From positions 1-64,000 of the forward strand of contig JAAEMR010000251.1 in assembly GCA_024225395.1 (NCBI GenBank): DNA of 64,000 nt, written 5' to 3'. Numbering within the stretch: position 1 is the stretch's first letter; each line of letters opens with the position of its first letter. Below the pieces are notes generated by a model. That model was not told the origin of the DNA. It worked only from the letters and a program-made list of their open reading frames with translations, and searched no databases. Origin of the DNA: Gammaproteobacteria bacterium. GTDB lineage: Bacteria > Pseudomonadota > Gammaproteobacteria > GCA-001735895. The position numbers were made by a program, and so were the translations under genes. Of this stretch, positions 1 through 64,000 are shown one piece after another.

Positions 1-182
1 CACGAAGGACACGAAGAAGAAATATAGGCACTTAAAATTTGTTGCTTATTCATATTTATGAACCTATTGAAATAATCCTGATATCGAAATGAAAATAAAG
101 TAGTTTTTAACTTAACTGTTTTTTACAGCTAGCACCATTAATATTACAAAAACCTTCGTGCTCTTCGTGCCTTCGTGGTGAA
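1..182. repeat. AT-rich element with CACGAAG-type inverted ends
   Basis: The first 19 bases and bases 153-182 are inverted relatives. The right end, read on the minus strand, is three tandem CACGAAG-like units of 8-9 bases starting CACCACGAAGG, and the left end reads CACGAAGGACACGAAGAAG. The AT-rich interior has no open frame. The left end is probably cut by the window. A second element with similar ends lies at 26767-27008. This looks like a non-coding dispersed repeat; family name unknown. Confidence 0.55.
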
Positions 183-292
183 TTTTTTCTGAATTTTAGG
201 CTGAATTACTCGGTGATAGTCTTTAGCTTAAATTTTCTGAGCTATTTCAGATATAATTACTGCTAATTGCTTTTCTCATCCGTTAAAAATTT

Positions 293-1513
293 ATGCCTGT
301 AAACAACTTCTCATACCCGCTGCGTCAAAGCGTCAAGGTGGGCAATATACTGATTGGCGGCAATGCCCCGATTGTCGTGCAATCGATGACAAATACCGAT
401 ACCGCTGATATAGACCCAACGATAGAACAGATAAAACAGTTAAGTGACAGTGGTTCAGAACTGGTCAGGGTGACCGTCAATAATGATCAGGCAGCAGCAG
501 CAGTTGCTGAAATTGTGAACAGATTAGTGGCCGATGGTTATAACACGCCCATCGTAGGTGATTTTCATTTTAACGGTCATAAACTATTAACTAAATACCC
601 GGAATGCGCTACAAGCCTTGCTAAATACCGAATCAACCCCGGCAATGTGGGACGCGGGAAAAACAGGGATATTCAATTTCACACCATGATTAAAATGGCG
701 ATGGAATATGACAAACCGGTTCGCATCGGGGTTAACTGGGGAAGCATGGATCAGCAGATTCTTGCCCAGTTGCTGGATGATAATGCGCGACTAGAGCAAC
801 CCAGAGAGTTACTGGAAGTTAATCGAATGGCCGTCATTCAATCAGCGCTGAGCAGTGCTCAAATGGCCCGGGATATCGGCCTGAGTGCTGATAAAATCAT
901 TCTAAGCTGCAAAATGAGCCATGTGAATGATCTTGTCTCGGTGTACAGGCAACTGGCCAGACAATCGAGTTTTGCACTGCACCTGGGGCTCACAGAAGCA
1001 GGCATGGGGGATAAAGGCATTATTGCCTCAACCGCGGCACTGGCTATTCTACTGGATGAAGGCATAGGAGACACGATACGCATTTCTTTAACACCAGAAC
1101 CCGGCAGCTCCCGGACACGTGAAGTTAAGGTTGCACAGCAAATTTTACAGTCTCTGAATAAACGTTCTTTTACCCCGATGGTGGTTGCCTGCCCCGGTTG
1201 CGGCAGAACCAGCAGTGACTACTTTCAGGTACTTGCACAGCGTATTCAACAAACAATGGATGACTCCATAAAACAATGGAGAGTAACTTATCCCGGTGTA
1301 GAAAAAATGAGTGTTGCCGTGATGGGTTGCGTGGTAAACGGACCGGGAGAAAGCAAACACGCCAATATAGGCATTAGTTTACCCGGAAATGGCGAACAGC
1401 CTGTGGCTCCAGTTTATGAAGATGGTGTAAAAACAGTCACCCTTAAGGGTGATCATATTGCTGAAGAGTTTATGGCTTTAGTCGAGAAATACGTCGACCG
1501 GACTTATCGCTAG
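293..1513 (+). CDS. ispG: 4-hydroxy-3-methylbut-2-enyl-diphosphate synthase (flavodoxin/ferredoxin dependent)
   Basis: IspG (GcpE) makes HMBPP from MEcPP in the cytosolic non-mevalonate isoprenoid pathway and uses a [4Fe-4S] cluster. The 406-residue protein has a TIM-barrel N-terminal part opening with the VQSMTNTDT motif. The C-terminal cluster domain carries the three expected cysteines, C300 and C303 (ACPGCGRT) and C346 ([10 protein letters not shown]), with the conserved glutamate at E353. The cysteine-to-glutamate spacing equals that of E. coli C305/E312. It is longer than the 372-residue E. coli enzyme and matches the long form I associate with beta- and some gammaproteobacteria. No clear Shine-Dalgarno precedes the ATG. 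It stands alone and converges on the PilZ/STAS genes. Confidence 0.97.
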
Positions 1514-1573
1514 AGAATTAAACCCGATGAAAGCAAAGGATTTAAAAAGGGGTGCGAGTAAGACTCGAAATAG

Positions 1574-1854
1574 TTAAAATATTTGTGCGGCAACCTGATA
1601 CCCTTCTTCAGACTGTTTATCACATCTTAATACCAGGGTATCGGCAGACATGGGCGGGGTAATATCATTTACAGGTGTTAATTAATTTATACCTTGGCAC
1701 CTATCTCAAGGTAGTCGCTGGTTCCAAATAAGATGCCGGTAGCACTTAAGTTGATAACCTTTCCTTGATGAATCTGGTCATTTTTCTCCTGTTGATAACC
1801 CATGACACAGTTTAGTGCCATCCGATGGAAATTTCTTTGTTCAGAAAAGTCCAT
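1574..1854 (-). pseudogene. PilZ-domain protein, disrupted
   Basis: From the ATG at 1854 (SD AGGTGG six bases upstream) the first frame encodes 55 residues. These contain the two c-di-GMP binding signatures of a PilZ domain, an RxxxR (QRNFHRM) and a D/NxSxxG-type NLSATG. The frame then ends at TAA 1687-1689. The missing second half is readable in another frame from about 1680 to a TAA at 1574-1576, as TPPMSADTLVLR and EEGYQVAAQIF, the expected last strands of PilZ. Stops in an AT-rich TAAATTAATTAA stretch separate the two halves, so a single-base shift does not fully repair it. The SD overlaps the STAS stop codon, so the two were probably cotranscribed. It could instead be a sequencing error. 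Confidence 0.7.
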
Positions 1855-1861
1855 TTACCAC

Positions 1862-2167
1862 CTAGTTTATATCGAACAATTTCCCAAAGTTCGCTACATC
1901 CAGAATCTTTTTAACATCGGCCGATGAATTTGATATTTCAATCCGGGAACCTTCTCCCCCGGCATGCTCACGCAACAGTAACAACATACCTAACGCAGAG
2001 CTATCAAGATAGTCAGTGTCTGCCAGGTTGACAATATATTGAACTCCAGCACCCAGGGTTTCTACGTAGGAAGACCTGAATTCATCATATAATTGAAAGT
2101 CAAATTTACCTGAAACTGCGATGCTGACCTTTTTTCCATTATCAGAAACCGTACTTGATATTGACAT
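1862..2167 (-). CDS. STAS-domain protein (anti-anti-sigma factor family)
   Basis: A 101-residue stand-alone STAS domain. The diagnostic loop DYLDSSALGMLLLL contains the serine that partner kinases phosphorylate in SpoIIAA-like proteins, and it is preceded by the usual IVNLADT strand. Family members act by partner switching, binding an anti-sigma factor or kinase when unphosphorylated. No partner kinase or phosphatase is adjacent, so the target is unknown. The gene lies upstream of the broken PilZ gene and next to a diguanylate cyclase and flagellar genes. A role in motility or biofilm control, as for HsbA of Pseudomonas, is therefore possible but is inference from context. Confidence 0.85.
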   Translation of the reverse strand: MSISSTVSDNGKKVSIAVSGKFDFQLYDEFRSSYVETLGAGVQYIVNLADTDYLDSSALGMLLLLREHAGGEGSRIEISNSSADVKKILDVANFGKLFDIN

Positions 2168-2322
2168 ATGTTTACCTATCCTATGCGACCTTGATTAAAT
2201 TCTTTTGGGTTACCACTTGATGATAGCAGCTAATGACTGAAAGTGTGCCCGGATGGAAAATTAAATTCCCAACCAATCTGGCTGCTTTTTTATTTGAGAA
2301 GGAGAACACCCAGTTTCAATAG

Positions 2323-2351
2323 CCGGGTTTCCTGAAAAACTGGAAACCCGG
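2323..2351. other. Strong inverted repeat between STAS and GGDEF genes
   Basis: A perfect 10-bp stem (CCGGGTTTCC/GGAAACCCGG) with a 9-base loop lies 85 bases past the stop of the diguanylate cyclase gene. Neither strand has a U-run after it, so it is not a canonical intrinsic terminator. It may protect an mRNA 3' end or bind a protein. Confidence 0.5.
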
Positions 2352-2435
2352 AAAGAAATCAGTCAGCTCTGAACGAAATTGGAGAGGTTTAAAGATATCA
2401 CTTAGACGGTTTGAGTAGAAAATTTTTTTATTTTG

Positions 2436-3353
2436 CTAAGCGACAACCACTCGATGTTTACCCATACTCTTTGCTTTATAGAGGGCTTTATCAACACGCT
2501 TGAAAAAACGATTAAAATCATCACCAGCATGCAACATTGACAAGCCGATACTCAGCCCAATATCTGAAAAATTGTCAACATCATCCATATCAATATCCTT
2601 GGTACAAGCCAGAATTCTATCAGCCACATCGATCGCACCCTGGATATCTGTTAAAGGTAAAGCAGCAACAAACTCATCACCACCATAGCGGAATAACATG
2701 TCTGTATCACGTAGACAACTCATGACAACTGATGCAACTTTCTTTAACAAACGGTCACCTGCAACATGACCGTAAATATCATTTATTTTTTTAAAGCCAT
2801 CCAGATCCAGAATCATCATTGCCAGACGCTGATCATGTCGTTTGGCAAGACGGACTTCGCGTGGTAATAATTTATCCATAGCCGCCCTGTTACTGATATT
2901 AGTCAATGGATCTTTATAGGCAGAATTCACTGCAACCAGATACATTAGAGAATTTTTCAACGGGTAAACCAAGGAACACAGCAATTCTTCAAACTGACAT
3001 ACTTCATTCGTGCTAAAAGGCTCTTTACGATAGATTGTCAATTCACCCAGATCCATTTCATCAATAGTGAGATGATAATGAAGACTGTGCCGGTTTAATT
3101 TACCAAATTTAACCCGTTTGTCATGAAGTTCTGAAACATAACGATAACCGCTGTAGGATACCAGCGACCCAATTTCTATGGAAAAGACTTTTAATATATC
3201 CTCTAATATCAAATGACGGGATAACAGATCAGTGAGTTGTAATATTTTCAGATATTGTTTATCACTAATGACCTGCTCAGGCTTCCTTGAGTCTAGAGCA
3301 ATGACCTGACCTTTAGTTCTCGCTTCACCCATCAGTGTAGTAATTTGAGGCAT
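2436..3353 (-). CDS. Diguanylate cyclase (GGDEF domain)
   Basis: 305 residues. The C-terminal half (about 145-305) is a complete GGDEF domain that should make c-di-GMP from two GTP. The catalytic GGDEF is at 224-228, and an RxxD inhibitory I-site (RDTD, 215-218) sits exactly five residues before it, so product inhibition is expected. The N-terminal 140 residues have no recognised motif and no membrane segment. They probably form a small cytoplasmic sensory domain. A sigma-54-like site lies 49 bases upstream, which would tie expression to the flagellar regulon. Confidence 0.92.
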   Translation of the reverse strand: MPQITTLMGEARTKGQVIALDSRKPEQVISDKQYLKILQLTDLLSRHLILEDILKVFSIEIGSLVSYSGYRYVSELHDKRVKFGKLNRHSLHYHLTIDEMDLGELTIYRKEPFSTNEVCQFEELLCSLVYPLKNSLMYLVAVNSAYKDPLTNISNRAAMDKLLPREVRLAKRHDQRLAMMILDLDGFKKINDIYGHVAGDRLLKKVASVVMSCLRDTDMLFRYGGDEFVAALPLTDIQGAIDVADRILACTKDIDMDDVDNFSDIGLSIGLSMLHAGDDFNRFFKRVDKALYKAKSMGKHRVVVA

Positions 3354-3401
3354 TTTATTAAGTCCTGTTTTTATATAGTGAATTATTTAGATAAGACTTA
3401 T

Positions 3402-3416
3402 GCGAGTATCATGCCA
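3402..3416 (-). promoter_or_regulatory. Candidate sigma-54 promoter of the diguanylate cyclase
   Basis: Minus-strand TGGCAT-GATAC-TCGC has the invariant GG and GC with the correct ten-base gap. The -12 box differs from TTGC at one base. The predicted start is near 3390, about 37 bases before the ATG. Confidence 0.45.
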
Positions 3417-3531
3417 TTTCTACAATTCCTTTTAATTCAACTGGTTGCAATATTTTATTAACACGAAAACTCACTTTCGACAATTTATTGACATAATTTT
3501 CAATGGATTGATATTTTTTTAAAGCAATAAT

Positions 3532-3558
3532 TAACTAAAACAGGGGAAATGCCGATAC
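3532..3558 (+). promoter_or_regulatory. Candidate FliA (sigma-28) promoter of the fliK-like gene
   Basis: Plus-strand TAACTAAA, 11 bases, then GCCGATAC. This matches the consensus TAAAGTTT-N11-GCCGATAA in the -10 (7 of 8) and at the core of the -35. It lies 117 bases before the start of the FliK-like gene, which would make that gene a late flagellar gene. Confidence 0.5.
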
Positions 3559-3674
3559 CTTTTAGAAGCGTCAATTTTAGAATACGCTAAAATACTCTAT
3601 TTACATTCATTTCATGACCCTGTTAATAATGATCTATACTCAATAGACCCGCAAAAGGCGGCAGCCTGTTTCCT

Positions 3675-5285
3675 ATGGTGGATAAAAATTGCCCGATGGA
3701 TTTACCCAAGACCTCATCATCCAATATTGATACTTCTAATGTAAAAGCCGATTCTTTACAGGTTCGGGCAAATGATTTATTGAGTAAATTACAACAGGCC
3801 GGACTGTTCAGAGCGATTGTCATTGAAAGCAGTGGAGGCAGACTATTACTGGATACAGCCTTTGGTCAACTTAAAGGTCAGGCAGCAGACAAACTGATAA
3901 AAGGAGATGAAGTAGTTGCCCGGATTCTCCCGGGTAAGACGGAACCCGGCATAAAAATAGAACAGGTATTATCCGCCAGACAAGTACTTCCACAAAAAAT
4001 GGTGAGCCAGCTAATCAAAGTGATCACTGCTAATTCGAACACGGGTAGTTCAAGCGCTTCAGTGACACCCTCTCAGGCAGCCGGAACTTCAGTTCCTTCT
4101 CCTTCATTACCCCGGGTTATAAAAGTTCTGTCACATTCAGCTAATAACACTTTATTACAGCTGGGACATAAAACTTACACATTTCCCCGGCAACCTGTTC
4201 TTCAAGCGGGTGATACTCTATTAATGAGACCCACCACCGGTAACAGGATAGAGCTCATAAAAATACACCCTGAAAGCATTCTTAAAAATGCATTAGCCAA
4301 ACTGTTACCTCGTCTCGCCAACGGGCAAAATGGCTCTGAATTAACTAATTTACAGAAATTAGCCTCAGATTTTTTACAACAACAGTCTACACAGATTACC
4401 CGGTCAACAAACACTCAAACCGATAAACCCAGTTTACAATCAGCATCAAACAGTGCTGAAAACAAAACAACCAGCAATGCAACTGTTAGTAACAGGGAGC
4501 CTCAGTTACAGGCATCTTCACTAAAGTTCATTAAGCAGCAACTGCAGACATTATCTCAACCCCTTTTGAGGGAAGGTAATATAAAAGCCGAGTCATTACA
4601 GCAGGTACTTGGACTGCTCACACTGGTTAAACCAACGGCCTCAACCCCCTCAGTTAATAGCACTTTATCTATCCCTCAGAACCTTGCTGTATTACACCGG
4701 GCAATAAAAAATTCCCCGGAAAGTTTTAACGTTTTATTGCGTCAAATTATTGAATCAAACTCCACCGAAACTAAAACAAGAATCCCTGAGAATATTCTGC
4801 ATGAGCTATCAGGCACGTTGAAACTAGAGTTATTACAACAACTCGAACAAACGCTACACCAGTTACTGACCCAGAAAACCACCATCCGGCTCAATCAGGA
4901 ACAAAATCAGCCCATCCAGATAAATTTAAATATCCCGGTACAGTCTGATGATGGCAACAAATCTTTGAAACTAAGCATAAAACAACGCAATAGCATTGAT
5001 AATGATGAACAGGATCACTGGGATATAAACCTGGCTTTCGAGTTTGCCCAGTTAGGGCTGATTAGCACTAATCTTTTACTACAGGATACAAAGCTTTCAG
5101 CTCATTTCTGGTCCGTCAAATCAAGCACCAAACATTTAATTGATACACACATGGATCGATTTAAAAACCAGCTAAAGAAAAGCGGGTTTGAACCAGGTCT
5201 TTTTGATAGTTTTCTCGGCAAACCTGTTACTGATGAAAATACCCCGCATCCTGTCGTAGAAAATCTGGTGGACATACAGGTATGA
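3675..5285 (+). CDS. FliK-family flagellar hook-length control domain protein (second copy)
   Basis: 536 residues. The first ~430 are rich in Gln, Ser, Thr and Asn with little predicted order. The C-terminal ~100 residues carry the FliK/Flg_hook fold signature: a strand (WDINLAFEFAQLG), the LLLQDTKLSAHFWS segment, and a final helix ending before FDSFLG. In FliK this domain talks to FlhB to switch export specificity. The canonical fliK is at 25315-26610, so this is a second, divergent member. It overlaps the next gene (ATGA), which encodes a free FlhB C-terminal domain, suggesting the two products work together. No good SD precedes the ATG at 3675. An internal ATG at 3696 is an alternative start. 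Confidence 0.8.
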   Translation: MVDKNCPMDLPKTSSSNIDTSNVKADSLQVRANDLLSKLQQAGLFRAIVIESSGGRLLLDTAFGQLKGQAADKLIKGDEVVARILPGKTEPGIKIEQVLSARQVLPQKMVSQLIKVITANSNTGSSSASVTPSQAAGTSVPSPSLPRVIKVLSHSANNTLLQLGHKTYTFPRQPVLQAGDTLLMRPTTGNRIELIKIHPESILKNALAKLLPRLANGQNGSELTNLQKLASDFLQQQSTQITRSTNTQTDKPSLQSASNSAENKTTSNATVSNREPQLQASSLKFIKQQLQTLSQPLLREGNIKAESLQQVLGLLTLVKPTASTPSVNSTLSIPQNLAVLHRAIKNSPESFNVLLRQIIESNSTETKTRIPENILHELSGTLKLELLQQLEQTLHQLLTQKTTIRLNQEQNQPIQINLNIPVQSDDGNKSLKLSIKQRNSIDNDEQDHWDINLAFEFAQLGLISTNLLLQDTKLSAHFWSVKSSTKHLIDTHMDRFKNQLKKSGFEPGLFDSFLGKPVTDENTPHPVVENLVDIQV

Positions 5286-5575
5286 CCGGTAACAATAAAA
5301 AAACGAAAGCAAAGTTCGCCATTGCGCTGGAATATGATGGCGAACAGGCCCCGGTAGTTACTGCCAAGGGCCACCAGGAAACGGCCGAAGAAATACTAAC
5401 CATAGCAAAGCAGGAGGGCATTCCTGTGTATGAGGATAAGGAATTATCCGCCCTGCTCGATCAACTTGATCTAGGCGACCATATACCCCAATCTTTGTAT
5501 GTCGTTATCGCCGAAGTGCTGAGCTTTGCCTATGGATTGTCAGGCAAGCATAAAGACTTCATGGATAAACTTTAA
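5282..5575 (+). CDS. FlhB C-terminal-domain homologue (EscU/YscU/HrcU switch-protein family, FhlB-like)
   Basis: 97 residues that align with the part of FlhB lying just after its NPTH autocleavage site: FAIALEYDGEQAPVVTAKG, then a helix-rich stretch with IPVYEDKELSALL. This corresponds to the FlhB-CC fragment. There is no membrane part and no NPTH motif, so it cannot cleave itself. Such soluble paralogues are known beside FliK-like genes and can partly replace FlhB-CC. The start overlaps the preceding stop by four bases, so translation is coupled. True flhB is at 19513-20640. Confidence 0.88.
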   Translation: MTGNNKKTKAKFAIALEYDGEQAPVVTAKGHQETAEEILTIAKQEGIPVYEDKELSALLDQLDLGDHIPQSLYVVIAEVLSFAYGLSGKHKDFMDKL

Positions 5576-5653
5576 ACTCAGTGACCGCAAAAGCAGTAAA
5601 AGTAGCGGGAAAAGAGTTATAAAATCAGTGGATATCAAACAGAGTCAAACTTC

Positions 5654-7945
5654 TTAATTTTCGACAGATTCAGGCAATGTCAGTAACTTTGAAATTTCAT
5701 TAGCGGTAACCGGTTTACTAAATAGATACCCCTGAGCAGTCTCACAATTAATATTATTGAGAACGTCAAATTGTTCTGATGTTTCTACACCTTCAGCAAT
5801 TATTTCATGCCCCAGGTTTTGACCCATTTTTATCATGGAGCTAACCAGTAGCATGGTTTTCTCATCATTCATCATGTCATCAATGAAGTATTTATCAATT
5901 TTCAGATAATCAACCTTAAGATGTTTAAGAGAAGCAAAAGACGAATAACCTGTTCCAAAATCATCGATGGCCAGTAAAATCCCCAAATCCTTCAACTCTT
6001 GAAAAACCGAGAGATTTTCAGGATCGGTCTGCACAACGCCTTCAGTAACTTCCAGTCCTAACTCGGATGGCACCATCCCCGTTTCATCGATAACACGCTT
6101 AACTAATGACACAAGGTCCTTATCCAGGAAATGAATAGGGGAGATATTTACAGCCATTTTCAGGGCAGGCAAACCCGCATTCTTCCATGCTATTGCCTGA
6201 CGGCAGGCGGTATACAAAACCCATTCAGTGTGTACTTTTATCATGCCAATTCGTTCGGCTGCAGCGATAAAATCTATGGGTGAGACCTGGCCCAGAGTCG
6301 AATGATGCCAGCGCGACAATGCTTCGACACCAATTATTTCACCGCTGTTTATGTCAACCTGTGGTTGATAAACGAGAGATAGCCATTGCTCTTCGATGGC
6401 TTCCCTTAGGTATTGTTCAAACTGAAAACGATATTCTGCCTTATGAGTAAGCTCTGGCTTATAGAAAGCATAACAATTTTTACCACTCTCCTTCGCAGCA
6501 TAAAGAGCAGTATCTGCTGCTTTTAACAAGACTGACAGATTTTTTCCATCGTCAGGATAGTGCGCGATACCGATACTGCAAGAGGGAATATGTTTTCTGG
6601 AAGAAAGCTCGAATGGTTTCGATATGATATCAAGACAACGTTGGGCAACATTGATAACAGAGAGATCATCAATCACATCTTCAACAACAATACTGAATTC
6701 ATCACCACTGAGGCGAGAGACAAAATCAACTTCACGACTAGCTTTAGACAGACGTTCGGCAACTTCCTTAAGTAGCAGGTCACCAGCATCATGCCCAAGG
6801 CTGTCATTTACATCCTTAAAATTATCCAGATCTATGTATAACAGGGCAAAACGACGATCATGCCGCTTAGATGTTTTTATTAACTCTTCCAGGTTTTGAT
6901 AAAAGTGAGCACGACTGGCAAGCCCGGTGAGTTCATCGGTATAGGCCAGCTGACGTATACGTTTTTGATCCTGCTCCCGCTCCATGATAATACCGGCAAG
7001 CCTGGCTGCAGATTTTAGATCTTTTGATTCACCTTCATCGGGCAGTGCAGGATAGTCATAATACATACCAAACGCACCGAGTACTTTTCCTGATGAATTT
7101 AAAATGGGTTCAGACCAGCAACAACGCATGCCATGTGGGAGTGCTACCTGTTTTAAATTGGCCCACTTGTAATCCGTTTCTATATTTTCAACGAGGACCT
7201 GCTTTCCGGTGTAGGTGGAAGTGCCACATGAGCCGATATCAGGACCATATACCAGACCATTTAACGCATTACAATATTCTTCCGGTATGCTTGGTGCACC
7301 ACCATGCATCAGTTTATTACCATGTAATTCGACCAATGAACATCGCATTCCCGGGTGCCGTGCCTCATACATTAAAGCGATTGCATCATATATTTCGGAT
7401 ACCGAATCCCCGATTGCAATCATTTCAAGAATTTTTGCGCTATTTTCATCAAATAATTTAGCTTTTATTCGTTCTGATATATCAACATGAGTCCCAACCA
7501 GTCGAATCGGTTTAGCATCCGATTCTCGTTTGACAAGAAAACCGCGGGATAAAATATTTACTTCGTGTCCATTCTTATGGAGCATCCGCATTTCAACTTC
7601 AAATGATTCAGTCCGGTCAGACAGGTAATCCTGCACCTTTTTTAACACGGGCTCCTTGTCATCGGGATGCACCAGTTGCTCCCATGTGTTAAAAATATTT
7701 TCCAGTTCAGTCTCAGAATAACCAAGCATACTTTTCCAGCGGGGTGAAAAATAGACATAATCTGTCTCCAGGTTCCAGTCCCAGAGTCCGTCATTGGCTC
7801 CGCGCATAGCCAGAGTAGCCTGTTCTTCACGTTTATAAAGCTCAGCATTACTTTTGTCAGCTGAACGATGGGCATCAGCCAGTTCCAACCGTAATTGACG
7901 GTTTTCTTCTAGCAACTGAAATTTCGATTTATCAGTATTGTTCAT
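5654..7945 (-). CDS. PAS-GAF-GGDEF-EAL c-di-GMP enzyme
   Basis: 763 residues, cytoplasmic. The order is a short N-terminal coiled coil (10-45), a PAS/PAC domain (about 45-160), a GAF-like domain (about 165-325, including the VYGPDIGSCGTSTYTGKQV segment), GGDEF (about 335-500) and EAL (about 505-755). The cyclase motif is SGDEF (413-417). Its first residue differs from GGDEF, but the metal and catalytic DEF are kept, as is an RxxD (404-407) five residues before it. The EAL motif (541-543) and the DDFGTGYSS loop look intact. Phosphodiesterase activity is likely, and cyclase activity is uncertain. The signal sensed is unknown. Confidence 0.92.
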   Translation of the reverse strand: MNNTDKSKFQLLEENRQLRLELADAHRSADKSNAELYKREEQATLAMRGANDGLWDWNLETDYVYFSPRWKSMLGYSETELENIFNTWEQLVHPDDKEPVLKKVQDYLSDRTESFEVEMRMLHKNGHEVNILSRGFLVKRESDAKPIRLVGTHVDISERIKAKLFDENSAKILEMIAIGDSVSEIYDAIALMYEARHPGMRCSLVELHGNKLMHGGAPSIPEEYCNALNGLVYGPDIGSCGTSTYTGKQVLVENIETDYKWANLKQVALPHGMRCCWSEPILNSSGKVLGAFGMYYDYPALPDEGESKDLKSAARLAGIIMEREQDQKRIRQLAYTDELTGLASRAHFYQNLEELIKTSKRHDRRFALLYIDLDNFKDVNDSLGHDAGDLLLKEVAERLSKASREVDFVSRLSGDEFSIVVEDVIDDLSVINVAQRCLDIISKPFELSSRKHIPSCSIGIAHYPDDGKNLSVLLKAADTALYAAKESGKNCYAFYKPELTHKAEYRFQFEQYLREAIEEQWLSLVYQPQVDINSGEIIGVEALSRWHHSTLGQVSPIDFIAAAERIGMIKVHTEWVLYTACRQAIAWKNAGLPALKMAVNISPIHFLDKDLVSLVKRVIDETGMVPSELGLEVTEGVVQTDPENLSVFQELKDLGILLAIDDFGTGYSSFASLKHLKVDYLKIDKYFIDDMMNDEKTMLLVSSMIKMGQNLGHEIIAEGVETSEQFDVLNNINCETAQGYLFSKPVTANEISKLLTLPESVEN

Positions 7946-8292
7946 AACTTTGCTGAATTAATAATTAACTCTATGGACGGGGAAAAGCCATACTACACAG
8001 CTGGCATAGACGTCTAATATCCTACCCGTTCAATATAAGTTGCACCCTGTCAGGTGCTGCTGCATATTGTATTTACAGAACAAATAGATATTTAAGTGTA
8101 GTTCAACTTGACTCAAAGTGTGTCAATCAACTGAGTTAGTCTCTGAATCGTGTGGTTTTAGTCTTTTTTCTGGAATGCGTTTAAAGCTCTATCGGGTATA
8201 TCTTTTTAAATGAGTTGTAAGCGACCTATCGAACCTGAATGCTTTAACGTATTTTGTCACATCGTCTGCTGGAAAGTATTTATTTTGAATTC
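7946..8292. other. Gene-free interval
   Basis: About 350 bases between the GGDEF-EAL gene and the small ORF downstream of cheW. No convincing ORF, RNA gene or terminator was seen. It must contain the promoter of the minus-strand GGDEF-EAL gene, but no sigma-54 or sigma-28 match was found. Confidence 0.5.
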
Positions 8293-8451
8293 TCAGGCGT
8301 AAGTATCAATCCCGCCTTTTTTATTATGTTCCTGCTTTGCCGTCGCTTTCCCTTCAGCTGGCTGTTTATTTTTCTCTTCGACTTTTTTATTCTGTAATCT
8401 ATTGCGGGGTTTGACGACAGGTAATACAGGTTTAATTGTCTGATCTGTCAT
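8293..8451 (-). CDS. Small unknown protein at the end of the chemotaxis operon
   Basis: 52 residues starting MTDQTIKPVL and ending KKGGIDTYA. The start has a good SD (GGAGA, six bases before the ATG), and the gene begins 15 bases after the cheW stop, so it should be the last gene of the che operon. The protein is strongly basic and rich in Lys, Gln and Glu, with no membrane segment. It is probably disordered apart from the C-terminal tail. I do not recognise the family. Its size, position and tail suggest a small array- or motility-associated protein, but that is inference. Confidence 0.65.
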   Translation of the reverse strand: MTDQTIKPVLPVVKPRNRLQNKKVEEKNKQPAEGKATAKQEHNKKGGIDTYA

Positions 8452-8466
8452 GATGTATCTCCCGGG

Positions 8467-8940
8467 TTAAAACCCGGTAACTTTTCCCCATTCTGATTGA
8501 CTTAATAACTTATCAAGATCTACCAGAATTAATAACATATCATCACGACTCACCACTCCATCAATATACCTGGACGATTCTGAATTACCTACATTGGGGG
8601 CCAGGTCAATATCACTTCGTTTAATATCAACAACTTCCGCTACACTATCGACCAGAATACCAATAATTTGCTGCTGAACTTCTATGACTATAATGCGTGT
8701 AGAATCATCACTTTCCCTGGTGGGCAAACCAAATCGTGCTCGAGCATCGATAACACTCACTACATTTCCCCGCAAATTAATAATACCAAGCACATACTGA
8801 GGCGCACCGGGTACGGGAGCAACTTCAACTTCACGCAAGACTTCTTGAACCTGCATGACATTAATGCCATATATTTCATGTTCAAGTGTAAAAGTAACAC
8901 ACTGGAATTGCCCGGTATCCTGTTGCGTATCTGCCATCAT
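8467..8940 (-). CDS. cheW: Chemotaxis coupling protein CheW
   Basis: 157 residues, one CheW domain of two five-stranded SH3-like barrels. Typical segments are YGINVMQVQEVLR, PGAPQYVLGIINLRGNVVSVIDAR and GILVDSVAEVV. CheW links CheA to chemoreceptors at the membrane. The position after parP matches che clusters of polarly flagellated gammaproteobacteria. Two adjacent methionines give alternative starts at 8940 and 8937. Confidence 0.95.
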   Translation of the reverse strand: MMADTQQDTGQFQCVTFTLEHEIYGINVMQVQEVLREVEVAPVPGAPQYVLGIINLRGNVVSVIDARARFGLPTRESDDSTRIIVIEVQQQIIGILVDSVAEVVDIKRSDIDLAPNVGNSESSRYIDGVVSRDDMLLILVDLDKLLSQSEWGKVTGF

Positions 8941-9044
8941 AATCTCCAGAAAAAATACTTCTTTTTATTGCCCTGTAAAAAGGTTATCGACCTTAGTTAG
9001 AATTAATTTAGTTCAAAATGTAATAATTCCAGCTGGTGCTGAAA

Positions 9045-9773
9045 TTAATAACATGCTTCTCCATCATGTCTGTTCAACCTGGTTAAAATTTTAACTGGAT
9101 CTAATAAAATGGATAAAGAGTCCTTAATCGTTCCCAGGAATAGATTTTTACTCCCCGGTTTGGTCCATTTCACATCATCTTCATTCAGCTTGATAACCTT
9201 ACCCAGTTCATCACAGGTAATAGCCCAGTTATCATCACCAAAAATCAGAATATGCTGATACTCAGAATGTTGTTTTGAGTTTACCTGTAAGATTTTAGCA
9301 GTATCCACAACTTTCACATTTATTTCTCTGTGTTGCAAAATCCCCAGAAACCAGTCAGGGTTACCGGGTAGCAAGGTTAATCTTTTACCCCGGGTCACAA
9401 CACCGCCCAAATTAATTAAAGGAATTGACAACTGGTTACCAGCAACGCTGAACATTAGACATTGAACTGGAAATGTATGGTTAGATTGCGTCAATGCCTG
9501 TTCAGAAATCTCAACTTTTTCCAGTGCCTGCTCTACAGTTTCAAGTTTCACTTCTTCAAGCTGTAGTGCGTCAGGATCAACTTCAATGACTGGCTCGAAA
9601 GGCCCTGTTTCCAGATCGGGAAATAATTGTAAATTTGATATCTGTTGTACGGGCTTTACAGATTCCGGCTTTCCTGTTGATTCCTGAAGCAGGGTATCCA
9701 GAAAATCCTCAACAGCAAAGTCTGAATTAAGCAGACCGCTGTTGAACTTTTTCTGCATTTTTATTTCTCTCAT
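9045..9773 (-). CDS. parP: ParP-like CheW-domain protein (chemosensory array localisation)
   Basis: 242 residues. The first ~95 are acidic and Gln/Glu/Pro-rich, with an N-terminal hydrophobic patch (FAVEDFLDTLLQ). Residues ~100-235 form a CheW-like domain (VQCLMFSVAGNQLSIPL, GNPDWFLGILQHR). In Vibrio, ParP has this layout; its CheW-like AIF domain binds CheA and its N-terminus meets the ATPase ParC, so arrays are inherited at the pole. The gene follows parC and overlaps it by 47 bases. The start at 9773 has an SD (AGGA, five-base spacing), better than the internal ATG at 9758. The role is inferred from architecture and neighbours. Confidence 0.8.
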   Translation of the reverse strand: MREIKMQKKFNSGLLNSDFAVEDFLDTLLQESTGKPESVKPVQQISNLQLFPDLETGPFEPVIEVDPDALQLEEVKLETVEQALEKVEISEQALTQSNHTFPVQCLMFSVAGNQLSIPLINLGGVVTRGKRLTLLPGNPDWFLGILQHREINVKVVDTAKILQVNSKQHSEYQHILIFGDDNWAITCDELGKVIKLNEDDVKWTKPGSKNLFLGTIKDSLSILLDPVKILTRLNRHDGEACY

Positions 9774-10542
9774 GGATTCCTAACAGAAAATTTATTAATT
9801 TCTTATACGCAAGTGATCCCCGTGAATAGGGAGCCATAGTCGGAAGCGGGACACCGGCTTTACTGGCATCACGGAATTTAGTATCGATTGGAATCACCGA
9901 ACCCCACACATTAAAACGATAGGTTTCTTTCATTTCCTTTAACGCATCCTGTGAAGCTCTTGTGCGCTGATCATACATGGTGGGAACAATGATATAGGGT
10001 GTTTTTTTATTTAGCGATTTTTCAACCATTCCCAGGGTATGCGTCATACGCTCCAGACCTTTCAGCGAAAGGTAATCTGTTTGTGCAGGGATAAGAGCCT
10101 GGTCACAGGCAGCCAGTGCATTTATCATCAAAATACCTAACATAGGAGGGCAGTCGATCAAACCATAGGCAAATTTATCGGCAACGCTTTTGATTGCTTT
10201 GGCCACAACCAGTCCTTTTCCAACACCTTGATTTGAACCAATTTGACGGTCAAGTGTGGCTAATGCAGAAGAAGCGGCAAAAAGATAGGTATTTTTTATC
10301 GGTGTGGGTAATAACAGTCTGGCCACATCCGCAGGATTAGTTGTCGGATTTGAAAATAAGGAATAGATTCCGGTATCAATCTCATCGGGGTTATAACCCA
10401 GGTAACTGGTTAAGGAACCATGCGGATCAAGATCAACCAGTAATAGTCTTTCCCCTGTATTGGACAAATGGCCCGCGAGACTGACCACCGAAGTGGTCTT
10501 TCCGACGCCGCCTTTCTGATTTATGCTTGCCCAGGTTTTCAT
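9727..10542 (-). CDS. parC: ParA-family ATPase ParC (polar localisation of chemotaxis arrays)
   Basis: 271 residues with a deviant Walker A (KGGVGKTTS, near residues 10-18), the LLVDLDPHGSLTSYLG segment and the GLIDCPPMLGILMINAL region of ParA/MinD-type ATPases. Chromosome-partition ParA is normally paired with parB. Here the gene sits between cheA and a CheW-like parP, which is the hallmark of ParC. ParC forms a polar gradient or focus that recruits chemosensory arrays through ParP. Confidence 0.85.
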   Translation of the reverse strand: MKTWASINQKGGVGKTTSVVSLAGHLSNTGERLLLVDLDPHGSLTSYLGYNPDEIDTGIYSLFSNPTTNPADVARLLLPTPIKNTYLFAASSALATLDRQIGSNQGVGKGLVVAKAIKSVADKFAYGLIDCPPMLGILMINALAACDQALIPAQTDYLSLKGLERMTHTLGMVEKSLNKKTPYIIVPTMYDQRTRASQDALKEMKETYRFNVWGSVIPIDTKFRDASKAGVPLPTMAPYSRGSLAYKKLINFLLGIHERNKNAEKVQQRSA

Positions 10543-10619
10543 AACAGATAATTAAAACGCTAAGCATCAGGTGAGTCAATTTTTAACATGAAATCTATAC
10601 CGGCCGTTTCATTCAGGCA

Positions 10620-12764
10620 TTACGAGAATGCTTTTAGCAGACCTGGAATATCCAGAATAATAGCAATATTTCCATCACCAGTGATGGTCGAACCCGCCAT
10701 ACCGGGTAAACCCTGCAATAATTTATCCAGGGGTTTAATAACCACTTCTTCCTGCCCGATCACATGATCCACTACAAAACCCACTGAATCATGCCCAACT
10801 TGAACCATAATAACATGCGGGTCATGATCTATACAGGATTCGATTTCTTTACCTTTTAACAACCATTTTCTTAAATGAAAAATTGGGGGAGCTTTACCTC
10901 TGTTGAGCACAACTTCCATACCATCAACCACGCTAATTTTTTTAGAGCTCAGTTCAAAGATTTCATTGACAATAGAAAGTGGTAATGCAAATTTACGCGT
11001 ACCCAGTTGAATCATCAAAGTGGGTAAAATAGCCAGGGTTAAAGGTACTTTAATGCGTAACTCTGTGCCTTTTCCCAGGGTTGAGTTTATTTCGATCAGA
11101 CCATTTAACTGTGTTATTTTGGTTTTTACTACATCCATGCCGACACCACGACCAGACACATCGGATATCTGTTCTTTAGTGGATAAACCCGGCATGAAAA
11201 TCAAATCAAAACATCCCTTATCATCCAGCCTGGAGGCCGTTTCAGTATCCATTAATCCCTTTTTCACTGCATTGTTTCTTAGCACTTCCGGATCCATACC
11301 AGCACCGTCATCGATTATCGACAGAATGATATGATCGCCTTCCTGTTGCGCAGAAAGGATAACTTTACCCTCTCTGGGTTTACCGGACTTTTCCCTGATA
11401 TCGGGTAGTTCAATGCCATGATCAACCGAGTTTCTGACCAGATGCACCAAAGGGTCAGCCAATGCTTCAACCAGATTTTTATCAAGATCGGTTTCTTCTC
11501 CCTTTAGCTCTAATAGAATTTCCTTATTCAAGGATCTGGCCAGATCACGAACTACTCGTGGAAAGCGACCAAATACTTTTTTAACCGGCTGCATGCGAGT
11601 TTTCATGACCGCTGTCTGTAAATCGGCGGTGACTACATCCAGACTGGATATAGCTTTATGTACACGCTCATCTTCAAATGTCTGACGTAAAGTATTTAAC
11701 CGGTTTCGTGTTAATACCAGTTCCCCTACTAAGTTCATGATGTCATCCAGCCTGGCTGTATCAACTCGAACCGTGGTTTCTCCTTTACTAACTACGGCAG
11801 CTGCCGCCTTTTTCGGCGCTGGTTTGGCCTTGCTTTCCGCTTTCTTCAGTGGCGCTTTTACTTTCGGACTGGATTTTGATTTCGTTGACGGTTTTACTTT
11901 CGCCGTTGAGTTTGCAGGTCCTTTTCCCTTGCCGTGCATTTCATCTAATAATGCTTCAAATTCATCATCAGAAATTTCGTCCGAATTCACCTTATCCTTT
12001 TTTGCGGATGATTTAGGTTTAGACTTAGATGCCGGCTTCGCCTTAACCTTCTTCGAGGGTGATTTAGATTTAGCCTTATCAGCAGCTGCAGGAATGACCC
12101 TTTTACCTTGAAGCTCATCCAGTAAGGCTTCAAATTCATCATCAGAAATTTCATCCGATGAATCCGTTTTCTGTATGGGTTTCTTAGTTTCTACAACCTT
12201 CGGAGGTTCACCTGAACCATGTAGGGCATCCAGTAAAGACTCAAATTCATCATCCGTAATTTCATCTTTACCAGAAACAAACTCTTCAGCTGCTTTTGCA
12301 GGGTCGACTGTTGCTTCTGATTCTTCCTCCCGAGGCTCTTCTGCTTCTTCAACTTCTGCTGAACCAGCCTCTGCATCAGAATCCTGCATTTCAACTAATT
12401 TCTGCATGATATCATCGGGTGCGGCCGTAGGATCTTCACCCGACCTGATCTCTTCAAACATACTGTTGACTTCATCCAGTACACGAAGAAACGTATCCAT
12501 CATGTCGGCAGTTAGACTGATTTCATTATTTCTTAACAGGTTAAATACATCTTCAGATTTGTGACATACTGCCACGAGGTTATCCAGTGCAAGAAAACTT
12601 CCACCGCCTTTGATAGTGTGAAATCCACGAAATATTGAATTCAGTAAATCGGAATCATCCGGTGTCTTTTCCAGACCAACCAGTTGTTCATTGAGTGTTT
12701 CCAGAATCTCTCCAGCTTCAATCAGGAAATCCTGTAAAATGTCATCTTCCAGATCTATTGCCAT
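10620..12764 (-). CDS. cheA: Chemotaxis histidine kinase CheA with triple linker motif
   Basis: 714 residues. The P1/Hpt domain has the phospho-accepting H49 in FHTIKGG. P3 dimerisation (about 330-395), the P4 ATPase (HLVRNSVDHG 441-450, DDGAGMD, GRGVGMDVV) and the CheW-like P5 (about 570-714) follow. The P2 region is replaced by an acidic and then Lys/Pro/Ser/Ala-rich linker. It carries three near-identical 17-residue motifs of the form DEISDDEFEALLDELHG at 167-183, 204-220 and 262-278. In Vibrio the corresponding LID region of CheA binds ParP, so these are probable docking sites. CheA autophosphorylates and passes phosphate to CheY. Confidence 0.97.
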   Translation of the reverse strand: MAIDLEDDILQDFLIEAGEILETLNEQLVGLEKTPDDSDLLNSIFRGFHTIKGGGSFLALDNLVAVCHKSEDVFNLLRNNEISLTADMMDTFLRVLDEVNSMFEEIRSGEDPTAAPDDIMQKLVEMQDSDAEAGSAEVEEAEEPREEESEATVDPAKAAEEFVSGKDEITDDEFESLLDALHGSGEPPKVVETKKPIQKTDSSDEISDDEFEALLDELQGKRVIPAAADKAKSKSPSKKVKAKPASKSKPKSSAKKDKVNSDEISDDEFEALLDEMHGKGKGPANSTAKVKPSTKSKSSPKVKAPLKKAESKAKPAPKKAAAAVVSKGETTVRVDTARLDDIMNLVGELVLTRNRLNTLRQTFEDERVHKAISSLDVVTADLQTAVMKTRMQPVKKVFGRFPRVVRDLARSLNKEILLELKGEETDLDKNLVEALADPLVHLVRNSVDHGIELPDIREKSGKPREGKVILSAQQEGDHIILSIIDDGAGMDPEVLRNNAVKKGLMDTETASRLDDKGCFDLIFMPGLSTKEQISDVSGRGVGMDVVKTKITQLNGLIEINSTLGKGTELRIKVPLTLAILPTLMIQLGTRKFALPLSIVNEIFELSSKKISVVDGMEVVLNRGKAPPIFHLRKWLLKGKEIESCIDHDPHVIMVQVGHDSVGFVVDHVIGQEEVVIKPLDKLLQGLPGMAGSTITGDGNIAIILDIPGLLKAFS

Positions 12765-12808
12765 GGTTTAACCTGCAAATTCTACAAAAATCACTAAGCA
12801 AATATTCA

Positions 12809-13555
12809 TCAAAAACCCAGGCTAGCCAGTAAATCATCAACTTCATCCTGGTTCGTGGCTACTTCTTCTTTATTGGCAGTAGCTAACTGGGGTCCATGAG
12901 CCATCGTGCCATCTTTATGCTCATTATTATTTTCTGAAATTTTAGCACCGGTTATTGCGACAAGCCTGACCAGTTTTCCTTCAATTTCCTGAACCATGCT
13001 TGTGACCTGCTTGATCATTTGCCCGGTCAGATCCTGATAATCCTGAGCCATCATGATATCCGTCATCTGCCCTTTAACTTTCTCGCTTTCAGCGCTGACA
13101 GAAGTCAGGAATGCATCAATATCACCAGTAAGAGTCAGAAAATCCTGCTTCGACATTTCCCTGGTTTTAAACTGCTTCCAGCGTTCATGTATTTCGGCAG
13201 CCTGATCATTAAATGCATTTACTATTTCTACCGTCTGTTCGGCATTAGTCATCGTACGATGAGCGGCCTGATCCGTTTTAGTGACGATAAAACTGAGTCG
13301 TTCCTTGGCATCAGGAATTTCTTCTTCGGCTAATTCTGCAACTCGATGATCATTACTGAAGGCATTAATTGACTCGTGTATTTCACGGGTTAAGGTGCCT
13401 AACTCGTAAAATAATGAAGGATCTCTTAATGCGCTCAATTCACCAATCAAAATATTAGATTGCTCTATATCACCTGCCTTAATTGTCTCAGCCAGATTAT
13501 TTAAGCGAGTCAGATACTCATCAGTGATCTGACCGGACTTGGATGCATCACTCAT
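12809..13555 (-). CDS. cheZ: CheY-phosphate phosphatase CheZ
   Basis: 248 residues, mainly long helices. The catalytic segment [12 protein letters not shown] provides D175 and Q179, equivalent to E. coli D143 and Q147, which dephosphorylate CheY-P. The C-terminal peptide [12 protein letters not shown] is the usual CheY-tethering helix after a flexible linker. The ATG overlaps the cheY stop (ATGA). The protein acts at the chemosensory array or pole. Confidence 0.95.
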
Positions 13556-13938
13556 GCATTCAGCCTCTCGAATATTTTTTCGATCTTTTCTTTCAGCGTA
13601 ACCGCAGTAAAGGGTTTCACCACATAACCATTCACACCCGCCTGAGCCGCTTCAACAATCTGCTCTCGCTTTGCCTCAGCCGTAACCATTAATACCGGTA
13701 AACTGCTCAGATTTTCATCTGCTCTGACTGTTTTCAATAATGTCAGACCATCCATGCCAGGCATATTCCAGTCGGTGACCAGGAAGTCAAACTTACCGGT
13801 TTTCAACATGGGTAGGGCTGTCTGCCCGTCATCAGCTTCAGTTGTGTTGTTAAATCCCAGATCACGTAGCAAATTTTTAATAATTCGACGCATAGTTGAA
13901 AAATCATCAACGATAAGGATCTTCATATTTTTATTCAT
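13552..13938 (-). CDS. cheY: Chemotaxis response regulator CheY
   Basis: A 128-residue single receiver domain. The acidic pocket is D11-D12 ([11 protein letters not shown]), the phospho-accepting D56 lies in [11 protein letters not shown], and the conserved lysine is in VVKPFT. CheY-P binds FliM and changes motor rotation. It is the first gene of the che operon and has a FliA-type promoter about 55 bases upstream. The FliM here has the matching N-terminal CheY-binding peptide. Confidence 0.97.
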
Positions 13939-13992
13939 GCAACCTCCGACTATTGCATAACTATTTAAGCGCCTAAACTGCTATACACAGTG

Positions 13993-14018
13993 TTATCGGC
14001 TGAAATAAATTTTCTTTA
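13993..14018 (-). promoter_or_regulatory. FliA (sigma-28) promoter of the cheY operon
   Basis: Minus-strand TAAAGAAA-N10-GCCGATAA: a perfect GCCGATAA -10 and a TAAA -35 core, with spacing one base short of the N11 consensus. The predicted start is near 13986, about 48 bases before cheY. FliA itself is encoded immediately upstream, so the che operon is a late class transcript. Confidence 0.8.
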
Positions 14019-14213
14019 ATGTTAACTACACAGCTAATTTTAAAAACTACTGTATTTTGACCACTCACTGAGTAGTTACCTTTAATTTAGTAAGAATGTA
14101 TTTTTCTCTGTTGTCGATTAACTCTATTAGTTAAAAATCGAATCCAGAAAACAGGGTAACTTTATAAAAAATAAAAGTTCTTATTGCTCATCCAGGTTAA
14201 GCATAGTTCAATT

Positions 14214-14939
14214 TCATGAGTCTTTACTCCAATCCTTCATTTTAGATCGAATTCTTAAGACCGCCTGGGCATGAACCTGACAAACTCGTGATTCACTCAC
14301 CTCTAAAACCAGCCCAATTTCACGGAAGTTTAACTCTTCATCATAATACAGTGACATCACTAACTGCTCTTTTTTGGGTAAGTTACCGATGCTTTCGACC
14401 AGTTGATACTGATACTCTGTTTCACTGAGCGCTTCAAAAGGTGTTTTTTCAGATGAGCTGGGCGACAGGAAATCACTTTTTTCTTCCAGAGCATCCATGC
14501 TGAACAGCCGGGAGGTGTTTGAATCGACTAAAATTTGATGATATTCGGACAGGGTGATACCTAATTCCTTAGCGATATCGACATCTGTTGCATCAGCTCC
14601 TGTTCTGAGTTCAATATTATGTATCGCTTCAGCCGCTGCTCTGGATTTTCGATGCACTGATCGTGGTGTCCAGTCCAGCTTTCGAATTTCATCCAGCATT
14701 GCACCACGAATACGAATGCCTGCAAAGGTTTCAAAGCTGGCACCATGGTTAGCATTATATTTACTCGAAGCCTCCAATAGACCAAGCATACCAGCCTGTA
14801 TTAAATCATCGACTTGCACACTGTCCGGCAATCGATTGATTAGATGAAAAGCAATTCGTTTAACCAGTACTGCATGCCGCGCCACGATGTTATCTGCACC
14901 GTAAGCCTGTATCTCAGAATACATGGCGTGACCGTTCAT
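14214..14939 (-). CDS. fliA: Flagellar sigma factor FliA (sigma-28)
   Basis: 241 residues from the ATG at 14939, which overlaps the flhG stop (TAATG) and has a GAGG SD. An open frame runs on to 15101, but that extension lies inside flhG and is not needed for family length (about 240). Region 2 (DLIQAGMLGLLEASSKYN, FETFAGIRIRGAMLDEIRKLDWTPRSV in two blocks), region 3 and region 4 (NFREIGLVLEVSESRVCQVHAQA) are all present. FliA directs late flagellar and chemotaxis genes and is normally held by FlgM, which is not in this window. Confidence 0.96.
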   Translation of the reverse strand: MNGHAMYSEIQAYGADNIVARHAVLVKRIAFHLINRLPDSVQVDDLIQAGMLGLLEASSKYNANHGASFETFAGIRIRGAMLDEIRKLDWTPRSVHRKSRAAAEAIHNIELRTGADATDVDIAKELGITLSEYHQILVDSNTSRLFSMDALEEKSDFLSPSSSEKTPFEALSETEYQYQLVESIGNLPKKEQLVMSLYYDEELNFREIGLVLEVSESRVCQVHAQAVLRIRSKMKDWSKDS

Positions 14940-15802
14940 TACCTCAGGTCCTCGCTCTGAGAGCTGAAGTTGATCAACCTCTCGATGAAGAACTCCAGGT
15001 GTCCCTCCATCGTCTGAGGGACAGGCCAGTTCTGTACCTTCTGGCTCAATTTTCGAAACGCCATCGATGCCGGGCTTCTTGGATAATTTTGAATCACGCA
15101 CTTTTGTTTTTGAACCGATTTTTTTAAATAGTCGTCATAAGGAATAGATCCGATAAAGTCCAGAGTTGCATCCAGATACTTATCAGAAACTCTTGATAAC
15201 TTCATATATAGCTCACGTCCCTGCTGAATGCTATGGGCCTGATTCGCTAAAATGTGAAAACGCTGCACATTAAAGTCACGATTCATCACTTTAATCATCG
15301 CATAGGCATCAGTAATCGATGCAGGTTCATCACAAACAACCACAATAACTTCTCTGGATGCGCGGATATAACTCACCACTGACTCGGATAATCCGGCAGC
15401 TGTATCTATCAACAGAGTATCAATCTCCGTTGTTAACTCTGAAAAAGCTCGAATAATGCCTGCATTTTCTGCCGGTGACAGGTCAGACATGCTGCGGGTA
15501 CCCGAAGAAGCTGGAATAATTTTTATACCTTCAGGACCTTCAATAATCGTATCTTCCAGTGAGCATTCACCATTAATTACATGCGAAAGGTTATAACCGG
15601 GGTTCAAACCCAATAGCACATCAATATTAGCCAGCCCAAGATCGGCATCCATCAACAATATTTTTTGCCCCTGCTGAGCCAGAGATACGGCCAGGTTCAC
15701 GGTAATATTACTTTTGCCCACGCCACCTTTACCACTGGTGACAGCGACAACCTGGACGGGTTTCTGATTTTTCATTTGCCTGAGGCCTTGCGCCTGATCC
15801 AT
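14939..15802 (-). CDS. flhG: Flagellar number regulator FlhG (FleN/MinD-like ATPase)
   Basis: 287 residues. Deviant Walker A KGGVGKSN near residues 23-30, then LLMDADLGLANIDVLLG and the LLIDTAAGLS motif of MinD-type ATPases. FlhG restrains flagellar number by antagonising FlhF and, in Pseudomonas and Vibrio, the sigma-54 activator FleQ/FlrA. It lies between flhF and fliA, the standard order for polar flagellates. FleQ itself is outside the window. Confidence 0.95.
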   Translation of the reverse strand: MDQAQGLRQMKNQKPVQVVAVTSGKGGVGKSNITVNLAVSLAQQGQKILLMDADLGLANIDVLLGLNPGYNLSHVINGECSLEDTIIEGPEGIKIIPASSGTRSMSDLSPAENAGIIRAFSELTTEIDTLLIDTAAGLSESVVSYIRASREVIVVVCDEPASITDAYAMIKVMNRDFNVQRFHILANQAHSIQQGRELYMKLSRVSDKYLDATLDFIGSIPYDDYLKKSVQKQKCVIQNYPRSPASMAFRKLSQKVQNWPVPQTMEGHLEFFIERLINFSSQSEDLR

Positions 15803-15817
15803 ATTAATTCTCTAGTC

Positions 15818-17362
15818 TCAAACTGTCTGGTTATTGATAATGTGATTATAACGAAATGCCATGGTTTCCTTCTCGACCTGTTCTCCAAATTTTTGCATTA
15901 AGGATACCGCCCTGCTGACCAGACGATGATTTTTGGCCTGTTGTAAATCTTCCGGAACTCGCTGCCCGGTTCCACAATATGACAATGGAAGTTGATGCCT
16001 GATGGCTGCAGTAATGATACCACCCAAACTTGCAGATTCATCCATTTTAGTGACGATACCTCCCGCCAGTTTAACTTTACTAAAATTCTTGATAGTTTCA
16101 TTAAGTGCTGCCAGTTGTGTATTGGCAGACATCACCAGGTAAGGTTTTATTTCAGGTGAACCATGCTGTAACTCATGAAATTGCTCAGACAGGCGAACAT
16201 CAGCCTGGCTCATGCCGGCTGTATCAATCAGTACCAGCATTTTATCAGCAAGCATTTTCAGGCGATCAGTCAACTCTTCACTGGTGTTTGCTGTGAGTAA
16301 CGGAATTTCCAGCATACGGGCAAAATGTTGCAGTTGCTCCTGAGCGCCAATACGGAAATTATCCGTGGTAATCAACGCCACAGAATGTTTACCATGGGTA
16401 TGTGAAAATCGTGCTGCCAGCTTGGCAATAGTCGTCGTTTTACCCACTCCGGTAGAACCCACCAACGCAATACGTCCTCCATTTGACAGAATATCTGTTG
16501 TTGAGATTGGAATCGATTTAGCCAGAGTGCCTAATGCCTGCTGCCAGACTTTATGCGGTTCATCACTCATTTTTCCGAGTTGATTAAAAATCATTTCACA
16601 GATATCAGCCCCGAGACCCAGTTCTGTCATCAAGTTTAACAAAACCGTTCGAACAGGGTGCAAATCGCTGTAACGATCCCAGTCCAGTACACTTAACTGG
16701 CTTTGCATTAAATCACGTAAATTTTTCAATTCATCCTTAACTTCATCGATAACAGGTTGATGATTATAAGCAGAATCGACACGGCTGGTTTTCGGTGAAG
16801 ATTCAACAACCTGGCGATACTGATTCTCCTGTTGTACTTGTTTCTCGGCCAGTCGAATTTTAGCCTCTTCTTCTACCGGCAACATTTTCCGGCGAATAGA
16901 TGTCTCTACCTGTTTAACTTGCGCAACCGGAGCTGCTTTTTTTAAATGCAGGTTTTTTCGTTTTTTCAAACCGGGCATCACAGAAATGCCATCTTTATTA
17001 TCTTCTAGCGGTTTTACAAGCGGCACCTGTTTAAGCTGCTGCATTCCCAGAACCGGTTCTTTTCTGTCTTCATTAATTTGATCGAAAAGAAAATCAGGAA
17101 CGGTTTTAATATCTAAACCGGCACTGCTCAAGCTGGGTTCTGCTGTTTCTACTCGGGTGGGCACAGAGGGTATTGAGACAGCAGTCGCTGGAACTCCGGA
17201 ATAAGCATCCGCACTCTGATGTTCAAAATCTATAGCCGATAAAATTTCTACGCCTCCAGGCACTTTTTTATTACCCAGAATAACTGCATCAGGGCCCTGT
17301 TCCTGCTTTACCTGTGCCAGAGCTTCTCGCATGGTGGCTGCATAAGTTCGTTTTATTCTCAT
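15818..17362 (-). CDS. flhF: Flagellar placement GTPase FlhF
   Basis: 514 residues. A short basic N-terminal domain is followed by a long variable linker (about 50-215) and the NG domain of SRP-type GTPases. The P-loop GSTGVGKTT starts at residue 302, followed by DNFRIGAQEQL, LIDTAGMSQAD and TKMDESASLGG. FlhF marks the pole where the first flagellar parts assemble. The linker is longer than in many homologues. With flhG it points to one or a few polar flagella. Confidence 0.96.
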   Translation of the reverse strand: MRIKRTYAATMREALAQVKQEQGPDAVILGNKKVPGGVEILSAIDFEHQSADAYSGVPATAVSIPSVPTRVETAEPSLSSAGLDIKTVPDFLFDQINEDRKEPVLGMQQLKQVPLVKPLEDNKDGISVMPGLKKRKNLHLKKAAPVAQVKQVETSIRRKMLPVEEEAKIRLAEKQVQQENQYRQVVESSPKTSRVDSAYNHQPVIDEVKDELKNLRDLMQSQLSVLDWDRYSDLHPVRTVLLNLMTELGLGADICEMIFNQLGKMSDEPHKVWQQALGTLAKSIPISTTDILSNGGRIALVGSTGVGKTTTIAKLAARFSHTHGKHSVALITTDNFRIGAQEQLQHFARMLEIPLLTANTSEELTDRLKMLADKMLVLIDTAGMSQADVRLSEQFHELQHGSPEIKPYLVMSANTQLAALNETIKNFSKVKLAGGIVTKMDESASLGGIITAAIRHQLPLSYCGTGQRVPEDLQQAKNHRLVSRAVSLMQKFGEQVEKETMAFRYNHIINNQTV

Positions 17363-17400
17363 TCCGATACCTGACTTTAAATTCTAGTAATCATTTCAGT

Positions 17401-19509
17401 TTAAATCGTAACCTGTTGTTCAGCCGGTGCAGGTGCTCCAACACTCGCGACGACCTTTATCTGTTTATCCTCTGGAATCTCTTCATAACTCAATACATGC
17501 AAACCCTGAATACCATGTCTGACCATGCGTGACAGGAAAGCCCTGAGGTTTTGCGAAACCAGTAACACAGCAGGCTGACCTTTTGATAACTGGTTTTGCG
17601 TACTTTCCTTGAGTGAGTTATGCATCATCTGGGCTAGTCCCGGCTCAAAGGCCATGACTTTTCCATCGGCTCCCTGTGCTGTTTGTTGCAAAATCTGTTC
17701 CAACGATGGATGTAAAGTCATAACAGATAGCTCTGAAGCCATTCCAAAGATAGTTTGCACAATTTGGCGCCCCAGCGATACACGTGTGGCTGCCGTTAAC
17801 ATGCCGGCATCTTGACTATGGATACCATGATCTGCCAATGTTTCGGCAATACTGCGTAAATCTCGTATCGACACCTGCTCCTGTAACAGGTTCTGTAATA
17901 CCTTCGCGATAATGCTCAGGGAAAGTGGTTTCGGTGTCAGGTTTTCAACCAGTTTGGGTGAAGTTCGTTTGAGTACTTCCATCAACTCCTGTACTTCTTC
18001 ATGTCCAATTAATTCATGTGCATTATCCTGTAACATCTGGCTCAGATGAGTTGCAATAACTGTGGACGTATCAACCACGGTATACCCCAGGGTCTGCGCA
18101 TGATCTCTTTGTGCCGGGTCTATCCAGATAGCTTCCAGCCCGAAGGCAGGATCTTTAGTCGGAGTACCATCAAGCATGCCATAGACGGTACCCGGATTGA
18201 TCGCCAGATCCTTGCCAGTCATCACATCGGCTTCACCCATCGGTACTCCCAGCAAACTCAGGCGGTAACTACTCGGTGACAAATCGAGATTGTCACGGAT
18301 ATGTACCGATTGAATCAGGAAGCCAAGTTCCTGGGAAAGTTTCTTGCGTACTCCTTTAATACGTGTCATCAGCTCCCCTCCCTGCCTTGCATCCACCAGT
18401 GGAATCAAACCATAACCCACTTCAAGTCCAATAAGATCGACCGTTTTTACATCGTCCCAGCTTAATTCCTTTTGCTCCGGTTTTACTTCAATTTCCTGAA
18501 CTGGTGTTTCGTCTTCAACTTCTTTCAGCTGCTGTCTTTTACTCATTTTATAAGCCATAAATGAAGCTATGGCTGCCAGGGTTAAAAATGCAAAGTTAGG
18601 CATACCGGGAATCAAACCCAGAACGGTTAAAATCGAAGCCGACACAATCAACGCACGAGGATCTGAAAACATTTGATCAAACACCAGATTACTCATTTCT
18701 CTGGATGCAGAAACCCGGGTCACAATAATGGCAGTCGCGGTGGATAAAATTAAGGAAGGAATCTGGGCAACCAGTCCGTCACCAATGGTCAGAATGGTAT
18801 AGTTTCGCATCGCATCACCAGCGGCCATATCATGCTGAAAAACACCTATTGATAGACCACCAATCATATTGATAAATAAAATCAGGATACCTGCCACCGC
18901 GTCACCCCGTACAAATTTACTGGCACCATCCATAGAACCATAAAAATCTGCTTCCTGGGCAACTTCTACGCGCCTTTGACGGGCTTCTTCCTGGGTACAT
19001 AAACCGGCATTTAAGTCAGCATCTATCGCCATTTGTTTTCCGGGCATGGCATCCAGCGTAAAACGTGCACTGACTTCTGATACCCGACCAGCACCTTTGG
19101 TCACGACCACAAAATTTATAATCACCAGAATACCGAAAACCACCAGGCCTACCGCATAATTACCACCGATAACAAAATCACCAAAAGCTTCGATAACTTT
19201 ACCTGCCGCTCCACCCCCGGTATGTCCTTCCAGTAACACCACACGAGTTGAAGCAATATTCAACGCCAGGCGTAACAGGGTTGCTATTAAAATAATGGTG
19301 GGGAAAACCGTGAAATCTAGAGGTCTCAACGCATACACCGAAACCAGTAATACGACCAACGCAAACATAATATTAAAGGTAAACAATAAATCCAGTGCCA
19401 TCGGGGGCAATGGCAGAATCACCATGCCTAACATAAGCATGATGATAAAAGGAGCACCCAGGCCTTGCGTATTAAAGCTCCGTACAGATTGAAAAATTGC
19501 TGTAATCAT
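17401..19509 (-). CDS. flhA: Flagellar export gate protein FlhA
   Basis: 702 residues, normal length. Eight hydrophobic segments fill roughly the first 330 residues. They include the highly conserved FHIPEP-type loop region (GAGRVSEVSARFTLDAMPGKQ and the following charged loop), and the large cytoplasmic domain follows. FlhA forms the nonameric ring of the flagellar type III export gate and binds late chaperone-substrate complexes. It begins three bases after flhB, as part of one long export-gate transcript. Confidence 0.97.
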   Translation of the reverse strand: MITAIFQSVRSFNTQGLGAPFIIMLMLGMVILPLPPMALDLLFTFNIMFALVVLLVSVYALRPLDFTVFPTIILIATLLRLALNIASTRVVLLEGHTGGGAAGKVIEAFGDFVIGGNYAVGLVVFGILVIINFVVVTKGAGRVSEVSARFTLDAMPGKQMAIDADLNAGLCTQEEARQRRVEVAQEADFYGSMDGASKFVRGDAVAGILILFINMIGGLSIGVFQHDMAAGDAMRNYTILTIGDGLVAQIPSLILSTATAIIVTRVSASREMSNLVFDQMFSDPRALIVSASILTVLGLIPGMPNFAFLTLAAIASFMAYKMSKRQQLKEVEDETPVQEIEVKPEQKELSWDDVKTVDLIGLEVGYGLIPLVDARQGGELMTRIKGVRKKLSQELGFLIQSVHIRDNLDLSPSSYRLSLLGVPMGEADVMTGKDLAINPGTVYGMLDGTPTKDPAFGLEAIWIDPAQRDHAQTLGYTVVDTSTVIATHLSQMLQDNAHELIGHEEVQELMEVLKRTSPKLVENLTPKPLSLSIIAKVLQNLLQEQVSIRDLRSIAETLADHGIHSQDAGMLTAATRVSLGRQIVQTIFGMASELSVMTLHPSLEQILQQTAQGADGKVMAFEPGLAQMMHNSLKESTQNQLSKGQPAVLLVSQNLRAFLSRMVRHGIQGLHVLSYEEIPEDKQIKVVASVGAPAPAEQQVTI

Positions 19510-19512
19510 AAT

Positions 19513-20640
19513 TTATATATTTTCATCGGTAGGTACGTATGGGTCGGGGCGATCTGGAATATCCAGTCCATCTATCTTCGCCTGACGTAACTGAAAAATA
19601 AATGCCAGAACCTGAGCCACGGCATAAAATAATTGTGATGGAATTTCCTGGCCAATTTTACCATGCGCAAAAAGGGCTCTCGCCAGTGGCGGTGCTTCAA
19701 ATATTTCAACACCTGCTCCACTACCCACTTCACGAATCTTGAAGGCCATATGGTCCTGCCCCATAGCGACAATCACCGGCACCGCCATATCATCCGGGTT
19801 ATATTTCAACGCAACAGCAAAATGTGTCGGGTTTGTAATGATGACATCTGCGGTGGGTACATCTTCCATCATGCGTCGTTGTGCCATTTCCTGCTGTAGC
19901 GCACGAACCCTGGATTTAACTTCAGGACGCCCTTCTGTCTCTTTCATTTCATCCCTGACTTCCTGTAACGTCATTTTTAACTTTTGACTGTGATCCCATA
20001 ACTGAAATGGCACATCAATCGCGGCAATTAATATTAACGATGATGACATCACCATAAAGCTATATGCCAGTAACCAGGCCGCATCGCTTAAGCCCGGTAA
20101 AAAAGCTTCATGACCCAGGCCTAAAAATTCATCTGATTTTGCCCACATAAACGTGATAGAGAAAAAAGCCACGACAAAAAATTTCGCCAATGCCTTCACC
20201 AGTTCCATTAAACCTTTAGATGAAAAAATCCGTTTCAAACCTTTTAACGGGTTTAATTTATCCGTTTTAAAAGCCATAGAACCCACATTAAAAGCCCAGC
20301 CACCGAGCATTATCGGTGTGCTTAAAGCCACCACGGTCATTAATATAAGAAATGGTAAAAGACCTGACAATGCTATCCACAAAGCTGATTCAAAACTGGA
20401 AATCACTTCAACAGGATTCATTATTTCTGATCTTGTAAACGTGAAGCCTTTCGTCAACATCTCGGTCAAATGAGAGATAATAAAAGGCCCCATCGACAAA
20501 AGGGCCAGAGAACCCAGAAACATGATGGCCATACTGTTCAACTCTTTTGATCGAGGAACCTGCCCTTGTTTCTGCGCCTCCCTGAGTTTTTTCGGGGTAG
20601 GCTCTTCTGTTTTTTCCTGACTGCTTTCATTTTCAGCCAT
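19513..20640 (-). CDS. flhB: Flagellar export switch protein FlhB
   Basis: 375 residues: four membrane helices in the first ~215, then the cytoplasmic domain with the autocleavage motif NPTH at 270-273. FlhB changes the export apparatus from rod/hook to filament substrates when FliK reports that the hook is complete. The start overlaps the fliR stop by one base. A free paralogue of its C-terminal fragment is encoded at 5282-5575. Confidence 0.97.
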   Translation of the reverse strand: MAENESSQEKTEEPTPKKLREAQKQGQVPRSKELNSMAIMFLGSLALLSMGPFIISHLTEMLTKGFTFTRSEIMNPVEVISSFESALWIALSGLLPFLILMTVVALSTPIMLGGWAFNVGSMAFKTDKLNPLKGLKRIFSSKGLMELVKALAKFFVVAFFSITFMWAKSDEFLGLGHEAFLPGLSDAAWLLAYSFMVMSSSLILIAAIDVPFQLWDHSQKLKMTLQEVRDEMKETEGRPEVKSRVRALQQEMAQRRMMEDVPTADVIITNPTHFAVALKYNPDDMAVPVIVAMGQDHMAFKIREVGSGAGVEIFEAPPLARALFAHGKIGQEIPSQLFYAVAQVLAFIFQLRQAKIDGLDIPDRPDPYVPTDENI

Positions 20641-21413
20641 TACAGTCCTCCAATTTTCTGACTAAGCTGCATTCCCTGCAGTAATATCTGATTAAAGCGA
20701 GGTAAAATACTGGGCATCACCAGCATCAGAATAATGAAACCAACTAACATAGTGACTGGAAAACCAATCGAGAAAATATTCAATTGCGGAGCCGCCCTGG
20801 TCACCACGCCCATCGCCAGCGTAATCGTTAAAATAGAAATCACTGCTGGTAATGCGATCCAGGCAGCACCGATAAACATTTCACTACCAAATTTAATAAT
20901 TACCCAGAAACTCTCACGTGAAATTCCATCAACGCTAACAGGCAGGGTTTGAAAACTATTCACCACTAATTGAATAATCATCAAATGCCCCCCCAGAGCA
21001 AGAAACATCAAGGTACCCATAATCAGAAAAAACTGGGACAGTACCGGCACATTAACCCCATTAGCAGGGTCTACCATCGAAGCAAAACCCAGACCCATGG
21101 TCATGGAGATAACTTCACCCGCAATGGTTAAAGTTGCCAGTACCATCTGTAACACAAAACCCATGGCCAGACCGATCAACACCTGATGCAGTGAAATAGT
21201 CAGCCCCGCTAGAGAAAGAGGATCAACAGCTGGAACCTGCGGAATTAGTGGAACCACAACAAATGAAATTAGCACGGCCAGCACTACCCGTATGCGAGTA
21301 GAAACCATGCGTGTACCAATCACCGGAATGGCCATTAACATCGCACTTATACGCATAAACGGCCACATCAGGCTACCGACAAATGCACTGGCTTCAGCTG
21401 CGTTTATTTCCAT
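20640..21413 (-). CDS. fliR: Flagellar export gate protein FliR
   Basis: 257 residues, almost wholly hydrophobic with about six membrane segments. Family features include an N-terminal MRISAMLMAIPVIG-type segment. FliR assembles with FliP and FliQ into the helical core of the export gate. Overlaps flhB by one base. Confidence 0.95.
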   Translation of the reverse strand: MEINAAEASAFVGSLMWPFMRISAMLMAIPVIGTRMVSTRIRVVLAVLISFVVVPLIPQVPAVDPLSLAGLTISLHQVLIGLAMGFVLQMVLATLTIAGEVISMTMGLGFASMVDPANGVNVPVLSQFFLIMGTLMFLALGGHLMIIQLVVNSFQTLPVSVDGISRESFWVIIKFGSEMFIGAAWIALPAVISILTITLAMGVVTRAAPQLNIFSIGFPVTMLVGFIILMLVMPSILPRFNQILLQGMQLSQKIGGL

Positions 21414-21422
21414 AATAAGGTA

Positions 21423-21692
21423 TCAACCTATTAGCCCGGGGATACTCATGTATAAATCTCGAGTAAAGTTTAATATCAACTGAAGCATCCAGGGGCCCGC
21501 GATCATAATGGAAATGACCAGTATCAGTAATTTAGGAATAAAACTGAGCGTCATTTCATTGATGGAAGTGGCCGCCTGAAACATGCCTATCAATAAACCA
21601 ATTGCCAGTGCTGAGATCAACATAGGTGCCGCCAGCATGACGATCACCATAAGAGCCTGTTGAGAAAGATCTATGACGGTATCAGCATTCAT
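21423..21692 (-). CDS. fliQ: Flagellar export gate protein FliQ
   Basis: 89 residues with two hydrophobic hairpin helices and a conserved loop (AATSINEMTLSFIPKL), the normal FliQ size. Four copies pack around the FliP-FliR core. Only four bases separate it from fliP and nine from fliR. Confidence 0.95.
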   Translation of the reverse strand: MNADTVIDLSQQALMVIVMLAAPMLISALAIGLLIGMFQAATSINEMTLSFIPKLLILVISIMIAGPWMLQLILNFTRDLYMSIPGLIG

Positions 21693-21696
21693 TACA

Positions 21697-22461
21697 TCAA
21701 CCGTTAACCAGAAAACTGGACGCGAGTGTTCCCATAATCAATGCCCATCCATCGACCAGTACAAATAACATAAGTTTAAATGGCAGCGAAATAATCAAAG
21801 GGGACAACATCATCATACCCATAGACATCAAGGTACTGGCAACTACCAGATCGATAATAACGAAGGGAATGAATATCAGAAAGCCTATCTGGAAAGCTGT
21901 TTTCAATTCACTGGTGACAAATGCAGGCATCAATAATCGTAACGGTGTTTCTTCAGGTGACGCGATAGATTCAACACCGGCTATGTCGGCAAACATTTGA
22001 ATATCTGTTTCCCGTGTTTGCGCAAGCATAAAAGTTTTAAAAGGTACCGCAGCCATATTCAACGCTTCAAATGCAGTCATCTGCTCCTGAAGATAAGGCT
22101 GAATCGCTTCATCATTAACCTGTTCCAGAACTGGAGTCATAATAAACAGGCTTAGAAACAGAGACAGTCCTAACAGGACCTGGTTTGAAGGTGTTGATTG
22201 AGTCCCCATTGCCTGGCGTAAAATACCCAGAACAATTATGATCCGGGTAAATGAAGTCATCATTAACAGAATGGCCGGTAACAGTGTCAACACGGTCATC
22301 AATGCCAGTATTTCCAGTGTCACACTGTAAGACTGACCATCTGCAGCACCACCTGCAACATTTAGTGCAGGAATCCCCAGGGTTTGGGCTTCGACAGGAA
22401 GCCCTGTCATTAGCAGAAAAGGAAGCAGTAAAAAACGAAAAATATTTGTATTAATCAACAT
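21697..22461 (-). CDS. fliP: Flagellar export gate protein FliP
   Basis: 254 residues from the ATG at 22461. A longer open frame reaching 22536 lies within fliO and is unlikely to be used. The N-terminus is a cleavable signal peptide (hydrophobic stretch before VEAQ), as usual for FliP. It is followed by the diagnostic [19 protein letters not shown] segment and [11 protein letters not shown]. Five copies form the gate core with FliR. The start overlaps the fliO stop by 11 bases, so coupling is likely. Confidence 0.95.
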
Positions 22462-22909
22462 GACTACTGTCTCGGTTTTTATGATTATCCCGATTAAGCA
22501 GTTGATTAAATTTCTCACCAAAAGACTGGTTATCAACTTCTTTTAAGTCTGTATTAACAATCGTTTTAAGCGTATGCAGTTTTTCTATCCGGCCAGGTGT
22601 CAAACCCAGTAAAACCTGTTCATCACCTACCTGAATTAATGCAATACGATCACGCTGCCCGACCGATATTGCCGAAACGATTTTAATCAAACCATTTTGA
22701 GAGTGCTGGGTTAGCTGCATTTTTTTCATCATCCAGGCGAGGCCGAAAATAAGCAGCAAAATAAACACTAACGCAAGCGTTAGTTTTATTAGATAGGAAG
22801 AAGAAACAGGATCGACAGTCGGTAATTGAGTGTTAATTTCAGCAGCAATAAGTTGCCCTGAAAATACCTGCAACAGAATCAGCATTAATAAAGTGGCCAG
22901 CAGTTTCAT
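22451..22909 (-). CDS. fliO: Flagellar assembly protein FliO
   Basis: 152 residues. An N-terminal signal-like helix and one membrane segment (about 42-64) are followed by a cytoplasmic domain ([33 protein letters not shown] read in parts). FliO helps FliP oligomerise and is not in the final gate. The call rests on the domain pattern and on the fliN-fliO-fliP order. Confidence 0.9.
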
Positions 22910-22914
22910 GGGAT

Positions 22915-23331
22915 TTATTTTAAATTTTTAATCCGTTCAGCCGGACTAATCACATCCGTCAATCGAATACCAAATTTTTCGTTTACGACAACCACTTCAC
23001 CGTGCGCAACCAGGGTTCCATTAACCAGCACATCCATTGGTTCTCCTGCCAGTCTATCCAGTTCAACCACTGACCCCTGGTTAAGTTGCAGCAAGTTTCG
23101 AATACTTATCTTTGCTCTGCCAATTTCCATCGCAATAGTGACCGGAATATCCAGCACAACATCAAGATTAACATCGCCCTGAACATAAGCCTGAGATTCC
23201 TGTAAAGAGGCTGCTTCTACTTTTTCAACTTCATCAGCACCACCTCCGGCTCCGGTCTGTTCTTCCATGGCTGCAGCCCACTCATCAGCCATTGCCTGCT
23301 GGTCTACGGGTTGTTCTGTTTCATTATTCAT
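22915..23331 (-). CDS. fliN: Flagellar motor switch protein FliN
   Basis: 138 residues. The N-terminal ~60 are acidic and likely flexible. The C-terminal SpoA domain has the typical LDIPVTIAMEIGRAKISI and GMDVLVNGTLVAHGEVVVV-like segments. FliN forms the bottom of the C-ring, holds FliH-FliI and takes part in CheY-P switching. Confidence 0.96.
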   Translation of the reverse strand: MNNETEQPVDQQAMADEWAAAMEEQTGAGGGADEVEKVEAASLQESQAYVQGDVNLDVVLDIPVTIAMEIGRAKISIRNLLQLNQGSVVELDRLAGEPMDVLVNGTLVAHGEVVVVNEKFGIRLTDVISPAERIKNLK

Positions 23332-23368
23332 TACGGTTCTCCTGATAACTCTGGCTGTTTATAGCGTG

Positions 23369-24406
23369 CTATTTTGTACTGGATTGTTTAGAATTTTTTA
23401 TCTTTAATTGACTGATTTTGGATTCAGCCTTCTCCTTTAACTCCATAATAGTTTCAATCTTGATGGCCACATTTCCTGAACTTTCACCATACTTGCCTCT
23501 CATGATGGGCATATCATCGACCATTAACGAGACTTGCTCGGGCATGTCAATGGGGATAATATCGCCAGACTGTAAATTGATCAGGTCAGATACTTTCAGT
23601 TCCTTTTCAGCAAACAACCCGGTCAAATTCACCTTTGCATGCATTAACTCTTCTTTCAGTAAAACACCCCATCGATCGTCAGTATCACTCATATCACTTT
23701 GTACGCCCGCATCCAGAATTGGGCGGATGGGCTCAATCATTGAATACGGCAGAACCACGTGAATATCGCCTCCACCACCTTCCAGTTCTATATGAAAACT
23801 GGACACAACTATCACCTCTGAAGGGCTGACAATATTGGCTAAATGGGGATTTACTTCATGATTGTGGTAACTGAATTCCACCGGAAGGATGGGTTCCCAG
23901 GCCTTGACCATTTCATCGAAACACATATAAACTACTTTCTCGATAACGCGTAATTCTGTGTGGGTAAATTCACGACCTTCTATTTTTGCGTGAATACTGC
24001 CATCACCACCAAAAAAATTATCGACAATAATGAACACCAGTTTGGGATCCAGCATGATCATGCCTGTTCCGCGCAAAGGCGACATTTTAATCAGGCTCAA
24101 ACTGGTAGGTACAAATAGAGTATGAATATATTCAGAGAACTTGATCATCTGAATACCGTTGACGGATATCTCGGGGGTTTTTCTCAGCATGTTGAAAAAG
24201 CTCACCCTGAAATAACGGGAAAAGCGTTCATTGATCATTTCAAGAGTCGGTAATCGGCCTCGGACAATTCGCTCCTGATTATTAAAATCAAATGCATGGG
24301 CTTCGCCATCATCTAAATCATCTTTACCGGCAGTATCTACTGCACCATCATCCACGCCATGCAGTAGTGCATCAACTTCATCCTGGCTTAAAATATCTGT
24401 GCTCAC
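23369..24406 (-). CDS. fliM: Flagellar motor switch protein FliM
   Basis: 345 residues. The N-terminal peptide ILSQDEVDALLHGV is the CheY-P binding motif. The middle CheC-like domain contains the GGDGSIHAKIEGREFTHTE segment (read in parts), and the C-terminal SpoA domain pairs with FliN. FliM transmits CheY-P binding to the rotor. Part of the fliL-led operon. Confidence 0.97.
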   Translation of the reverse strand: MSTDILSQDEVDALLHGVDDGAVDTAGKDDLDDGEAHAFDFNNQERIVRGRLPTLEMINERFSRYFRVSFFNMLRKTPEISVNGIQMIKFSEYIHTLFVPTSLSLIKMSPLRGTGMIMLDPKLVFIIVDNFFGGDGSIHAKIEGREFTHTELRVIEKVVYMCFDEMVKAWEPILPVEFSYHNHEVNPHLANIVSPSEVIVVSSFHIELEGGGGDIHVVLPYSMIEPIRPILDAGVQSDMSDTDDRWGVLLKEELMHAKVNLTGLFAEKELKVSDLINLQSGDIIPIDMPEQVSLMVDDMPIMRGKYGESSGNVAIKIETIMELKEKAESKISQLKIKNSKQSSTK

Positions 24407-24422
24407 AGCAATTACCCTGTGT

Positions 24423-24935
24423 TTATTGCATGACGAAATTAGTGAAAAAGATGTTATCTACTTCACCACCACTACCATATTTATTAATCACTTGCTGGAT
24501 AGACTCTTTAACTTTCAGCTGTAGTTGCAACTTGCCTTCCTGTGAACGTAAATCGGCAGAATTTTGTTCCCCAAACAATAGTGTCAAATTATTACGAATT
24601 AACGGTTTATGTGCTTCAATTTCTTCTGCCACTTCAGCAAAATAAGTCAACACATTGATTTGAATCTGTAAAAAGCCTACGGGATCAGCCGGCCCGAGAT
24701 TGACCGTAAAAGCTTTGAGTTCGATATAGTTAGGATCTTCTTTTTCAGGGATAACGTCTTCAACGGCTTCGGTTGTTTCTGTGGATTTATCACCACCCAT
24801 CAACATAACTGTTACACCGACCGATATGCCCACCAGTAATAAAACACTGATGACAAGAATGATAATCAGTTTTTTCTTGCTACCTCCTGTAGCCTCTTCC
24901 TTTTCGTCCTGTGGTGTATCTTTATTTGCAGCCAT
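24423..24935 (-). CDS. fliL: Flagellar basal-body-associated protein FliL
   Basis: 170 residues. A charged cytoplasmic N-terminus precedes a single membrane helix (about 27-48) and a periplasmic domain containing FTVNLGPADPVGFLQ and ending FTNFVMQ, as in FliL. FliL surrounds stator units and supports torque. It opens the fliL-to-fliA transcript and has a sigma-54-type promoter directly upstream. Confidence 0.95.
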   Translation of the reverse strand: MAANKDTPQDEKEEATGGSKKKLIIILVISVLLLVGISVGVTVMLMGGDKSTETTEAVEDVIPEKEDPNYIELKAFTVNLGPADPVGFLQIQINVLTYFAEVAEEIEAHKPLIRNNLTLLFGEQNSADLRSQEGKLQLQLKVKESIQQVINKYGSGGEVDNIFFTNFVMQ

Positions 24936-25314
24936 CGAGATCTCCAGTAACTAGTACCCTTTTAAAGCAATCTTAATGCCATAATTATTATCCCTTTAAA
25001 AACAAACAGTTATTAAATAAATTATCCATGATGACAGTAAATTGACACCGCAATTCTATTTAATGCTTCAACAATTTGACACATCAATAAAATCAGCTGA
25101 ATAGAAATACTGGTGGATTAGCAGATGCCTGATAATTAGACATCTCTATTTTCTTGCTAAAGAAAAAAATAGCAGGACAAGGGAAGGTGAAAAACCTAAT
25201 CGGGGACAGGGTTATACAAAGTAAGTATTTAACAGAAAATAATATTGACCTACAGAGATATCATAAATGCTGTTAGTCAGCCATTCAAAATCAGAGAACT
25301 ACGATCAATATTTA
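24936..25314. other. Intergenic region between fliK and fliL
   Basis: About 380 bases without a credible ORF. It holds the fliL promoter (24967-24981). A weak imperfect hairpin around 25147-25170 lacks a U-run. No clear terminator for fliK was seen. Confidence 0.5.
24967..24981 (-). promoter_or_regulatory. Sigma-54 promoter of the fliL operon
   Basis: Minus-strand TGGCAT-TAAGA-TTGC: perfect -12 box, -24 box with one change, correct spacing. The predicted start is about 20 bases before the fliL ATG. Confidence 0.75.
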
Positions 25315-26610
25315 TCAGGCAAAGAAATCAATTCGACCATTGTCCAGCATTAATGAAAGCTCCCCCTGGTGCATACCGGTCATCTCATTCCGGGAAGAGA
25401 GATGCTGTTGATCATCACCATCCTGTTGCTGATGTTGCTGCGACATATCATCCTGGGCCAAAGTTTGCTCACGGTGAGACACATCAACATCCACAGAATC
25501 GTAACCCGCTTCCTGTAAAAATTCTCTGAGCCGGGCACTGGCTGAATCAATCAGGTCGCGCGTTTGAGCATGTTGAGTATGGATGGTGATAGTGGCACTT
25601 TCTTCTTTAAGCTGAATTTGGATATCGAGCTTGCCAAGATGAGGAGGGTCAAGGCGTATTTCTGCAGTATTTAATTTATTAGTTAACAACAGAGATACCT
25701 TTTCACCCAGCGCATCACCCCACTGTGAAGCTGTAGCCTGGGGTGCTAGCTGCAATGTTTGCAGAGAAGAAGGCAATAGCTGATTGATCTGGTTCTGCGA
25801 AGGCGAAGTCGACAATGGGCTTACCGAAGGTAACACTGAAACAGTATTATCCTTTACTACAGCCCCTGACTGTTCTACGGCGGACAGTTTAAACTGTAAT
25901 TTTTCAGTTTGCAGCCCTTCACTTTTAGGTAATTCCAACTCTGAGCTTTTACCCGTCAACAGCTTTGCTCCTTGTTCTAAAGATTCAGCATCTATATTGA
26001 CCTGACCACTGGCTAAAGAGCTTTCAAAACCCTTTTGCAGGGTTCGATTTAAATCCACAGGTACTACAGCAGATTTGAGCTGGTTTTCAGAGACAATGGA
26101 ATCAGGTTTAAGCGGAAGAGTCGTTTCAGTGCTCTGCCCGGATGACATTTGTTTATCGAGTCCTGCAACAAAAGCGGAAGCAATTTGCCCGGAAGGAGGC
26201 AATTTGTCACCGTTTAAGTGTCCAGTATCAAGTGACTCCTGCATTGCATTTAACAGCGCCACAGCAGGAACAGACACTTCTTCAGCCATTTCAGGCAACC
26301 CCAGTTCAGTTTGAATAGCGGATAATTCAGACTCGGAAAAATGAGATTTCATACTGTGTATCAAGTCGGTGGACAAGCCATTTTCAACACCTTTCAAATT
26401 TTCATCAACAGTAATTTCAGTTAATTGCTGATTCAATATTGACCAGAAATCACCATCCTGCAACACTTTCTCAAAAACTTCATCACCCATAGCTTGAGGC
26501 ATATCCTGCCCCGCTGCCAATCCAGCTGCCTGTCCAGCCATCAAACCATCAAGCTGCACATCTGCGCCACTGGATAATATGGGTAACATATTGTCGTTAG
26601 AAATAGTCAT
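25315..26610 (-). CDS. fliK: Flagellar hook-length control protein FliK
   Basis: 431 residues. The long N-terminal ruler region is low in conserved motifs and rich in Gln, Ser and Leu. The C-terminal domain has the FliK core: ASQWGDALGEKVSLLLT, AEIRLDPPHLGKLDIQI, then TQHAQTRDLIDSASARLREFLQEAG. FliK is secreted, measures the hook and triggers the FlhB switch. Its own sigma-54 promoter lies 66 bases upstream. Another FliK-domain gene is at 3675-5285. Confidence 0.93.
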   Translation of the reverse strand: MTISNDNMLPILSSGADVQLDGLMAGQAAGLAAGQDMPQAMGDEVFEKVLQDGDFWSILNQQLTEITVDENLKGVENGLSTDLIHSMKSHFSESELSAIQTELGLPEMAEEVSVPAVALLNAMQESLDTGHLNGDKLPPSGQIASAFVAGLDKQMSSGQSTETTLPLKPDSIVSENQLKSAVVPVDLNRTLQKGFESSLASGQVNIDAESLEQGAKLLTGKSSELELPKSEGLQTEKLQFKLSAVEQSGAVVKDNTVSVLPSVSPLSTSPSQNQINQLLPSSLQTLQLAPQATASQWGDALGEKVSLLLTNKLNTAEIRLDPPHLGKLDIQIQLKEESATITIHTQHAQTRDLIDSASARLREFLQEAGYDSVDVDVSHREQTLAQDDMSQQHQQQDGDDQQHLSSRNEMTGMHQGELSLMLDNGRIDFFA

Positions 26611-26675
26611 ATTCTAGTCCACGGTTAGGTTGTTCTAAACCAGTCACAAAATAACTGGATTACAAAACCTTTAAA

Positions 26676-26690
26676 GCAGCATTCGTGCCA
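26676..26690 (-). promoter_or_regulatory. Sigma-54 promoter of fliK
   Basis: Minus-strand CTGGCACGAATGCTGC: consensus TGGCAC -24 box, five-base gap, CTGC -12 box with invariant GC. The predicted start is near 26664, about 54 bases before fliK. The -24 box is half of a 16-bp palindrome at 26685-26700. Confidence 0.8.
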
Positions 26691-26700
26691 GTTAACTGGC
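26685..26700. promoter_or_regulatory. Perfect 16-bp palindrome overlapping the fliK -24 box
   Basis: TGCCAGTTAACTGGCA is its own complement, and its left half supplies the -24 element of the fliK promoter. It could be an operator that blocks sigma-54 polymerase, or a chance extension of the -24 box. Confidence 0.35.
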
Positions 26701-26766
26701 AACAAGTGAACTTTAGAATTCCCTGAACACTCCTGAGGATCAACTCATTTATCTAGTTAAAAATAT

Positions 26767-27008
26767 TTCACCACGGAGAGCACGGAGGTCACAGGGGATA
26801 AATGGGGTTAGTATTTGTTGATGATTAGCAAAATAGGTCAGTCGTTTAAAGCAAAACCATCATTCAAAATGGATACCGGCTAAGAGCATACCGTTATGGC
26901 GAAGTCTTTTTTAGATTCATCAACGTTGAGACTGTAAATGGACAAATAAACACCTGGGCTGAATTATCTTTCTAATCACCTTTTTAACCTCTGCTCCCTC
27001 TGTGGTAA
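26767..27008. repeat. AT-rich element with CACGGAG/CAGAGG-type inverted ends
   Basis: The left end (26769-26788) reads CACCACGGAGAGCACGGAGG. The right end (26988-27007), on the minus strand, reads TTACCACAGAGGGAGCAGAGG. The ~200-base interior has no significant open frame. It splits fliJ from fliK in an otherwise compact operon. The ends resemble those of the element at 1-182. This may be a miniature mobile or repeat element; no target duplication was recognised. Confidence 0.5.
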
Positions 27009-27066
27009 CTAGATTTTTAAAACCTTAACATAGTTTAAAATCAGTAGTAGTCAGGTAGATTTTTAT

Positions 27067-27507
27067 TTAAGTCGTTTTGAGGGCGATTCTTAAAGCGACT
27101 TCATCCATATCTTTTTGTTCGATTTTTTCAGCCTGCTTCATTTCACAGGCCTGAATTTTATCGACCACCTTATGCATAGCATCTGAGCGTGAACGTCTAT
27201 GTTTCCAGTTCTGCCGTTTTATTTCAACTTCTCGGAGAGCCATTTGAACTATTTGTTGCTGCTGTTCGATAGTGTCACTTAACTGATTCAAGAAACGATT
27301 AAATTCCTGTAATTGAAGCGGTGAGTATGAAACACCTGTTGCGGATGAGTGTCTGTTCTCATAATCATTTTTATATTCTTTCAACTGTTGCAACTGGTTT
27401 TGATGTCGTTGCAATTGTTGCTGACTGAGGGCTACCGCCTTCAGAGCCGACTGCTCATTATTCTCAACATGTCTTACCACTGGTTGCAATTTTTCACTTC
27501 TCGTCAT
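27067..27507 (-). CDS. fliJ: Flagellar export protein FliJ
   Basis: 146 residues, almost entirely charged, Gln-rich coiled coil with no membrane segment, following fliI. FliJ sits in the centre of the FliI hexamer, couples it to FlhA and cycles export chaperones. Identification is by length, coiled-coil character and operon position, since the family has few fixed residues. Confidence 0.85.
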   Translation of the reverse strand: MTRSEKLQPVVRHVENNEQSALKAVALSQQQLQRHQNQLQQLKEYKNDYENRHSSATGVSYSPLQLQEFNRFLNQLSDTIEQQQQIVQMALREVEIKRQNWKHRRSRSDAMHKVVDKIQACEMKQAEKIEQKDMDEVALRIALKTT

Positions 27508-27573
27508 CTCTAACTAACTCTTCAATCATATTGAATAAATTTCAGTAACAGAACTAACATCGCTTAAACCTGT

Positions 27574-28998
27574 TTAAACTTTAACCGTGTTGTCAGGGGG
27601 CGAATTAACTCCACCACCCATTGTCCCTGTTTTCTTTTCCATCTGGTTATTTATCACCCGCTCTAACTGAGTATAGCTCTCAGTTAAAGACACTGCCTGA
27701 TTCATATCCTGTGTTAAAAACCTCATTAATTCCGGCTGTAGCTGAATGGCTAAATCTATTTCAGCATCTGAACCCGCCTGATAGGCCCCCACATTAATCA
27801 AGTCCTTATTTTGCTGGTACAAACTGTAATTTTTACGGAAGAACTGTACCCGTAACAGTTTTTCATTGTCCATAATTTGCGGCGCCACTCGGCTGATTGA
27901 TGCTTCTACATCGATAGCTGGATATTGCCCTGATTCAGCCAATTGGCGGGATAATACAATATGCCCGTCCAGTATCGCCCTGGCAGAATCAGCAATTGGA
28001 TCATTGTGATCATCACCCTCTACCAGTACCGTATAAAACGCTGTAATGGAACCGGATCCTTTATCACCATTTCCGGCACGTTCAACTAACTGGGGTAAAC
28101 GTGCAAATACTGAAGGAGGATAACCTTTGGTGGCCGGGGGTTCACCGATGGCCAGACTGATTTCACGTTGAGCCTGTGCAAAGCGAGTTAATGAGTCCAT
28201 TAATAACAATACATTTTTACCCTGGTCTCGATAGTATTCTGCAATACTCGTGGCCTGCATTGCACCATGAATACGCATCAACGGAGAAGAGTCAGCCGGG
28301 GCCGCTACGACGACGGATTTCTGTAGGCCTTCTTTTCCCAGAATTTCCTGCACAAATTCGCGAACTTCACGCCCTCTTTCTCCGATCAACCCGACCACAA
28401 CCACATCGGCATCGGTATATTTTGTCATCATGCCCAGTAATACAGATTTGCCGACACCACTGCCTGCAAACAATCCCATACGTTGACCTCTACCGATAGA
28501 CGTTAAGGCATTAATGGCTCTTACCCCGACATCCAGCGGTTCTCGAATCGGTGTTCTACTCAGTGGATTTATCTGGCGGCCCTCGAGAGGCATATGTAAA
28601 CGTGTATTAACAGGTCCTTTTCCATCAAGCGGGCGACCTCGACCATCGATCACCCGACCCAGTAATTCCGGCCCAACATTAACAGCCGAAGAATGGCTGG
28701 TCGGTATGACCCGGGAATTAGGTACCAGACCTCGAATATCGCTGGTGGGCATCAAATACAATTTATCGCCTGCAAATCCGACGACTTCGGTTTCCACTTT
28801 CTGACCGGTTGGGGTCACCACATCACAGCGAGCACCAATCGGTGCCTGACAACCAGAAGCCTCCAGAGTCAGTCCTACCATGCGGGTTAATACGCCCTCC
28901 ACCGTAGGTTTGCCACACAGATCATCACAAGTCTGAGCAGTTTGAGCCAGGGACTTTGCCCAGCTGGACAGGGCCCGGTCAATCAGTGCCTGATTCAT
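27574..28998 (-). CDS. fliI: Flagellum-specific ATPase FliI
   Basis: 474 residues with the F1-ATPase beta-type fold. The Walker A is [11 protein letters not shown], the Walker B region is [18 protein letters not shown], and the export-ATPase signature [18 protein letters not shown] is present. FliI energises the early steps of flagellar export together with FliH and FliJ. The start overlaps the fliH stop by one base. Confidence 0.97.
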
Positions 28999-29696
28999 TA
29001 TAAACTCTCACTTTGATCCTCTACCCTTTCACCACCCAGTATGGATGCAGCCAAAGCCTGCAAACGGTTTTCCAGTGTGGCATTGATAATCGATTGATCA
29101 GATTTTATTTCACACCCTCCTCGTGTGATCATCGGGTCTTCCTTTAGTATCCAGCTTTGATCATCATCCAGTTCATCCAGTTGCAAAGCTTTTTTCACTA
29201 TTTCCGCATCTTCAGGGTGTAAAAATATTTTTATTTTTCGGCTGCTAATCGGTAACAACTTGACCGACTCACGAATCACCGCAACAATTTCACCCGGCTC
29301 TGCCCTGATTTCCCGACGTACTAACTGCTGAGCAAGCGTTATAGCCAGTAAATTTAACTGTTGCTCCACTTCTTCATTTAAGTATTGTAGAGGTTGCTCA
29401 AAAAAACGAATCACATCCAGCAATTGTTTTTTCTGTTCAGCTATTTCTTTTTGTGCCTGTTTCAGTCCTTGTTGATAACCCTCTTCATGAGCTTCTTTAT
29501 GCCATGTATCAATGTCTTTTGCGGTTGGGACAGGGGCAGAATTCTGATCATTTCCGGGTTTTGGCTGCTTAGCCTGCTGTGCTTTATTTTTTTCTGACCT
29601 GAATACCCGGTTATTGCTGGAACCCATAGATGGAGGACTCCACTTTTCCACCTTACTATTTTGATCAGTGGTTCCTTTTTGTATAGCTGTAGACAT
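28998..29696 (-). CDS. fliH: Flagellar export regulator FliH
   Basis: 232 residues: a disordered polar N-terminus, a coiled-coil middle ([19 protein letters not shown]) and a C-terminal domain with [23 protein letters not shown]-like features typical of FliH/YscL. FliH dimers hold FliI and anchor it at the C-ring through FliN. Confidence 0.92.
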
Positions 29697-29760
29697 TTAA
29701 TGTTGTCTCTAAATCAGTTAAATCATTTGTTTGCGAAGAAATTCATGGTTATGAAATCAA

Positions 29761-30810
29761 TTACACCATTTCTTCACCACTGCCGCCCAGAACGATCTCA
29801 CCCGATTCTTCCAGACTTCGAGCAACATTTAATATTTCCTTCTGTGCTGCTTCCACTTCACTCAGTCTGACAGGACCTTTTGATTCCATATCTTCGACCA
29901 GCATTTCAGCTGCTCGAGATGACATATTCTTCAGAAATTTCTGCTGGAAATCTTCATCCACACCTTTAAGTGCGAGCGTCAATAAGTCGGTTGAAATTTC
30001 CCGTAACAGGGTTTGAATACCTCGATCATCAACATCACGCAGGTTATCAAATACAAACATCAGATCCTGAATACGATTCGCCAGATCTTCATTTTCGTTA
30101 CGCACCTGATCCATCATTTTCACTTCGATGGCAGTGTCAGTTAAATTCAATATATCTGCAGCTGTTTTTTCACCACCCACCATGGATGACTTAACATTAT
30201 CATTATCTGCAAAATATTTTTCCATGATGGCATCCAGTTCCTTGATAGCTGCCGGTTGAACTCCATCAAGAGTCGCAATACGCATCAATATACCGGGGCG
30301 GGTATTTTCCGGTAAATTCGATAGAACTGCAGCAGCGCTTTCGGGTTCCAGATACGACATGACAATAGCAATAATCTGGGGATGTTCAAGCCTTATAATT
30401 TCTGCAATAGACTTGGGATCCATCCACTTTAATGCTTCCAGACCATTACTGCCACTACCCATCAATATTCGATCAATGACATTTCCCGCTTTATCACCCA
30501 GTGCTTTCTCAAGCATTCCTCGAATATAATTATCATTGCCGATCCCAAGTGCCGTTTGATTTTCCAGAAGGTCAAGAAATTCATCTATCACAAATTCAAC
30601 CATAGGTCGGCTTACATCATCCATCATAGCCATTTTGGCACCGACCAGTTGAACCTGTTTTGGATTCATATGCTGTAATATTTTTGCCGCAACATCCTCT
30701 CCCAGGGTCAATAACAGCAAAGCTGCTTTTTCCGCACCACTCATGTTTACAGGAGGTTTGGTAACGGCTGCTGCAGTGGTATCCGGAGCAGTTTTTGTGT
30801 TATCGCTCAT
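29761..30810 (-). CDS. fliG: Flagellar motor switch protein FliG
   Basis: 349 residues with the three armadillo-like FliG domains. The N-terminal FliF-binding part begins after a ~20-residue polar extension (SGAEKAALLLLTLGED). The middle has the EHPQIIAIVMSYLEP motif (EHPQ), and the C-terminal torque helix is rich in charged residues (FQQKFLKNMSSRAAEMLVEDM in parts). FliG is the rotor protein facing the stator. Its start overlaps the fliF stop by four bases. Confidence 0.97.
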   Translation of the reverse strand: MSDNTKTAPDTTAAAVTKPPVNMSGAEKAALLLLTLGEDVAAKILQHMNPKQVQLVGAKMAMMDDVSRPMVEFVIDEFLDLLENQTALGIGNDNYIRGMLEKALGDKAGNVIDRILMGSGSNGLEALKWMDPKSIAEIIRLEHPQIIAIVMSYLEPESAAAVLSNLPENTRPGILMRIATLDGVQPAAIKELDAIMEKYFADNDNVKSSMVGGEKTAADILNLTDTAIEVKMMDQVRNENEDLANRIQDLMFVFDNLRDVDDRGIQTLLREISTDLLTLALKGVDEDFQQKFLKNMSSRAAEMLVEDMESKGPVRLSEVEAAQKEILNVARSLEESGEIVLGGSGEEMV

Positions 30811-32543
30811 TTATCTTCACTCACCCAGTGTCTCATTACATTGGCCACACGAGCAGGATCATCAACTACTAAAGTTCTTGCCATATCAATTTTTTGATCA
30901 TGCGTGGCATTGCTGCGTCTAATTGAAGCTGCAGCACTGTTCGGATCTTCAGATAACTGGTAACTTCCATCGGCATTCATTTGAGCCGAAGTGGCACCTG
31001 CATAACCGGGTTCAGCCATCCCACCACCTTCTATCATTGCAGCGTCCGGTTGTTGAGTTATTTCAATTTTATTGGGATTTAAAGAACGTAAAAATGGGCG
31101 TCCAAATATAAGGTATACAATTAACAGACCAATTGCCCCCAGGATTTGTTTTGCCAGATCGACGATCCAGGTTTCACCCAGCAAGCTTTGCCACATGGGA
31201 ACTTCAATAACTTCCTGTTCGACCGAGATAAAGTCAGTATTAACAACGCTCACAGAATCACCGCGGTTCTGGTCAAAACCAACGGCTTCTTTAATCAGGG
31301 TTTCAAAGCGTTTAATATCATCTTCTGAGTAAGCTACTTTTTCAACCGTTCCATCATCTTTCAGCTGACTTTTAGAATCGATAACAACAGCAACCGACAG
31401 CCGTTGAATCGTTCCACGCGGGTTAGTAGTATGGCTGATCAGACGATCTACTTCAAAATTTCTGGTAGCACTTCGGTTCTGATTTGATGGCATAGCTGAC
31501 GATTCATTTTCCGTCGCTGTATTTGCTGCGGTTGTACCTGAGCCTGGAGGCTGGTTACTGAGGGCACCCGGAATACCTAATGCCTGAGTCAAATCGCGTG
31601 TTTCCTGCTCGGAAATCTGTTCACTACGAATAACGCTACGCTCCGGGTCATAAGCTTCCCGGGTTGACTCCACGCTGGAAAAATCGAGTAATGCAGAAAC
31701 CTGAGCATTCACTTTTCCCGCACCAATAATTGGTTGCAACAAATTGATAATTCGATCGGTATAACTATCTTCCAGTTTACGCGAATAGTCGAACTGCTTA
31801 TTAGTCAAAGACAAGTCATTGTCTTTGTCCGCGGTTAGTAAACGGCCAAATTGATCGATTACGGTAACCTGGTCCGCAGCCATCATAGGGATACTGGCCG
31901 CGACCATATGCACGATAGCATCCACCTGATTCGGTGTCAGACGTCGTCCGGCATATAATTTAGTCACTACCGAAGCACTCGGTTTAGTACGATTACGAAT
32001 AAAAATAGACTGTTTCGGCAACGCCAGATGTACCCTGGCCTGCTCAACACTTCTGATTGACTCGACTGAACGTGAAAGCTCTGCTTCAAGCGCATGATTG
32101 TAACGGGCTTTCTCGATAAACTGACTGGTACCCAGGCTCTGTTCATCCTGTAATATTTCCATGCCTTTGGTCGAACCCTGCGGTAATCCCTGAGCAGCCA
32201 GTTTTAAGCGTGCTTCTGCAGCTTTTGATTGAGCCACCATGATGGTTCCAGTGTTCCCATCAATTTTATATTTAATATCATTGGCATTTAATACATTGGC
32301 AATCTCAGACGCATCATTTCCGGATACATTGGTATACAGCGGCGCATAGTTCGGTTCGGAGGACCACAACACCACCACGGTGCCAATGGCGACTGCGAGT
32401 GCCAGACCTATCAACCGGCCGAAATGCCTGACCGATGCCGATTGCATAAAAATATCAATTGGATTTTCCGACTGTGTTTTCTGCACTGCTGTAGAACCGG
32501 CAGGAGCAGCTAAAGCCTGTTGTTGAGGTATTGCATCAGCCAT
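30807..32543 (-). CDS. fliF: Flagellar MS-ring protein FliF
   Basis: 578 residues. There are two membrane helices, one at about 40-62 and one near 475-495, flanking the periplasmic ring-building motifs (LYTNVSGNDASEIANVLNA, then EAELSRSVESIRSVEQARVHLALP in parts). The cytoplasmic C-terminal tail binds FliG. FliF forms the MS-ring on which the motor and export gate assemble. Confidence 0.97.
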   Translation of the reverse strand: MADAIPQQQALAAPAGSTAVQKTQSENPIDIFMQSASVRHFGRLIGLALAVAIGTVVVLWSSEPNYAPLYTNVSGNDASEIANVLNANDIKYKIDGNTGTIMVAQSKAAEARLKLAAQGLPQGSTKGMEILQDEQSLGTSQFIEKARYNHALEAELSRSVESIRSVEQARVHLALPKQSIFIRNRTKPSASVVTKLYAGRRLTPNQVDAIVHMVAASIPMMAADQVTVIDQFGRLLTADKDNDLSLTNKQFDYSRKLEDSYTDRIINLLQPIIGAGKVNAQVSALLDFSSVESTREAYDPERSVIRSEQISEQETRDLTQALGIPGALSNQPPGSGTTAANTATENESSAMPSNQNRSATRNFEVDRLISHTTNPRGTIQRLSVAVVIDSKSQLKDDGTVEKVAYSEDDIKRFETLIKEAVGFDQNRGDSVSVVNTDFISVEQEVIEVPMWQSLLGETWIVDLAKQILGAIGLLIVYLIFGRPFLRSLNPNKIEITQQPDAAMIEGGGMAEPGYAGATSAQMNADGSYQLSEDPNSAAASIRRSNATHDQKIDMARTLVVDDPARVANVMRHWVSEDK

Positions 32544-32582
32544 GTTTATTCACCCTTAATTTGATACTCAAGTTAAACCTGA

Positions 32583-32909
32583 TTAAACCGGCATGTTCAT
32601 AACGTCCTGATAGGCCGTCAGTAACTTGTTGCGCACTTCAGTCAATGCCTGAAAAGAAACACTCGATTTCTGCATGGCAACCATCACTTCAGCTATATCC
32701 ACATTGGGATCTCCCATTTCAAGTGCTTTGCTTAATTGCCTGGCTTCTGTCTGCGACTGGTTCACCTGATCAATAGCCTGCTGCATCATGCCTGCGAAAC
32801 TACCACCCTCAGCTTTATCGGTTGTTTGCAGCGGAGAGACCTGACTTTTCGCCATAGTTTCTATGGCTCTCATCTGATCTATTACCTGATTTATATTGTT
32901 ATTTATCAT
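32583..32909 (-). CDS. fliE: Flagellar hook-basal body junction protein FliE
   Basis: 108 residues from the ATG at 32909. An upstream in-frame TTG at 32927 is less likely. The C-terminal half shows the FliE pattern: QAIDQVNQSQTEARQL, then GDPNVDIAEVMVAMQKSSVSFQALTEVRNKLL in parts. FliE joins the MS-ring/gate to the rod and is the first exported component. It is the first gene of the fliE-fliJ operon. Confidence 0.95.
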   Translation of the reverse strand: MINNNINQVIDQMRAIETMAKSQVSPLQTTDKAEGGSFAGMMQQAIDQVNQSQTEARQLSKALEMGDPNVDIAEVMVAMQKSSVSFQALTEVRNKLLTAYQDVMNMPV

Positions 32910-33035
32910 CTCAGCATCTCTTGTCAACTTCTTGACGAATTATTTCCGCCTGTTTATTACAAGTCATAACCAACAGTTTATTGAGTTATTTTTTTGACTA
33001 AATCCTGTCGGAATTAAGGATATGGAGATGTATTT

Positions 33036-33050
33036 GCAACATTCAGGCCA
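33036..33050 (-). promoter_or_regulatory. Sigma-54 promoter of the fliE operon
   Basis: Minus-strand TGGCCT-GAATG-TTGC: perfect -12 box, GG of the -24 box kept, correct spacing. The predicted start is near 33024, giving a leader of about 115 bases. Its five-base spacer (GAATG) equals that of the fliK promoter. No gene was seen in 32910-33225. Confidence 0.7.
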
Positions 33051-33225
33051 AAAGAGTCCGGAATGAGTAAAGTTGAAAGGTTGACGGGTATTTCCCAGAA
33101 AATGACTACTACTTCATTGTGCAGAAGAAGCAGCTAGAAACAGAGGTAGCTTTATCCACTGCAATTAAAATATTATGGCTATGGATGAAATTCAGCTAAC
33201 CAATAAAAAAGGCCCTGTATAAAAT

Positions 33226-33621
33226 TCAATCTGCTTTAGCCTGTCTCGCCTCAATCGCATTACCATCCGGATCACGAAAGAAAATAGCCTGCCGTCCTGA
33301 CTTGCTTCGGGTGTAATCAATATAATGCTGCTCAAGCATATCAATTAGAATATTTATATCGCTGACTACCAGACACACATGACGATCACGCCCTCCATGT
33401 TCCGGCCGGTTGTCAATCGAATCCGGGTTTTGCAGGCAAAGGCAATGGATAGCCTGCTGTCTGCCCACCTTTACCCATAAACCATCAAATGACAAATCCG
33501 GACGATTGGCATCAATTTCCAGCCCAAGAATATCTGCATAAAAATGACGACTTTTTTCGACATCCTGAATTATCACGCTGTGATGTTCTATACCTAAAAA
33601 CTCATTTGCTTGCTGTGTCAT
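33226..33621 (-). CDS. VOC-superfamily (glyoxalase/bleomycin-resistance fold) protein
   Basis: 131 residues, one pair of beta-alpha-beta-beta-beta modules. The N-terminal module starts GIEHHSVIIQDVEKSRHFYADILGLEI in parts, with a metal-ligand type His. The C-terminal module ends FFRDPDGNAIEA, with the usual DPDGN turn and Glu ligand. Such proteins are metal-dependent lyases, isomerases or dioxygenases. The substrate cannot be told from sequence. It is divergent from dapC. Confidence 0.85.
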   Translation of the reverse strand: MTQQANEFLGIEHHSVIIQDVEKSRHFYADILGLEIDANRPDLSFDGLWVKVGRQQAIHCLCLQNPDSIDNRPEHGGRDRHVCLVVSDINILIDMLEQHYIDYTRSKSGRQAIFFRDPDGNAIEARQAKAD

Positions 33622-33664
33622 GATATACCTTTCAATCTTTGCTGCGGAATTGGCCTTATCCCGT

Positions 33665-33670
33665 TATAAT
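33665..33670 (+). promoter_or_regulatory. Perfect -10 hexamer (TATAAT) before dapC
   Basis: TATAAT lies 29 bases before the dapC ATG. There is no good -35 at 16-18 bases; the nearest TTGCTG is 20 bases away. A weak-spaced sigma-70 promoter is plausible for the dap operon. Confidence 0.4.
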
Positions 33671-33698
33671 AGCCCCACAGTTTACAAATTCCCAGACT

Positions 33699-34895
33699 AT
33701 GAACCCAGATTTACAGTTACTTCATCCTTATCCGTTTGAAAAGCTCAATAAACTAAAACAACAGGTAACCACCACTACTAAACTGGAGCACATCGCCTTA
33801 TCAATTGGTGAGCCTAAACACCCGGCTCCTCATTTCGTGGTTGAAAACCTGATCGCTCACACTCACCTGCTGTCCAACTACCCTTTGACCAAAGGTATAG
33901 CTCCATTACGTGAAGCGATTAGCGAGTGGCTAAACCAGCGCTTTAACTTAACATGTTCAATTGATCCTGAGTTACAGGTATTGCCCGTTAATGGAACTCG
34001 CGAAGCTCTGTTTGCTTTTGCTCAATGCGTGGTGGATAGAACTGCCAGTCAGCCACTGGTGTTCATGCCCAACCCTTTCTATCAAATTTATGAAGGTGCT
34101 GCTATTCTAGCCGGTGCACAACCGGTTTATATGAATTGCGTCGAACAAAATTCCTTTTTACCGAACCTTGATGACATCACTGAATCTGAATGGAAAAGCT
34201 GTCAACTGGTCTATATTTGCTCTCCCGGCAATCCGACCGGTGCTGTGATCCCTGTTGCGTACCTGCAAAAACTAATCAAGTTATCTATACAATATGATTT
34301 CATCATCGCCAGCGATGAGTGTTATTCAGAAATCTATGTCGATGAGCATAACCCACCGCCCGGTCTGCTGCAGGCAGCATCCGCTATGGGACATGATGAT
34401 TATAAAAACTGCGTGGTATTTCATAGCCTGTCCAAACGTTCCAACCTGCCCGGTTTACGCTCGGGTTTTGTGGCCGGGGATGCTGACATTATCAGTAAGT
34501 TTCTTCTCTATCGAACCTATCACGGCTGCGCAATGCCACCAGCAACACAGTCTGCCAGCATTTCAGCCTGGAAAGACGAGTCGCATGTCATCGACAATCG
34601 TAATCAGTATCGTAAAAAATTTGACGCCGTAGAGCAGACTCTTTCTGCAACATTACAGCCTCAGCGACCCGATGCCGGGTTTTATTTATGGGCTAAAACA
34701 CCCATCAGCGATACCGATTTCGCACAACAACTATTTGCACAGCAGAACATCACGGTATTACCGGGTCAGTTTCTGTCACGCTCTGAGAGCAACATCAATC
34801 CCGGTGAAAACTATGTACGCATGGCACTGGTCGCACCGCTGGATGAATGCCAGGATGCAGCCCACCGTATCAATCAATTTATGAATAATCTTTAA
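33699..34895 (+). CDS. dapC: Succinyldiaminopimelate transaminase
   Basis: 398 residues from the ATG at 33699. The open frame extends 20 codons further upstream, but that part overlaps the promoter-like TATAAT and is not needed. A fold-type I PLP aminotransferase: the cofactor lysine is in [16 protein letters not shown], with [10 protein letters not shown] and YLWAKTP supporting motifs. It converts N-succinyl-2-amino-6-ketopimelate to N-succinyl-L,L-diaminopimelate for lysine and peptidoglycan. dapD and dapE follow on the same strand, which fixes the DapC rather than a generic aspartate aminotransferase call. Confidence 0.95.
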
Positions 34896-34912
34896 ACTCT
34901 GGAGACCTTTTT

Positions 34913-35736
34913 ATGTCCGATATCCAACAAATCATTGAAGACGCTTTTGAGCGCCGCGCAGACATCACACCACGTAATGTAGAAACACTGGTAAAGGATG
35001 CTGTAACAGAAGCCATTTCTTTACTCGATAGCGGTCAGGCTCGTGTTGCCGAGCCCGTCGATGGTGGATGGCAAGTTAATGAATGGTTGAAAAAAGCCGT
35101 GTTACTGTCTTTTCGTATCGACGATAACCAGTTTATAAAAGGCGGATTTACTAATTACTACGACAAGGTGGAATCAAAATTCGCCGACATGAATACCCGT
35201 GAATTTCGTGAAAGCGGTGTGCGTGTTGTTCCACCGGCAACGGCTCGACGCGGTTCATTCATCGCTCCGGGCGTTGTGTTGATGCCTTCTTATGTCAATA
35301 TTGGCGCTTACGTGGGCAGCGGCACCATGGTTGATACCTGGGCAACGGTCGGCTCCTGTGCACAAATTGGTGAAAATGTTCACCTGTCTGGTGGAGTAGG
35401 CATCGGCGGCGTACTTGAACCTTTACAGGCTGCACCGACTATTATCGAAGATAACTGTTTTGTCGGCGCACGTTCAGAAGTGGTTGAAGGTGTTATCGTT
35501 GAAAAGAACTCTGTTATTTCGATGGGCGTTTACATTGGTCAAAGCACCAAAATTTATAACCGTGAAAAAGACGAAGTGACCTACGGTAGAATTCCGGAAG
35601 GTTCTGTCGTTGTATCCGGTAACCTTCCATCAGAAAATGGAAAATACAGCCTTTACTGCGCCGTTATCGTCAAACAGGTTGATGCAAAAACACGTTCTAA
35701 AGTAGGTATCAACGAATTGCTTAGAGACATTAAGTA

Positions 35737-35737
<1 letters not shown>
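34913..35737 (+). CDS. dapD: Tetrahydrodipicolinate N-succinyltransferase
   Basis: 274 residues, the standard DapD length. The N-terminal helical domain is followed by a left-handed beta-helix of hexapeptide repeats ([21 protein letters not shown] in parts) and the C-terminal [16 protein letters not shown] segment. It transfers succinyl from succinyl-CoA to tetrahydrodipicolinate. It starts 17 bases after dapC with an SD (GGAG). Confidence 0.98.
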
Positions 35738-37232
<1,495 letters not shown>

Positions 37233-37283
37233 AATTATTGTGCTATAAGTTAATAGAAATAGAGAGATACCAGCAATATATAA

Positions 37284-39809
37284 ATGAAAGCCATTCTCCA
37301 GCTACCTGGATTAAAATCATATCGTGGTCGATACCTTTACGGTATTGCTATAGCCCTCTGTACTCTCAGCCTGTTTACTTTTAACAGCTGGAAAAATATT
37401 ACCGAGTCCAGTCAGCTTACACAGCAAAATATAGCTTACCGTAACAACAACGCTCAAACACTAAATGAAATTATCAATCAGATTCCAGCGATCAAGGTAC
37501 AGGTCTACCAATACACTCTAAGCCCGGAGTCACACAGTAAAATAGCCATTAACCAGTCAATTACGCACTTTATAGAATTAACAGCCAATTTAGACATCTC
37601 AGTGTTTGATGATATTGACCCTATTATTTTAAACAACTTCATAGTCCAGATACCCATTCAATTACACGACAGCATGATAGACCTTATTGCTGTAAGAACG
37701 GACACCCGTTTATGGGTTCCCGCGACAGAAATAATGTCCAATCAATTATCACCGTTTAATAATCAGGTCACCACGACTTTAAGCGACATGCTTACCACTT
37801 TAGAGCCTTATGATGAGCCTGGTGCTCATGAGCTGTATAGAAAAATATCCTCAATTAAAGCTCACTGGAGTTCAATAATTTCAGACTTTAGACTTATCAT
37901 TTCAAACCGCATGGGTTTCTTTGGTAAACCAGAAGATGGTTTATCCAGTCGTATTCAAAACCTGAATATATTGCTTCCACAACTTGAGCAGGAGCTGACC
38001 GATTTAGAGCTATTTATTTCAGGTAAAGACTATGACTTTCTTGAATTTATATTATTACCTCAACTCAAAACAACTATTTCAAGCTGGTCTAAAACACATA
38101 AAGAGGCCGTCAAATTAATATTAAGAAATGACTGGCGAAAAGATATTGAGGTTTTACATCGAATAGAGGGTTTGCTTGAAACATTTAATACCACCTTAAT
38201 TTCACTCAGGACGGAGTTGACAAATCAATCTGACGGCGATATTAGAAAATTAAATGAAATCAATAAGTCACTATCCATATTCATCATCATTATTAGCCTG
38301 TCAGGCATATTTATTGGCGTACTGGGGTACCTGATTTTTGACCGAAGCATTCTAAAACCTATAGCAAGAACGACGAGAGCATTATTACTCCAGTCTAAAG
38401 GTGAGTCACAGGAACTCAATATACATTCCACCGGTAGTGAAACTCAGGATTTGATTGAGGCATTCAATCTGATGAGCGAACAAATAAAACAACGAGAATC
38501 CCGGCTGGATTTCATGGCTCATCATGATGCGCTGACAGGTTTACCAAATAGATTATTATTTAATGAACGCCTTGAACATGCCACTGATCTCACCAAAAGA
38601 AGCGACAAACAATTGGCACTGATGTTACTTGACCTGGATCGCTTTAAAATGATCAATGACACCCTGGGTCATTTATTTGGAGATAAACTTCTTCAGCAAA
38701 CCGCTGCTCGCCTCAAACACTGTATACGAGCTGAAGATACAATAGCAAGACTCGGCGGAGATGAATTTGCAATCATTCTGGAAAATATTAACCACCCCGA
38801 TGAAGTTGATAAATTTTCCCATAAAATTATTAGTCTATTTAGAGAGCCTTTTCTTATCGATGAACAGGAAGTTCATACATCAACTTCCATAGGCATTGCT
38901 TTGGCACCTTTGAATAGCAGTGATCCAGCATCATTAATTCGTTATGCTGATATCGCCATGTACCAGTCAAAGAATTTGGGCCGAAATCAGCATGCCTGGT
39001 TTAACAGCAATCTGGAGAATGCTGAAGAATCAATGATTAACTTTGAAAATCAACTACGAGAAGCGATTAACGAAAATCAACTAGAAATTCATTATCAACC
39101 TTTAATAGATACCAATGATTCGACATTTATTAGTAGTGAGGCACTGCTTCGCTGGAATCATCCGCACAGAGGTCTTCTCTATCCAGATCAATTCATTTCC
39201 AACCTGGATAACTCAGTCATTTTATTTGATCTAACCTGCTGGGTTATACGGGAAAGTCAGCGTTTTCAATTAGAAGTTGAAAAGCTATATGGTTTCACTC
39301 CAAATATTTCTATCAATCTTCCCGCCATTACTTTTCAACAAAAATCTTACCGGCATAAAATAGAATCTATTCTGGTTAATGAAGTAAAACAACCCGATAA
39401 ACTAGTTATAGAGATCACCGAAGATACTCTAATATCTGATATGGAAAACACTTCTGTCTGTTTAAATAAGCTTCATCAGAGAGGCTTTCGAATAGCACTG
39501 GATGATTTCGGAACCGGACAATCTTCGCTGTCTCATTTAAGAGTTTTCCCAATAGATATCATCAAAATTGATCTTGAATTTATTCGCCATGCTCACAACG
39601 ATAAGAATGATGCTAATTTAGTTAGCGCCATCATAAGTATGGGGCATGACCTGGACATGAAAGTCATTGCAGAGGGCGTCGAACTTCAGCAGCAACTTGA
39701 TTTTCTGGCAGAAAGAAATTGCAATCTTATTCAGGGTTACTTTTTCTCTAAACCTCTACCTGCCAGAAAATATATTAAATTCATTCGACAACAAATGAAT
39801 TCACACTAA
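37284..39809 (+). CDS. Membrane HAMP-GGDEF-EAL c-di-GMP enzyme
   Basis: 841 residues. Membrane helices at about 17-35 and 331-352 bracket a ~295-residue, mostly helical periplasmic sensor. A HAMP domain (about 353-405), GGDEF (GGDEF 491-495, with I-site RAED 482-485) and EAL (EAL 619-621; DDFGTGQSS) follow. Both catalytic motifs are complete, so the protein could make or break c-di-GMP depending on the periplasmic signal. The sensor has no recognised family. It starts 51 bases after dapE, and gluQ follows eight bases later. Confidence 0.93.
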   Translation: MKAILQLPGLKSYRGRYLYGIAIALCTLSLFTFNSWKNITESSQLTQQNIAYRNNNAQTLNEIINQIPAIKVQVYQYTLSPESHSKIAINQSITHFIELTANLDISVFDDIDPIILNNFIVQIPIQLHDSMIDLIAVRTDTRLWVPATEIMSNQLSPFNNQVTTTLSDMLTTLEPYDEPGAHELYRKISSIKAHWSSIISDFRLIISNRMGFFGKPEDGLSSRIQNLNILLPQLEQELTDLELFISGKDYDFLEFILLPQLKTTISSWSKTHKEAVKLILRNDWRKDIEVLHRIEGLLETFNTTLISLRTELTNQSDGDIRKLNEINKSLSIFIIIISLSGIFIGVLGYLIFDRSILKPIARTTRALLLQSKGESQELNIHSTGSETQDLIEAFNLMSEQIKQRESRLDFMAHHDALTGLPNRLLFNERLEHATDLTKRSDKQLALMLLDLDRFKMINDTLGHLFGDKLLQQTAARLKHCIRAEDTIARLGGDEFAIILENINHPDEVDKFSHKIISLFREPFLIDEQEVHTSTSIGIALAPLNSSDPASLIRYADIAMYQSKNLGRNQHAWFNSNLENAEESMINFENQLREAINENQLEIHYQPLIDTNDSTFISSEALLRWNHPHRGLLYPDQFISNLDNSVILFDLTCWVIRESQRFQLEVEKLYGFTPNISINLPAITFQQKSYRHKIESILVNEVKQPDKLVIEITEDTLISDMENTSVCLNKLHQRGFRIALDDFGTGQSSLSHLRVFPIDIIKIDLEFIRHAHNDKNDANLVSAIISMGHDLDMKVIAEGVELQQQLDFLAERNCNLIQGYFFSKPLPARKYIKFIRQQMNSH

Positions 39810-39816
39810 GCTTTTC

Positions 39817-40710
39817 ATGCCTCAATCTACGACAATAAGAACAGGTCGTTTTGCCCCTACTCCCTCCGGACCACTACACTTTGGATCACTGGTTGCAGCT
39901 GTAGCCAGTTATTGCCACAGTAAATCAACTGACGGCCAGTGGTTAGTGCGTATCGAGGACCTCGATACGCCTAGAGTAATCAAAGGATCTGCAGATAATA
40001 TACTACAGACCCTTGAAACATTTGGATTCGAGTGGGATAGAGAAGTTCTCTACCAAAGCCAACGGTTTGAAATTTACGAGGAGTATCTACAGCAGTTAAT
40101 ATCTACAGGCTTAGTGTATGCCTGTAACTGCAGTCGCAAGAGCTTACTTAAATCTCCTCAGAGTTCCGGACCTCTCGGAAAAATTTATCCGGGTATTTGT
40201 CGCAGCAAACATTTAAATTTAAATTCACTGAAACTCCGCCTTAACCAGGAAGCAGCCGGATTAATTGAATTTAATGACAACCACTTTGGACTCTTTAAAC
40301 TTGATCTGACTAAGGAAGCGGGAGATATAATTCTTAAACGCCAGGACGGTATTTATGCTTATCACCTTGCCGTCATCATTGATGATGCTTTTCAGCAGGT
40401 AACCGATATTGTCCGAGGCGCAGACCTTCTAGCATCAACCACTATTCACCTTCACCTCAATAAATTATTAGGATTTTCATCGGCAGAGTATTTACACATA
40501 CCGCTGATTAATAATGAGGCCGGAGTAAAACTGAGCAAGCAGACGGGAGCAAAAGGTTTGTCTGTGGAAATAGCCTCAAAGCAACTGCTTGACGCACTTA
40601 GCTTCCTGGGGCAAAAGACTACAGCCGAATTATACCACTGTAAACCTGTCGATATTTTGAAATATGCCACTGATCATTGGGACAGAGCCAAGATCCCACA
40701 CCCTATCTAG
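39817..40710 (+). CDS. gluQ: Glutamyl-Q tRNA(Asp) synthetase
   Basis: 297 residues: the catalytic half of a glutamyl-tRNA synthetase without an anticodon-binding domain. The HIGH-like motif is APTPSGPLHFGSL, with WLVRIEDLDTPR nearby. A cysteine cluster (CNCSRKS and later YPGICR) suits the zinc site, and the KMSKS-like loop is GVKLSKQTG. It attaches glutamate to queuosine in tRNA-Asp. A tRNA-Asp gene is at 62697-62773. Confidence 0.95.
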   Translation: MPQSTTIRTGRFAPTPSGPLHFGSLVAAVASYCHSKSTDGQWLVRIEDLDTPRVIKGSADNILQTLETFGFEWDREVLYQSQRFEIYEEYLQQLISTGLVYACNCSRKSLLKSPQSSGPLGKIYPGICRSKHLNLNSLKLRLNQEAAGLIEFNDNHFGLFKLDLTKEAGDIILKRQDGIYAYHLAVIIDDAFQQVTDIVRGADLLASTTIHLHLNKLLGFSSAEYLHIPLINNEAGVKLSKQTGAKGLSVEIASKQLLDALSFLGQKTTAELYHCKPVDILKYATDHWDRAKIPHPI

Positions 40711-40731
40711 CTGATTTTGAAATTAAACTGG

Positions 40732-41448
40732 TCATAACTGTGTCCAGTTAAACACTCCAAACAATTTACTCCACTCAGGCTCCATTCCTGCTTCAAAGCA
40801 CAACCTTTGCAGAGTGACGGGGTGGTCAAAGCATAGTTTATGAGAAGTCAGCATCAATCGATGAATATCATATTGCTCACGGAAGAAGCGATTGTGTTTG
40901 CCATTTCCATGAGTCGTATCACCGATCAGGTGATGTGAAATATGTTTAAAGTGTTTGCGTATTTGCTGTCTTCTGCCTGTTTGAGGTGAAACACTGACCA
41001 GTGAATATCGAGTACTGGGGTAACGGTCAACCTCAAAAGGCAGTTCTATTTTTTGCAAACAGCGATAGTCGGTAACTGCCTGCTGGGCTTTTTTATTGCC
41101 ATCTTCATCGGTGATGGGGTGGTCGATTTGACCGCTATCATCAACCCAGCCACGGACTAATGCACGATATTCTTTTTTAACCAGACGATCTTCAAATTGC
41201 TGTACAACAGCTTTCGCCATTTTCGGGTTAAGAGCAAAAGCCAATACCCCGGAAGTTGCTCGGTCTAAACGGTGAATGGGATAGACCCTTTTGCCTATCT
41301 GGTTGCGTAATGTTTGTAGTACAAAAACCGTATCACGAGAGATAGGACTACGATGCATCAACAGCCCGGCAGGCTTGTGGATAACAATAATATGTTCATC
41401 TTGATGGAGAATGACTAAAGGATTTAACAGGGTTGATTTATCTGGCAT
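40732..41448 (-). CDS. truC: tRNA pseudouridine(65) synthase TruC
   Basis: 238 residues, RluA-family fold. The catalytic aspartate is D62 in HRLDRATSGV. The N-terminal segment (ILHQDEHIIVIHKPAGLLMHRS) and the YPSTRYSLVSVSPQTGRRQQIRKH region (in parts) match TruC better than RluC/RluD, and there is no S4 domain. It is convergent with gluQ. A decayed copy of its first ~45 codons lies at 50222-50352. Confidence 0.9.
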   Translation of the reverse strand: MPDKSTLLNPLVILHQDEHIIVIHKPAGLLMHRSPISRDTVFVLQTLRNQIGKRVYPIHRLDRATSGVLAFALNPKMAKAVVQQFEDRLVKKEYRALVRGWVDDSGQIDHPITDEDGNKKAQQAVTDYRCLQKIELPFEVDRYPSTRYSLVSVSPQTGRRQQIRKHFKHISHHLIGDTTHGNGKHNRFFREQYDIHRLMLTSHKLCFDHPVTLQRLCFEAGMEPEWSKLFGVFNWTQL

Positions 41449-41494
41449 GGGTTATTGCTATGCTATCTATTAACACTAACTTGTTTTACTGTTC

Positions 41495-42946
41495 TTATAA
41501 TGGAATATTTACTTCTGCAACAAGGCCGCCACCGTGACGATCCAGTAATTTAACACTTCCGCCATGTAACTTTGCGATGCTGCGTGCAATGCTAAGACCT
41601 AAACCCACATTACTACTATTTGGCTGGCGATTTAGCCGATAATAGGGTTGAAAAGCCTGCACTTTATCTGCATCACTTAAACCTGGACCCCGATCCATAA
41701 CCTTGATATTAATGGTTGAGTCAATCACTTTTCCCTCTACTTCTACGCTTTTACTGTATTTAAATGCATTCTCAATCAGGTTTGCAAAAAGCCTTTCTAG
41801 TCCCATTGGGCGACCTTCAATTATAATATCCTGTTCGATGATGAGTTTAATCGGCAATCCTCGCACCTGTTCTTTTTCTAAAAGTTTCTCCAGCAGTTTA
41901 CTGAGGTTTATCTGTGTAGTATTTTCATGAATGATATTTTCTTTCATCATCTGGAGGCTTCCCTTGACCATGGTATCAAGGTTTTCCAGATCACTTATCA
42001 AGGCATCTCTGACAGGTATATCATCAAGCATTTCAGCCCGAAGACGAGCGCGAGTAAGCGGCGTTTTTAAATCATGTGAAATAGAAGAAAACAGCTGTTC
42101 ACGCTCTTGAATAAATTTCTGCAAGCGCTGAGTCATGGTGTTAATGGCTCGAATAGTGGCAATCATTTCTGTTGATCCCTGCTCCTGTAAATATTCGGGC
42201 TTTCCCCCTTTGCCAAAATTTTCAACCTGTCTGGCTAGTAACTTCAACGGTTGAACAACCCAATGTACTAACATTAAGGTTAGAATAAGAACGGTAAAAG
42301 AGACTAATCCAAGGCTTATTATTCGCTCCATACTCAACCAGTTAATACCTAATAGTTGTGTTCCTTGCGGGATAGGAGTTGCCAGATATAACCACTCACC
42401 GTTCATGTCTAACTGAACAACCACAATAGGGCTTTTGTCATTGGGTTCCATCAGTGCAAAGCGTTTCCATCGAACAGGAAGATCAACCATATGGTTGTCT
42501 CCAGACAAAATTTTAAGATTTTCAAAAAGTATGAATTGAACCTTGATATTTTTTAGTTTTCCAGTCTGTGAAAAAATACTGGATATCAATTTTTTTTGTA
42601 GTGAAAGCGACAATGGAGACTCTTGTATTTCTTCCAGACCGATGAGCTGTTTATTTACCGACACAAAAAAACGAGTTCCGCCCATATCCCTTAACTGGTC
42701 CAGAACTATATGACGATAGTTGCTGGGAAGTTCACCAAAAAACTTAATGGTTTGCCCGATACGCGCACCCATATTTTCTGAGATCTGGATCAGGCGCTGA
42801 TATTCCGATTTATTGAGTTGTTCAATCCAGAGCCATGTACCTAAAATCTGGGCTAACAGTATTCCTACAAACAGCACTGCTGTCATTCGAGTTACAATCG
42901 AATTGGGTAAAAAATGAGTTCTTATCCAGGCGCTTTTGTTATACAT
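41495..42946 (-). CDS. Sensor histidine kinase, GtrS-like
   Basis: 483 residues. Two membrane helices (about 20-42 and 210-230) flank a ~165-residue periplasmic sensor. A HAMP domain, HisKA with H291 in SSISHDLKTPLTRAR, and an HATPase (ENAFKYSK, DRGPGLSD, GLGLSIARSIAKLHGG) follow. It overlaps its response regulator by eight bases. In Pseudomonas, GtrS/GltR sit beside glk and gltBFGK and control glucose uptake. The same neighbours here suggest the same role, but the ligand is not proven. Confidence 0.85.
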   Translation of the reverse strand: MYNKSAWIRTHFLPNSIVTRMTAVLFVGILLAQILGTWLWIEQLNKSEYQRLIQISENMGARIGQTIKFFGELPSNYRHIVLDQLRDMGGTRFFVSVNKQLIGLEEIQESPLSLSLQKKLISSIFSQTGKLKNIKVQFILFENLKILSGDNHMVDLPVRWKRFALMEPNDKSPIVVVQLDMNGEWLYLATPIPQGTQLLGINWLSMERIISLGLVSFTVLILTLMLVHWVVQPLKLLARQVENFGKGGKPEYLQEQGSTEMIATIRAINTMTQRLQKFIQEREQLFSSISHDLKTPLTRARLRAEMLDDIPVRDALISDLENLDTMVKGSLQMMKENIIHENTTQINLSKLLEKLLEKEQVRGLPIKLIIEQDIIIEGRPMGLERLFANLIENAFKYSKSVEVEGKVIDSTINIKVMDRGPGLSDADKVQAFQPYYRLNRQPNSSNVGLGLSIARSIAKLHGGSVKLLDRHGGGLVAEVNIPL

Positions 42947-43631
42947 GAAGGGTTAGCACGTAACCTTTACCGCGGACACTTTGAATACAGTCATTACTAC
43001 TATAGACAGCAAGCTTTCCACGTAAACGACTGATACAGGTATCAATTGACCGGTCAAATGGCTGAATTTTTCGGCCATGAATAAGTTGTCCAATAGTTTC
43101 ACGGCTCAAAACCTGTCCAGCATTATCTTTAAGGACTACCAGCAGATTAAATTCAGTACCCGTTAACTCAAGCTGAAAGTTTCCAAGGATTGCCGTCCGT
43201 GAGGTATAGTCGATAGTCAGGCGGTCTACAGTATCAGGTTCAGGTTCAGGTTTTGCTGATCCTTCTATTCTTCTTAATAAAGCCTTGATTCGAGCCAATA
43301 GCTCTCGAGGATTAAAAGGCTTGCCCATGTAATCATCTGCGCCCAGTTCCAGACCCAGTATACGGTCGAGGTCATCACTGGCGGCAGTCAGCATGATTAT
43401 GGGTATAGTAGAATGTTGGCGTAACTGGCGACAAACTTCCAGACCATCAATACCGGGTAATCCTATATCCAGAATACATAAATTATATTGACTCAGGGTA
43501 GAGTCAAGGAAGCTTTCACCATCGATAAAAGTACTGATGTTATAGCCCTGTTTAACCAGGTATTGCTTCAATAATTCACGAATTTCAATATCATCGTCAA
43601 TAATTGCGAGGTGTGAATTGTTGCTCATCAT
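42939..43631 (-). CDS. OmpR-family response regulator, GltR-like
   Basis: 230 residues: a receiver with phospho-accepting D55 (LDIGLPGIDG) and conserved KPF lysine, and a C-terminal winged helix (LTGTEFNLLVVL, RSIDTCISRLRGKL, VRGKGYVLTL). The partner kinase follows with an eight-base overlap. Synteny with glk and the sugar importer suggests a GltR equivalent regulating glucose transport. A transposase remnant ends 25 bases before its start, so the original promoter may have been changed. Confidence 0.9.
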   Translation of the reverse strand: MMSNNSHLAIIDDDIEIRELLKQYLVKQGYNISTFIDGESFLDSTLSQYNLCILDIGLPGIDGLEVCRQLRQHSTIPIIMLTAASDDLDRILGLELGADDYMGKPFNPRELLARIKALLRRIEGSAKPEPEPDTVDRLTIDYTSRTAILGNFQLELTGTEFNLLVVLKDNAGQVLSRETIGQLIHGRKIQPFDRSIDTCISRLRGKLAVYSSNDCIQSVRGKGYVLTLHV

Positions 43632-43655
43632 AAGTTATATATTTAAATATGTGAT

Positions 43656-44455
43656 TCATAGAGATCGTTTCAATCTCTGAACCTCTAAATCTACTTTATA
43701 ATTTTGATTTTGTATAGGTTCAGAGTCAGCAAAATAATTTTTATGCACATCCTCCCGCAAAGCTGTCTCTGCAGAAAATTCAAAGTATTTTTCAATTAGT
43801 GACTTTCCATGGTGAGCACTATGTGGCCGGTCCCAGTTGTAATATTGCTGCCATTCAGCTAGCTGATCAGCCAGGTCATCAGAATCTAAATCAACTGTGG
43901 AATAGAACTCAGTTTTATCTGTTTTCTGAGAGCATTCTAGTTTGCCATTTAAGTGTGGAGATGCAGGTTTATCTGGTCTGAACTTGATTCCATATTGCCT
44001 GAGTTTTTCCTGAACCTTGACAGCAAAAAATTCAGTACCACGGTCTGCCTGGAATCGCTGTATAGGAAAGGGCATTTCATCAATGACTGCTGCTAAAAAG
44101 TCTGAGGTATTTGCAGCAGTACGTCGACTATAAATCCTTTTTGTTACAGTATTTTTTATCGGTTTTACATGATTCCGATGAAGAATTTTATGAATCGTAG
44201 CAAGAGATAGAGAAATGCTATTTAAACGCTTTAATTCACTTTGGATGCGTCTGTCACCAAGATTTCTAGATGGTCTATAGGTGAGGGATCAAGTTCTCAA
44301 TATCATCGGTTATTTTAGTATCCGGAAAGTGATGAGGCCGACGACTCTGGTAACCAGACCATCTACTCCCTTTTAGAATACCGATACCACCACTTCCTGA
44401 GTGCAGGCCTTGATATACCGCAGAGTCTACATACAAAACCAGCATCTTTTATTTC
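43656..44455 (-). mobile_element. IS481-type transposase remnant
   Basis: A decayed DDE transposase. The open part (to about 44277) reads SRNLGDRRIQSELKRLN, then IYSRRTAANT, then FQADRGTEFFAVKV (second catalytic Asp) and NGKLECSQKTDKTEFY (catalytic Glu), ending near 43656. The stretch with the first catalytic Asp is missing between the NTVTKR and IYSRRT segments. Upstream, a different frame gives SRRPHHFPDTKITDDIENLI and then a stop, so there is also a frameshift near 44280 and a lost N-terminus. It cannot be active. It lies between glk and the response regulator, on their strand. Confidence 0.85.
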
Positions 44456-44571
44456 TTCGTAAAGCTTAATCCAGACTAAATCATTGTTTTATTTCTCTGT
44501 TCATAGCTATCCATAATAGTGAAAGGATGTCTATGAATCACATAATTTAAATTATTGACTACTCGACCGCT

Positions 44572-45570
44572 TCATTCATCTTCATCACTGGTGAAACCTA
44601 TAGATTGATACTCGCTTTGTAACGAGACCGCCGCACCTCGCAAGGCGGGATTATCGGCATCTATGACAAATGTGGGTATCTGTTGTAAATATTGAGTGAA
44701 CCGGCCATGTTGCTCAAAACGGCTGCGAAATGGAGAATGAGAGAAATAGTCTCCCAGTCTGGGTACTATTCCACCACCTATATAGACGCCACCCCGTGCT
44801 CCCAGTGTCAGTGCCAAATTACCAGCCACATTGCCAAACACTGAGCAGAACATCTCTATAGTTTTTTCTGCAATCACACTGCTTTTTTGCAGTGCCATTT
44901 CAGTAATTTGTCTGGGAGAAATTTCTACCAGCTTCTCTCCGTGGACTAAACCAATTGATTGATATAGTAGTGATAAGCCCATACCCGAAACCAGTCGTTC
45001 GGCTGAAATGTGGTCAAAATTTTCTCGCAATAAATTGATCACTGCCAATTCCATGTCATTTGCCGGGCCGTAAGTAACATGACCACCCTCACCCTGTAAT
45101 GGCATCCAGTAACTACCGGTGTTTACCAGGCCGGAAACACCGAGGCCGGTACCAGGACCAATAATAGCCTTCGCTTCATTTTCAATACTTTTTCCACTAC
45201 CCAGTTGCCAGTAATCTTTTACCCCAAGCGTAGGGACGGCAAGTGCAAGCGCAGTAAAGTCGTTGAGAATTTTTAGAGTGCTAAAACCAAGGGTTTTTCT
45301 AACTGCTGCAACAGAAAAAGACCAATGGTGATTTGTCATTTTTATAAAATCACTGTCAACGTGGGTCGCAATGGAAATTGCGGCTATCTGTGGTCGCGGG
45401 CCTTGCAGATTAGCCAGATAATCATCAATGGCATCTGTGATTTGAGGATAGCTTGCACAGCTCACAGTTTTTAAACGTGACGGTAATTCAGTTGCACCTT
45501 CAATCAGGGCAAATCGTGCGTTGGTACCACCAATATCGGCCACCAGTTGGGGGAAGGTTCTATTTCTCAT
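44572..45570 (-). CDS. glk: Glucokinase
   Basis: 332 residues, bacterial Glk (ROK-independent) family. The phosphate loop is VADIGGTNARFALIEG, the sugar-binding segment is LNDFTALALAVP, GPGTGLGVSGLV follows, and GGIVPRLGDYF lies near the end. It phosphorylates glucose with ATP in the cytosol. It follows the ABC importer genes (60 bases after the ATPase gene), so imported glucose is trapped as glucose-6-phosphate. Confidence 0.96.
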   Translation of the reverse strand: MRNRTFPQLVADIGGTNARFALIEGATELPSRLKTVSCASYPQITDAIDDYLANLQGPRPQIAAISIATHVDSDFIKMTNHHWSFSVAAVRKTLGFSTLKILNDFTALALAVPTLGVKDYWQLGSGKSIENEAKAIIGPGTGLGVSGLVNTGSYWMPLQGEGGHVTYGPANDMELAVINLLRENFDHISAERLVSGMGLSLLYQSIGLVHGEKLVEISPRQITEMALQKSSVIAEKTIEMFCSVFGNVAGNLALTLGARGGVYIGGGIVPRLGDYFSHSPFRSRFEQHGRFTQYLQQIPTFVIDADNPALRGAAVSLQSEYQSIGFTSDEDE

Positions 45571-45630
45571 TGCATTTGCTTTTTAGTATTTTTCAACCAA
45601 TGCTCATTTTATCATAGCCCCTTAAAAAAA

Positions 45631-46734
45631 TTAACGTACTCGTTCTCCAGTTTCAAGATGAAAAAATACAGCTTTACTGGTATCCACGTGTAAAAGTGTA
45701 TGTTTGTCATTCAGTTTAGCAGCATGGCCGGCTTCAGGGCTGACACGACCCTGTATTTCAGTTGAATTCCACAGCCCTGTGACCATAGTGTCAGCGCCCA
45801 TAGGTTCTGTTTCTTCAACAAGCATACTGATTTCCTGAGTAAATTGCCGTTTTTGATCAGGTTTGGCTTCGGTTATCATTTCCGGCCTAAGGCCCAGAAC
45901 AACTCGTTTCAATCCAGACTTTTGCAGAACGTCTCTGTCAGGCACCTCAAACTTGTAGTCCTGACCATCAGTTTCAACAATTAAACGGCCATCTTCTATA
46001 TCACATTCTATGAAATTCATTGCGGGTGAACCCATAAAATCAGCAACAAATCGATTCGCTGGATCATTGTATATTTCGTAGGGTGTGCCAAATTGCTGCA
46101 CAATTCCTTCACTCAATACGGCAATACGATCGGCAAGCGTCATCGCCTCTATTTGATCATGGGTTACATAGATGATGGTCGTCCCAAGACGTTTATGCAT
46201 TTTCTTGATTTCCATTCGCATTTCAACGCGAAGTTTCGCATCTAGATTCGACAATGGTTCATCAAGCAGAAAAACCTTTGGAGAGCGGGCTAATGCTCTT
46301 CCCATTGCTACGCGTTGACGTTGACCACCGGATAACTGGCTGGGTTTGCGATCTAACAGGTGACTGATTTGTAATAAATCAGCAATTCTGTCAACCGTTT
46401 GATTACGCTCTTTTTTGGGAACCTTACGCATTTCAAGTCCGAAGCTTATATTGCGGCGAACATCCATCGTTGGATAAAGGGCATAAGATTGAAAAACCAT
46501 TGCGATGTCACGATTCTTTGGTGATAAGTTGGTTACGTCCCTGCCTGCTATATTGATCTGGCCACTAGTCACATCTTCCAGTCCGGCAACTGTATTCATT
46601 AAGGTAGACTTGCCGCAACCTGAGGGGCCGACCAGTATTAAAAATTCTCCATCTTTAATATTAAGGTTAATATTCTTTAATACAGGAGTATCGCCGAATG
46701 ATTTGGTGACATTAATAATATCTATCGCGCCCAT
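45631..46734 (-). CDS. gltK: Sugar ABC transporter ATP-binding protein (GltK/UgpC/MalK type)
   Basis: 367 residues. Nucleotide-binding domain with Walker A GPSGCGKST, Q-loop, signature LSGGQRQRVAMGRA, Walker B KVFLLDEPLSNLDAKLR and the H-loop VTHDQIEAM. The C-terminal ~130 residues form the OB-type regulatory domain of MalK-like ATPases. It powers the GltF-GltG permease. The symbol follows synteny with the Pseudomonas glucose system. Substrate assignment is inference from glk. Confidence 0.9.
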   Translation of the reverse strand: MGAIDIINVTKSFGDTPVLKNINLNIKDGEFLILVGPSGCGKSTLMNTVAGLEDVTSGQINIAGRDVTNLSPKNRDIAMVFQSYALYPTMDVRRNISFGLEMRKVPKKERNQTVDRIADLLQISHLLDRKPSQLSGGQRQRVAMGRALARSPKVFLLDEPLSNLDAKLRVEMRMEIKKMHKRLGTTIIYVTHDQIEAMTLADRIAVLSEGIVQQFGTPYEIYNDPANRFVADFMGSPAMNFIECDIEDGRLIVETDGQDYKFEVPDRDVLQKSGLKRVVLGLRPEMITEAKPDQKRQFTQEISMLVEETEPMGADTMVTGLWNSTEIQGRVSPEAGHAAKLNDKHTLLHVDTSKAVFFHLETGERVR

Positions 46735-46798
46735 GAGTTGTGTTTCCTCAAGTTATTTATATGTTGATGATTCATATGACTGAAATCTCAATATTCAT

Positions 46799-47668
46799 TT
46801 ATCCTTTTACAGCTCCAGCTGTCAGTCCTTTTACAAAGTATTTTCCCGCAACAACATAGACAAGCAGGGTGGGTAATGCCGCAATTACTGCGGCTGCCAT
46901 ATCAACGTTATATTCCTTACCCCCGACAGAAGTATTGACCAGGTTATTAAGTGCTACAGTGATTGGCTGTGTGCCTGAGCCTGAATAAACAACGCCAAAC
47001 AGGAAATCGTTCCATATCTGGGTAAACTGCCAGATAATGGTTACTACAAATATTGGAGTGGACATGGGCAGAAAAACATTGGTAAAGATTGAAAAGAAGC
47101 CTGCCCCATCCAGCTTGGCCGCTTTGGTCAGATCTGACGGTATGGCAACATAATAATTACGAAAGAACAGCGTGGTAAAAGCAATACCGTAGATAACATG
47201 CACCATGACCAGTCCGGAAATAGTATTAGCAAGCCCCATCTTTCCTAATAATATAGACATGGGTAACAGAATAACCTGAAAGGGAATAAAACAACCAAAT
47301 AGCAGTGCTCCAAATAACATGTCACTGCCACGAAAACGCCATTGAGCCAGTACATATCCGTTGAGTGCGCCGATGATTGTGGAAATTAATACTGCAGGAA
47401 TAACAATACGGATACTATTCCAGAAAAAAGGTGCCAGGCCATTACAGTCACTGCCAGTACAGGCTGATCCCCAGGCCTTAATCCAGGCATAAAGTGTTGG
47501 CTCATCAGGTAAAGCCAACAGGTTTCCACTTCGAATTTCTTCAATATCTTTAAATGAAGTTGTCAATATAATGTAAAGAGGAGAGATATATAGCAAAGCA
47601 AAAAACACCAGCGTCGCATAGATGAATGCTCTACCCGCATTGAAACCGTTTGCAAAGGTATGAGACAT
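46799..47668 (-). CDS. gltG: Sugar ABC transporter permease (GltG/MalG type)
   Basis: 289 residues, six membrane helices. The cytoplasmic EAA loop is KLDGAGFFSIFTNVFLPMSTP, which contacts the ATPase. The C-terminus ends with the KGLTAGAVKG sequence typical of MalG-like permeases. The start overlaps the gltF stop by one base. Confidence 0.9.
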   Translation of the reverse strand: MSHTFANGFNAGRAFIYATLVFFALLYISPLYIILTTSFKDIEEIRSGNLLALPDEPTLYAWIKAWGSACTGSDCNGLAPFFWNSIRIVIPAVLISTIIGALNGYVLAQWRFRGSDMLFGALLFGCFIPFQVILLPMSILLGKMGLANTISGLVMVHVIYGIAFTTLFFRNYYVAIPSDLTKAAKLDGAGFFSIFTNVFLPMSTPIFVVTIIWQFTQIWNDFLFGVVYSGSGTQPITVALNNLVNTSVGGKEYNVDMAAAVIAALPTLLVYVVAGKYFVKGLTAGAVKG

Positions 47669-48537
47669 TATTTTTTCTCCCGTAATTCGGAATAAAGAAA
47701 GGGTACTATGATAGCCAGAACGCTGAATAACATAATCATGGCACTTGCTGCACCAAGCCCCATCTGCGCTCTATTAAATGCAAAGGTGTACATAAAGTTT
47801 GCAGGCAGGTCTGATGAATAACCGGGTCCTCCACCAGTAAGCGCTTGCACCAGGTCGAAACTTTTTATGGCAATATGAGTTAACACAATGATGGAGCTGA
47901 AAAAAACCGGTCTCATTATCGGTAAAATAATATGCCAGTAGATGCGCGCAGGAGAGGCACCGTCTATTTCTGCTGCTTTTACGATATTATCATCAACACC
48001 GCGTAAGCCCGCAAGAAACATGGCCATTACAAAACCGCTTGATTGCCAGACTGCGGCAATAACAATGGTGTAAATAGCCATGTCTGATTCAACCAGCCAG
48101 CGAAACTCAAAATCAGTAAAACCGAAATCATGGACTAATTTCTCTATACCCAACCCGGGGTTAAGAATCCATTTCCATGCTGTTCCGGTGACAATAAAAG
48201 AGACCGCCATGGGGTATAAATAGATGGTTCGGATAGCACCTTCAGCACGAATATTTCGATCCAGGAAAATGGCTAATACGAGGCCTAAAACGAGGGATAT
48301 AGCAATAAATAACAGGGTAAATATCCCCAGGTTATCAATAGCAACTAACCATCTGGGGTTATTGAAGAGGCGCTCATACTGATCCCAGCCGACAAAATCC
48401 CATTGAGGTAACATGCGACTCTTGGTAAATGAAAGTACTGCTGTCCAGGCTATAAAGCCATACATACAGACAACCATCACTACTGTTGTGGGTGCCAAAA
48501 CAATTTTAGGTAAGTAATTTTCTATACGAGCCAGCAT
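47668..48537 (-). CDS. gltF: Sugar ABC transporter permease (GltF/MalF type)
   Basis: 289 residues, six membrane helices. EAA loop EIDGASPARIYWHIILPIMRP (21-residue family motif, partly shown here as EIDGAS and ILPIMRP). It pairs with GltG to form the channel. It is separated from gltB by a 181-base gap containing a strong hairpin. Confidence 0.9.
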   Translation of the reverse strand: MLARIENYLPKIVLAPTTVVMVVCMYGFIAWTAVLSFTKSRMLPQWDFVGWDQYERLFNNPRWLVAIDNLGIFTLLFIAISLVLGLVLAIFLDRNIRAEGAIRTIYLYPMAVSFIVTGTAWKWILNPGLGIEKLVHDFGFTDFEFRWLVESDMAIYTIVIAAVWQSSGFVMAMFLAGLRGVDDNIVKAAEIDGASPARIYWHIILPIMRPVFFSSIIVLTHIAIKSFDLVQALTGGGPGYSSDLPANFMYTFAFNRAQMGLGAASAMIMLFSVLAIIVPFLYSELREKK

Positions 48538-48669
48538 GACATATACCTATCGATTACTTATTAGAAAAGTTGAAATATTTTTGCTAACAACCGACCTGGT
48601 TATATAAAACGTGACTTCCAGATTGTTAACATCAATATATCTCTGGATTTTTAAATCATTAACTATCAA

Positions 48670-48701
48670 GGATCGATGCTCGATGTAATAAGCATCGATC
48701 C
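48670..48701 (-). terminator. Hairpin after gltB (attenuator or mRNA-stabilising)
   Basis: An 11-bp perfect stem (GGATCGATGCT/AGCATCGATCC) with a 10-base loop lies 18 bases after the gltB stop, with no strong U-run. Such structures behind binding-protein genes commonly limit read-through and stabilise the upstream mRNA, so that binding protein exceeds permease. Confidence 0.6.
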
Positions 48702-48718
48702 CCAGTACCTTTAGATTA

Positions 48719-49969
48719 TTACTTCGCTGCTGCTATTGCTGAAACTAATTGATTCATCCCTTCGCTGGGACTCAGACTGGAATTAAAGTAATTAGTAACC
48801 GTATCATTAATTGCACCGGAAACTGCTTCTGAAACTGCCATACCATGTGCAAAACTGGGGACCAGTCCGCCAGTTTGGGAGCTTGCTACAAATGCATCCA
48901 TCGAATCATGTGCACATGAATCAAATTCAGTACGCGCCATGCCTAATTTTGCAGGAATAGAACCTTTATTAAGATTAAATACTTTTTGGAAATCAGTGCT
49001 TAAAATCTCTTTAGCCATCACATTTTGTGCTTTAGTATCTTCCGTGTTCTTTTGCTTGAAGAAAGCAAATGAATCGATATTAAATGTGAAACTACCTGAT
49101 GTGCCCGGAGCCGAAACACAAACAAAATCTGTACCTACATTTTTGTTGGCTACTTTAAATTCACCTTTTGCCCAGTCACCCATGATCTGCATACCTGCTT
49201 TACCATTAATGACCATGGAGGTAGCAACATTCCAGTCACGTCCGGGAGAGTTAGCATCTACAAACTGACGAAGTTCGCCAAAAGTTTTGAAAACCGCTTT
49301 TGTTGTATCACTCTTCAGTGTGCTCATGTCCAGATCAACGAATGCTTTTTTATAATAATCAGCACCACCGACACCTAACACGACTGCTTCAAAAACAGTG
49401 GCATCCTGCCAGGGCTGACCACCATGCGCCAGTGCAATGTAACCTGCATCCTGAATCTTCTTTGCCTGAACGATAAAATCACTCCAGGTTGTAGGAATGG
49501 TTGCTCCTGACTTACGAAATACTTCAGGGTTTGCCCACAACCAGTTAACACGATGAACATTCACAGGGGCTGCCACATAACTGCCCTTATGCTTCATAAC
49601 ATCAGAAACAACTGCGGGTAGCATACTGTCCCAATTGTTTGCTTTAGCAACGCTGTCGATATTGGCCAGGAATCCCAGATCACCCCATTCTTGAATCGAG
49701 GGTCCTTTGATTTGAGCTGCTGTAGGAGGATTACCAGAAATTGCACGTGATTTAAGTACGGTCATGGCATTCTCACCACCACCTCCGGCAACAGCAAAAT
49801 CTGTCCAGCTAACACCTGAATTATTCAGTTTCGTTTTAAGGTATTTGACACTGGCAGCTTCACCACCACTTGTCCACCAATGTAATACTTCTACGTCACT
49901 AGACTGAGCTAATGGTACGTTAAAAGCTAAAGTTGATGCCACTGTTAATGTGGCTAAATTCATTTTCAT
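48719..49969 (-). CDS. gltB: Sugar-binding periplasmic protein of the ABC importer (GltB type)
   Basis: 416 residues with a Sec signal peptide (hydrophobic core about 5-20, cleavage near AQSS). The mature protein starts DVEVLHWWTSGGEAA, characteristic of glucose/mannose-type cluster-1 binding proteins. VHRVNWLWANPEVFRKSG and MGDWAKGEF segments follow. It captures the sugar in the periplasm for GltF-GltG. It is the first gene of the importer-glk transcript. Confidence 0.92.
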   Translation of the reverse strand: MKMNLATLTVASTLAFNVPLAQSSDVEVLHWWTSGGEAASVKYLKTKLNNSGVSWTDFAVAGGGGENAMTVLKSRAISGNPPTAAQIKGPSIQEWGDLGFLANIDSVAKANNWDSMLPAVVSDVMKHKGSYVAAPVNVHRVNWLWANPEVFRKSGATIPTTWSDFIVQAKKIQDAGYIALAHGGQPWQDATVFEAVVLGVGGADYYKKAFVDLDMSTLKSDTTKAVFKTFGELRQFVDANSPGRDWNVATSMVINGKAGMQIMGDWAKGEFKVANKNVGTDFVCVSAPGTSGSFTFNIDSFAFFKQKNTEDTKAQNVMAKEILSTDFQKVFNLNKGSIPAKLGMARTEFDSCAHDSMDAFVASSQTGGLVPSFAHGMAVSEAVSGAINDTVTNYFNSSLSPSEGMNQLVSAIAAAK

Positions 49970-50221
49970 AACAAATATCCTCAGAATAGTTATAGTTTTT
50001 TCCTGGTATCAACCAGCACCACATTTAGTCTAAAGAAGAATCTATGTCAGAACGTCGATATTTATTACAAATTGTTACAGCGAGATTTCTAGTTATAGAG
50101 TTACTTAAACCTGCATTTCTCACAGGATTGACAAAACCTCGCCAGTTCCTTGAATCTATAGGAAATTATAGTATTTCGGGCTAGAAAATTCGGGGCCTAA
50201 TATTCGCCCCTCGAATAATTA

Positions 50222-50352
50222 ACCAGTGGCTGTTAACAGGACCAGGATGCAGCAACAAGCCGGCAGGTTTGTGGATAACAATAATATGTTCATCTTGATA
50301 GTGAATGACTAAAGAGTTAATAAGGGGTAATTTGTCTGGCGTAGGGGTATTG
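50222..50352 (-). pseudogene. Remnant copy of the truC 5' end
   Basis: Bases 50248-50354 closely match 41354-41459, the first ~35 codons of truC plus its upstream flank. Shared runs include the DEHIIVIHKPAGLL coding stretch. The start codon is changed (ATG to ACG), and the reading frame loses similarity after about 45 codons (LLHPGPVNSHWL). The copy has the same orientation as truC, 8.9 kb away. Confidence 0.9.
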
Positions 50353-50362
50353 CCGGTTTATC

Positions 50363-51577
50363 TCAGGCGCTTTTTTTTAACTTTTCAATAATTTGTTTAG
50401 ACGATTGTGGTTTAGCTATATAGAATCCCTGACCATATTCAATAGACATCGCCCGCAGCGTATTGAATTCTTTCTTATTTTCCAGCCCCTCCGCTACCGT
50501 GGAGAAACCGAGCGCCTTGGAGAGTCTAACCATTCCTATTACCAGTTTTTTAGCCTTTGAACTCTGGTACATTTTCTTTATAAAGGTCTGGTCAACTTTT
50601 AGAGTATCTACTTCCAGTTCGAGGAGGTGCTCCATACTGGAATAACCTGTGCCAAAATCATCAATAGCGATGCTAAATCCAAGTTCCCTGCAACGACTAG
50701 CCCAATTAATGACAAGCTGATAATCAGAGGTCATACTTTCAGTTATTTCCAGTTTCAGGCTGGCGGGTGGAAATCCAGTTTCTGCTACAACCCTGGCGAC
50801 TTTATCAATAAAACCTGTGTCTGCAATTTGTTTGGAAGATACATTAACAGCGATAAACAGCGGTGGAGCATCAGGCAATACTTTGTTACGTTCGGTCTGC
50901 ATGGTAATCATATCCTTAATAGCCTGGCGCAGAACATACATGCCTATCGAGATGATTAGCGTGGTTTCCTCTGCCAGAGGGATAAATTTACTGGGCGGAA
51001 TAGTACCCTTGGTCGGATGATTCCAGCGAGCTAGTGCTTCAAATCCTGCCCACTTTCCTGTCTGCATATTGAGTAATGGCTGGTAATGCACAAGTAATTC
51101 TTTATTTAGCAGTGCTTCGCGTAATTCATTTTCTCGCCTGAATTTTTCAATTGCCACTGTCTGTGTTTCTTCTGACATAGTGTCGTCGGGCAGCGGAACA
51201 TTAAGCTGAGATAACATGCCTGCTTTCCGTGTATGCCCGATGCTGGTACGGTAACGTGAGATAATAACGCGGATCAGCATGCGTAACATTGGTTCTGTAT
51301 TCTTCAACCGTTCAGTGAGTTGCTCACGGCTGATGACTGTTAACACGGTGTCCTTGATTGCGATGGCTGTTGCGGTTCTGGGCTCATCGTTGATGAGCGC
51401 CATTTCACCAAATAATTGACCCGGAGTCAGGGTACCAAGCAGAACTTGTTTGTCTTTTTCAATTGTGGAGATTTCAACAAGTCCACTTTCGATGACATAG
51501 GCAATTGCACCTTCATCCCCCTCAGAAAAGATGCGGGTATTGCTTGAGAAGGTCTGGGTGTAAAGCTTATCTGACAT
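50363..51577 (-). CDS. Cyclic-nucleotide-binding domain plus EAL phosphodiesterase
   Basis: 404 residues. Residues ~10-115 form a CAP-like cNMP domain, with the phosphate-binding-cassette pattern FGEMALINDEPRTATAIA at about 56-73. The EAL domain (about 150-404) has an intact EAL (180-182) in FEALARWNHP, and DDFGTGYSSMEHL. It should cleave c-di-GMP under control of a bound nucleotide, possibly cAMP, though the PBC Arg alone does not decide which. No DNA-binding domain. Downstream of pspF on the same strand but 400 bases away. Confidence 0.9.
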   Translation of the reverse strand: MSDKLYTQTFSSNTRIFSEGDEGAIAYVIESGLVEISTIEKDKQVLLGTLTPGQLFGEMALINDEPRTATAIAIKDTVLTVISREQLTERLKNTEPMLRMLIRVIISRYRTSIGHTRKAGMLSQLNVPLPDDTMSEETQTVAIEKFRRENELREALLNKELLVHYQPLLNMQTGKWAGFEALARWNHPTKGTIPPSKFIPLAEETTLIISIGMYVLRQAIKDMITMQTERNKVLPDAPPLFIAVNVSSKQIADTGFIDKVARVVAETGFPPASLKLEITESMTSDYQLVINWASRCRELGFSIAIDDFGTGYSSMEHLLELEVDTLKVDQTFIKKMYQSSKAKKLVIGMVRLSKALGFSTVAEGLENKKEFNTLRAMSIEYGQGFYIAKPQSSKQIIEKLKKSA

Positions 51578-51983
51578 TTATCTGGTCTGTTATCGGGTAG
51601 ATATCTGCACTTGAAGTGAAAAGTATACTGTCTGATGATTTATTGAAAGTAAATAATATTCCTTATAGTTAGTTATATGACATAAATTCAGTTTATTCCA
51701 GTTTATTTAAGGTATTTCAGGAGTTATGGTATTGGACTGGTATCCACTGGACTGCTGTCACCTGCAGTGAAGTTATTCCTGGATAGGTATCAAGCTACAG
51801 CTGGATCCTGACAGAAATGATCCTGTTAGCAAAAAGGAAGAAGGAGCAACGCCCGAACAACAGCTCAGCCTTGGTTATAATATGCAACTGACCGAGTCTT
51901 TGGGCCTGGCTCTCTGTGATCTATTTTTTATTAGGTTAAAGTATTTCAGCCAAATTATCAGAACAGAGTTTGAACGAAATACA
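51578..51983. other. Interval between EAL gene and pspF
   Basis: About 400 bases. A plus-strand open stretch from about 51785 contains a protein-like run (LQLDPDRNDPVSKKEE, then EQQLSLGYNMQLTESLGLA) but has no start or SD and runs into the 3' end of pspF. It may be a decayed gene. No RNA gene or terminator was seen. Confidence 0.35.
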
Positions 51984-53036
51984 TCAATCAATTTTACTAT
52001 TTATAGATGGATATTTACGGAGATAAGCTCTGATTTGATGATAACTCAAACCCAGGGCATCAGCTGTTTTGCGCTGGTTAAAGCGGTATTGGTCCAGAGC
52101 ACGCTGTAATAGCTCTATCTCATGTTGCTGAATATAAGCTTTAAAGTCATGCGGCAGACTTTCGATGTCACGCTTCTTTACCTCTTCCTGCTTAACTTCC
52201 ACTTCCTGCTCGACAATCGTTTCATCTGCCTGGTGAGTTGAATCATTATGCAACGGTCGAAACGGGGACTCAAAGGGATCAAAATCGATATGGTCAATGG
52301 GTGTATCAATCTGACATCGATAAACCGCTCGTTCAATCACATTTTTTAACTCCCTCAAATTTCCCGGCCAGGCATAGTTCACCAAATGATGCATTGACTC
52401 ATCAGTAAAACCTGGAAAAAAATCACGCTTGAGTTCTTTAATCATTCCAGTGGCAAAAAAATCCGATAGCAACGGAATATCATCTTCTCTAAAACGCAAT
52501 GGAGGCAGGGTTATTACATCAAATGAAAGTCTATCGAGTAAATCAGCCCTGAACTTACCCTGTTCCACCATCAGAGGAAGATCCATATTTGCAGCGCCAA
52601 CAATGCGAACATTAACCGATAAAGTCTCCCTGCCCCCTACCCGTTCAAACTCTCCATATTCAACAACCCTGAGTAATTTTTCCTGCAACCTGAGAGACAT
52701 ATTTGCAATTTCATCCAGGAAAAGTGTTCCACCATCCGCCTGTTCGAACCGCCCAAGGTGACGTTTAGTTGCACCGGTAAAGGAACCTGCTTCATGCCCG
52801 AACAGCTCAGATTCAAGTAATGTTTCAGGCAACGCTGAGCAGTTTAACTTGATAAGCGTGTTATCCCAGTTGGAGGACAGGAAGTGAAGTCTTTCAGCAA
52901 ATAACTCTTTGCCGGTTCCTCGTTCACCAATAATCAATACCGGTTTATTAAGAGAGGCAACCTGAGATATTTGCTCCAGAGCATTGAGGAATGATGCAGA
53001 CTCTCCAATCAGTTTATGGGTTTCATGCTGGGTCAT
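51984..53036 (-). CDS. pspF: PspF-like sigma-54 activator of the phage-shock response
   Basis: 350 residues: an AAA+ sigma-54-interaction domain directly at the N-terminus (no receiver), then a ~45-residue acidic linker and a Fis-type HTH (RKTADALGLSYHQIRAYLRK). Walker A is GERGTGKE, and the Walker B region is GGTLFLDEI. The sigma-54-contacting loop is GSFTGA (84-89) rather than GAFTGA. E. coli PspF has the same receiver-less layout and is inhibited by PspA. It is divergent from the psp operon, whose promoter is of sigma-54 type. Confidence 0.92.
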   Translation of the reverse strand: MTQHETHKLIGESASFLNALEQISQVASLNKPVLIIGERGTGKELFAERLHFLSSNWDNTLIKLNCSALPETLLESELFGHEAGSFTGATKRHLGRFEQADGGTLFLDEIANMSLRLQEKLLRVVEYGEFERVGGRETLSVNVRIVGAANMDLPLMVEQGKFRADLLDRLSFDVITLPPLRFREDDIPLLSDFFATGMIKELKRDFFPGFTDESMHHLVNYAWPGNLRELKNVIERAVYRCQIDTPIDHIDFDPFESPFRPLHNDSTHQADETIVEQEVEVKQEEVKKRDIESLPHDFKAYIQQHEIELLQRALDQYRFNQRKTADALGLSYHQIRAYLRKYPSINSKID

Positions 53037-53163
53037 TTATGCCTCTATCTGGTTATTTTAACTAATTAGTAATCATTATAACCACGTATGCAATTTTATC
53101 CAGAAGTTTAAAAAAGGTAGATATTCATTTTAAATTCAATAACTTACATGCACATATTCATAA

Positions 53164-53180
53164 TTGGCACGGAATATGTA
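53164..53180 (+). promoter_or_regulatory. PspF-type sigma-54 promoter of the psp operon
   Basis: TTGGCAC-GGAAT-ATGTA: perfect -24 box. The -12 has GT where GC is usual; from memory, the E. coli pspA promoter shares this feature. The predicted start is near 53190, about 43 bases before the first gene. PspF enhancer sites would lie in 53037-53160. Confidence 0.75.
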
Positions 53181-53232
53181 AAGAGAACAATAAATTATCG
53201 AAATGTAAAATTGAATTTCCAGGAGAAGGCAG

Positions 53233-53619
53233 ATGAAAACCAACAATATCATAAAGCACTTAAAACTAGTTTCAGTGGTAGGCCTTATTATATCTGTTTC
53301 AGTTACTGGAAATGCCCTGGCTGAAGATACTTCAAATAGCCAGATTGAAAAGCAGCAACTTCAAATATTGCAAGAATGGAATAAAAAGGCGCAGGCACGG
53401 TTTAACAGGAAAATGGAGCAAAAACTCAGTAATGAGATACAGGCATTAGCTAACATGCCACCTAAAAAATCTTTTTATGCCAGCCGCCAGTCATTCAATA
53501 CTGATACAGATGCAAAACTGGTCAAAGCAGTTAACAACCGGTCTGGAATCAACACTCAGATATCCACCCCGGTAAAAACCATTAGCAACAACAATGAACA
53601 TTGTCTTATCAACTTATAG
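53233..53619 (+). CDS. Unknown exported protein, first gene of the psp operon
   Basis: 128 residues with a clear Sec signal peptide (hydrophobic core about 12-25, cleavage after NALA at 30). The mature part is about 98 residues, helical and charged in its first half (QQLQILQEWNKKAQARFNRKME), then Ser/Thr/Asn-rich. It has no membrane anchor or lipobox. One cysteine lies near the end (HCLINL). SD AGGAG, seven bases before the ATG. It lies between the sigma-54 promoter and pspA, with the pspA start 11 bases after its stop. I do not recognise the family; a periplasmic stress protein is a guess from context. Confidence 0.8.
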   Translation: MKTNNIIKHLKLVSVVGLIISVSVTGNALAEDTSNSQIEKQQLQILQEWNKKAQARFNRKMEQKLSNEIQALANMPPKKSFYASRQSFNTDTDAKLVKAVNNRSGINTQISTPVKTISNNNEHCLINL

Positions 53620-53629
53620 AGGAATAGTC

Positions 53630-54298
53630 ATGGGAATTTTTAGCCGATTAAACGACATTGTTAACTCCAACATCAATGTCATGCTGGATAAAGCGGAAGA
53701 TCCAGAAAAAATAATACGCCTGGTTATCCAGGAAATGGAAGATACCCTGGTCGAAGTTAGATCCGATGCAGCAAGAACCATTGCCGACAAGAAAAAACTT
53801 CGTCGCAAGATTGACCTGATGGCTCGTGAAGTCACTGAGTGGGAAAGAAAGGCAGAGTTGGCCATTTCAAAAGCCCGCGAAGACCTGGCGCGTGCCGCAC
53901 TGACAGAAAAACATAACCTGGAAAGAGATGCTGAAATACTCGAAAGTGATTTACAGGAACTTGAACAGCACCTGACCAAGCTCAATGAAGATATCGGTCA
54001 GTTACAACAAAAGCTGGATGACGCCAAAAACCGTCATAAAGCCATGGTATTAAAGCATGATACCGTTTCAAGCCGCCTTCGTACTCGCACTAAACTTCAT
54101 GATGACCGAATCAATGATGCTTTAGGTCGGTTTGATGGGATCGAAGAGAAAATCGATCAAATGGAGGGCAAGGTAGATGCTTTTGATATTGGCCGTGATC
54201 GCACACTGCAAGACCAGTTCGCAGAGCTTGAATCAGAAGACGTGATTGATGATGAACTGGCTAAACTAAAGGCTCGTTTAAAAACTAAAAGTGAGTAA
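53630..54298 (+). CDS. pspA: Phage shock protein A
   Basis: 222 residues from the ATG at 53630 (SD AGAGGAA). An open frame starting at 53594 overlaps the previous gene and is unlikely. The N-terminal amphipathic helix (GIFSRLNDIVNSNINVMLDKAEDPEK in parts) is followed by long coiled coils, normal for the PspA/Vipp1 (ESCRT-III-like) family. PspA binds and inhibits PspF, and on membrane stress it assembles on the inner membrane to limit proton leakage. Confidence 0.97.
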   Translation: MGIFSRLNDIVNSNINVMLDKAEDPEKIIRLVIQEMEDTLVEVRSDAARTIADKKKLRRKIDLMAREVTEWERKAELAISKAREDLARAALTEKHNLERDAEILESDLQELEQHLTKLNEDIGQLQQKLDDAKNRHKAMVLKHDTVSSRLRTRTKLHDDRINDALGRFDGIEEKIDQMEGKVDAFDIGRDRTLQDQFAELESEDVIDDELAKLKARLKTKSE

Positions 54299-54371
54299 GA
54301 TCGGATTAAATCATGCTTATTAAATCAAATAATCTATGTATAATTTTATTTTTTAACTCAAAGGAATAATC

Positions 54372-54614
54372 ATGGGTGTATTTGAAATGGTGGTAGCCGT
54401 TGTTGCCATCAGCATAACCGGAGGCGTCATTAGCAAATCCATTAAAGCCAAAATTGAGGCTGAAAAAAGTGCTAACAAAAGTGACAGGAAAATATCTGAA
54501 AAGCGCTTTAATGAAATTGAACAGAGATTGATTGTGCTTGAACAAATTGTCACCAGTGAAGGTTACGAACTAAATCAGCAGTTTAAGAATATTGAAAATG
54601 AAAAAATCAAATAA
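54372..54614 (+). CDS. PspB-like small membrane protein (extra copy)
   Basis: 80 residues: an N-terminal membrane helix (about 3-22) followed by a charged coiled coil (KRFNEIEQRLIVLEQIV). This is the same plan as PspB but with little direct sequence identity. It sits between pspA and the recognisable pspB (SD AAGGAA). It is probably a second PspB-type adaptor that senses or transmits membrane stress. An AT-rich stretch with TATAAT at 54339-54344 lies just upstream and might be an extra promoter. Confidence 0.75.
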   Translation: MGVFEMVVAVVAISITGGVISKSIKAKIEAEKSANKSDRKISEKRFNEIEQRLIVLEQIVTSEGYELNQQFKNIENEKIK

Positions 54615-54628
54615 TAGAGGTAAATATC

Positions 54629-54856
54629 ATGGGTGAGGAACTTTTAGTAATACCAATACTCTTTTTAACAATAGTTGTACCTCTATGGCTAGTTTTACAT
54701 TATGTAGCCAAGTTCAAGTCTGCTAAATCATTATCCAGTTCCGATGAAGAAGCACTTGCAGAGTTATGGCATCAGGCAGATAAATTTGAATCCAGAATTG
54801 AATCACTTGAAACCATTCTGGATGAAGAAGTGCCTGGCTGGAGATCACAATCATGA
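54629..54856 (+). CDS. pspB: Phage shock protein B
   Basis: 75 residues with a membrane helix (about 4-26, ending VPLWLVLHYVAKF) and a C-terminal helix (ALAELWHQADKFESRIESLETILD in parts), the standard PspB pattern. With PspC it senses envelope stress and draws PspA away from PspF. Overlaps pspC by four bases. Confidence 0.93.
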   Translation: MGEELLVIPILFLTIVVPLWLVLHYVAKFKSAKSLSSSDEEALAELWHQADKFESRIESLETILDEEVPGWRSQS

Positions 54857-55257
54857 ACAAAAAATTTACCTACACTTTTGAATATCACCAAAATCTATAT
54901 CGTGATACTGAAAATAAGAAAATTTCAGGTGTTTGCGCTGGGATTGCGGACTATTTTTCCATCAATGTCACGGTCATTCGTATACTGACAGTATTATCCG
55001 CATTGACTTTTACCTTTATTACATTTCTTGCTTACATCGCAGGAACAATTTTCCTAAAGCCAAAACCATTCGATCTGTATGCAGATGAAGAAGATGAGGA
55101 TTACTGGAGACGCTACCGGAAATCTCCAAGAAACACGCTGGCTGAAGCACGTAATAAATTTCGCAAACTTGAACAGAAAATTCGTAAGCTTGAAACCTAC
55201 GTGACCTCAAAGAAGTTCACCCTGGATCGAGAGTTTGAAGAAATGGGCAAACATTAA
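54853..55257 (+). CDS. pspC: Phage shock protein C
   Basis: 134 residues. The PspC domain begins about residue 14 with LYRDTENKKISGVCAGIADYF and has a membrane helix at about 45-68 (LTFTFITFLAYIAGTIF). A charged C-terminal helix (FRKLEQKIRKLETYV) follows. Partner of PspB at the inner membrane. The RND adaptor gene starts 18 bases later. Confidence 0.93.
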   Translation: MNKKFTYTFEYHQNLYRDTENKKISGVCAGIADYFSINVTVIRILTVLSALTFTFITFLAYIAGTIFLKPKPFDLYADEEDEDYWRRYRKSPRNTLAEARNKFRKLEQKIRKLETYVTSKKFTLDREFEEMGKH

Positions 55258-55275
55258 AACAATAGCAACCCTGTT

Positions 55276-56361
55276 ATGAAAATCCTGAGCAGATACCCGT
55301 GGATAATATCTCTTTTCCTCATCCTGTCATTAGCGACATGGCTGGCAACCGGCCTGCTACAGGCAGCTCCGGAAAAAAACCAGCCAAAACCTGCAACCAC
55401 TCCGGTACCTAAAGTAAGAGTACAAAAGATAAGCCCTCAAAAGGTGCATCAATCAATTATTTTGTATGGACGCACTGAACCCAGTAGAAGCACTGTTCTA
55501 CGCGCAGAGCTGAGTGGACGCATCACCGAGATTTACGCCACAAGAGGTCAGAGAATTAAAAAAAATGCACCGGTCATGCGGTTGGACTTAAATGACAGGG
55601 ATAAACAGCTGATCTATGTTGAAGCCAGACTTGCGCAACATAAACTAGAATTCGAAGGTTCAAAATCATTAAGCCTTAAAGGTTACCAGGGAAAAGCCCA
55701 ACTAGCTCAAAGCCAGGCTGACCTGAAAGAAACTGAAGCCAGGATCGCCCAGTTAAAAAAAGAAATTAAAAATACATTACTTCGAGCTCCATTTGACGGA
55801 GTTATTTACGACCGGACAGTAGAACTCGGTGATTACATAACGGTAGGTGAACAACTGGCAGATTTTATTGATTTAAATCCTCTGATAGTTAGAGGAAATG
55901 TAAGCCAGCAAAATATTCAATCTATTTACCTAAAGCAAAAAGCACTGGTTACTTTTGCCGGGAACATTAAAAAAACTGGTAAGGTGCATTACATTTCATC
56001 CATGTCCAACACTCAAACCAATACCTTTCGTATAGAAGTATCGCTGGATAATCCCGATCTTAAAATACTGGCCGGGTTGACGACAGAAATAGAGATACCA
56101 TTGAAACAAATTGATGCCATAAAGATCAGCCCTGCATTATTTTCTCTCGATGAAAATGGTGTTATCGGAATTAAATGGGTCAAACATAACACAGTTCAGT
56201 TCAGCACGATCGATGTTATAAAAACAGAGGCTGACGGAGTGTGGATTAAAGCACTCGACCCTGACATTAAAATTATAACCGTTGGCCAGGCCTTCGTAAG
56301 AAAAGGCGACAAGGTTGATGCCGTTCTTGAACACGATAATATAGCCGACCAGAGCTCTTAA
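55276..56361 (+). CDS. RND efflux periplasmic adaptor (HlyD/MFP family)
   Basis: 361 residues. An N-terminal signal/anchor helix (about 8-28), a lipoyl-like half (LSGRITEIYATRGQRIKKNAPVMRLD in parts), a short helical hairpin (about 110-155), the second half with LLRAPFDGVIYDRTVELGDYI, then beta-barrel and membrane-proximal domains. It links the inner-membrane pump encoded next to an outer-membrane channel that is not encoded here. It has no clear SD and starts 18 bases after pspC, so it is probably read through from the psp promoter. Confidence 0.92.
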   Translation: MKILSRYPWIISLFLILSLATWLATGLLQAAPEKNQPKPATTPVPKVRVQKISPQKVHQSIILYGRTEPSRSTVLRAELSGRITEIYATRGQRIKKNAPVMRLDLNDRDKQLIYVEARLAQHKLEFEGSKSLSLKGYQGKAQLAQSQADLKETEARIAQLKKEIKNTLLRAPFDGVIYDRTVELGDYITVGEQLADFIDLNPLIVRGNVSQQNIQSIYLKQKALVTFAGNIKKTGKVHYISSMSNTQTNTFRIEVSLDNPDLKILAGLTTEIEIPLKQIDAIKISPALFSLDENGVIGIKWVKHNTVQFSTIDVIKTEADGVWIKALDPDIKIITVGQAFVRKGDKVDAVLEHDNIADQSS

Positions 56362-56363
56362 CC

Positions 56364-59300
56364 ATGCATTCAATTATCGATGGGGTGCTATCCAGGTCTC
56401 GTACCATGGTGATGATTTTCATCCTGCTCATAACCTCCGGTCTCATTAGCTACATCAACATTCCCAAAGAGTCAGAGCCCGACATCGACATACCTTATAT
56501 TTATGTTTCCATGTCGCACGATGGGATATCCCCCGAAGATGCTGAACGTATGCTGGTTCGCCCGATGGAGAATCAACTGAAGTCTATCGATGGCATCAAG
56601 GAAATGACTTCACGCTCTTCCGAAGGTCACGCATCGGTTACATTGGAATTTATTGCAGGCTTTGATTCTGACAAAGCGAAGGATGATGTGCAGGATAAAG
56701 TGACCGCTGTAAAAGCTGAGTTACCCGATGACACAGACGAGCCCGTCATCAATCAAATAACTATGGCAGATCAGAATCCGGTTATCACCATTAGTATTTC
56801 CGGAGAATTACCCGAACGTGCATTAGTTCAGCTTGCCAGAGACCTGTCGGACAAACTGGAAGCGTTTACCGAAGTGCTGGAAGTTGAGCTGACCGGAGAC
56901 CGTATCGATCAGCTGGAAATAATTCTGAACCCCCTGGCCATGGAAAGTTATGGCCTGGATCAACAGGATATATTTCAATTTGTAGCACGCAATAACCGCT
57001 TAATTACAGCCGGCACTATGGATACCGGAAAGGGGCGATTTGCGGTCAAGATTCCAGCTGTTTTTGAAAATATAGAAGACATCATGAATCTACCGGTTAA
57101 ATCAAGCGGTGATCTCATTGTTAAATTCAAGGATGTAACTTCTGTTCGTCGAAGTTATAAAGATCCAGGTAGTTTTGCCCGCTTAAACGCTAAAAAAAGT
57201 ATTTCTCTGGAAGTAAAAAAACGCCCTGGTGAAAACAGCATTAGTACCGTTGAAAAAATTAAAAAGCTGATTTCAGCTGAACAGAAAAGCTGGCCGAAAC
57301 ACCTTATTCTTACTTACTCAGCTGACCGCTCGGAAGAAGTCAAAGACATGCTAAACGACCTGCAGAACAACGTCGTTTCAGCCATTGTGCTGGTGGTCAT
57401 TATTATCATTGCTTTCCTGGGCATCAGAACGGCAACACTGGTCGGACTTTCAATTCCCGGATCTTTTTTAAGCGGCCTGTTAATCCTCGCATTACTAGGT
57501 TACACCATCAATATCGTCGTTTTATTTGCACTTATTATGGCGGTAGGCATGCTGGTAGACGGCTCTATCGTGGTGACAGAATATGCCGACCGTGTAATGA
57601 ATGAAGGAGTGGCAGCAAAACAGGCTTTTTCAATGGCTGCCAGACGCATGGCCTGGCCAATTACTGCATCAACAGCAACCACTCTGGCGGCATTTGCCCC
57701 GCTGATTTTCTGGCCCGGCATTATGGGTGAATTCATGAAATACCTGCCCATCACCCTGATAGCAACATTATCCGCTTCTCTATTCATGGCCCTGTTATTT
57801 GTACCGACCCTGGGAGGCATGTTAGGTCGCCCAAGGCAAGTCTCCCGGCAAGCCCGCGAACGACTATTGCAAGTCGATGAAGGTGATATCTATAGCCTTG
57901 ACGGGTTTACCGGTTTTTATGTCCGAATACTTAACATAGCAATGCAACACGCATGGAAAGTCATTATTATCACCCTGCTATTTGCCACCGCCATTTTTAC
58001 CGCCTATAGCTATTCAGGCCTTGGTATGCAATTTTTCCCTGATGTTGAACCCGAGGGTGGAAATATTTATGTTAGAGGTTATGGCGCACTTTCCATTTAT
58101 GAAAAAGACGCATTAATGACCGAGGTTGAGTCCAGGCTGGTAGACATGGAAGAAATCGAAACCCTTTACACCTATACAGGAGGAAGAAACAGGATAGGAC
58201 GTTTTCGCTACAACCTCATCGACTGGCAGAATCGACGTAAAGCAATCGATATCATCGAGGAAATGAATACCCGGGTGTCTGATATAGCCGGCATAGAGAT
58301 TGAAATTGGAAAAGATGAGTCCGGTATCAACATAGGCAAGGATATTGAGATTGAACTAAGTTCAAGATTTCCTGATTTAATGCAATTGACCGCATTGCAG
58401 GTACGCCAGGTCCTAGAGAAAAATCCAAAACTGAAAGATATTGATGACACCCGAAGCAAACCGGGCATAGAATGGCGACTGGAAGTCAACCGGGTAAATG
58501 CTGCACGATTTGATGCCGATGCAGCACTGGTGGGCAACATGGTTCAACTCGTTACCAATGGTTTAAAAATCGGAGAGTATCGCCCGGAAGATGTTGATGA
58601 AGAACTGGATATAAGAATTCGCTTTCCACATAAAAATCGAAGTATCGACAGGCTCGATGAACTGAGAGTTCGTACCGATAATGGATTCGTACCGATCAGT
58701 AATTTTGTAACACGTGTAGCCGTCCCTAAAATCGATACCATTGAACATATTAATTCTCGCCGGGTTTACCAGGTAAAAGCAAATATGGTTGAGGGTGAAC
58801 TTTTAAGCCTGGAATTACCTGAACTAAAAAAGCAGTTGAAAGCTCTCGATACAGATCCCCGGGTTAGTATTGAAATAAAAGGGGAAAATACTGAGCAACA
58901 GGATTCCCAGGAATTTTTACAGAAAGCATTTCTGGTTGCATTGTTCGTGATGGCTATTATTTTAGTGACTCAATTCAACAGCTTTTATCAGGCATTCCTG
59001 ATTTTAAGCGCCGTACTTTTTTCAACCGTTGGCGTATTCCTGGGATTACTCATTTTCCAGAAACCCTTTGGTATAGTTATGTCAGGTATAGGCGTCATAT
59101 CACTGGCGGGTATAATCGTAAATAACAATATTGTTTTGATCGATACTTACAACGTATTACGCCGCAGGGGTATGCAGGCATACGAGGCTATTTTACGCAC
59201 AGGAGCACAACGTTTAAGGCCGGTATTACTGACTACGGTAACCACTATTCTTGGTCTGGCACCCATGGTGATGGAAATGAATATTGACCTGGTAAATCGG

Positions 59301-59471
59301 AATATTGAATTTGGAGGCCCCTCAACACAGTGGTGGTCTCAACTTGCTACGGCAGTTGCAGGAGGACTCGCATTTGCCACATTACTGACGCTAATTCTCA
59401 CACCCTGTATGCTTTCCCTTGCCAACCGAAGACACCAGAAAGCTTTGGAAGACAATAATCAAACTCTTTAA
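56364..59471 (+). CDS. RND efflux pump, inner-membrane permease
   Basis: 1035 residues with the AcrB/HAE1 plan: one N-terminal and five further membrane helices, a large periplasmic loop, and the same again in the second half. The proton-relay region in TM4 is GMLVDGSIVV, with D399 matching AcrB D407 but G400 in place of D408. In TM10 it is VNNNIVLID, with N920 in place of AcrB K940. The substrate is unknown. It starts two bases after the adaptor stop. Confidence 0.93.
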   Translation: MHSIIDGVLSRSRTMVMIFILLITSGLISYINIPKESEPDIDIPYIYVSMSHDGISPEDAERMLVRPMENQLKSIDGIKEMTSRSSEGHASVTLEFIAGFDSDKAKDDVQDKVTAVKAELPDDTDEPVINQITMADQNPVITISISGELPERALVQLARDLSDKLEAFTEVLEVELTGDRIDQLEIILNPLAMESYGLDQQDIFQFVARNNRLITAGTMDTGKGRFAVKIPAVFENIEDIMNLPVKSSGDLIVKFKDVTSVRRSYKDPGSFARLNAKKSISLEVKKRPGENSISTVEKIKKLISAEQKSWPKHLILTYSADRSEEVKDMLNDLQNNVVSAIVLVVIIIIAFLGIRTATLVGLSIPGSFLSGLLILALLGYTINIVVLFALIMAVGMLVDGSIVVTEYADRVMNEGVAAKQAFSMAARRMAWPITASTATTLAAFAPLIFWPGIMGEFMKYLPITLIATLSASLFMALLFVPTLGGMLGRPRQVSRQARERLLQVDEGDIYSLDGFTGFYVRILNIAMQHAWKVIIITLLFATAIFTAYSYSGLGMQFFPDVEPEGGNIYVRGYGALSIYEKDALMTEVESRLVDMEEIETLYTYTGGRNRIGRFRYNLIDWQNRRKAIDIIEEMNTRVSDIAGIEIEIGKDESGINIGKDIEIELSSRFPDLMQLTALQVRQVLEKNPKLKDIDDTRSKPGIEWRLEVNRVNAARFDADAALVGNMVQLVTNGLKIGEYRPEDVDEELDIRIRFPHKNRSIDRLDELRVRTDNGFVPISNFVTRVAVPKIDTIEHINSRRVYQVKANMVEGELLSLELPELKKQLKALDTDPRVSIEIKGENTEQQDSQEFLQKAFLVALFVMAIILVTQFNSFYQAFLILSAVLFSTVGVFLGLLIFQKPFGIVMSGIGVISLAGIIVNNNIVLIDTYNVLRRRGMQAYEAILRTGAQRLRPVLLTTVTTILGLAPMVMEMNIDLVNRNIEFGGPSTQWWSQLATAVAGGLAFATLLTLILTPCMLSLANRRHQKALEDNNQTL

Positions 59472-59486
59472 CACTAAGGAAATAAA

Positions 59487-59696
59487 ATGTCCGCTAGAAT
59501 ATTTATACCCCTGATTCTAATTTTTACATTAACCGGTTGTACTCCTGATTTTATAGATAACAATAGTTACAACTTCACGTCGACACTGGGTCAGGAATTA
59601 ATCGATTTAAAAAAGGCACTGGATGAAGGCGCAATTGATGAGGAACAATATGATGAACTATATGAAGGGCTAAAAGAATCCAGGTTCGGTCACTAA
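59487..59696 (+). CDS. Small lipoprotein with SHOCT-like C-terminus
   Basis: 69 residues. The signal peptide ends in a lipobox LTGC (C18), so the protein should be lipid-anchored. The C-terminal part (LIDLKKALDEGAIDEEQYDELYEGL in parts) matches the short SHOCT helix pair. The residue after Cys is Thr, so the outer membrane is the likely location under the Lol rule. Good SD (AAGGAA), 15 bases after the pump gene. It is probably the last gene of the psp-RND operon. Confidence 0.8.
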   Translation: MSARIFIPLILIFTLTGCTPDFIDNNSYNFTSTLGQELIDLKKALDEGAIDEEQYDELYEGLKESRFGH

Positions 59697-59788
59697 ACTC
59701 TTGACTACGGGCAATTGAAGTCAAAATCGATTTGCATACAGACTGCTAGCTTGCGAAAATAGTTTTTTATTATTGAGAGAATGCACCC

Positions 59789-60577
59789 ATGGGTTTTTTA
59801 ACCGGAAAAAAAATACTAATCGCTGGTATCGCCAGTAATCGTTCTATTGCCTACGGTATTGCCAAAGCCATGTTCCGCGAAGGTGCAGAACTTGCATTCA
59901 GTTATCCTAACGAAAGGTTTAAACCCCGGGTTGAAAAATTTGCAGAAGAATTTGAATCTCAAATTGTGCTGCCGTGTGACGTCACAATTGACGATGATAT
60001 TACTAATTTATTTAGCGAATTAAATAAAACATGGGACTCACTTGATGCTCTGGTTCATTCTATTGCTTTTGCACCACGCGAAGCCCTGGTAGGAGACTAT
60101 CTGGAAAACCTCGACAGAGAAGCCTTCAGACTGGCTCATGATATTAGCTCTTACAGCCTGTCTGCAATGGCCAAAGCAGCACGCCCCATGATGCAGGGAA
60201 CCAATGGATCTATTATTACGATGAGTTACCTGGGCGCTGAAAAAGCTCTACCTAATTACAATGTTATGGGTGTCGCCAAGGCATCATTAGAAGCCAGTGT
60301 AAGATACCTGGCTTCAGCACTGGGGCCTGAAGGAATTCGGGTAAACTCTATTTCAGCCGGCCCGATAAAAACTTTGGCAGCATCGGGTATCGGTAGTTTC
60401 AAAAAGATTCTGGATGAAGTCGAGCACAACGCACCATTGCGTAGAAATGTCACCATTGAAGATGTCGGTAACACCGGTGCATTTTTATGCTCTGACATGG
60501 CTGCCGGTATCACCGGAGAAAATATCTATGTAGACTCCGGTTATAATATCATGAGCATGGGAGTTCTTGAGTCATAA
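59789..60577 (+). CDS. fabI: Enoyl-[acyl-carrier-protein] reductase (NADH)
   Basis: 262 residues, the typical FabI. N-terminal nucleotide-binding [13 protein letters not shown], catalytic Y147 and Y157 with K164 ([19 protein letters not shown] in parts), and the substrate loop [11 protein letters not shown]. It performs the last step of each fatty acid elongation round. It has its own upstream gap (92 bases) and ends at a strong terminator. Confidence 0.98.
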
Positions 60578-60602
60578 GCTTTACCCGCTAAAACCCGGAC
60601 AT

Positions 60603-60633
60603 AAAAAAAGCCTGCATCAAGCAGGCTTTTTTT
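60603..60633. terminator. Bidirectional intrinsic terminator between fabI and ppiD
   Basis: Stem AAAAAAAGCCTGC/GCAGGCTTTTTTT with a five-base loop. A GC core plus U-runs on both strands serves the convergent fabI and ppiD genes. Confidence 0.93.
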
Positions 60634-60686
60634 ATTTCAAATTTTATTCACTATTAATACGCATAGCGCATCCTTAGAATTGTTAC

Positions 60687-62582
60687 TTACTGTAAGTCTT
60701 TCACAGCAAAACGCATAATATCAGCCTGCTTTGTTAAACTTTTGATCAGCGCCCGATACTCATGGTTAGCAGTGGCGCTCGTTAAAGTTTTAGCGGGGTC
60801 ATCTTTAGCTTTATCAGCAGATTCATCAGTATTTACACGAACCTCAGATAACTCAATTATCGTATAATCTCCATTGGCTTCAGCGACCGCTTCAAAAACA
60901 GTTGTTTCAACAGTTGGTTTAGCCATCGCAAATGCCGTACTCAATACATCACGCTCTACCGCTGCATTAGAGCGATCTACAAAACCCAGATCTACGACTG
61001 ATAAACTGCCAGCCACTCCATCCAGGGTATTATTATGAGCCTGAAGTTCGGTCAGTATCTTTTTACCTTCAGCCTGAGCAAGCTCTCTCCCAGCTTTTCT
61101 TTTCAGGGTTTCAATAATATCTTCCCTGACACTATCCATTGATTTCTTTTCAGAAGGCTTATGCTGGTTTAAATGAACAATGACGATACTGCTATCAGAA
61201 AGTTCAATCGTTTCACTGTTACGATTTTGATTTAATACATCATCAGAAAAAGCTATCTGACGAATTTTTTCCTGCTCGGCTAAACCTTCGCCTTTTGCAC
61301 TGGTAAACCAGTCAGTGGTTTGAATTTTTAAATCCAGCTGCTCTGAAACAGGTAATAATGAATCAGGTTCTTCATAACCAATACTGGCCAGATTTTCTGC
61401 CAGATCATAAATTTGGCTTTCAGCCTGGTTTGCTTTTAACTCTTCTTCTATGTCAGTTCGAGCCTGTTCGAAAGATTGAGTATCTCCACCTGAAAGCCCA
61501 TTGAGTTTAATGATGTGCCAACCAAACTGGGTTTTTACAGGTTCACTCACCTGATTAATATGTAATGCAAATAGAGCAGTTTCAAATGGTTTAACCATCG
61601 CACCACGTTCAACGTCTCCAAGATCACCACCGTCCTGAGCCGACCCTTTATCCTGTGAGAATTCACGTGCCAGGGTTGAAAAATCTTCACCCTGAGTTAT
61701 GCGCTGTTTTAATTCGTCAATTTTTAGTTTAACCGCAGCTTCGTCGTCATTTTCACCGACTGTTAAAAGTATATGGCTAGCAGTTCGTAATTCTTCTGTT
61801 GTTAACTGATCACGCAACTGGTCATACCTTTCGAGCAATTTATCTTCTGTAATTTGTATTCCTTTTTTAATGGTATCCAGATTAAGTTCAATGTAATCCA
61901 GCTTAACCATGGATGGTTCCATAAATTGAGCAGACTGTTCATTGTAATAATCTGTGATCTGCTGGTCAGATACTTCGACCAAATCGGTCTGATTTTTAAA
62001 AGTTAGCGTACGTAATTTTCTTTGTTGATTTTTCAGCGTATTAAAATGTTTTACTTCTACGGGTACTGTGAAAGCACTGGTTTTAATCGCTAAATTTAAT
62101 TGCTCCATTTCCTGTGAACGGCGTAATTCCTGTTCAAACATGGCAGGAGAATAGCCCTGAGAAGCTAACTGATTTTGATAGAGTTCATTGCTGAATTTTC
62201 CATCCTGCTGGAAAACTTGCATGGCCTGAATATTAGCCAGTAAATTAGTATTACCGACGCGGTAACCATTATCATTGATATATTTTAATAAAACTCTTTC
62301 TTCGATTATTTGAGAAAGTGCCTGTTCTTTTAGAGTATTCTCATCATTAAAAGCTTCTGGTATACGTCCACCAAAGACAGATGCAAGACGTTCACGATAT
62401 CGTGTATACGCATAGTCGAGCTGACGTGGAGTTATTTCATCACCATCAACAATTGCTACAGGTTTTTCTTCTCCACCACCCAGGTAGGAGTTGATGCCCC
62501 ATAAGGCAAAAGGAATACTAATTAACCCGATAATTAGGTAAGCAATCCATCCCGAAGTTTTATCTCTTATGGCTTGTAACAT
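60687..62582 (-). CDS. ppiD: Periplasmic folding chaperone PpiD (SurA/PpiC-like)
   Basis: 631 residues. A short cytoplasmic N-terminus and one membrane anchor (about 12-33, WIAYLIIGLISIPFALWGI) are followed by a SurA-like chaperone region and a parvulin domain at about 262-360 (ASHILLTVG, SQDKGSAQDGGDLGDVERG in parts, TQFGWHIIKL). The C-terminal extension completes the PpiD fold. It assists proteins leaving the SecYEG translocon. The order lon-hupB-tRNA-ppiD resembles the E. coli lon-hupB-ppiD locus. Confidence 0.96.
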   Translation of the reverse strand: MLQAIRDKTSGWIAYLIIGLISIPFALWGINSYLGGGEEKPVAIVDGDEITPRQLDYAYTRYRERLASVFGGRIPEAFNDENTLKEQALSQIIEERVLLKYINDNGYRVGNTNLLANIQAMQVFQQDGKFSNELYQNQLASQGYSPAMFEQELRRSQEMEQLNLAIKTSAFTVPVEVKHFNTLKNQQRKLRTLTFKNQTDLVEVSDQQITDYYNEQSAQFMEPSMVKLDYIELNLDTIKKGIQITEDKLLERYDQLRDQLTTEELRTASHILLTVGENDDEAAVKLKIDELKQRITQGEDFSTLAREFSQDKGSAQDGGDLGDVERGAMVKPFETALFALHINQVSEPVKTQFGWHIIKLNGLSGGDTQSFEQARTDIEEELKANQAESQIYDLAENLASIGYEEPDSLLPVSEQLDLKIQTTDWFTSAKGEGLAEQEKIRQIAFSDDVLNQNRNSETIELSDSSIVIVHLNQHKPSEKKSMDSVREDIIETLKRKAGRELAQAEGKKILTELQAHNNTLDGVAGSLSVVDLGFVDRSNAAVERDVLSTAFAMAKPTVETTVFEAVAEANGDYTIIELSEVRVNTDESADKAKDDPAKTLTSATANHEYRALIKSLTKQADIMRFAVKDLQ

Positions 62583-62655
62583 GATGAGTCATCAATGATT
62601 GAATTTAGAGAAATTCTCAGATTATCATATTTATTTTCTGAGGATTTTTCTGGAA

Positions 62656-62691
62656 TTTAAAAAATAAGGCGCTCCTTATGGAACGCCTTAT
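62656..62691 (-). terminator. Intrinsic terminator of the tRNA transcript
   Basis: On the minus strand, an ATAAGGCGTTCC/GGAGCGCCTTAT stem with a four-base loop is followed by a U-rich run, just after tRNA-Asp. Confidence 0.85.
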
Positions 62692-62696
62692 CATGT

Positions 62697-62773
62697 TGGC
62701 GGAGTGGACGGGACTCGAACCCGCGACCCCCGGCGTGACAGGCCGGTATTCTAACCAACTGAACTACCACTCC
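62697..62773 (-). tRNA. tRNA-Asp (GTC)
   Basis: 77 bases including an encoded CCA end. The acceptor stem pairs GGAGTGG with CCACTCC, the T-loop is GTTCGAGTC, and the anticodon loop is CCTGTCACG with GTC. It lies five bases after tRNA-Val. This tRNA is the substrate of the GluQRS encoded at 39817-40710 if it carries queuosine. Confidence 0.96.
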
Positions 62774-62778
62774 TAAAC

Positions 62779-62854
62779 TGGTGGGTGCTGAGGGGATCGA
62801 ACCCCCGACCCTCGCCTTGTAAGGGCGATGCTCTCCCAGCTGAGCTAAGCACCC
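62779..62854 (-). tRNA. tRNA-Val (TAC)
   Basis: 76 bases including an encoded CCA. Acceptor stem GGGTGCT/AGCACCC, anticodon loop CTTACAA with TAC, T-loop GTTCGATCC. Between hupB and tRNA-Asp. Confidence 0.96.
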
Positions 62855-62886
62855 AAGTGTCAGTATATCTGTGTTTCGAAGGCGCG

Positions 62887-63159
62887 CTAGTTTACAGCGT
62901 CTTTTAATGCTTTACCAGCTTTAAATGCAGGAACATTAGAAGCTTTTATTTGAATAGTTTCACCAGTGCGTGGATTACGACCCTGACGAGCTTCACGTTT
63001 GCGCACTAAAAAGGTTCCAAAGCCAACTACTGTTACCTGGTCACCAGATTTTAGGGTCTCTGTAACTGCTGCAATAACACCATCAACAGCACGAGCTGAA
63101 TCAGCTTTGCTTAAGTCTGCAGCACTAGCTACCGCTTCTATTAATTCAGATTTATTCAT
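62887..63159 (-). CDS. hupB: DNA-binding protein HU-beta
   Basis: 90 residues, full-length HU. It starts [21 protein letters not shown] and has the beta-arm region with [15 protein letters not shown] and the [13 protein letters not shown]-terminus. A nucleoid protein. Directly downstream of lon, as in E. coli. Confidence 0.98.
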
Positions 63160-63381
63160 TAGTTTTATCCATTAGTTAATTTAAAAATTTTTACCTAAAT
63201 TTTGTGTGATAATCAGTCTTAGCACAGTCTTATATGGGCGTCTTTAAGCCTTAATTCCATTTTTAATCTCCCTCTCTCTTGAGCTGCGAATTTATACCAA
63301 TAGCAGGCTAAACGGTCAACCTAAATTCACCAAAATGCGCATTTTTTTTGGTAATCATTGCATTTATAGCCCGCTCATCAA

Positions 63382-64000
63382 TTAATGAGCAAGAACACTT
63401 GAAGATTTCTTTGATTTAGTCTTAACTTTTGACTCCACCGACTTCGCCTCATTACCGGTTGCTAGTGTAGTCGGCTGATGCGCCAGCGCTATTTCAAATA
63501 CCTGATCAATCCATCTAACTGGAATAACCTCGATCTTTTCCTTAATATTTTGAGGAATCTCAGTTAAGTCTTTCTCATTTTCAGCAGGAATTATTACGGT
63601 GGTAATACCACCTCTGTGAGCTGCCAGTAATTTCTCTTTTAGTCCACCAATAGGAAGCACTTCACCACGTAAAGTTATTTCACCTGTCATAGCGACTTCA
63701 GCCTTCACTGGAATATCAGTTAAAGCCGATACAAGAGCGACACACATTGCAGCACCCGCACTTGGACCATCTTTAGGAGTAGCACCTTCAGGTACATGAA
63801 TATGAATATCTTTTTTCTCACTAAAGTCTGCTTCAATTCCCAGCACATCAGACCGACTACGCACTACAGTCAGTGCCGCCTGAATAGACTCTTTCATGAC
63901 ATCGCCCAATTGTCCGGTATACACAAATTTACCTTTACCCGGTACGATTGCTGATTCGATAGTAAGTAATTCGCCACCCACTTCTGTCCAGGCCAGACCG
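63382..64000 (-). CDS. lon: ATP-dependent protease Lon, C-terminal part (window edge)
   Basis: About 205 residues of the Lon proteolytic domain, running off the window. The catalytic serine is in [10 protein letters not shown] and its partner lysine in [10 protein letters not shown]. It ends in a Lys/Ser-rich tail (about 25 residues) after the conserved domain. Truncation is due to the window, not to a mutation. Confidence 0.97.

Follow-up and report, generated by a model that had tools for sequence, protein, structure and literature searches.

A psp operon that probably includes an RND adaptor and efflux pump in two orders of Gammaproteobacteria

RESULTS AND DISCUSSION

Organization of the locus

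The window, by which we mean the whole 64,000-nt stretch of DNA analysed (contig JAAEMR010000251.1 of assembly GCA_024225395.1), comes from a gammaproteobacterial genome of 4.45 Mb in 265 contigs, which encodes nine full-length RND genes. In it, a divergent pspF gene and a psp-type sigma-54 site are followed by a one-strand run of eight genes, which end shortly before fabI:

51984-53036, minus strand: pspF, divergent, encoding a sigma-54 activator (bEBP); TIGR02974, 508.7 bits (cut-off 443.6)
53164-53180, plus strand: psp-type sigma-54 promoter, TTGGCACGGAATATGTA; site conserved in sequence and position
53233-53619, plus strand: Exp, small secreted protein with a signal peptide, first gene of the operon; position kept in relatives, paralogue known
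53630-54298, plus strand: pspA; TIGR02977, 287.1 bits (cut-off 243.0)
54372-54614, plus strand: PspBL, membrane protein with one pass and a coiled coil like that of the PspC tail; C-terminus of TIGR02978 matched weakly
54629-54856, plus strand: pspB; TIGR02976, 82.9 bits (cut-off 51.7), and PF06667, 91.4 bits
54853-55257, plus strand: pspC; TIGR02978, 133.1 bits (cut-off 104)
55276-56361, plus strand: RND periplasmic adaptor (MFP); TIGR01730, 145.3 bits (cut-off 94.9), PF13437 and PF16576
56364-59471, plus strand: RND pump, VDG/VNNN subclade; PF00873, 547.9 bits (cut-off 28)
59487-59696, plus strand: LP, small lipoprotein with a SHOCT-like helix; lipobox LTGC
59789-60577: fabI, the next gene after LP

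The initial annotation had described eight genes on a single strand with short gaps, and each was found at its annotated position. The gaps are 10 nt (Exp to pspA), 73 nt (pspA to PspBL), 14 nt (PspBL to pspB), 18 nt (pspC to the adaptor), 2 nt (adaptor to pump), 15 nt (pump to LP) and 92 nt (LP to fabI), and pspB and pspC overlap by 4 nt; the 73- and 18-nt gaps are those that had been reported. The absence of a terminator between pspC and the adaptor was likewise borne out by a consensus scan of that junction, which returned neither terminator-like nor promoter-like matches on the plus strand, bearing in mind that sigma-70 consensus scans overlook many genuine promoters. The locus has the hallmarks of the psp operon class, namely a divergent pspF of the equivalog family, an upstream sigma-54 site, and pspA, pspB and pspC in order. 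As in tripartite RND systems, the pump and the adaptor are encoded together, both above their model cut-offs; the operon itself has no outer-membrane channel gene, and genes for TolC-type OEP proteins lie at other loci of the genome.

The promoter has the form TGGCACG-N5-TGT, with TGT in the −12 box where the consensus has TGC. Its distance from pspF is 128 nt both in the window and in three congeners (G001, G006 and G007), and 127-153 nt in G008, a Sedimenticola bin and two relatives of the latter. The motif TTGGCACGNNNNNTGTW occurs three times in the 4.45 Mb genome, and its backward control does not occur. The PspF-type sigma-54 promoter that had been proposed ahead of the operon is thus supported by a site that is rare in the genome and conserved at a nearly constant distance from pspF.

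Properties of the encoded proteins

The annotated identities of the psp core proteins, the adaptor and the pump were upheld by family models above cut-off, but two labels, "PspB-like" and "SHOCT-like", were not. PspBL, which is located between pspA and pspB in every genome with the psp-RND cassette, has a weak match of its C-terminal end to the C-terminus of the PspC model TIGR02978 (23.2 bits), and a profile comparison with PspB gave a probability of 62% over 21 columns only. We therefore rejected a plain PspB paralogue and prefer the label PspC-tail-like; the likeness of PspBL to the C-terminal coiled coil of PspC appears to be at least as great as its likeness to PspB. The SHOCT match of LP scored 17.2 bits against a Pfam cut-off of 27. 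For PspA, we place the start at 53630 (MGIFSR...) and not at the ATG at 53594; the TIGR02977 model begins at residue 13 of the longer reading frame.

Using AcrB numbering, the pump keeps D407 and R971, whilst D408 is replaced by G and K940 by N, so that it departs from the AcrB-type (HAE-1) proton relay of D407, D408, K940 and R971. The resulting VDG/VNNN set is common to nearly all of the pump's clade, whose proton relay differs from that of AcrB; given this altered relay, the substrate may perhaps differ from AcrB-type drugs as well. The best relatives of solved structure, MdtB and MexK, are only distant, with MdtB scoring highest at 245.5 bits. When compared with G001, every gene of the operon is under purifying selection (dN 0.02-0.31, dS 0.6-1.6), with Exp, the adaptor and LP changing fastest.

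Conservation of the psp-RND linkage

The initial annotation had proposed a survey of pspC-RND adjacency in relatives. Ours combined a scan of genome contigs with the pump, searches with pspC and reading of the fetched loci, and the arrangement recurred in nine other genomes. The ten genomes with the order psp-adaptor-RND belong to two orders, and the distance from pspC to the adaptor in each is as follows (negative values are overlaps):

window: 18 nt
G001 (L029): 15 nt
G006 (L030): 13 nt
G008 (L135): -4 nt
G010 (L136): -4 nt
G418 (L055): 71 nt
G739 (L264): 76 nt
G750 (L261): 30 nt
G751 (L266): 30 nt
G741 (L265): 27 nt, on a contig that stops after the adaptor

The 4-nt overlap of the two genes in G008 and G010 suggests that pspC and the adaptor are translationally coupled in these genomes. 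LP follows the pump gene in L029, L030, L135 and L136. In Sedimenticola relatives, two genes for DUF697/dynamin-like GTPases follow the RND gene (L264:103-2878 and L267:458-3233), the first of which overlaps the RND gene by 4 nt in L264.

Accidental adjacency of psp and RND genes is unlikely, because the genome has nine full-length RND genes in 4.45 Mb and the order is conserved in nine further genomes. The window does belong to a 265-contig assembly, and several of the surveyed genomes are metagenome bins, so one might suspect that chance, or misassembly of a bin, had joined unrelated genes. The order is nevertheless identical in ten genomes that were assembled separately, in which adaptor and pump show protein identities of 42-94%. 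Such an artefact is therefore extremely improbable, and in practice the relatives refute it.

Outside these genomes, the pump is not a regular companion of psp. Of 370 evenly drawn Gammaproteobacteria, 25 reached the set threshold for PspC, and none of the 16 such loci from outside the cassette genomes whose pspC surroundings were read had an adaptor or RND gene directly after pspC. Exp and PspBL are present, and no pump follows pspC, at three psp loci of the Sedimenticola order (G746, G620 and G747); the pump is therefore not obligatory, and the five extra genes (Exp, PspBL, adaptor, pump and LP) are not always inherited together.

These pump-less loci bear on the possibility that the pump has another export task, for example of a lipid or a stress product, and that the psp proteins are co-made to shield the membrane from an abundant RND pump. 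The Psp response is triggered by membrane-protein overload, which would suit such a role, as would the unusual VDG and VNNN relay set, with a substrate that may differ from AcrB-type drugs. However, most genomes examined have psp operons without the pump, which argues that psp is independent of the pump and predates it, and we consider a protective role of this kind very unlikely.

The congener G007 retains pspF, pspA, pspB, pspC and fabI (PspA and FabI are 90% and 93% identical to those of the window) and lacks Exp, PspBL, the adaptor, the pump and LP (L153 and L268). Its pspF-pspA gap is only 331 nt, and the 232-nt gap between pspA and pspB contains an apparent decayed remnant of PspBL. A stand-alone pump with 52% identity, belonging to the wider clade, is also present in G007. 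As judged from this locus, which is divided between two contigs with the break inside pspC, G007 would represent a natural loss of the five extra genes.

In the window, G001, G006, G008 and G010, fabI adjoins the 3′ side of the psp-RND operon, and the block upstream of fabI is conserved. Since that block is also kept in G007, where the pump is absent, fabI is probably transcribed from a promoter of its own, and LP would be the last gene of the operon.

Origin of the linked pump

In a tree built from ~70 RND sequences, the pump of the window and those of eight psp-linked relatives form a single clade with a support of 1.0, together with L067, a Thiolapillus locus whose contig starts within the RND gene. 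This clade branches within a set of stand-alone pumps from Alteromonadales, Ferrimonas and Vibrio, in whose genomes psp is at a separate locus. The simplest history is that the adaptor-pump pair was captured once, and was subsequently inherited with the psp operon, given that the linked pumps have a single origin among stand-alone pumps.

We considered whether the stand-alone orthologues are also controlled by PspF. No consistent sigma-54 site was found before 42 stand-alone adaptor genes, where the scores were mostly at the level of shuffled sequence, and we therefore rejected this idea. It follows that PspF control of such a pump would arise only through linkage.

Comparison with known psp loci and pumps

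The window shares with E. coli pspABCDE the orthologues of PspF, PspA, PspB and PspC, a divergent pspF and a sigma-54 promoter of the same type. It differs in having no pspD, pspE or ycjXF after pspC, in carrying Exp before pspA and PspBL within the operon, and in the adaptor, pump and LP that follow pspC. Membrane-associated genes after pspC are likewise a feature of psp-ycjXF clusters (DUF463/DUF697). In the stand-alone-pump genomes, the position behind pspC is occupied by ycjX/ycjF-like genes, and not by the pump, in most of the loci examined from Alteromonadales, Ferrimonas, Aeromonas and Photobacterium.

The passages found in two surveys of psp neighbourhoods from 2022 and 2024 (PMC9239133 and PMC11237479) make no mention of a comparable RND efflux pump linked to psp. 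The initial claim that no standard psp operon has such a content stands for this pump, but Vibrio has a different RND operon beside pspC, across a gap with terminator-like hairpins. Six of 20 Vibrionaceae loci (L231, L234, L236, L238, L241 and L245) have two adaptors and an RND gene after pspC on the same strand, which is the layout of V. cholerae vexIJK (VC1673-1675). The psp genes of V. cholerae are VC1676-1678 (PMC9201469). The Vibrio pump is ~23% identical to that of the window and falls in a separate clade, and it is preceded by a gap of 146-159 nt from pspC to the first adaptor. RNA folds placed a hairpin followed by a T-run in this gap, clearly so in L238, L241 and L245 only; a mechanical terminator scan found no plus-strand terminator in L238 and scored the L231 hairpin on the minus strand only. 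With one adaptor in the window and two in VexIJK, a non-orthologous pump and a different gap structure, we ruled out that the two arrangements are the same. No link of vexIJK to Psp was found in the accessible parts of the V. cholerae vexIJK literature searched. That two unrelated RND systems lie behind pspC supports a functional link, although only that of the window's lineage looks like one operon.

The Vibrio layout also touches on a reading in which our pump is transcribed chiefly from its own promoter inside pspC, the psp linkage then being an inherited neighbourhood of little regulatory meaning. Orthologues that form stand-alone operons in many genomes would fit, as would an unrelated RND operon that starts 146-159 nt after pspC, past terminator-like hairpins. 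Yet there is little space for a separate promoter where pspC and the adaptor are only 18 nt apart, as in the window, or overlap by 4 nt, as in two relatives. In addition, no plus-strand promoter match occurs near 55276, and the gene order has been retained in two bacterial orders. On balance, we regard a predominantly separate transcription of the pump as unlikely.

A proposed model for joint repair and efflux

The reading that we favour, and which we think is probably correct, is that the locus is a psp operon with a once-captured RND adaptor-pump pair, acting as a PspF-controlled stress-plus-efflux operon. Inner-membrane damage would free PspF from PspA, and the freed PspF would activate RNA polymerase-sigma-54 at 53164-53180 to give one mRNA that extends from the sigma-54 site through LP. 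PspA, PspB, PspC and PspBL, as the proteins that mend the membrane, would be co-made with the secreted helper Exp and with the pump, which could rid the cell of the hydrophobic or membrane-damaging compound behind the stress by way of a TolC-type outer-membrane channel encoded elsewhere. Membrane damage would thus probably turn on repair and export jointly in one gammaproteobacterial group. MdtABC and AcrD are RND pumps under the envelope-stress regulators BaeSR and CpxR, and the shared principle would be that RND efflux increases at the command of a regulator of envelope stress. BaeSR and CpxR, however, govern two-component regulons with the pumps in separate operons, whereas the pump of the window is inside the PspF/sigma-54 operon itself.

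It has long been asked what Psp does beyond the binding of membranes by PspA. If, as is probable, the pump answers to the regulator of membrane damage, this naturally occurring operon, which is kept in two orders, would allow one to test directly whether cells also meet Psp-inducing damage by exporting the damaging compound.

The Exp family and a second psp-type sigma-54 site

The Exp protein carries a signal peptide, and a single tryptophan is invariant across its aligned homologues; a Pfam search with Exp and its homologues gave no match above cut-off. The genome of the window has a second, near-identical psp-type sigma-54 site (G000:C10:65137, minus strand; L289). About 54 nt beyond this site begins a gene paralogous to Exp, and the gene after it encodes a lipoprotein of 267 aa that matches the Toastrack domain of PspC weakly, scoring below the cut-off. 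The same unit of sigma-54 site, Exp paralogue and Toastrack-like lipoprotein is present in G001 with identical spacing, and G001 has just two Exp-family matches, both with a psp-type sigma-54 site. A second Exp-like gene is also present in G006 and G008, where no recognisable sigma-54 site was found before it.

Because the paralogue sits under a second near-identical site in both the window's genome and its congener, Exp looks like a PspF-regulon family. Tentatively, PspF may run an extended regulon, composed of the psp operon with its built-in RND pump and the distant unit of Exp paralogue and Toastrack-like lipoprotein; Exp would be a new PspF-controlled secreted family, and the response to damage would be envelope-wide and reach into the periplasm. 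Exp thereby offers a candidate periplasmic arm of the Psp response, of which we found no description in the literature searched.

Small signal-peptide proteins are encoded between the sigma-54 site and pspA both in the cassette genomes and in pump-less psp operons (L260, L262 and L263), and candidate proteins in the Exp position are also found in L141, L143, L147 and L152.
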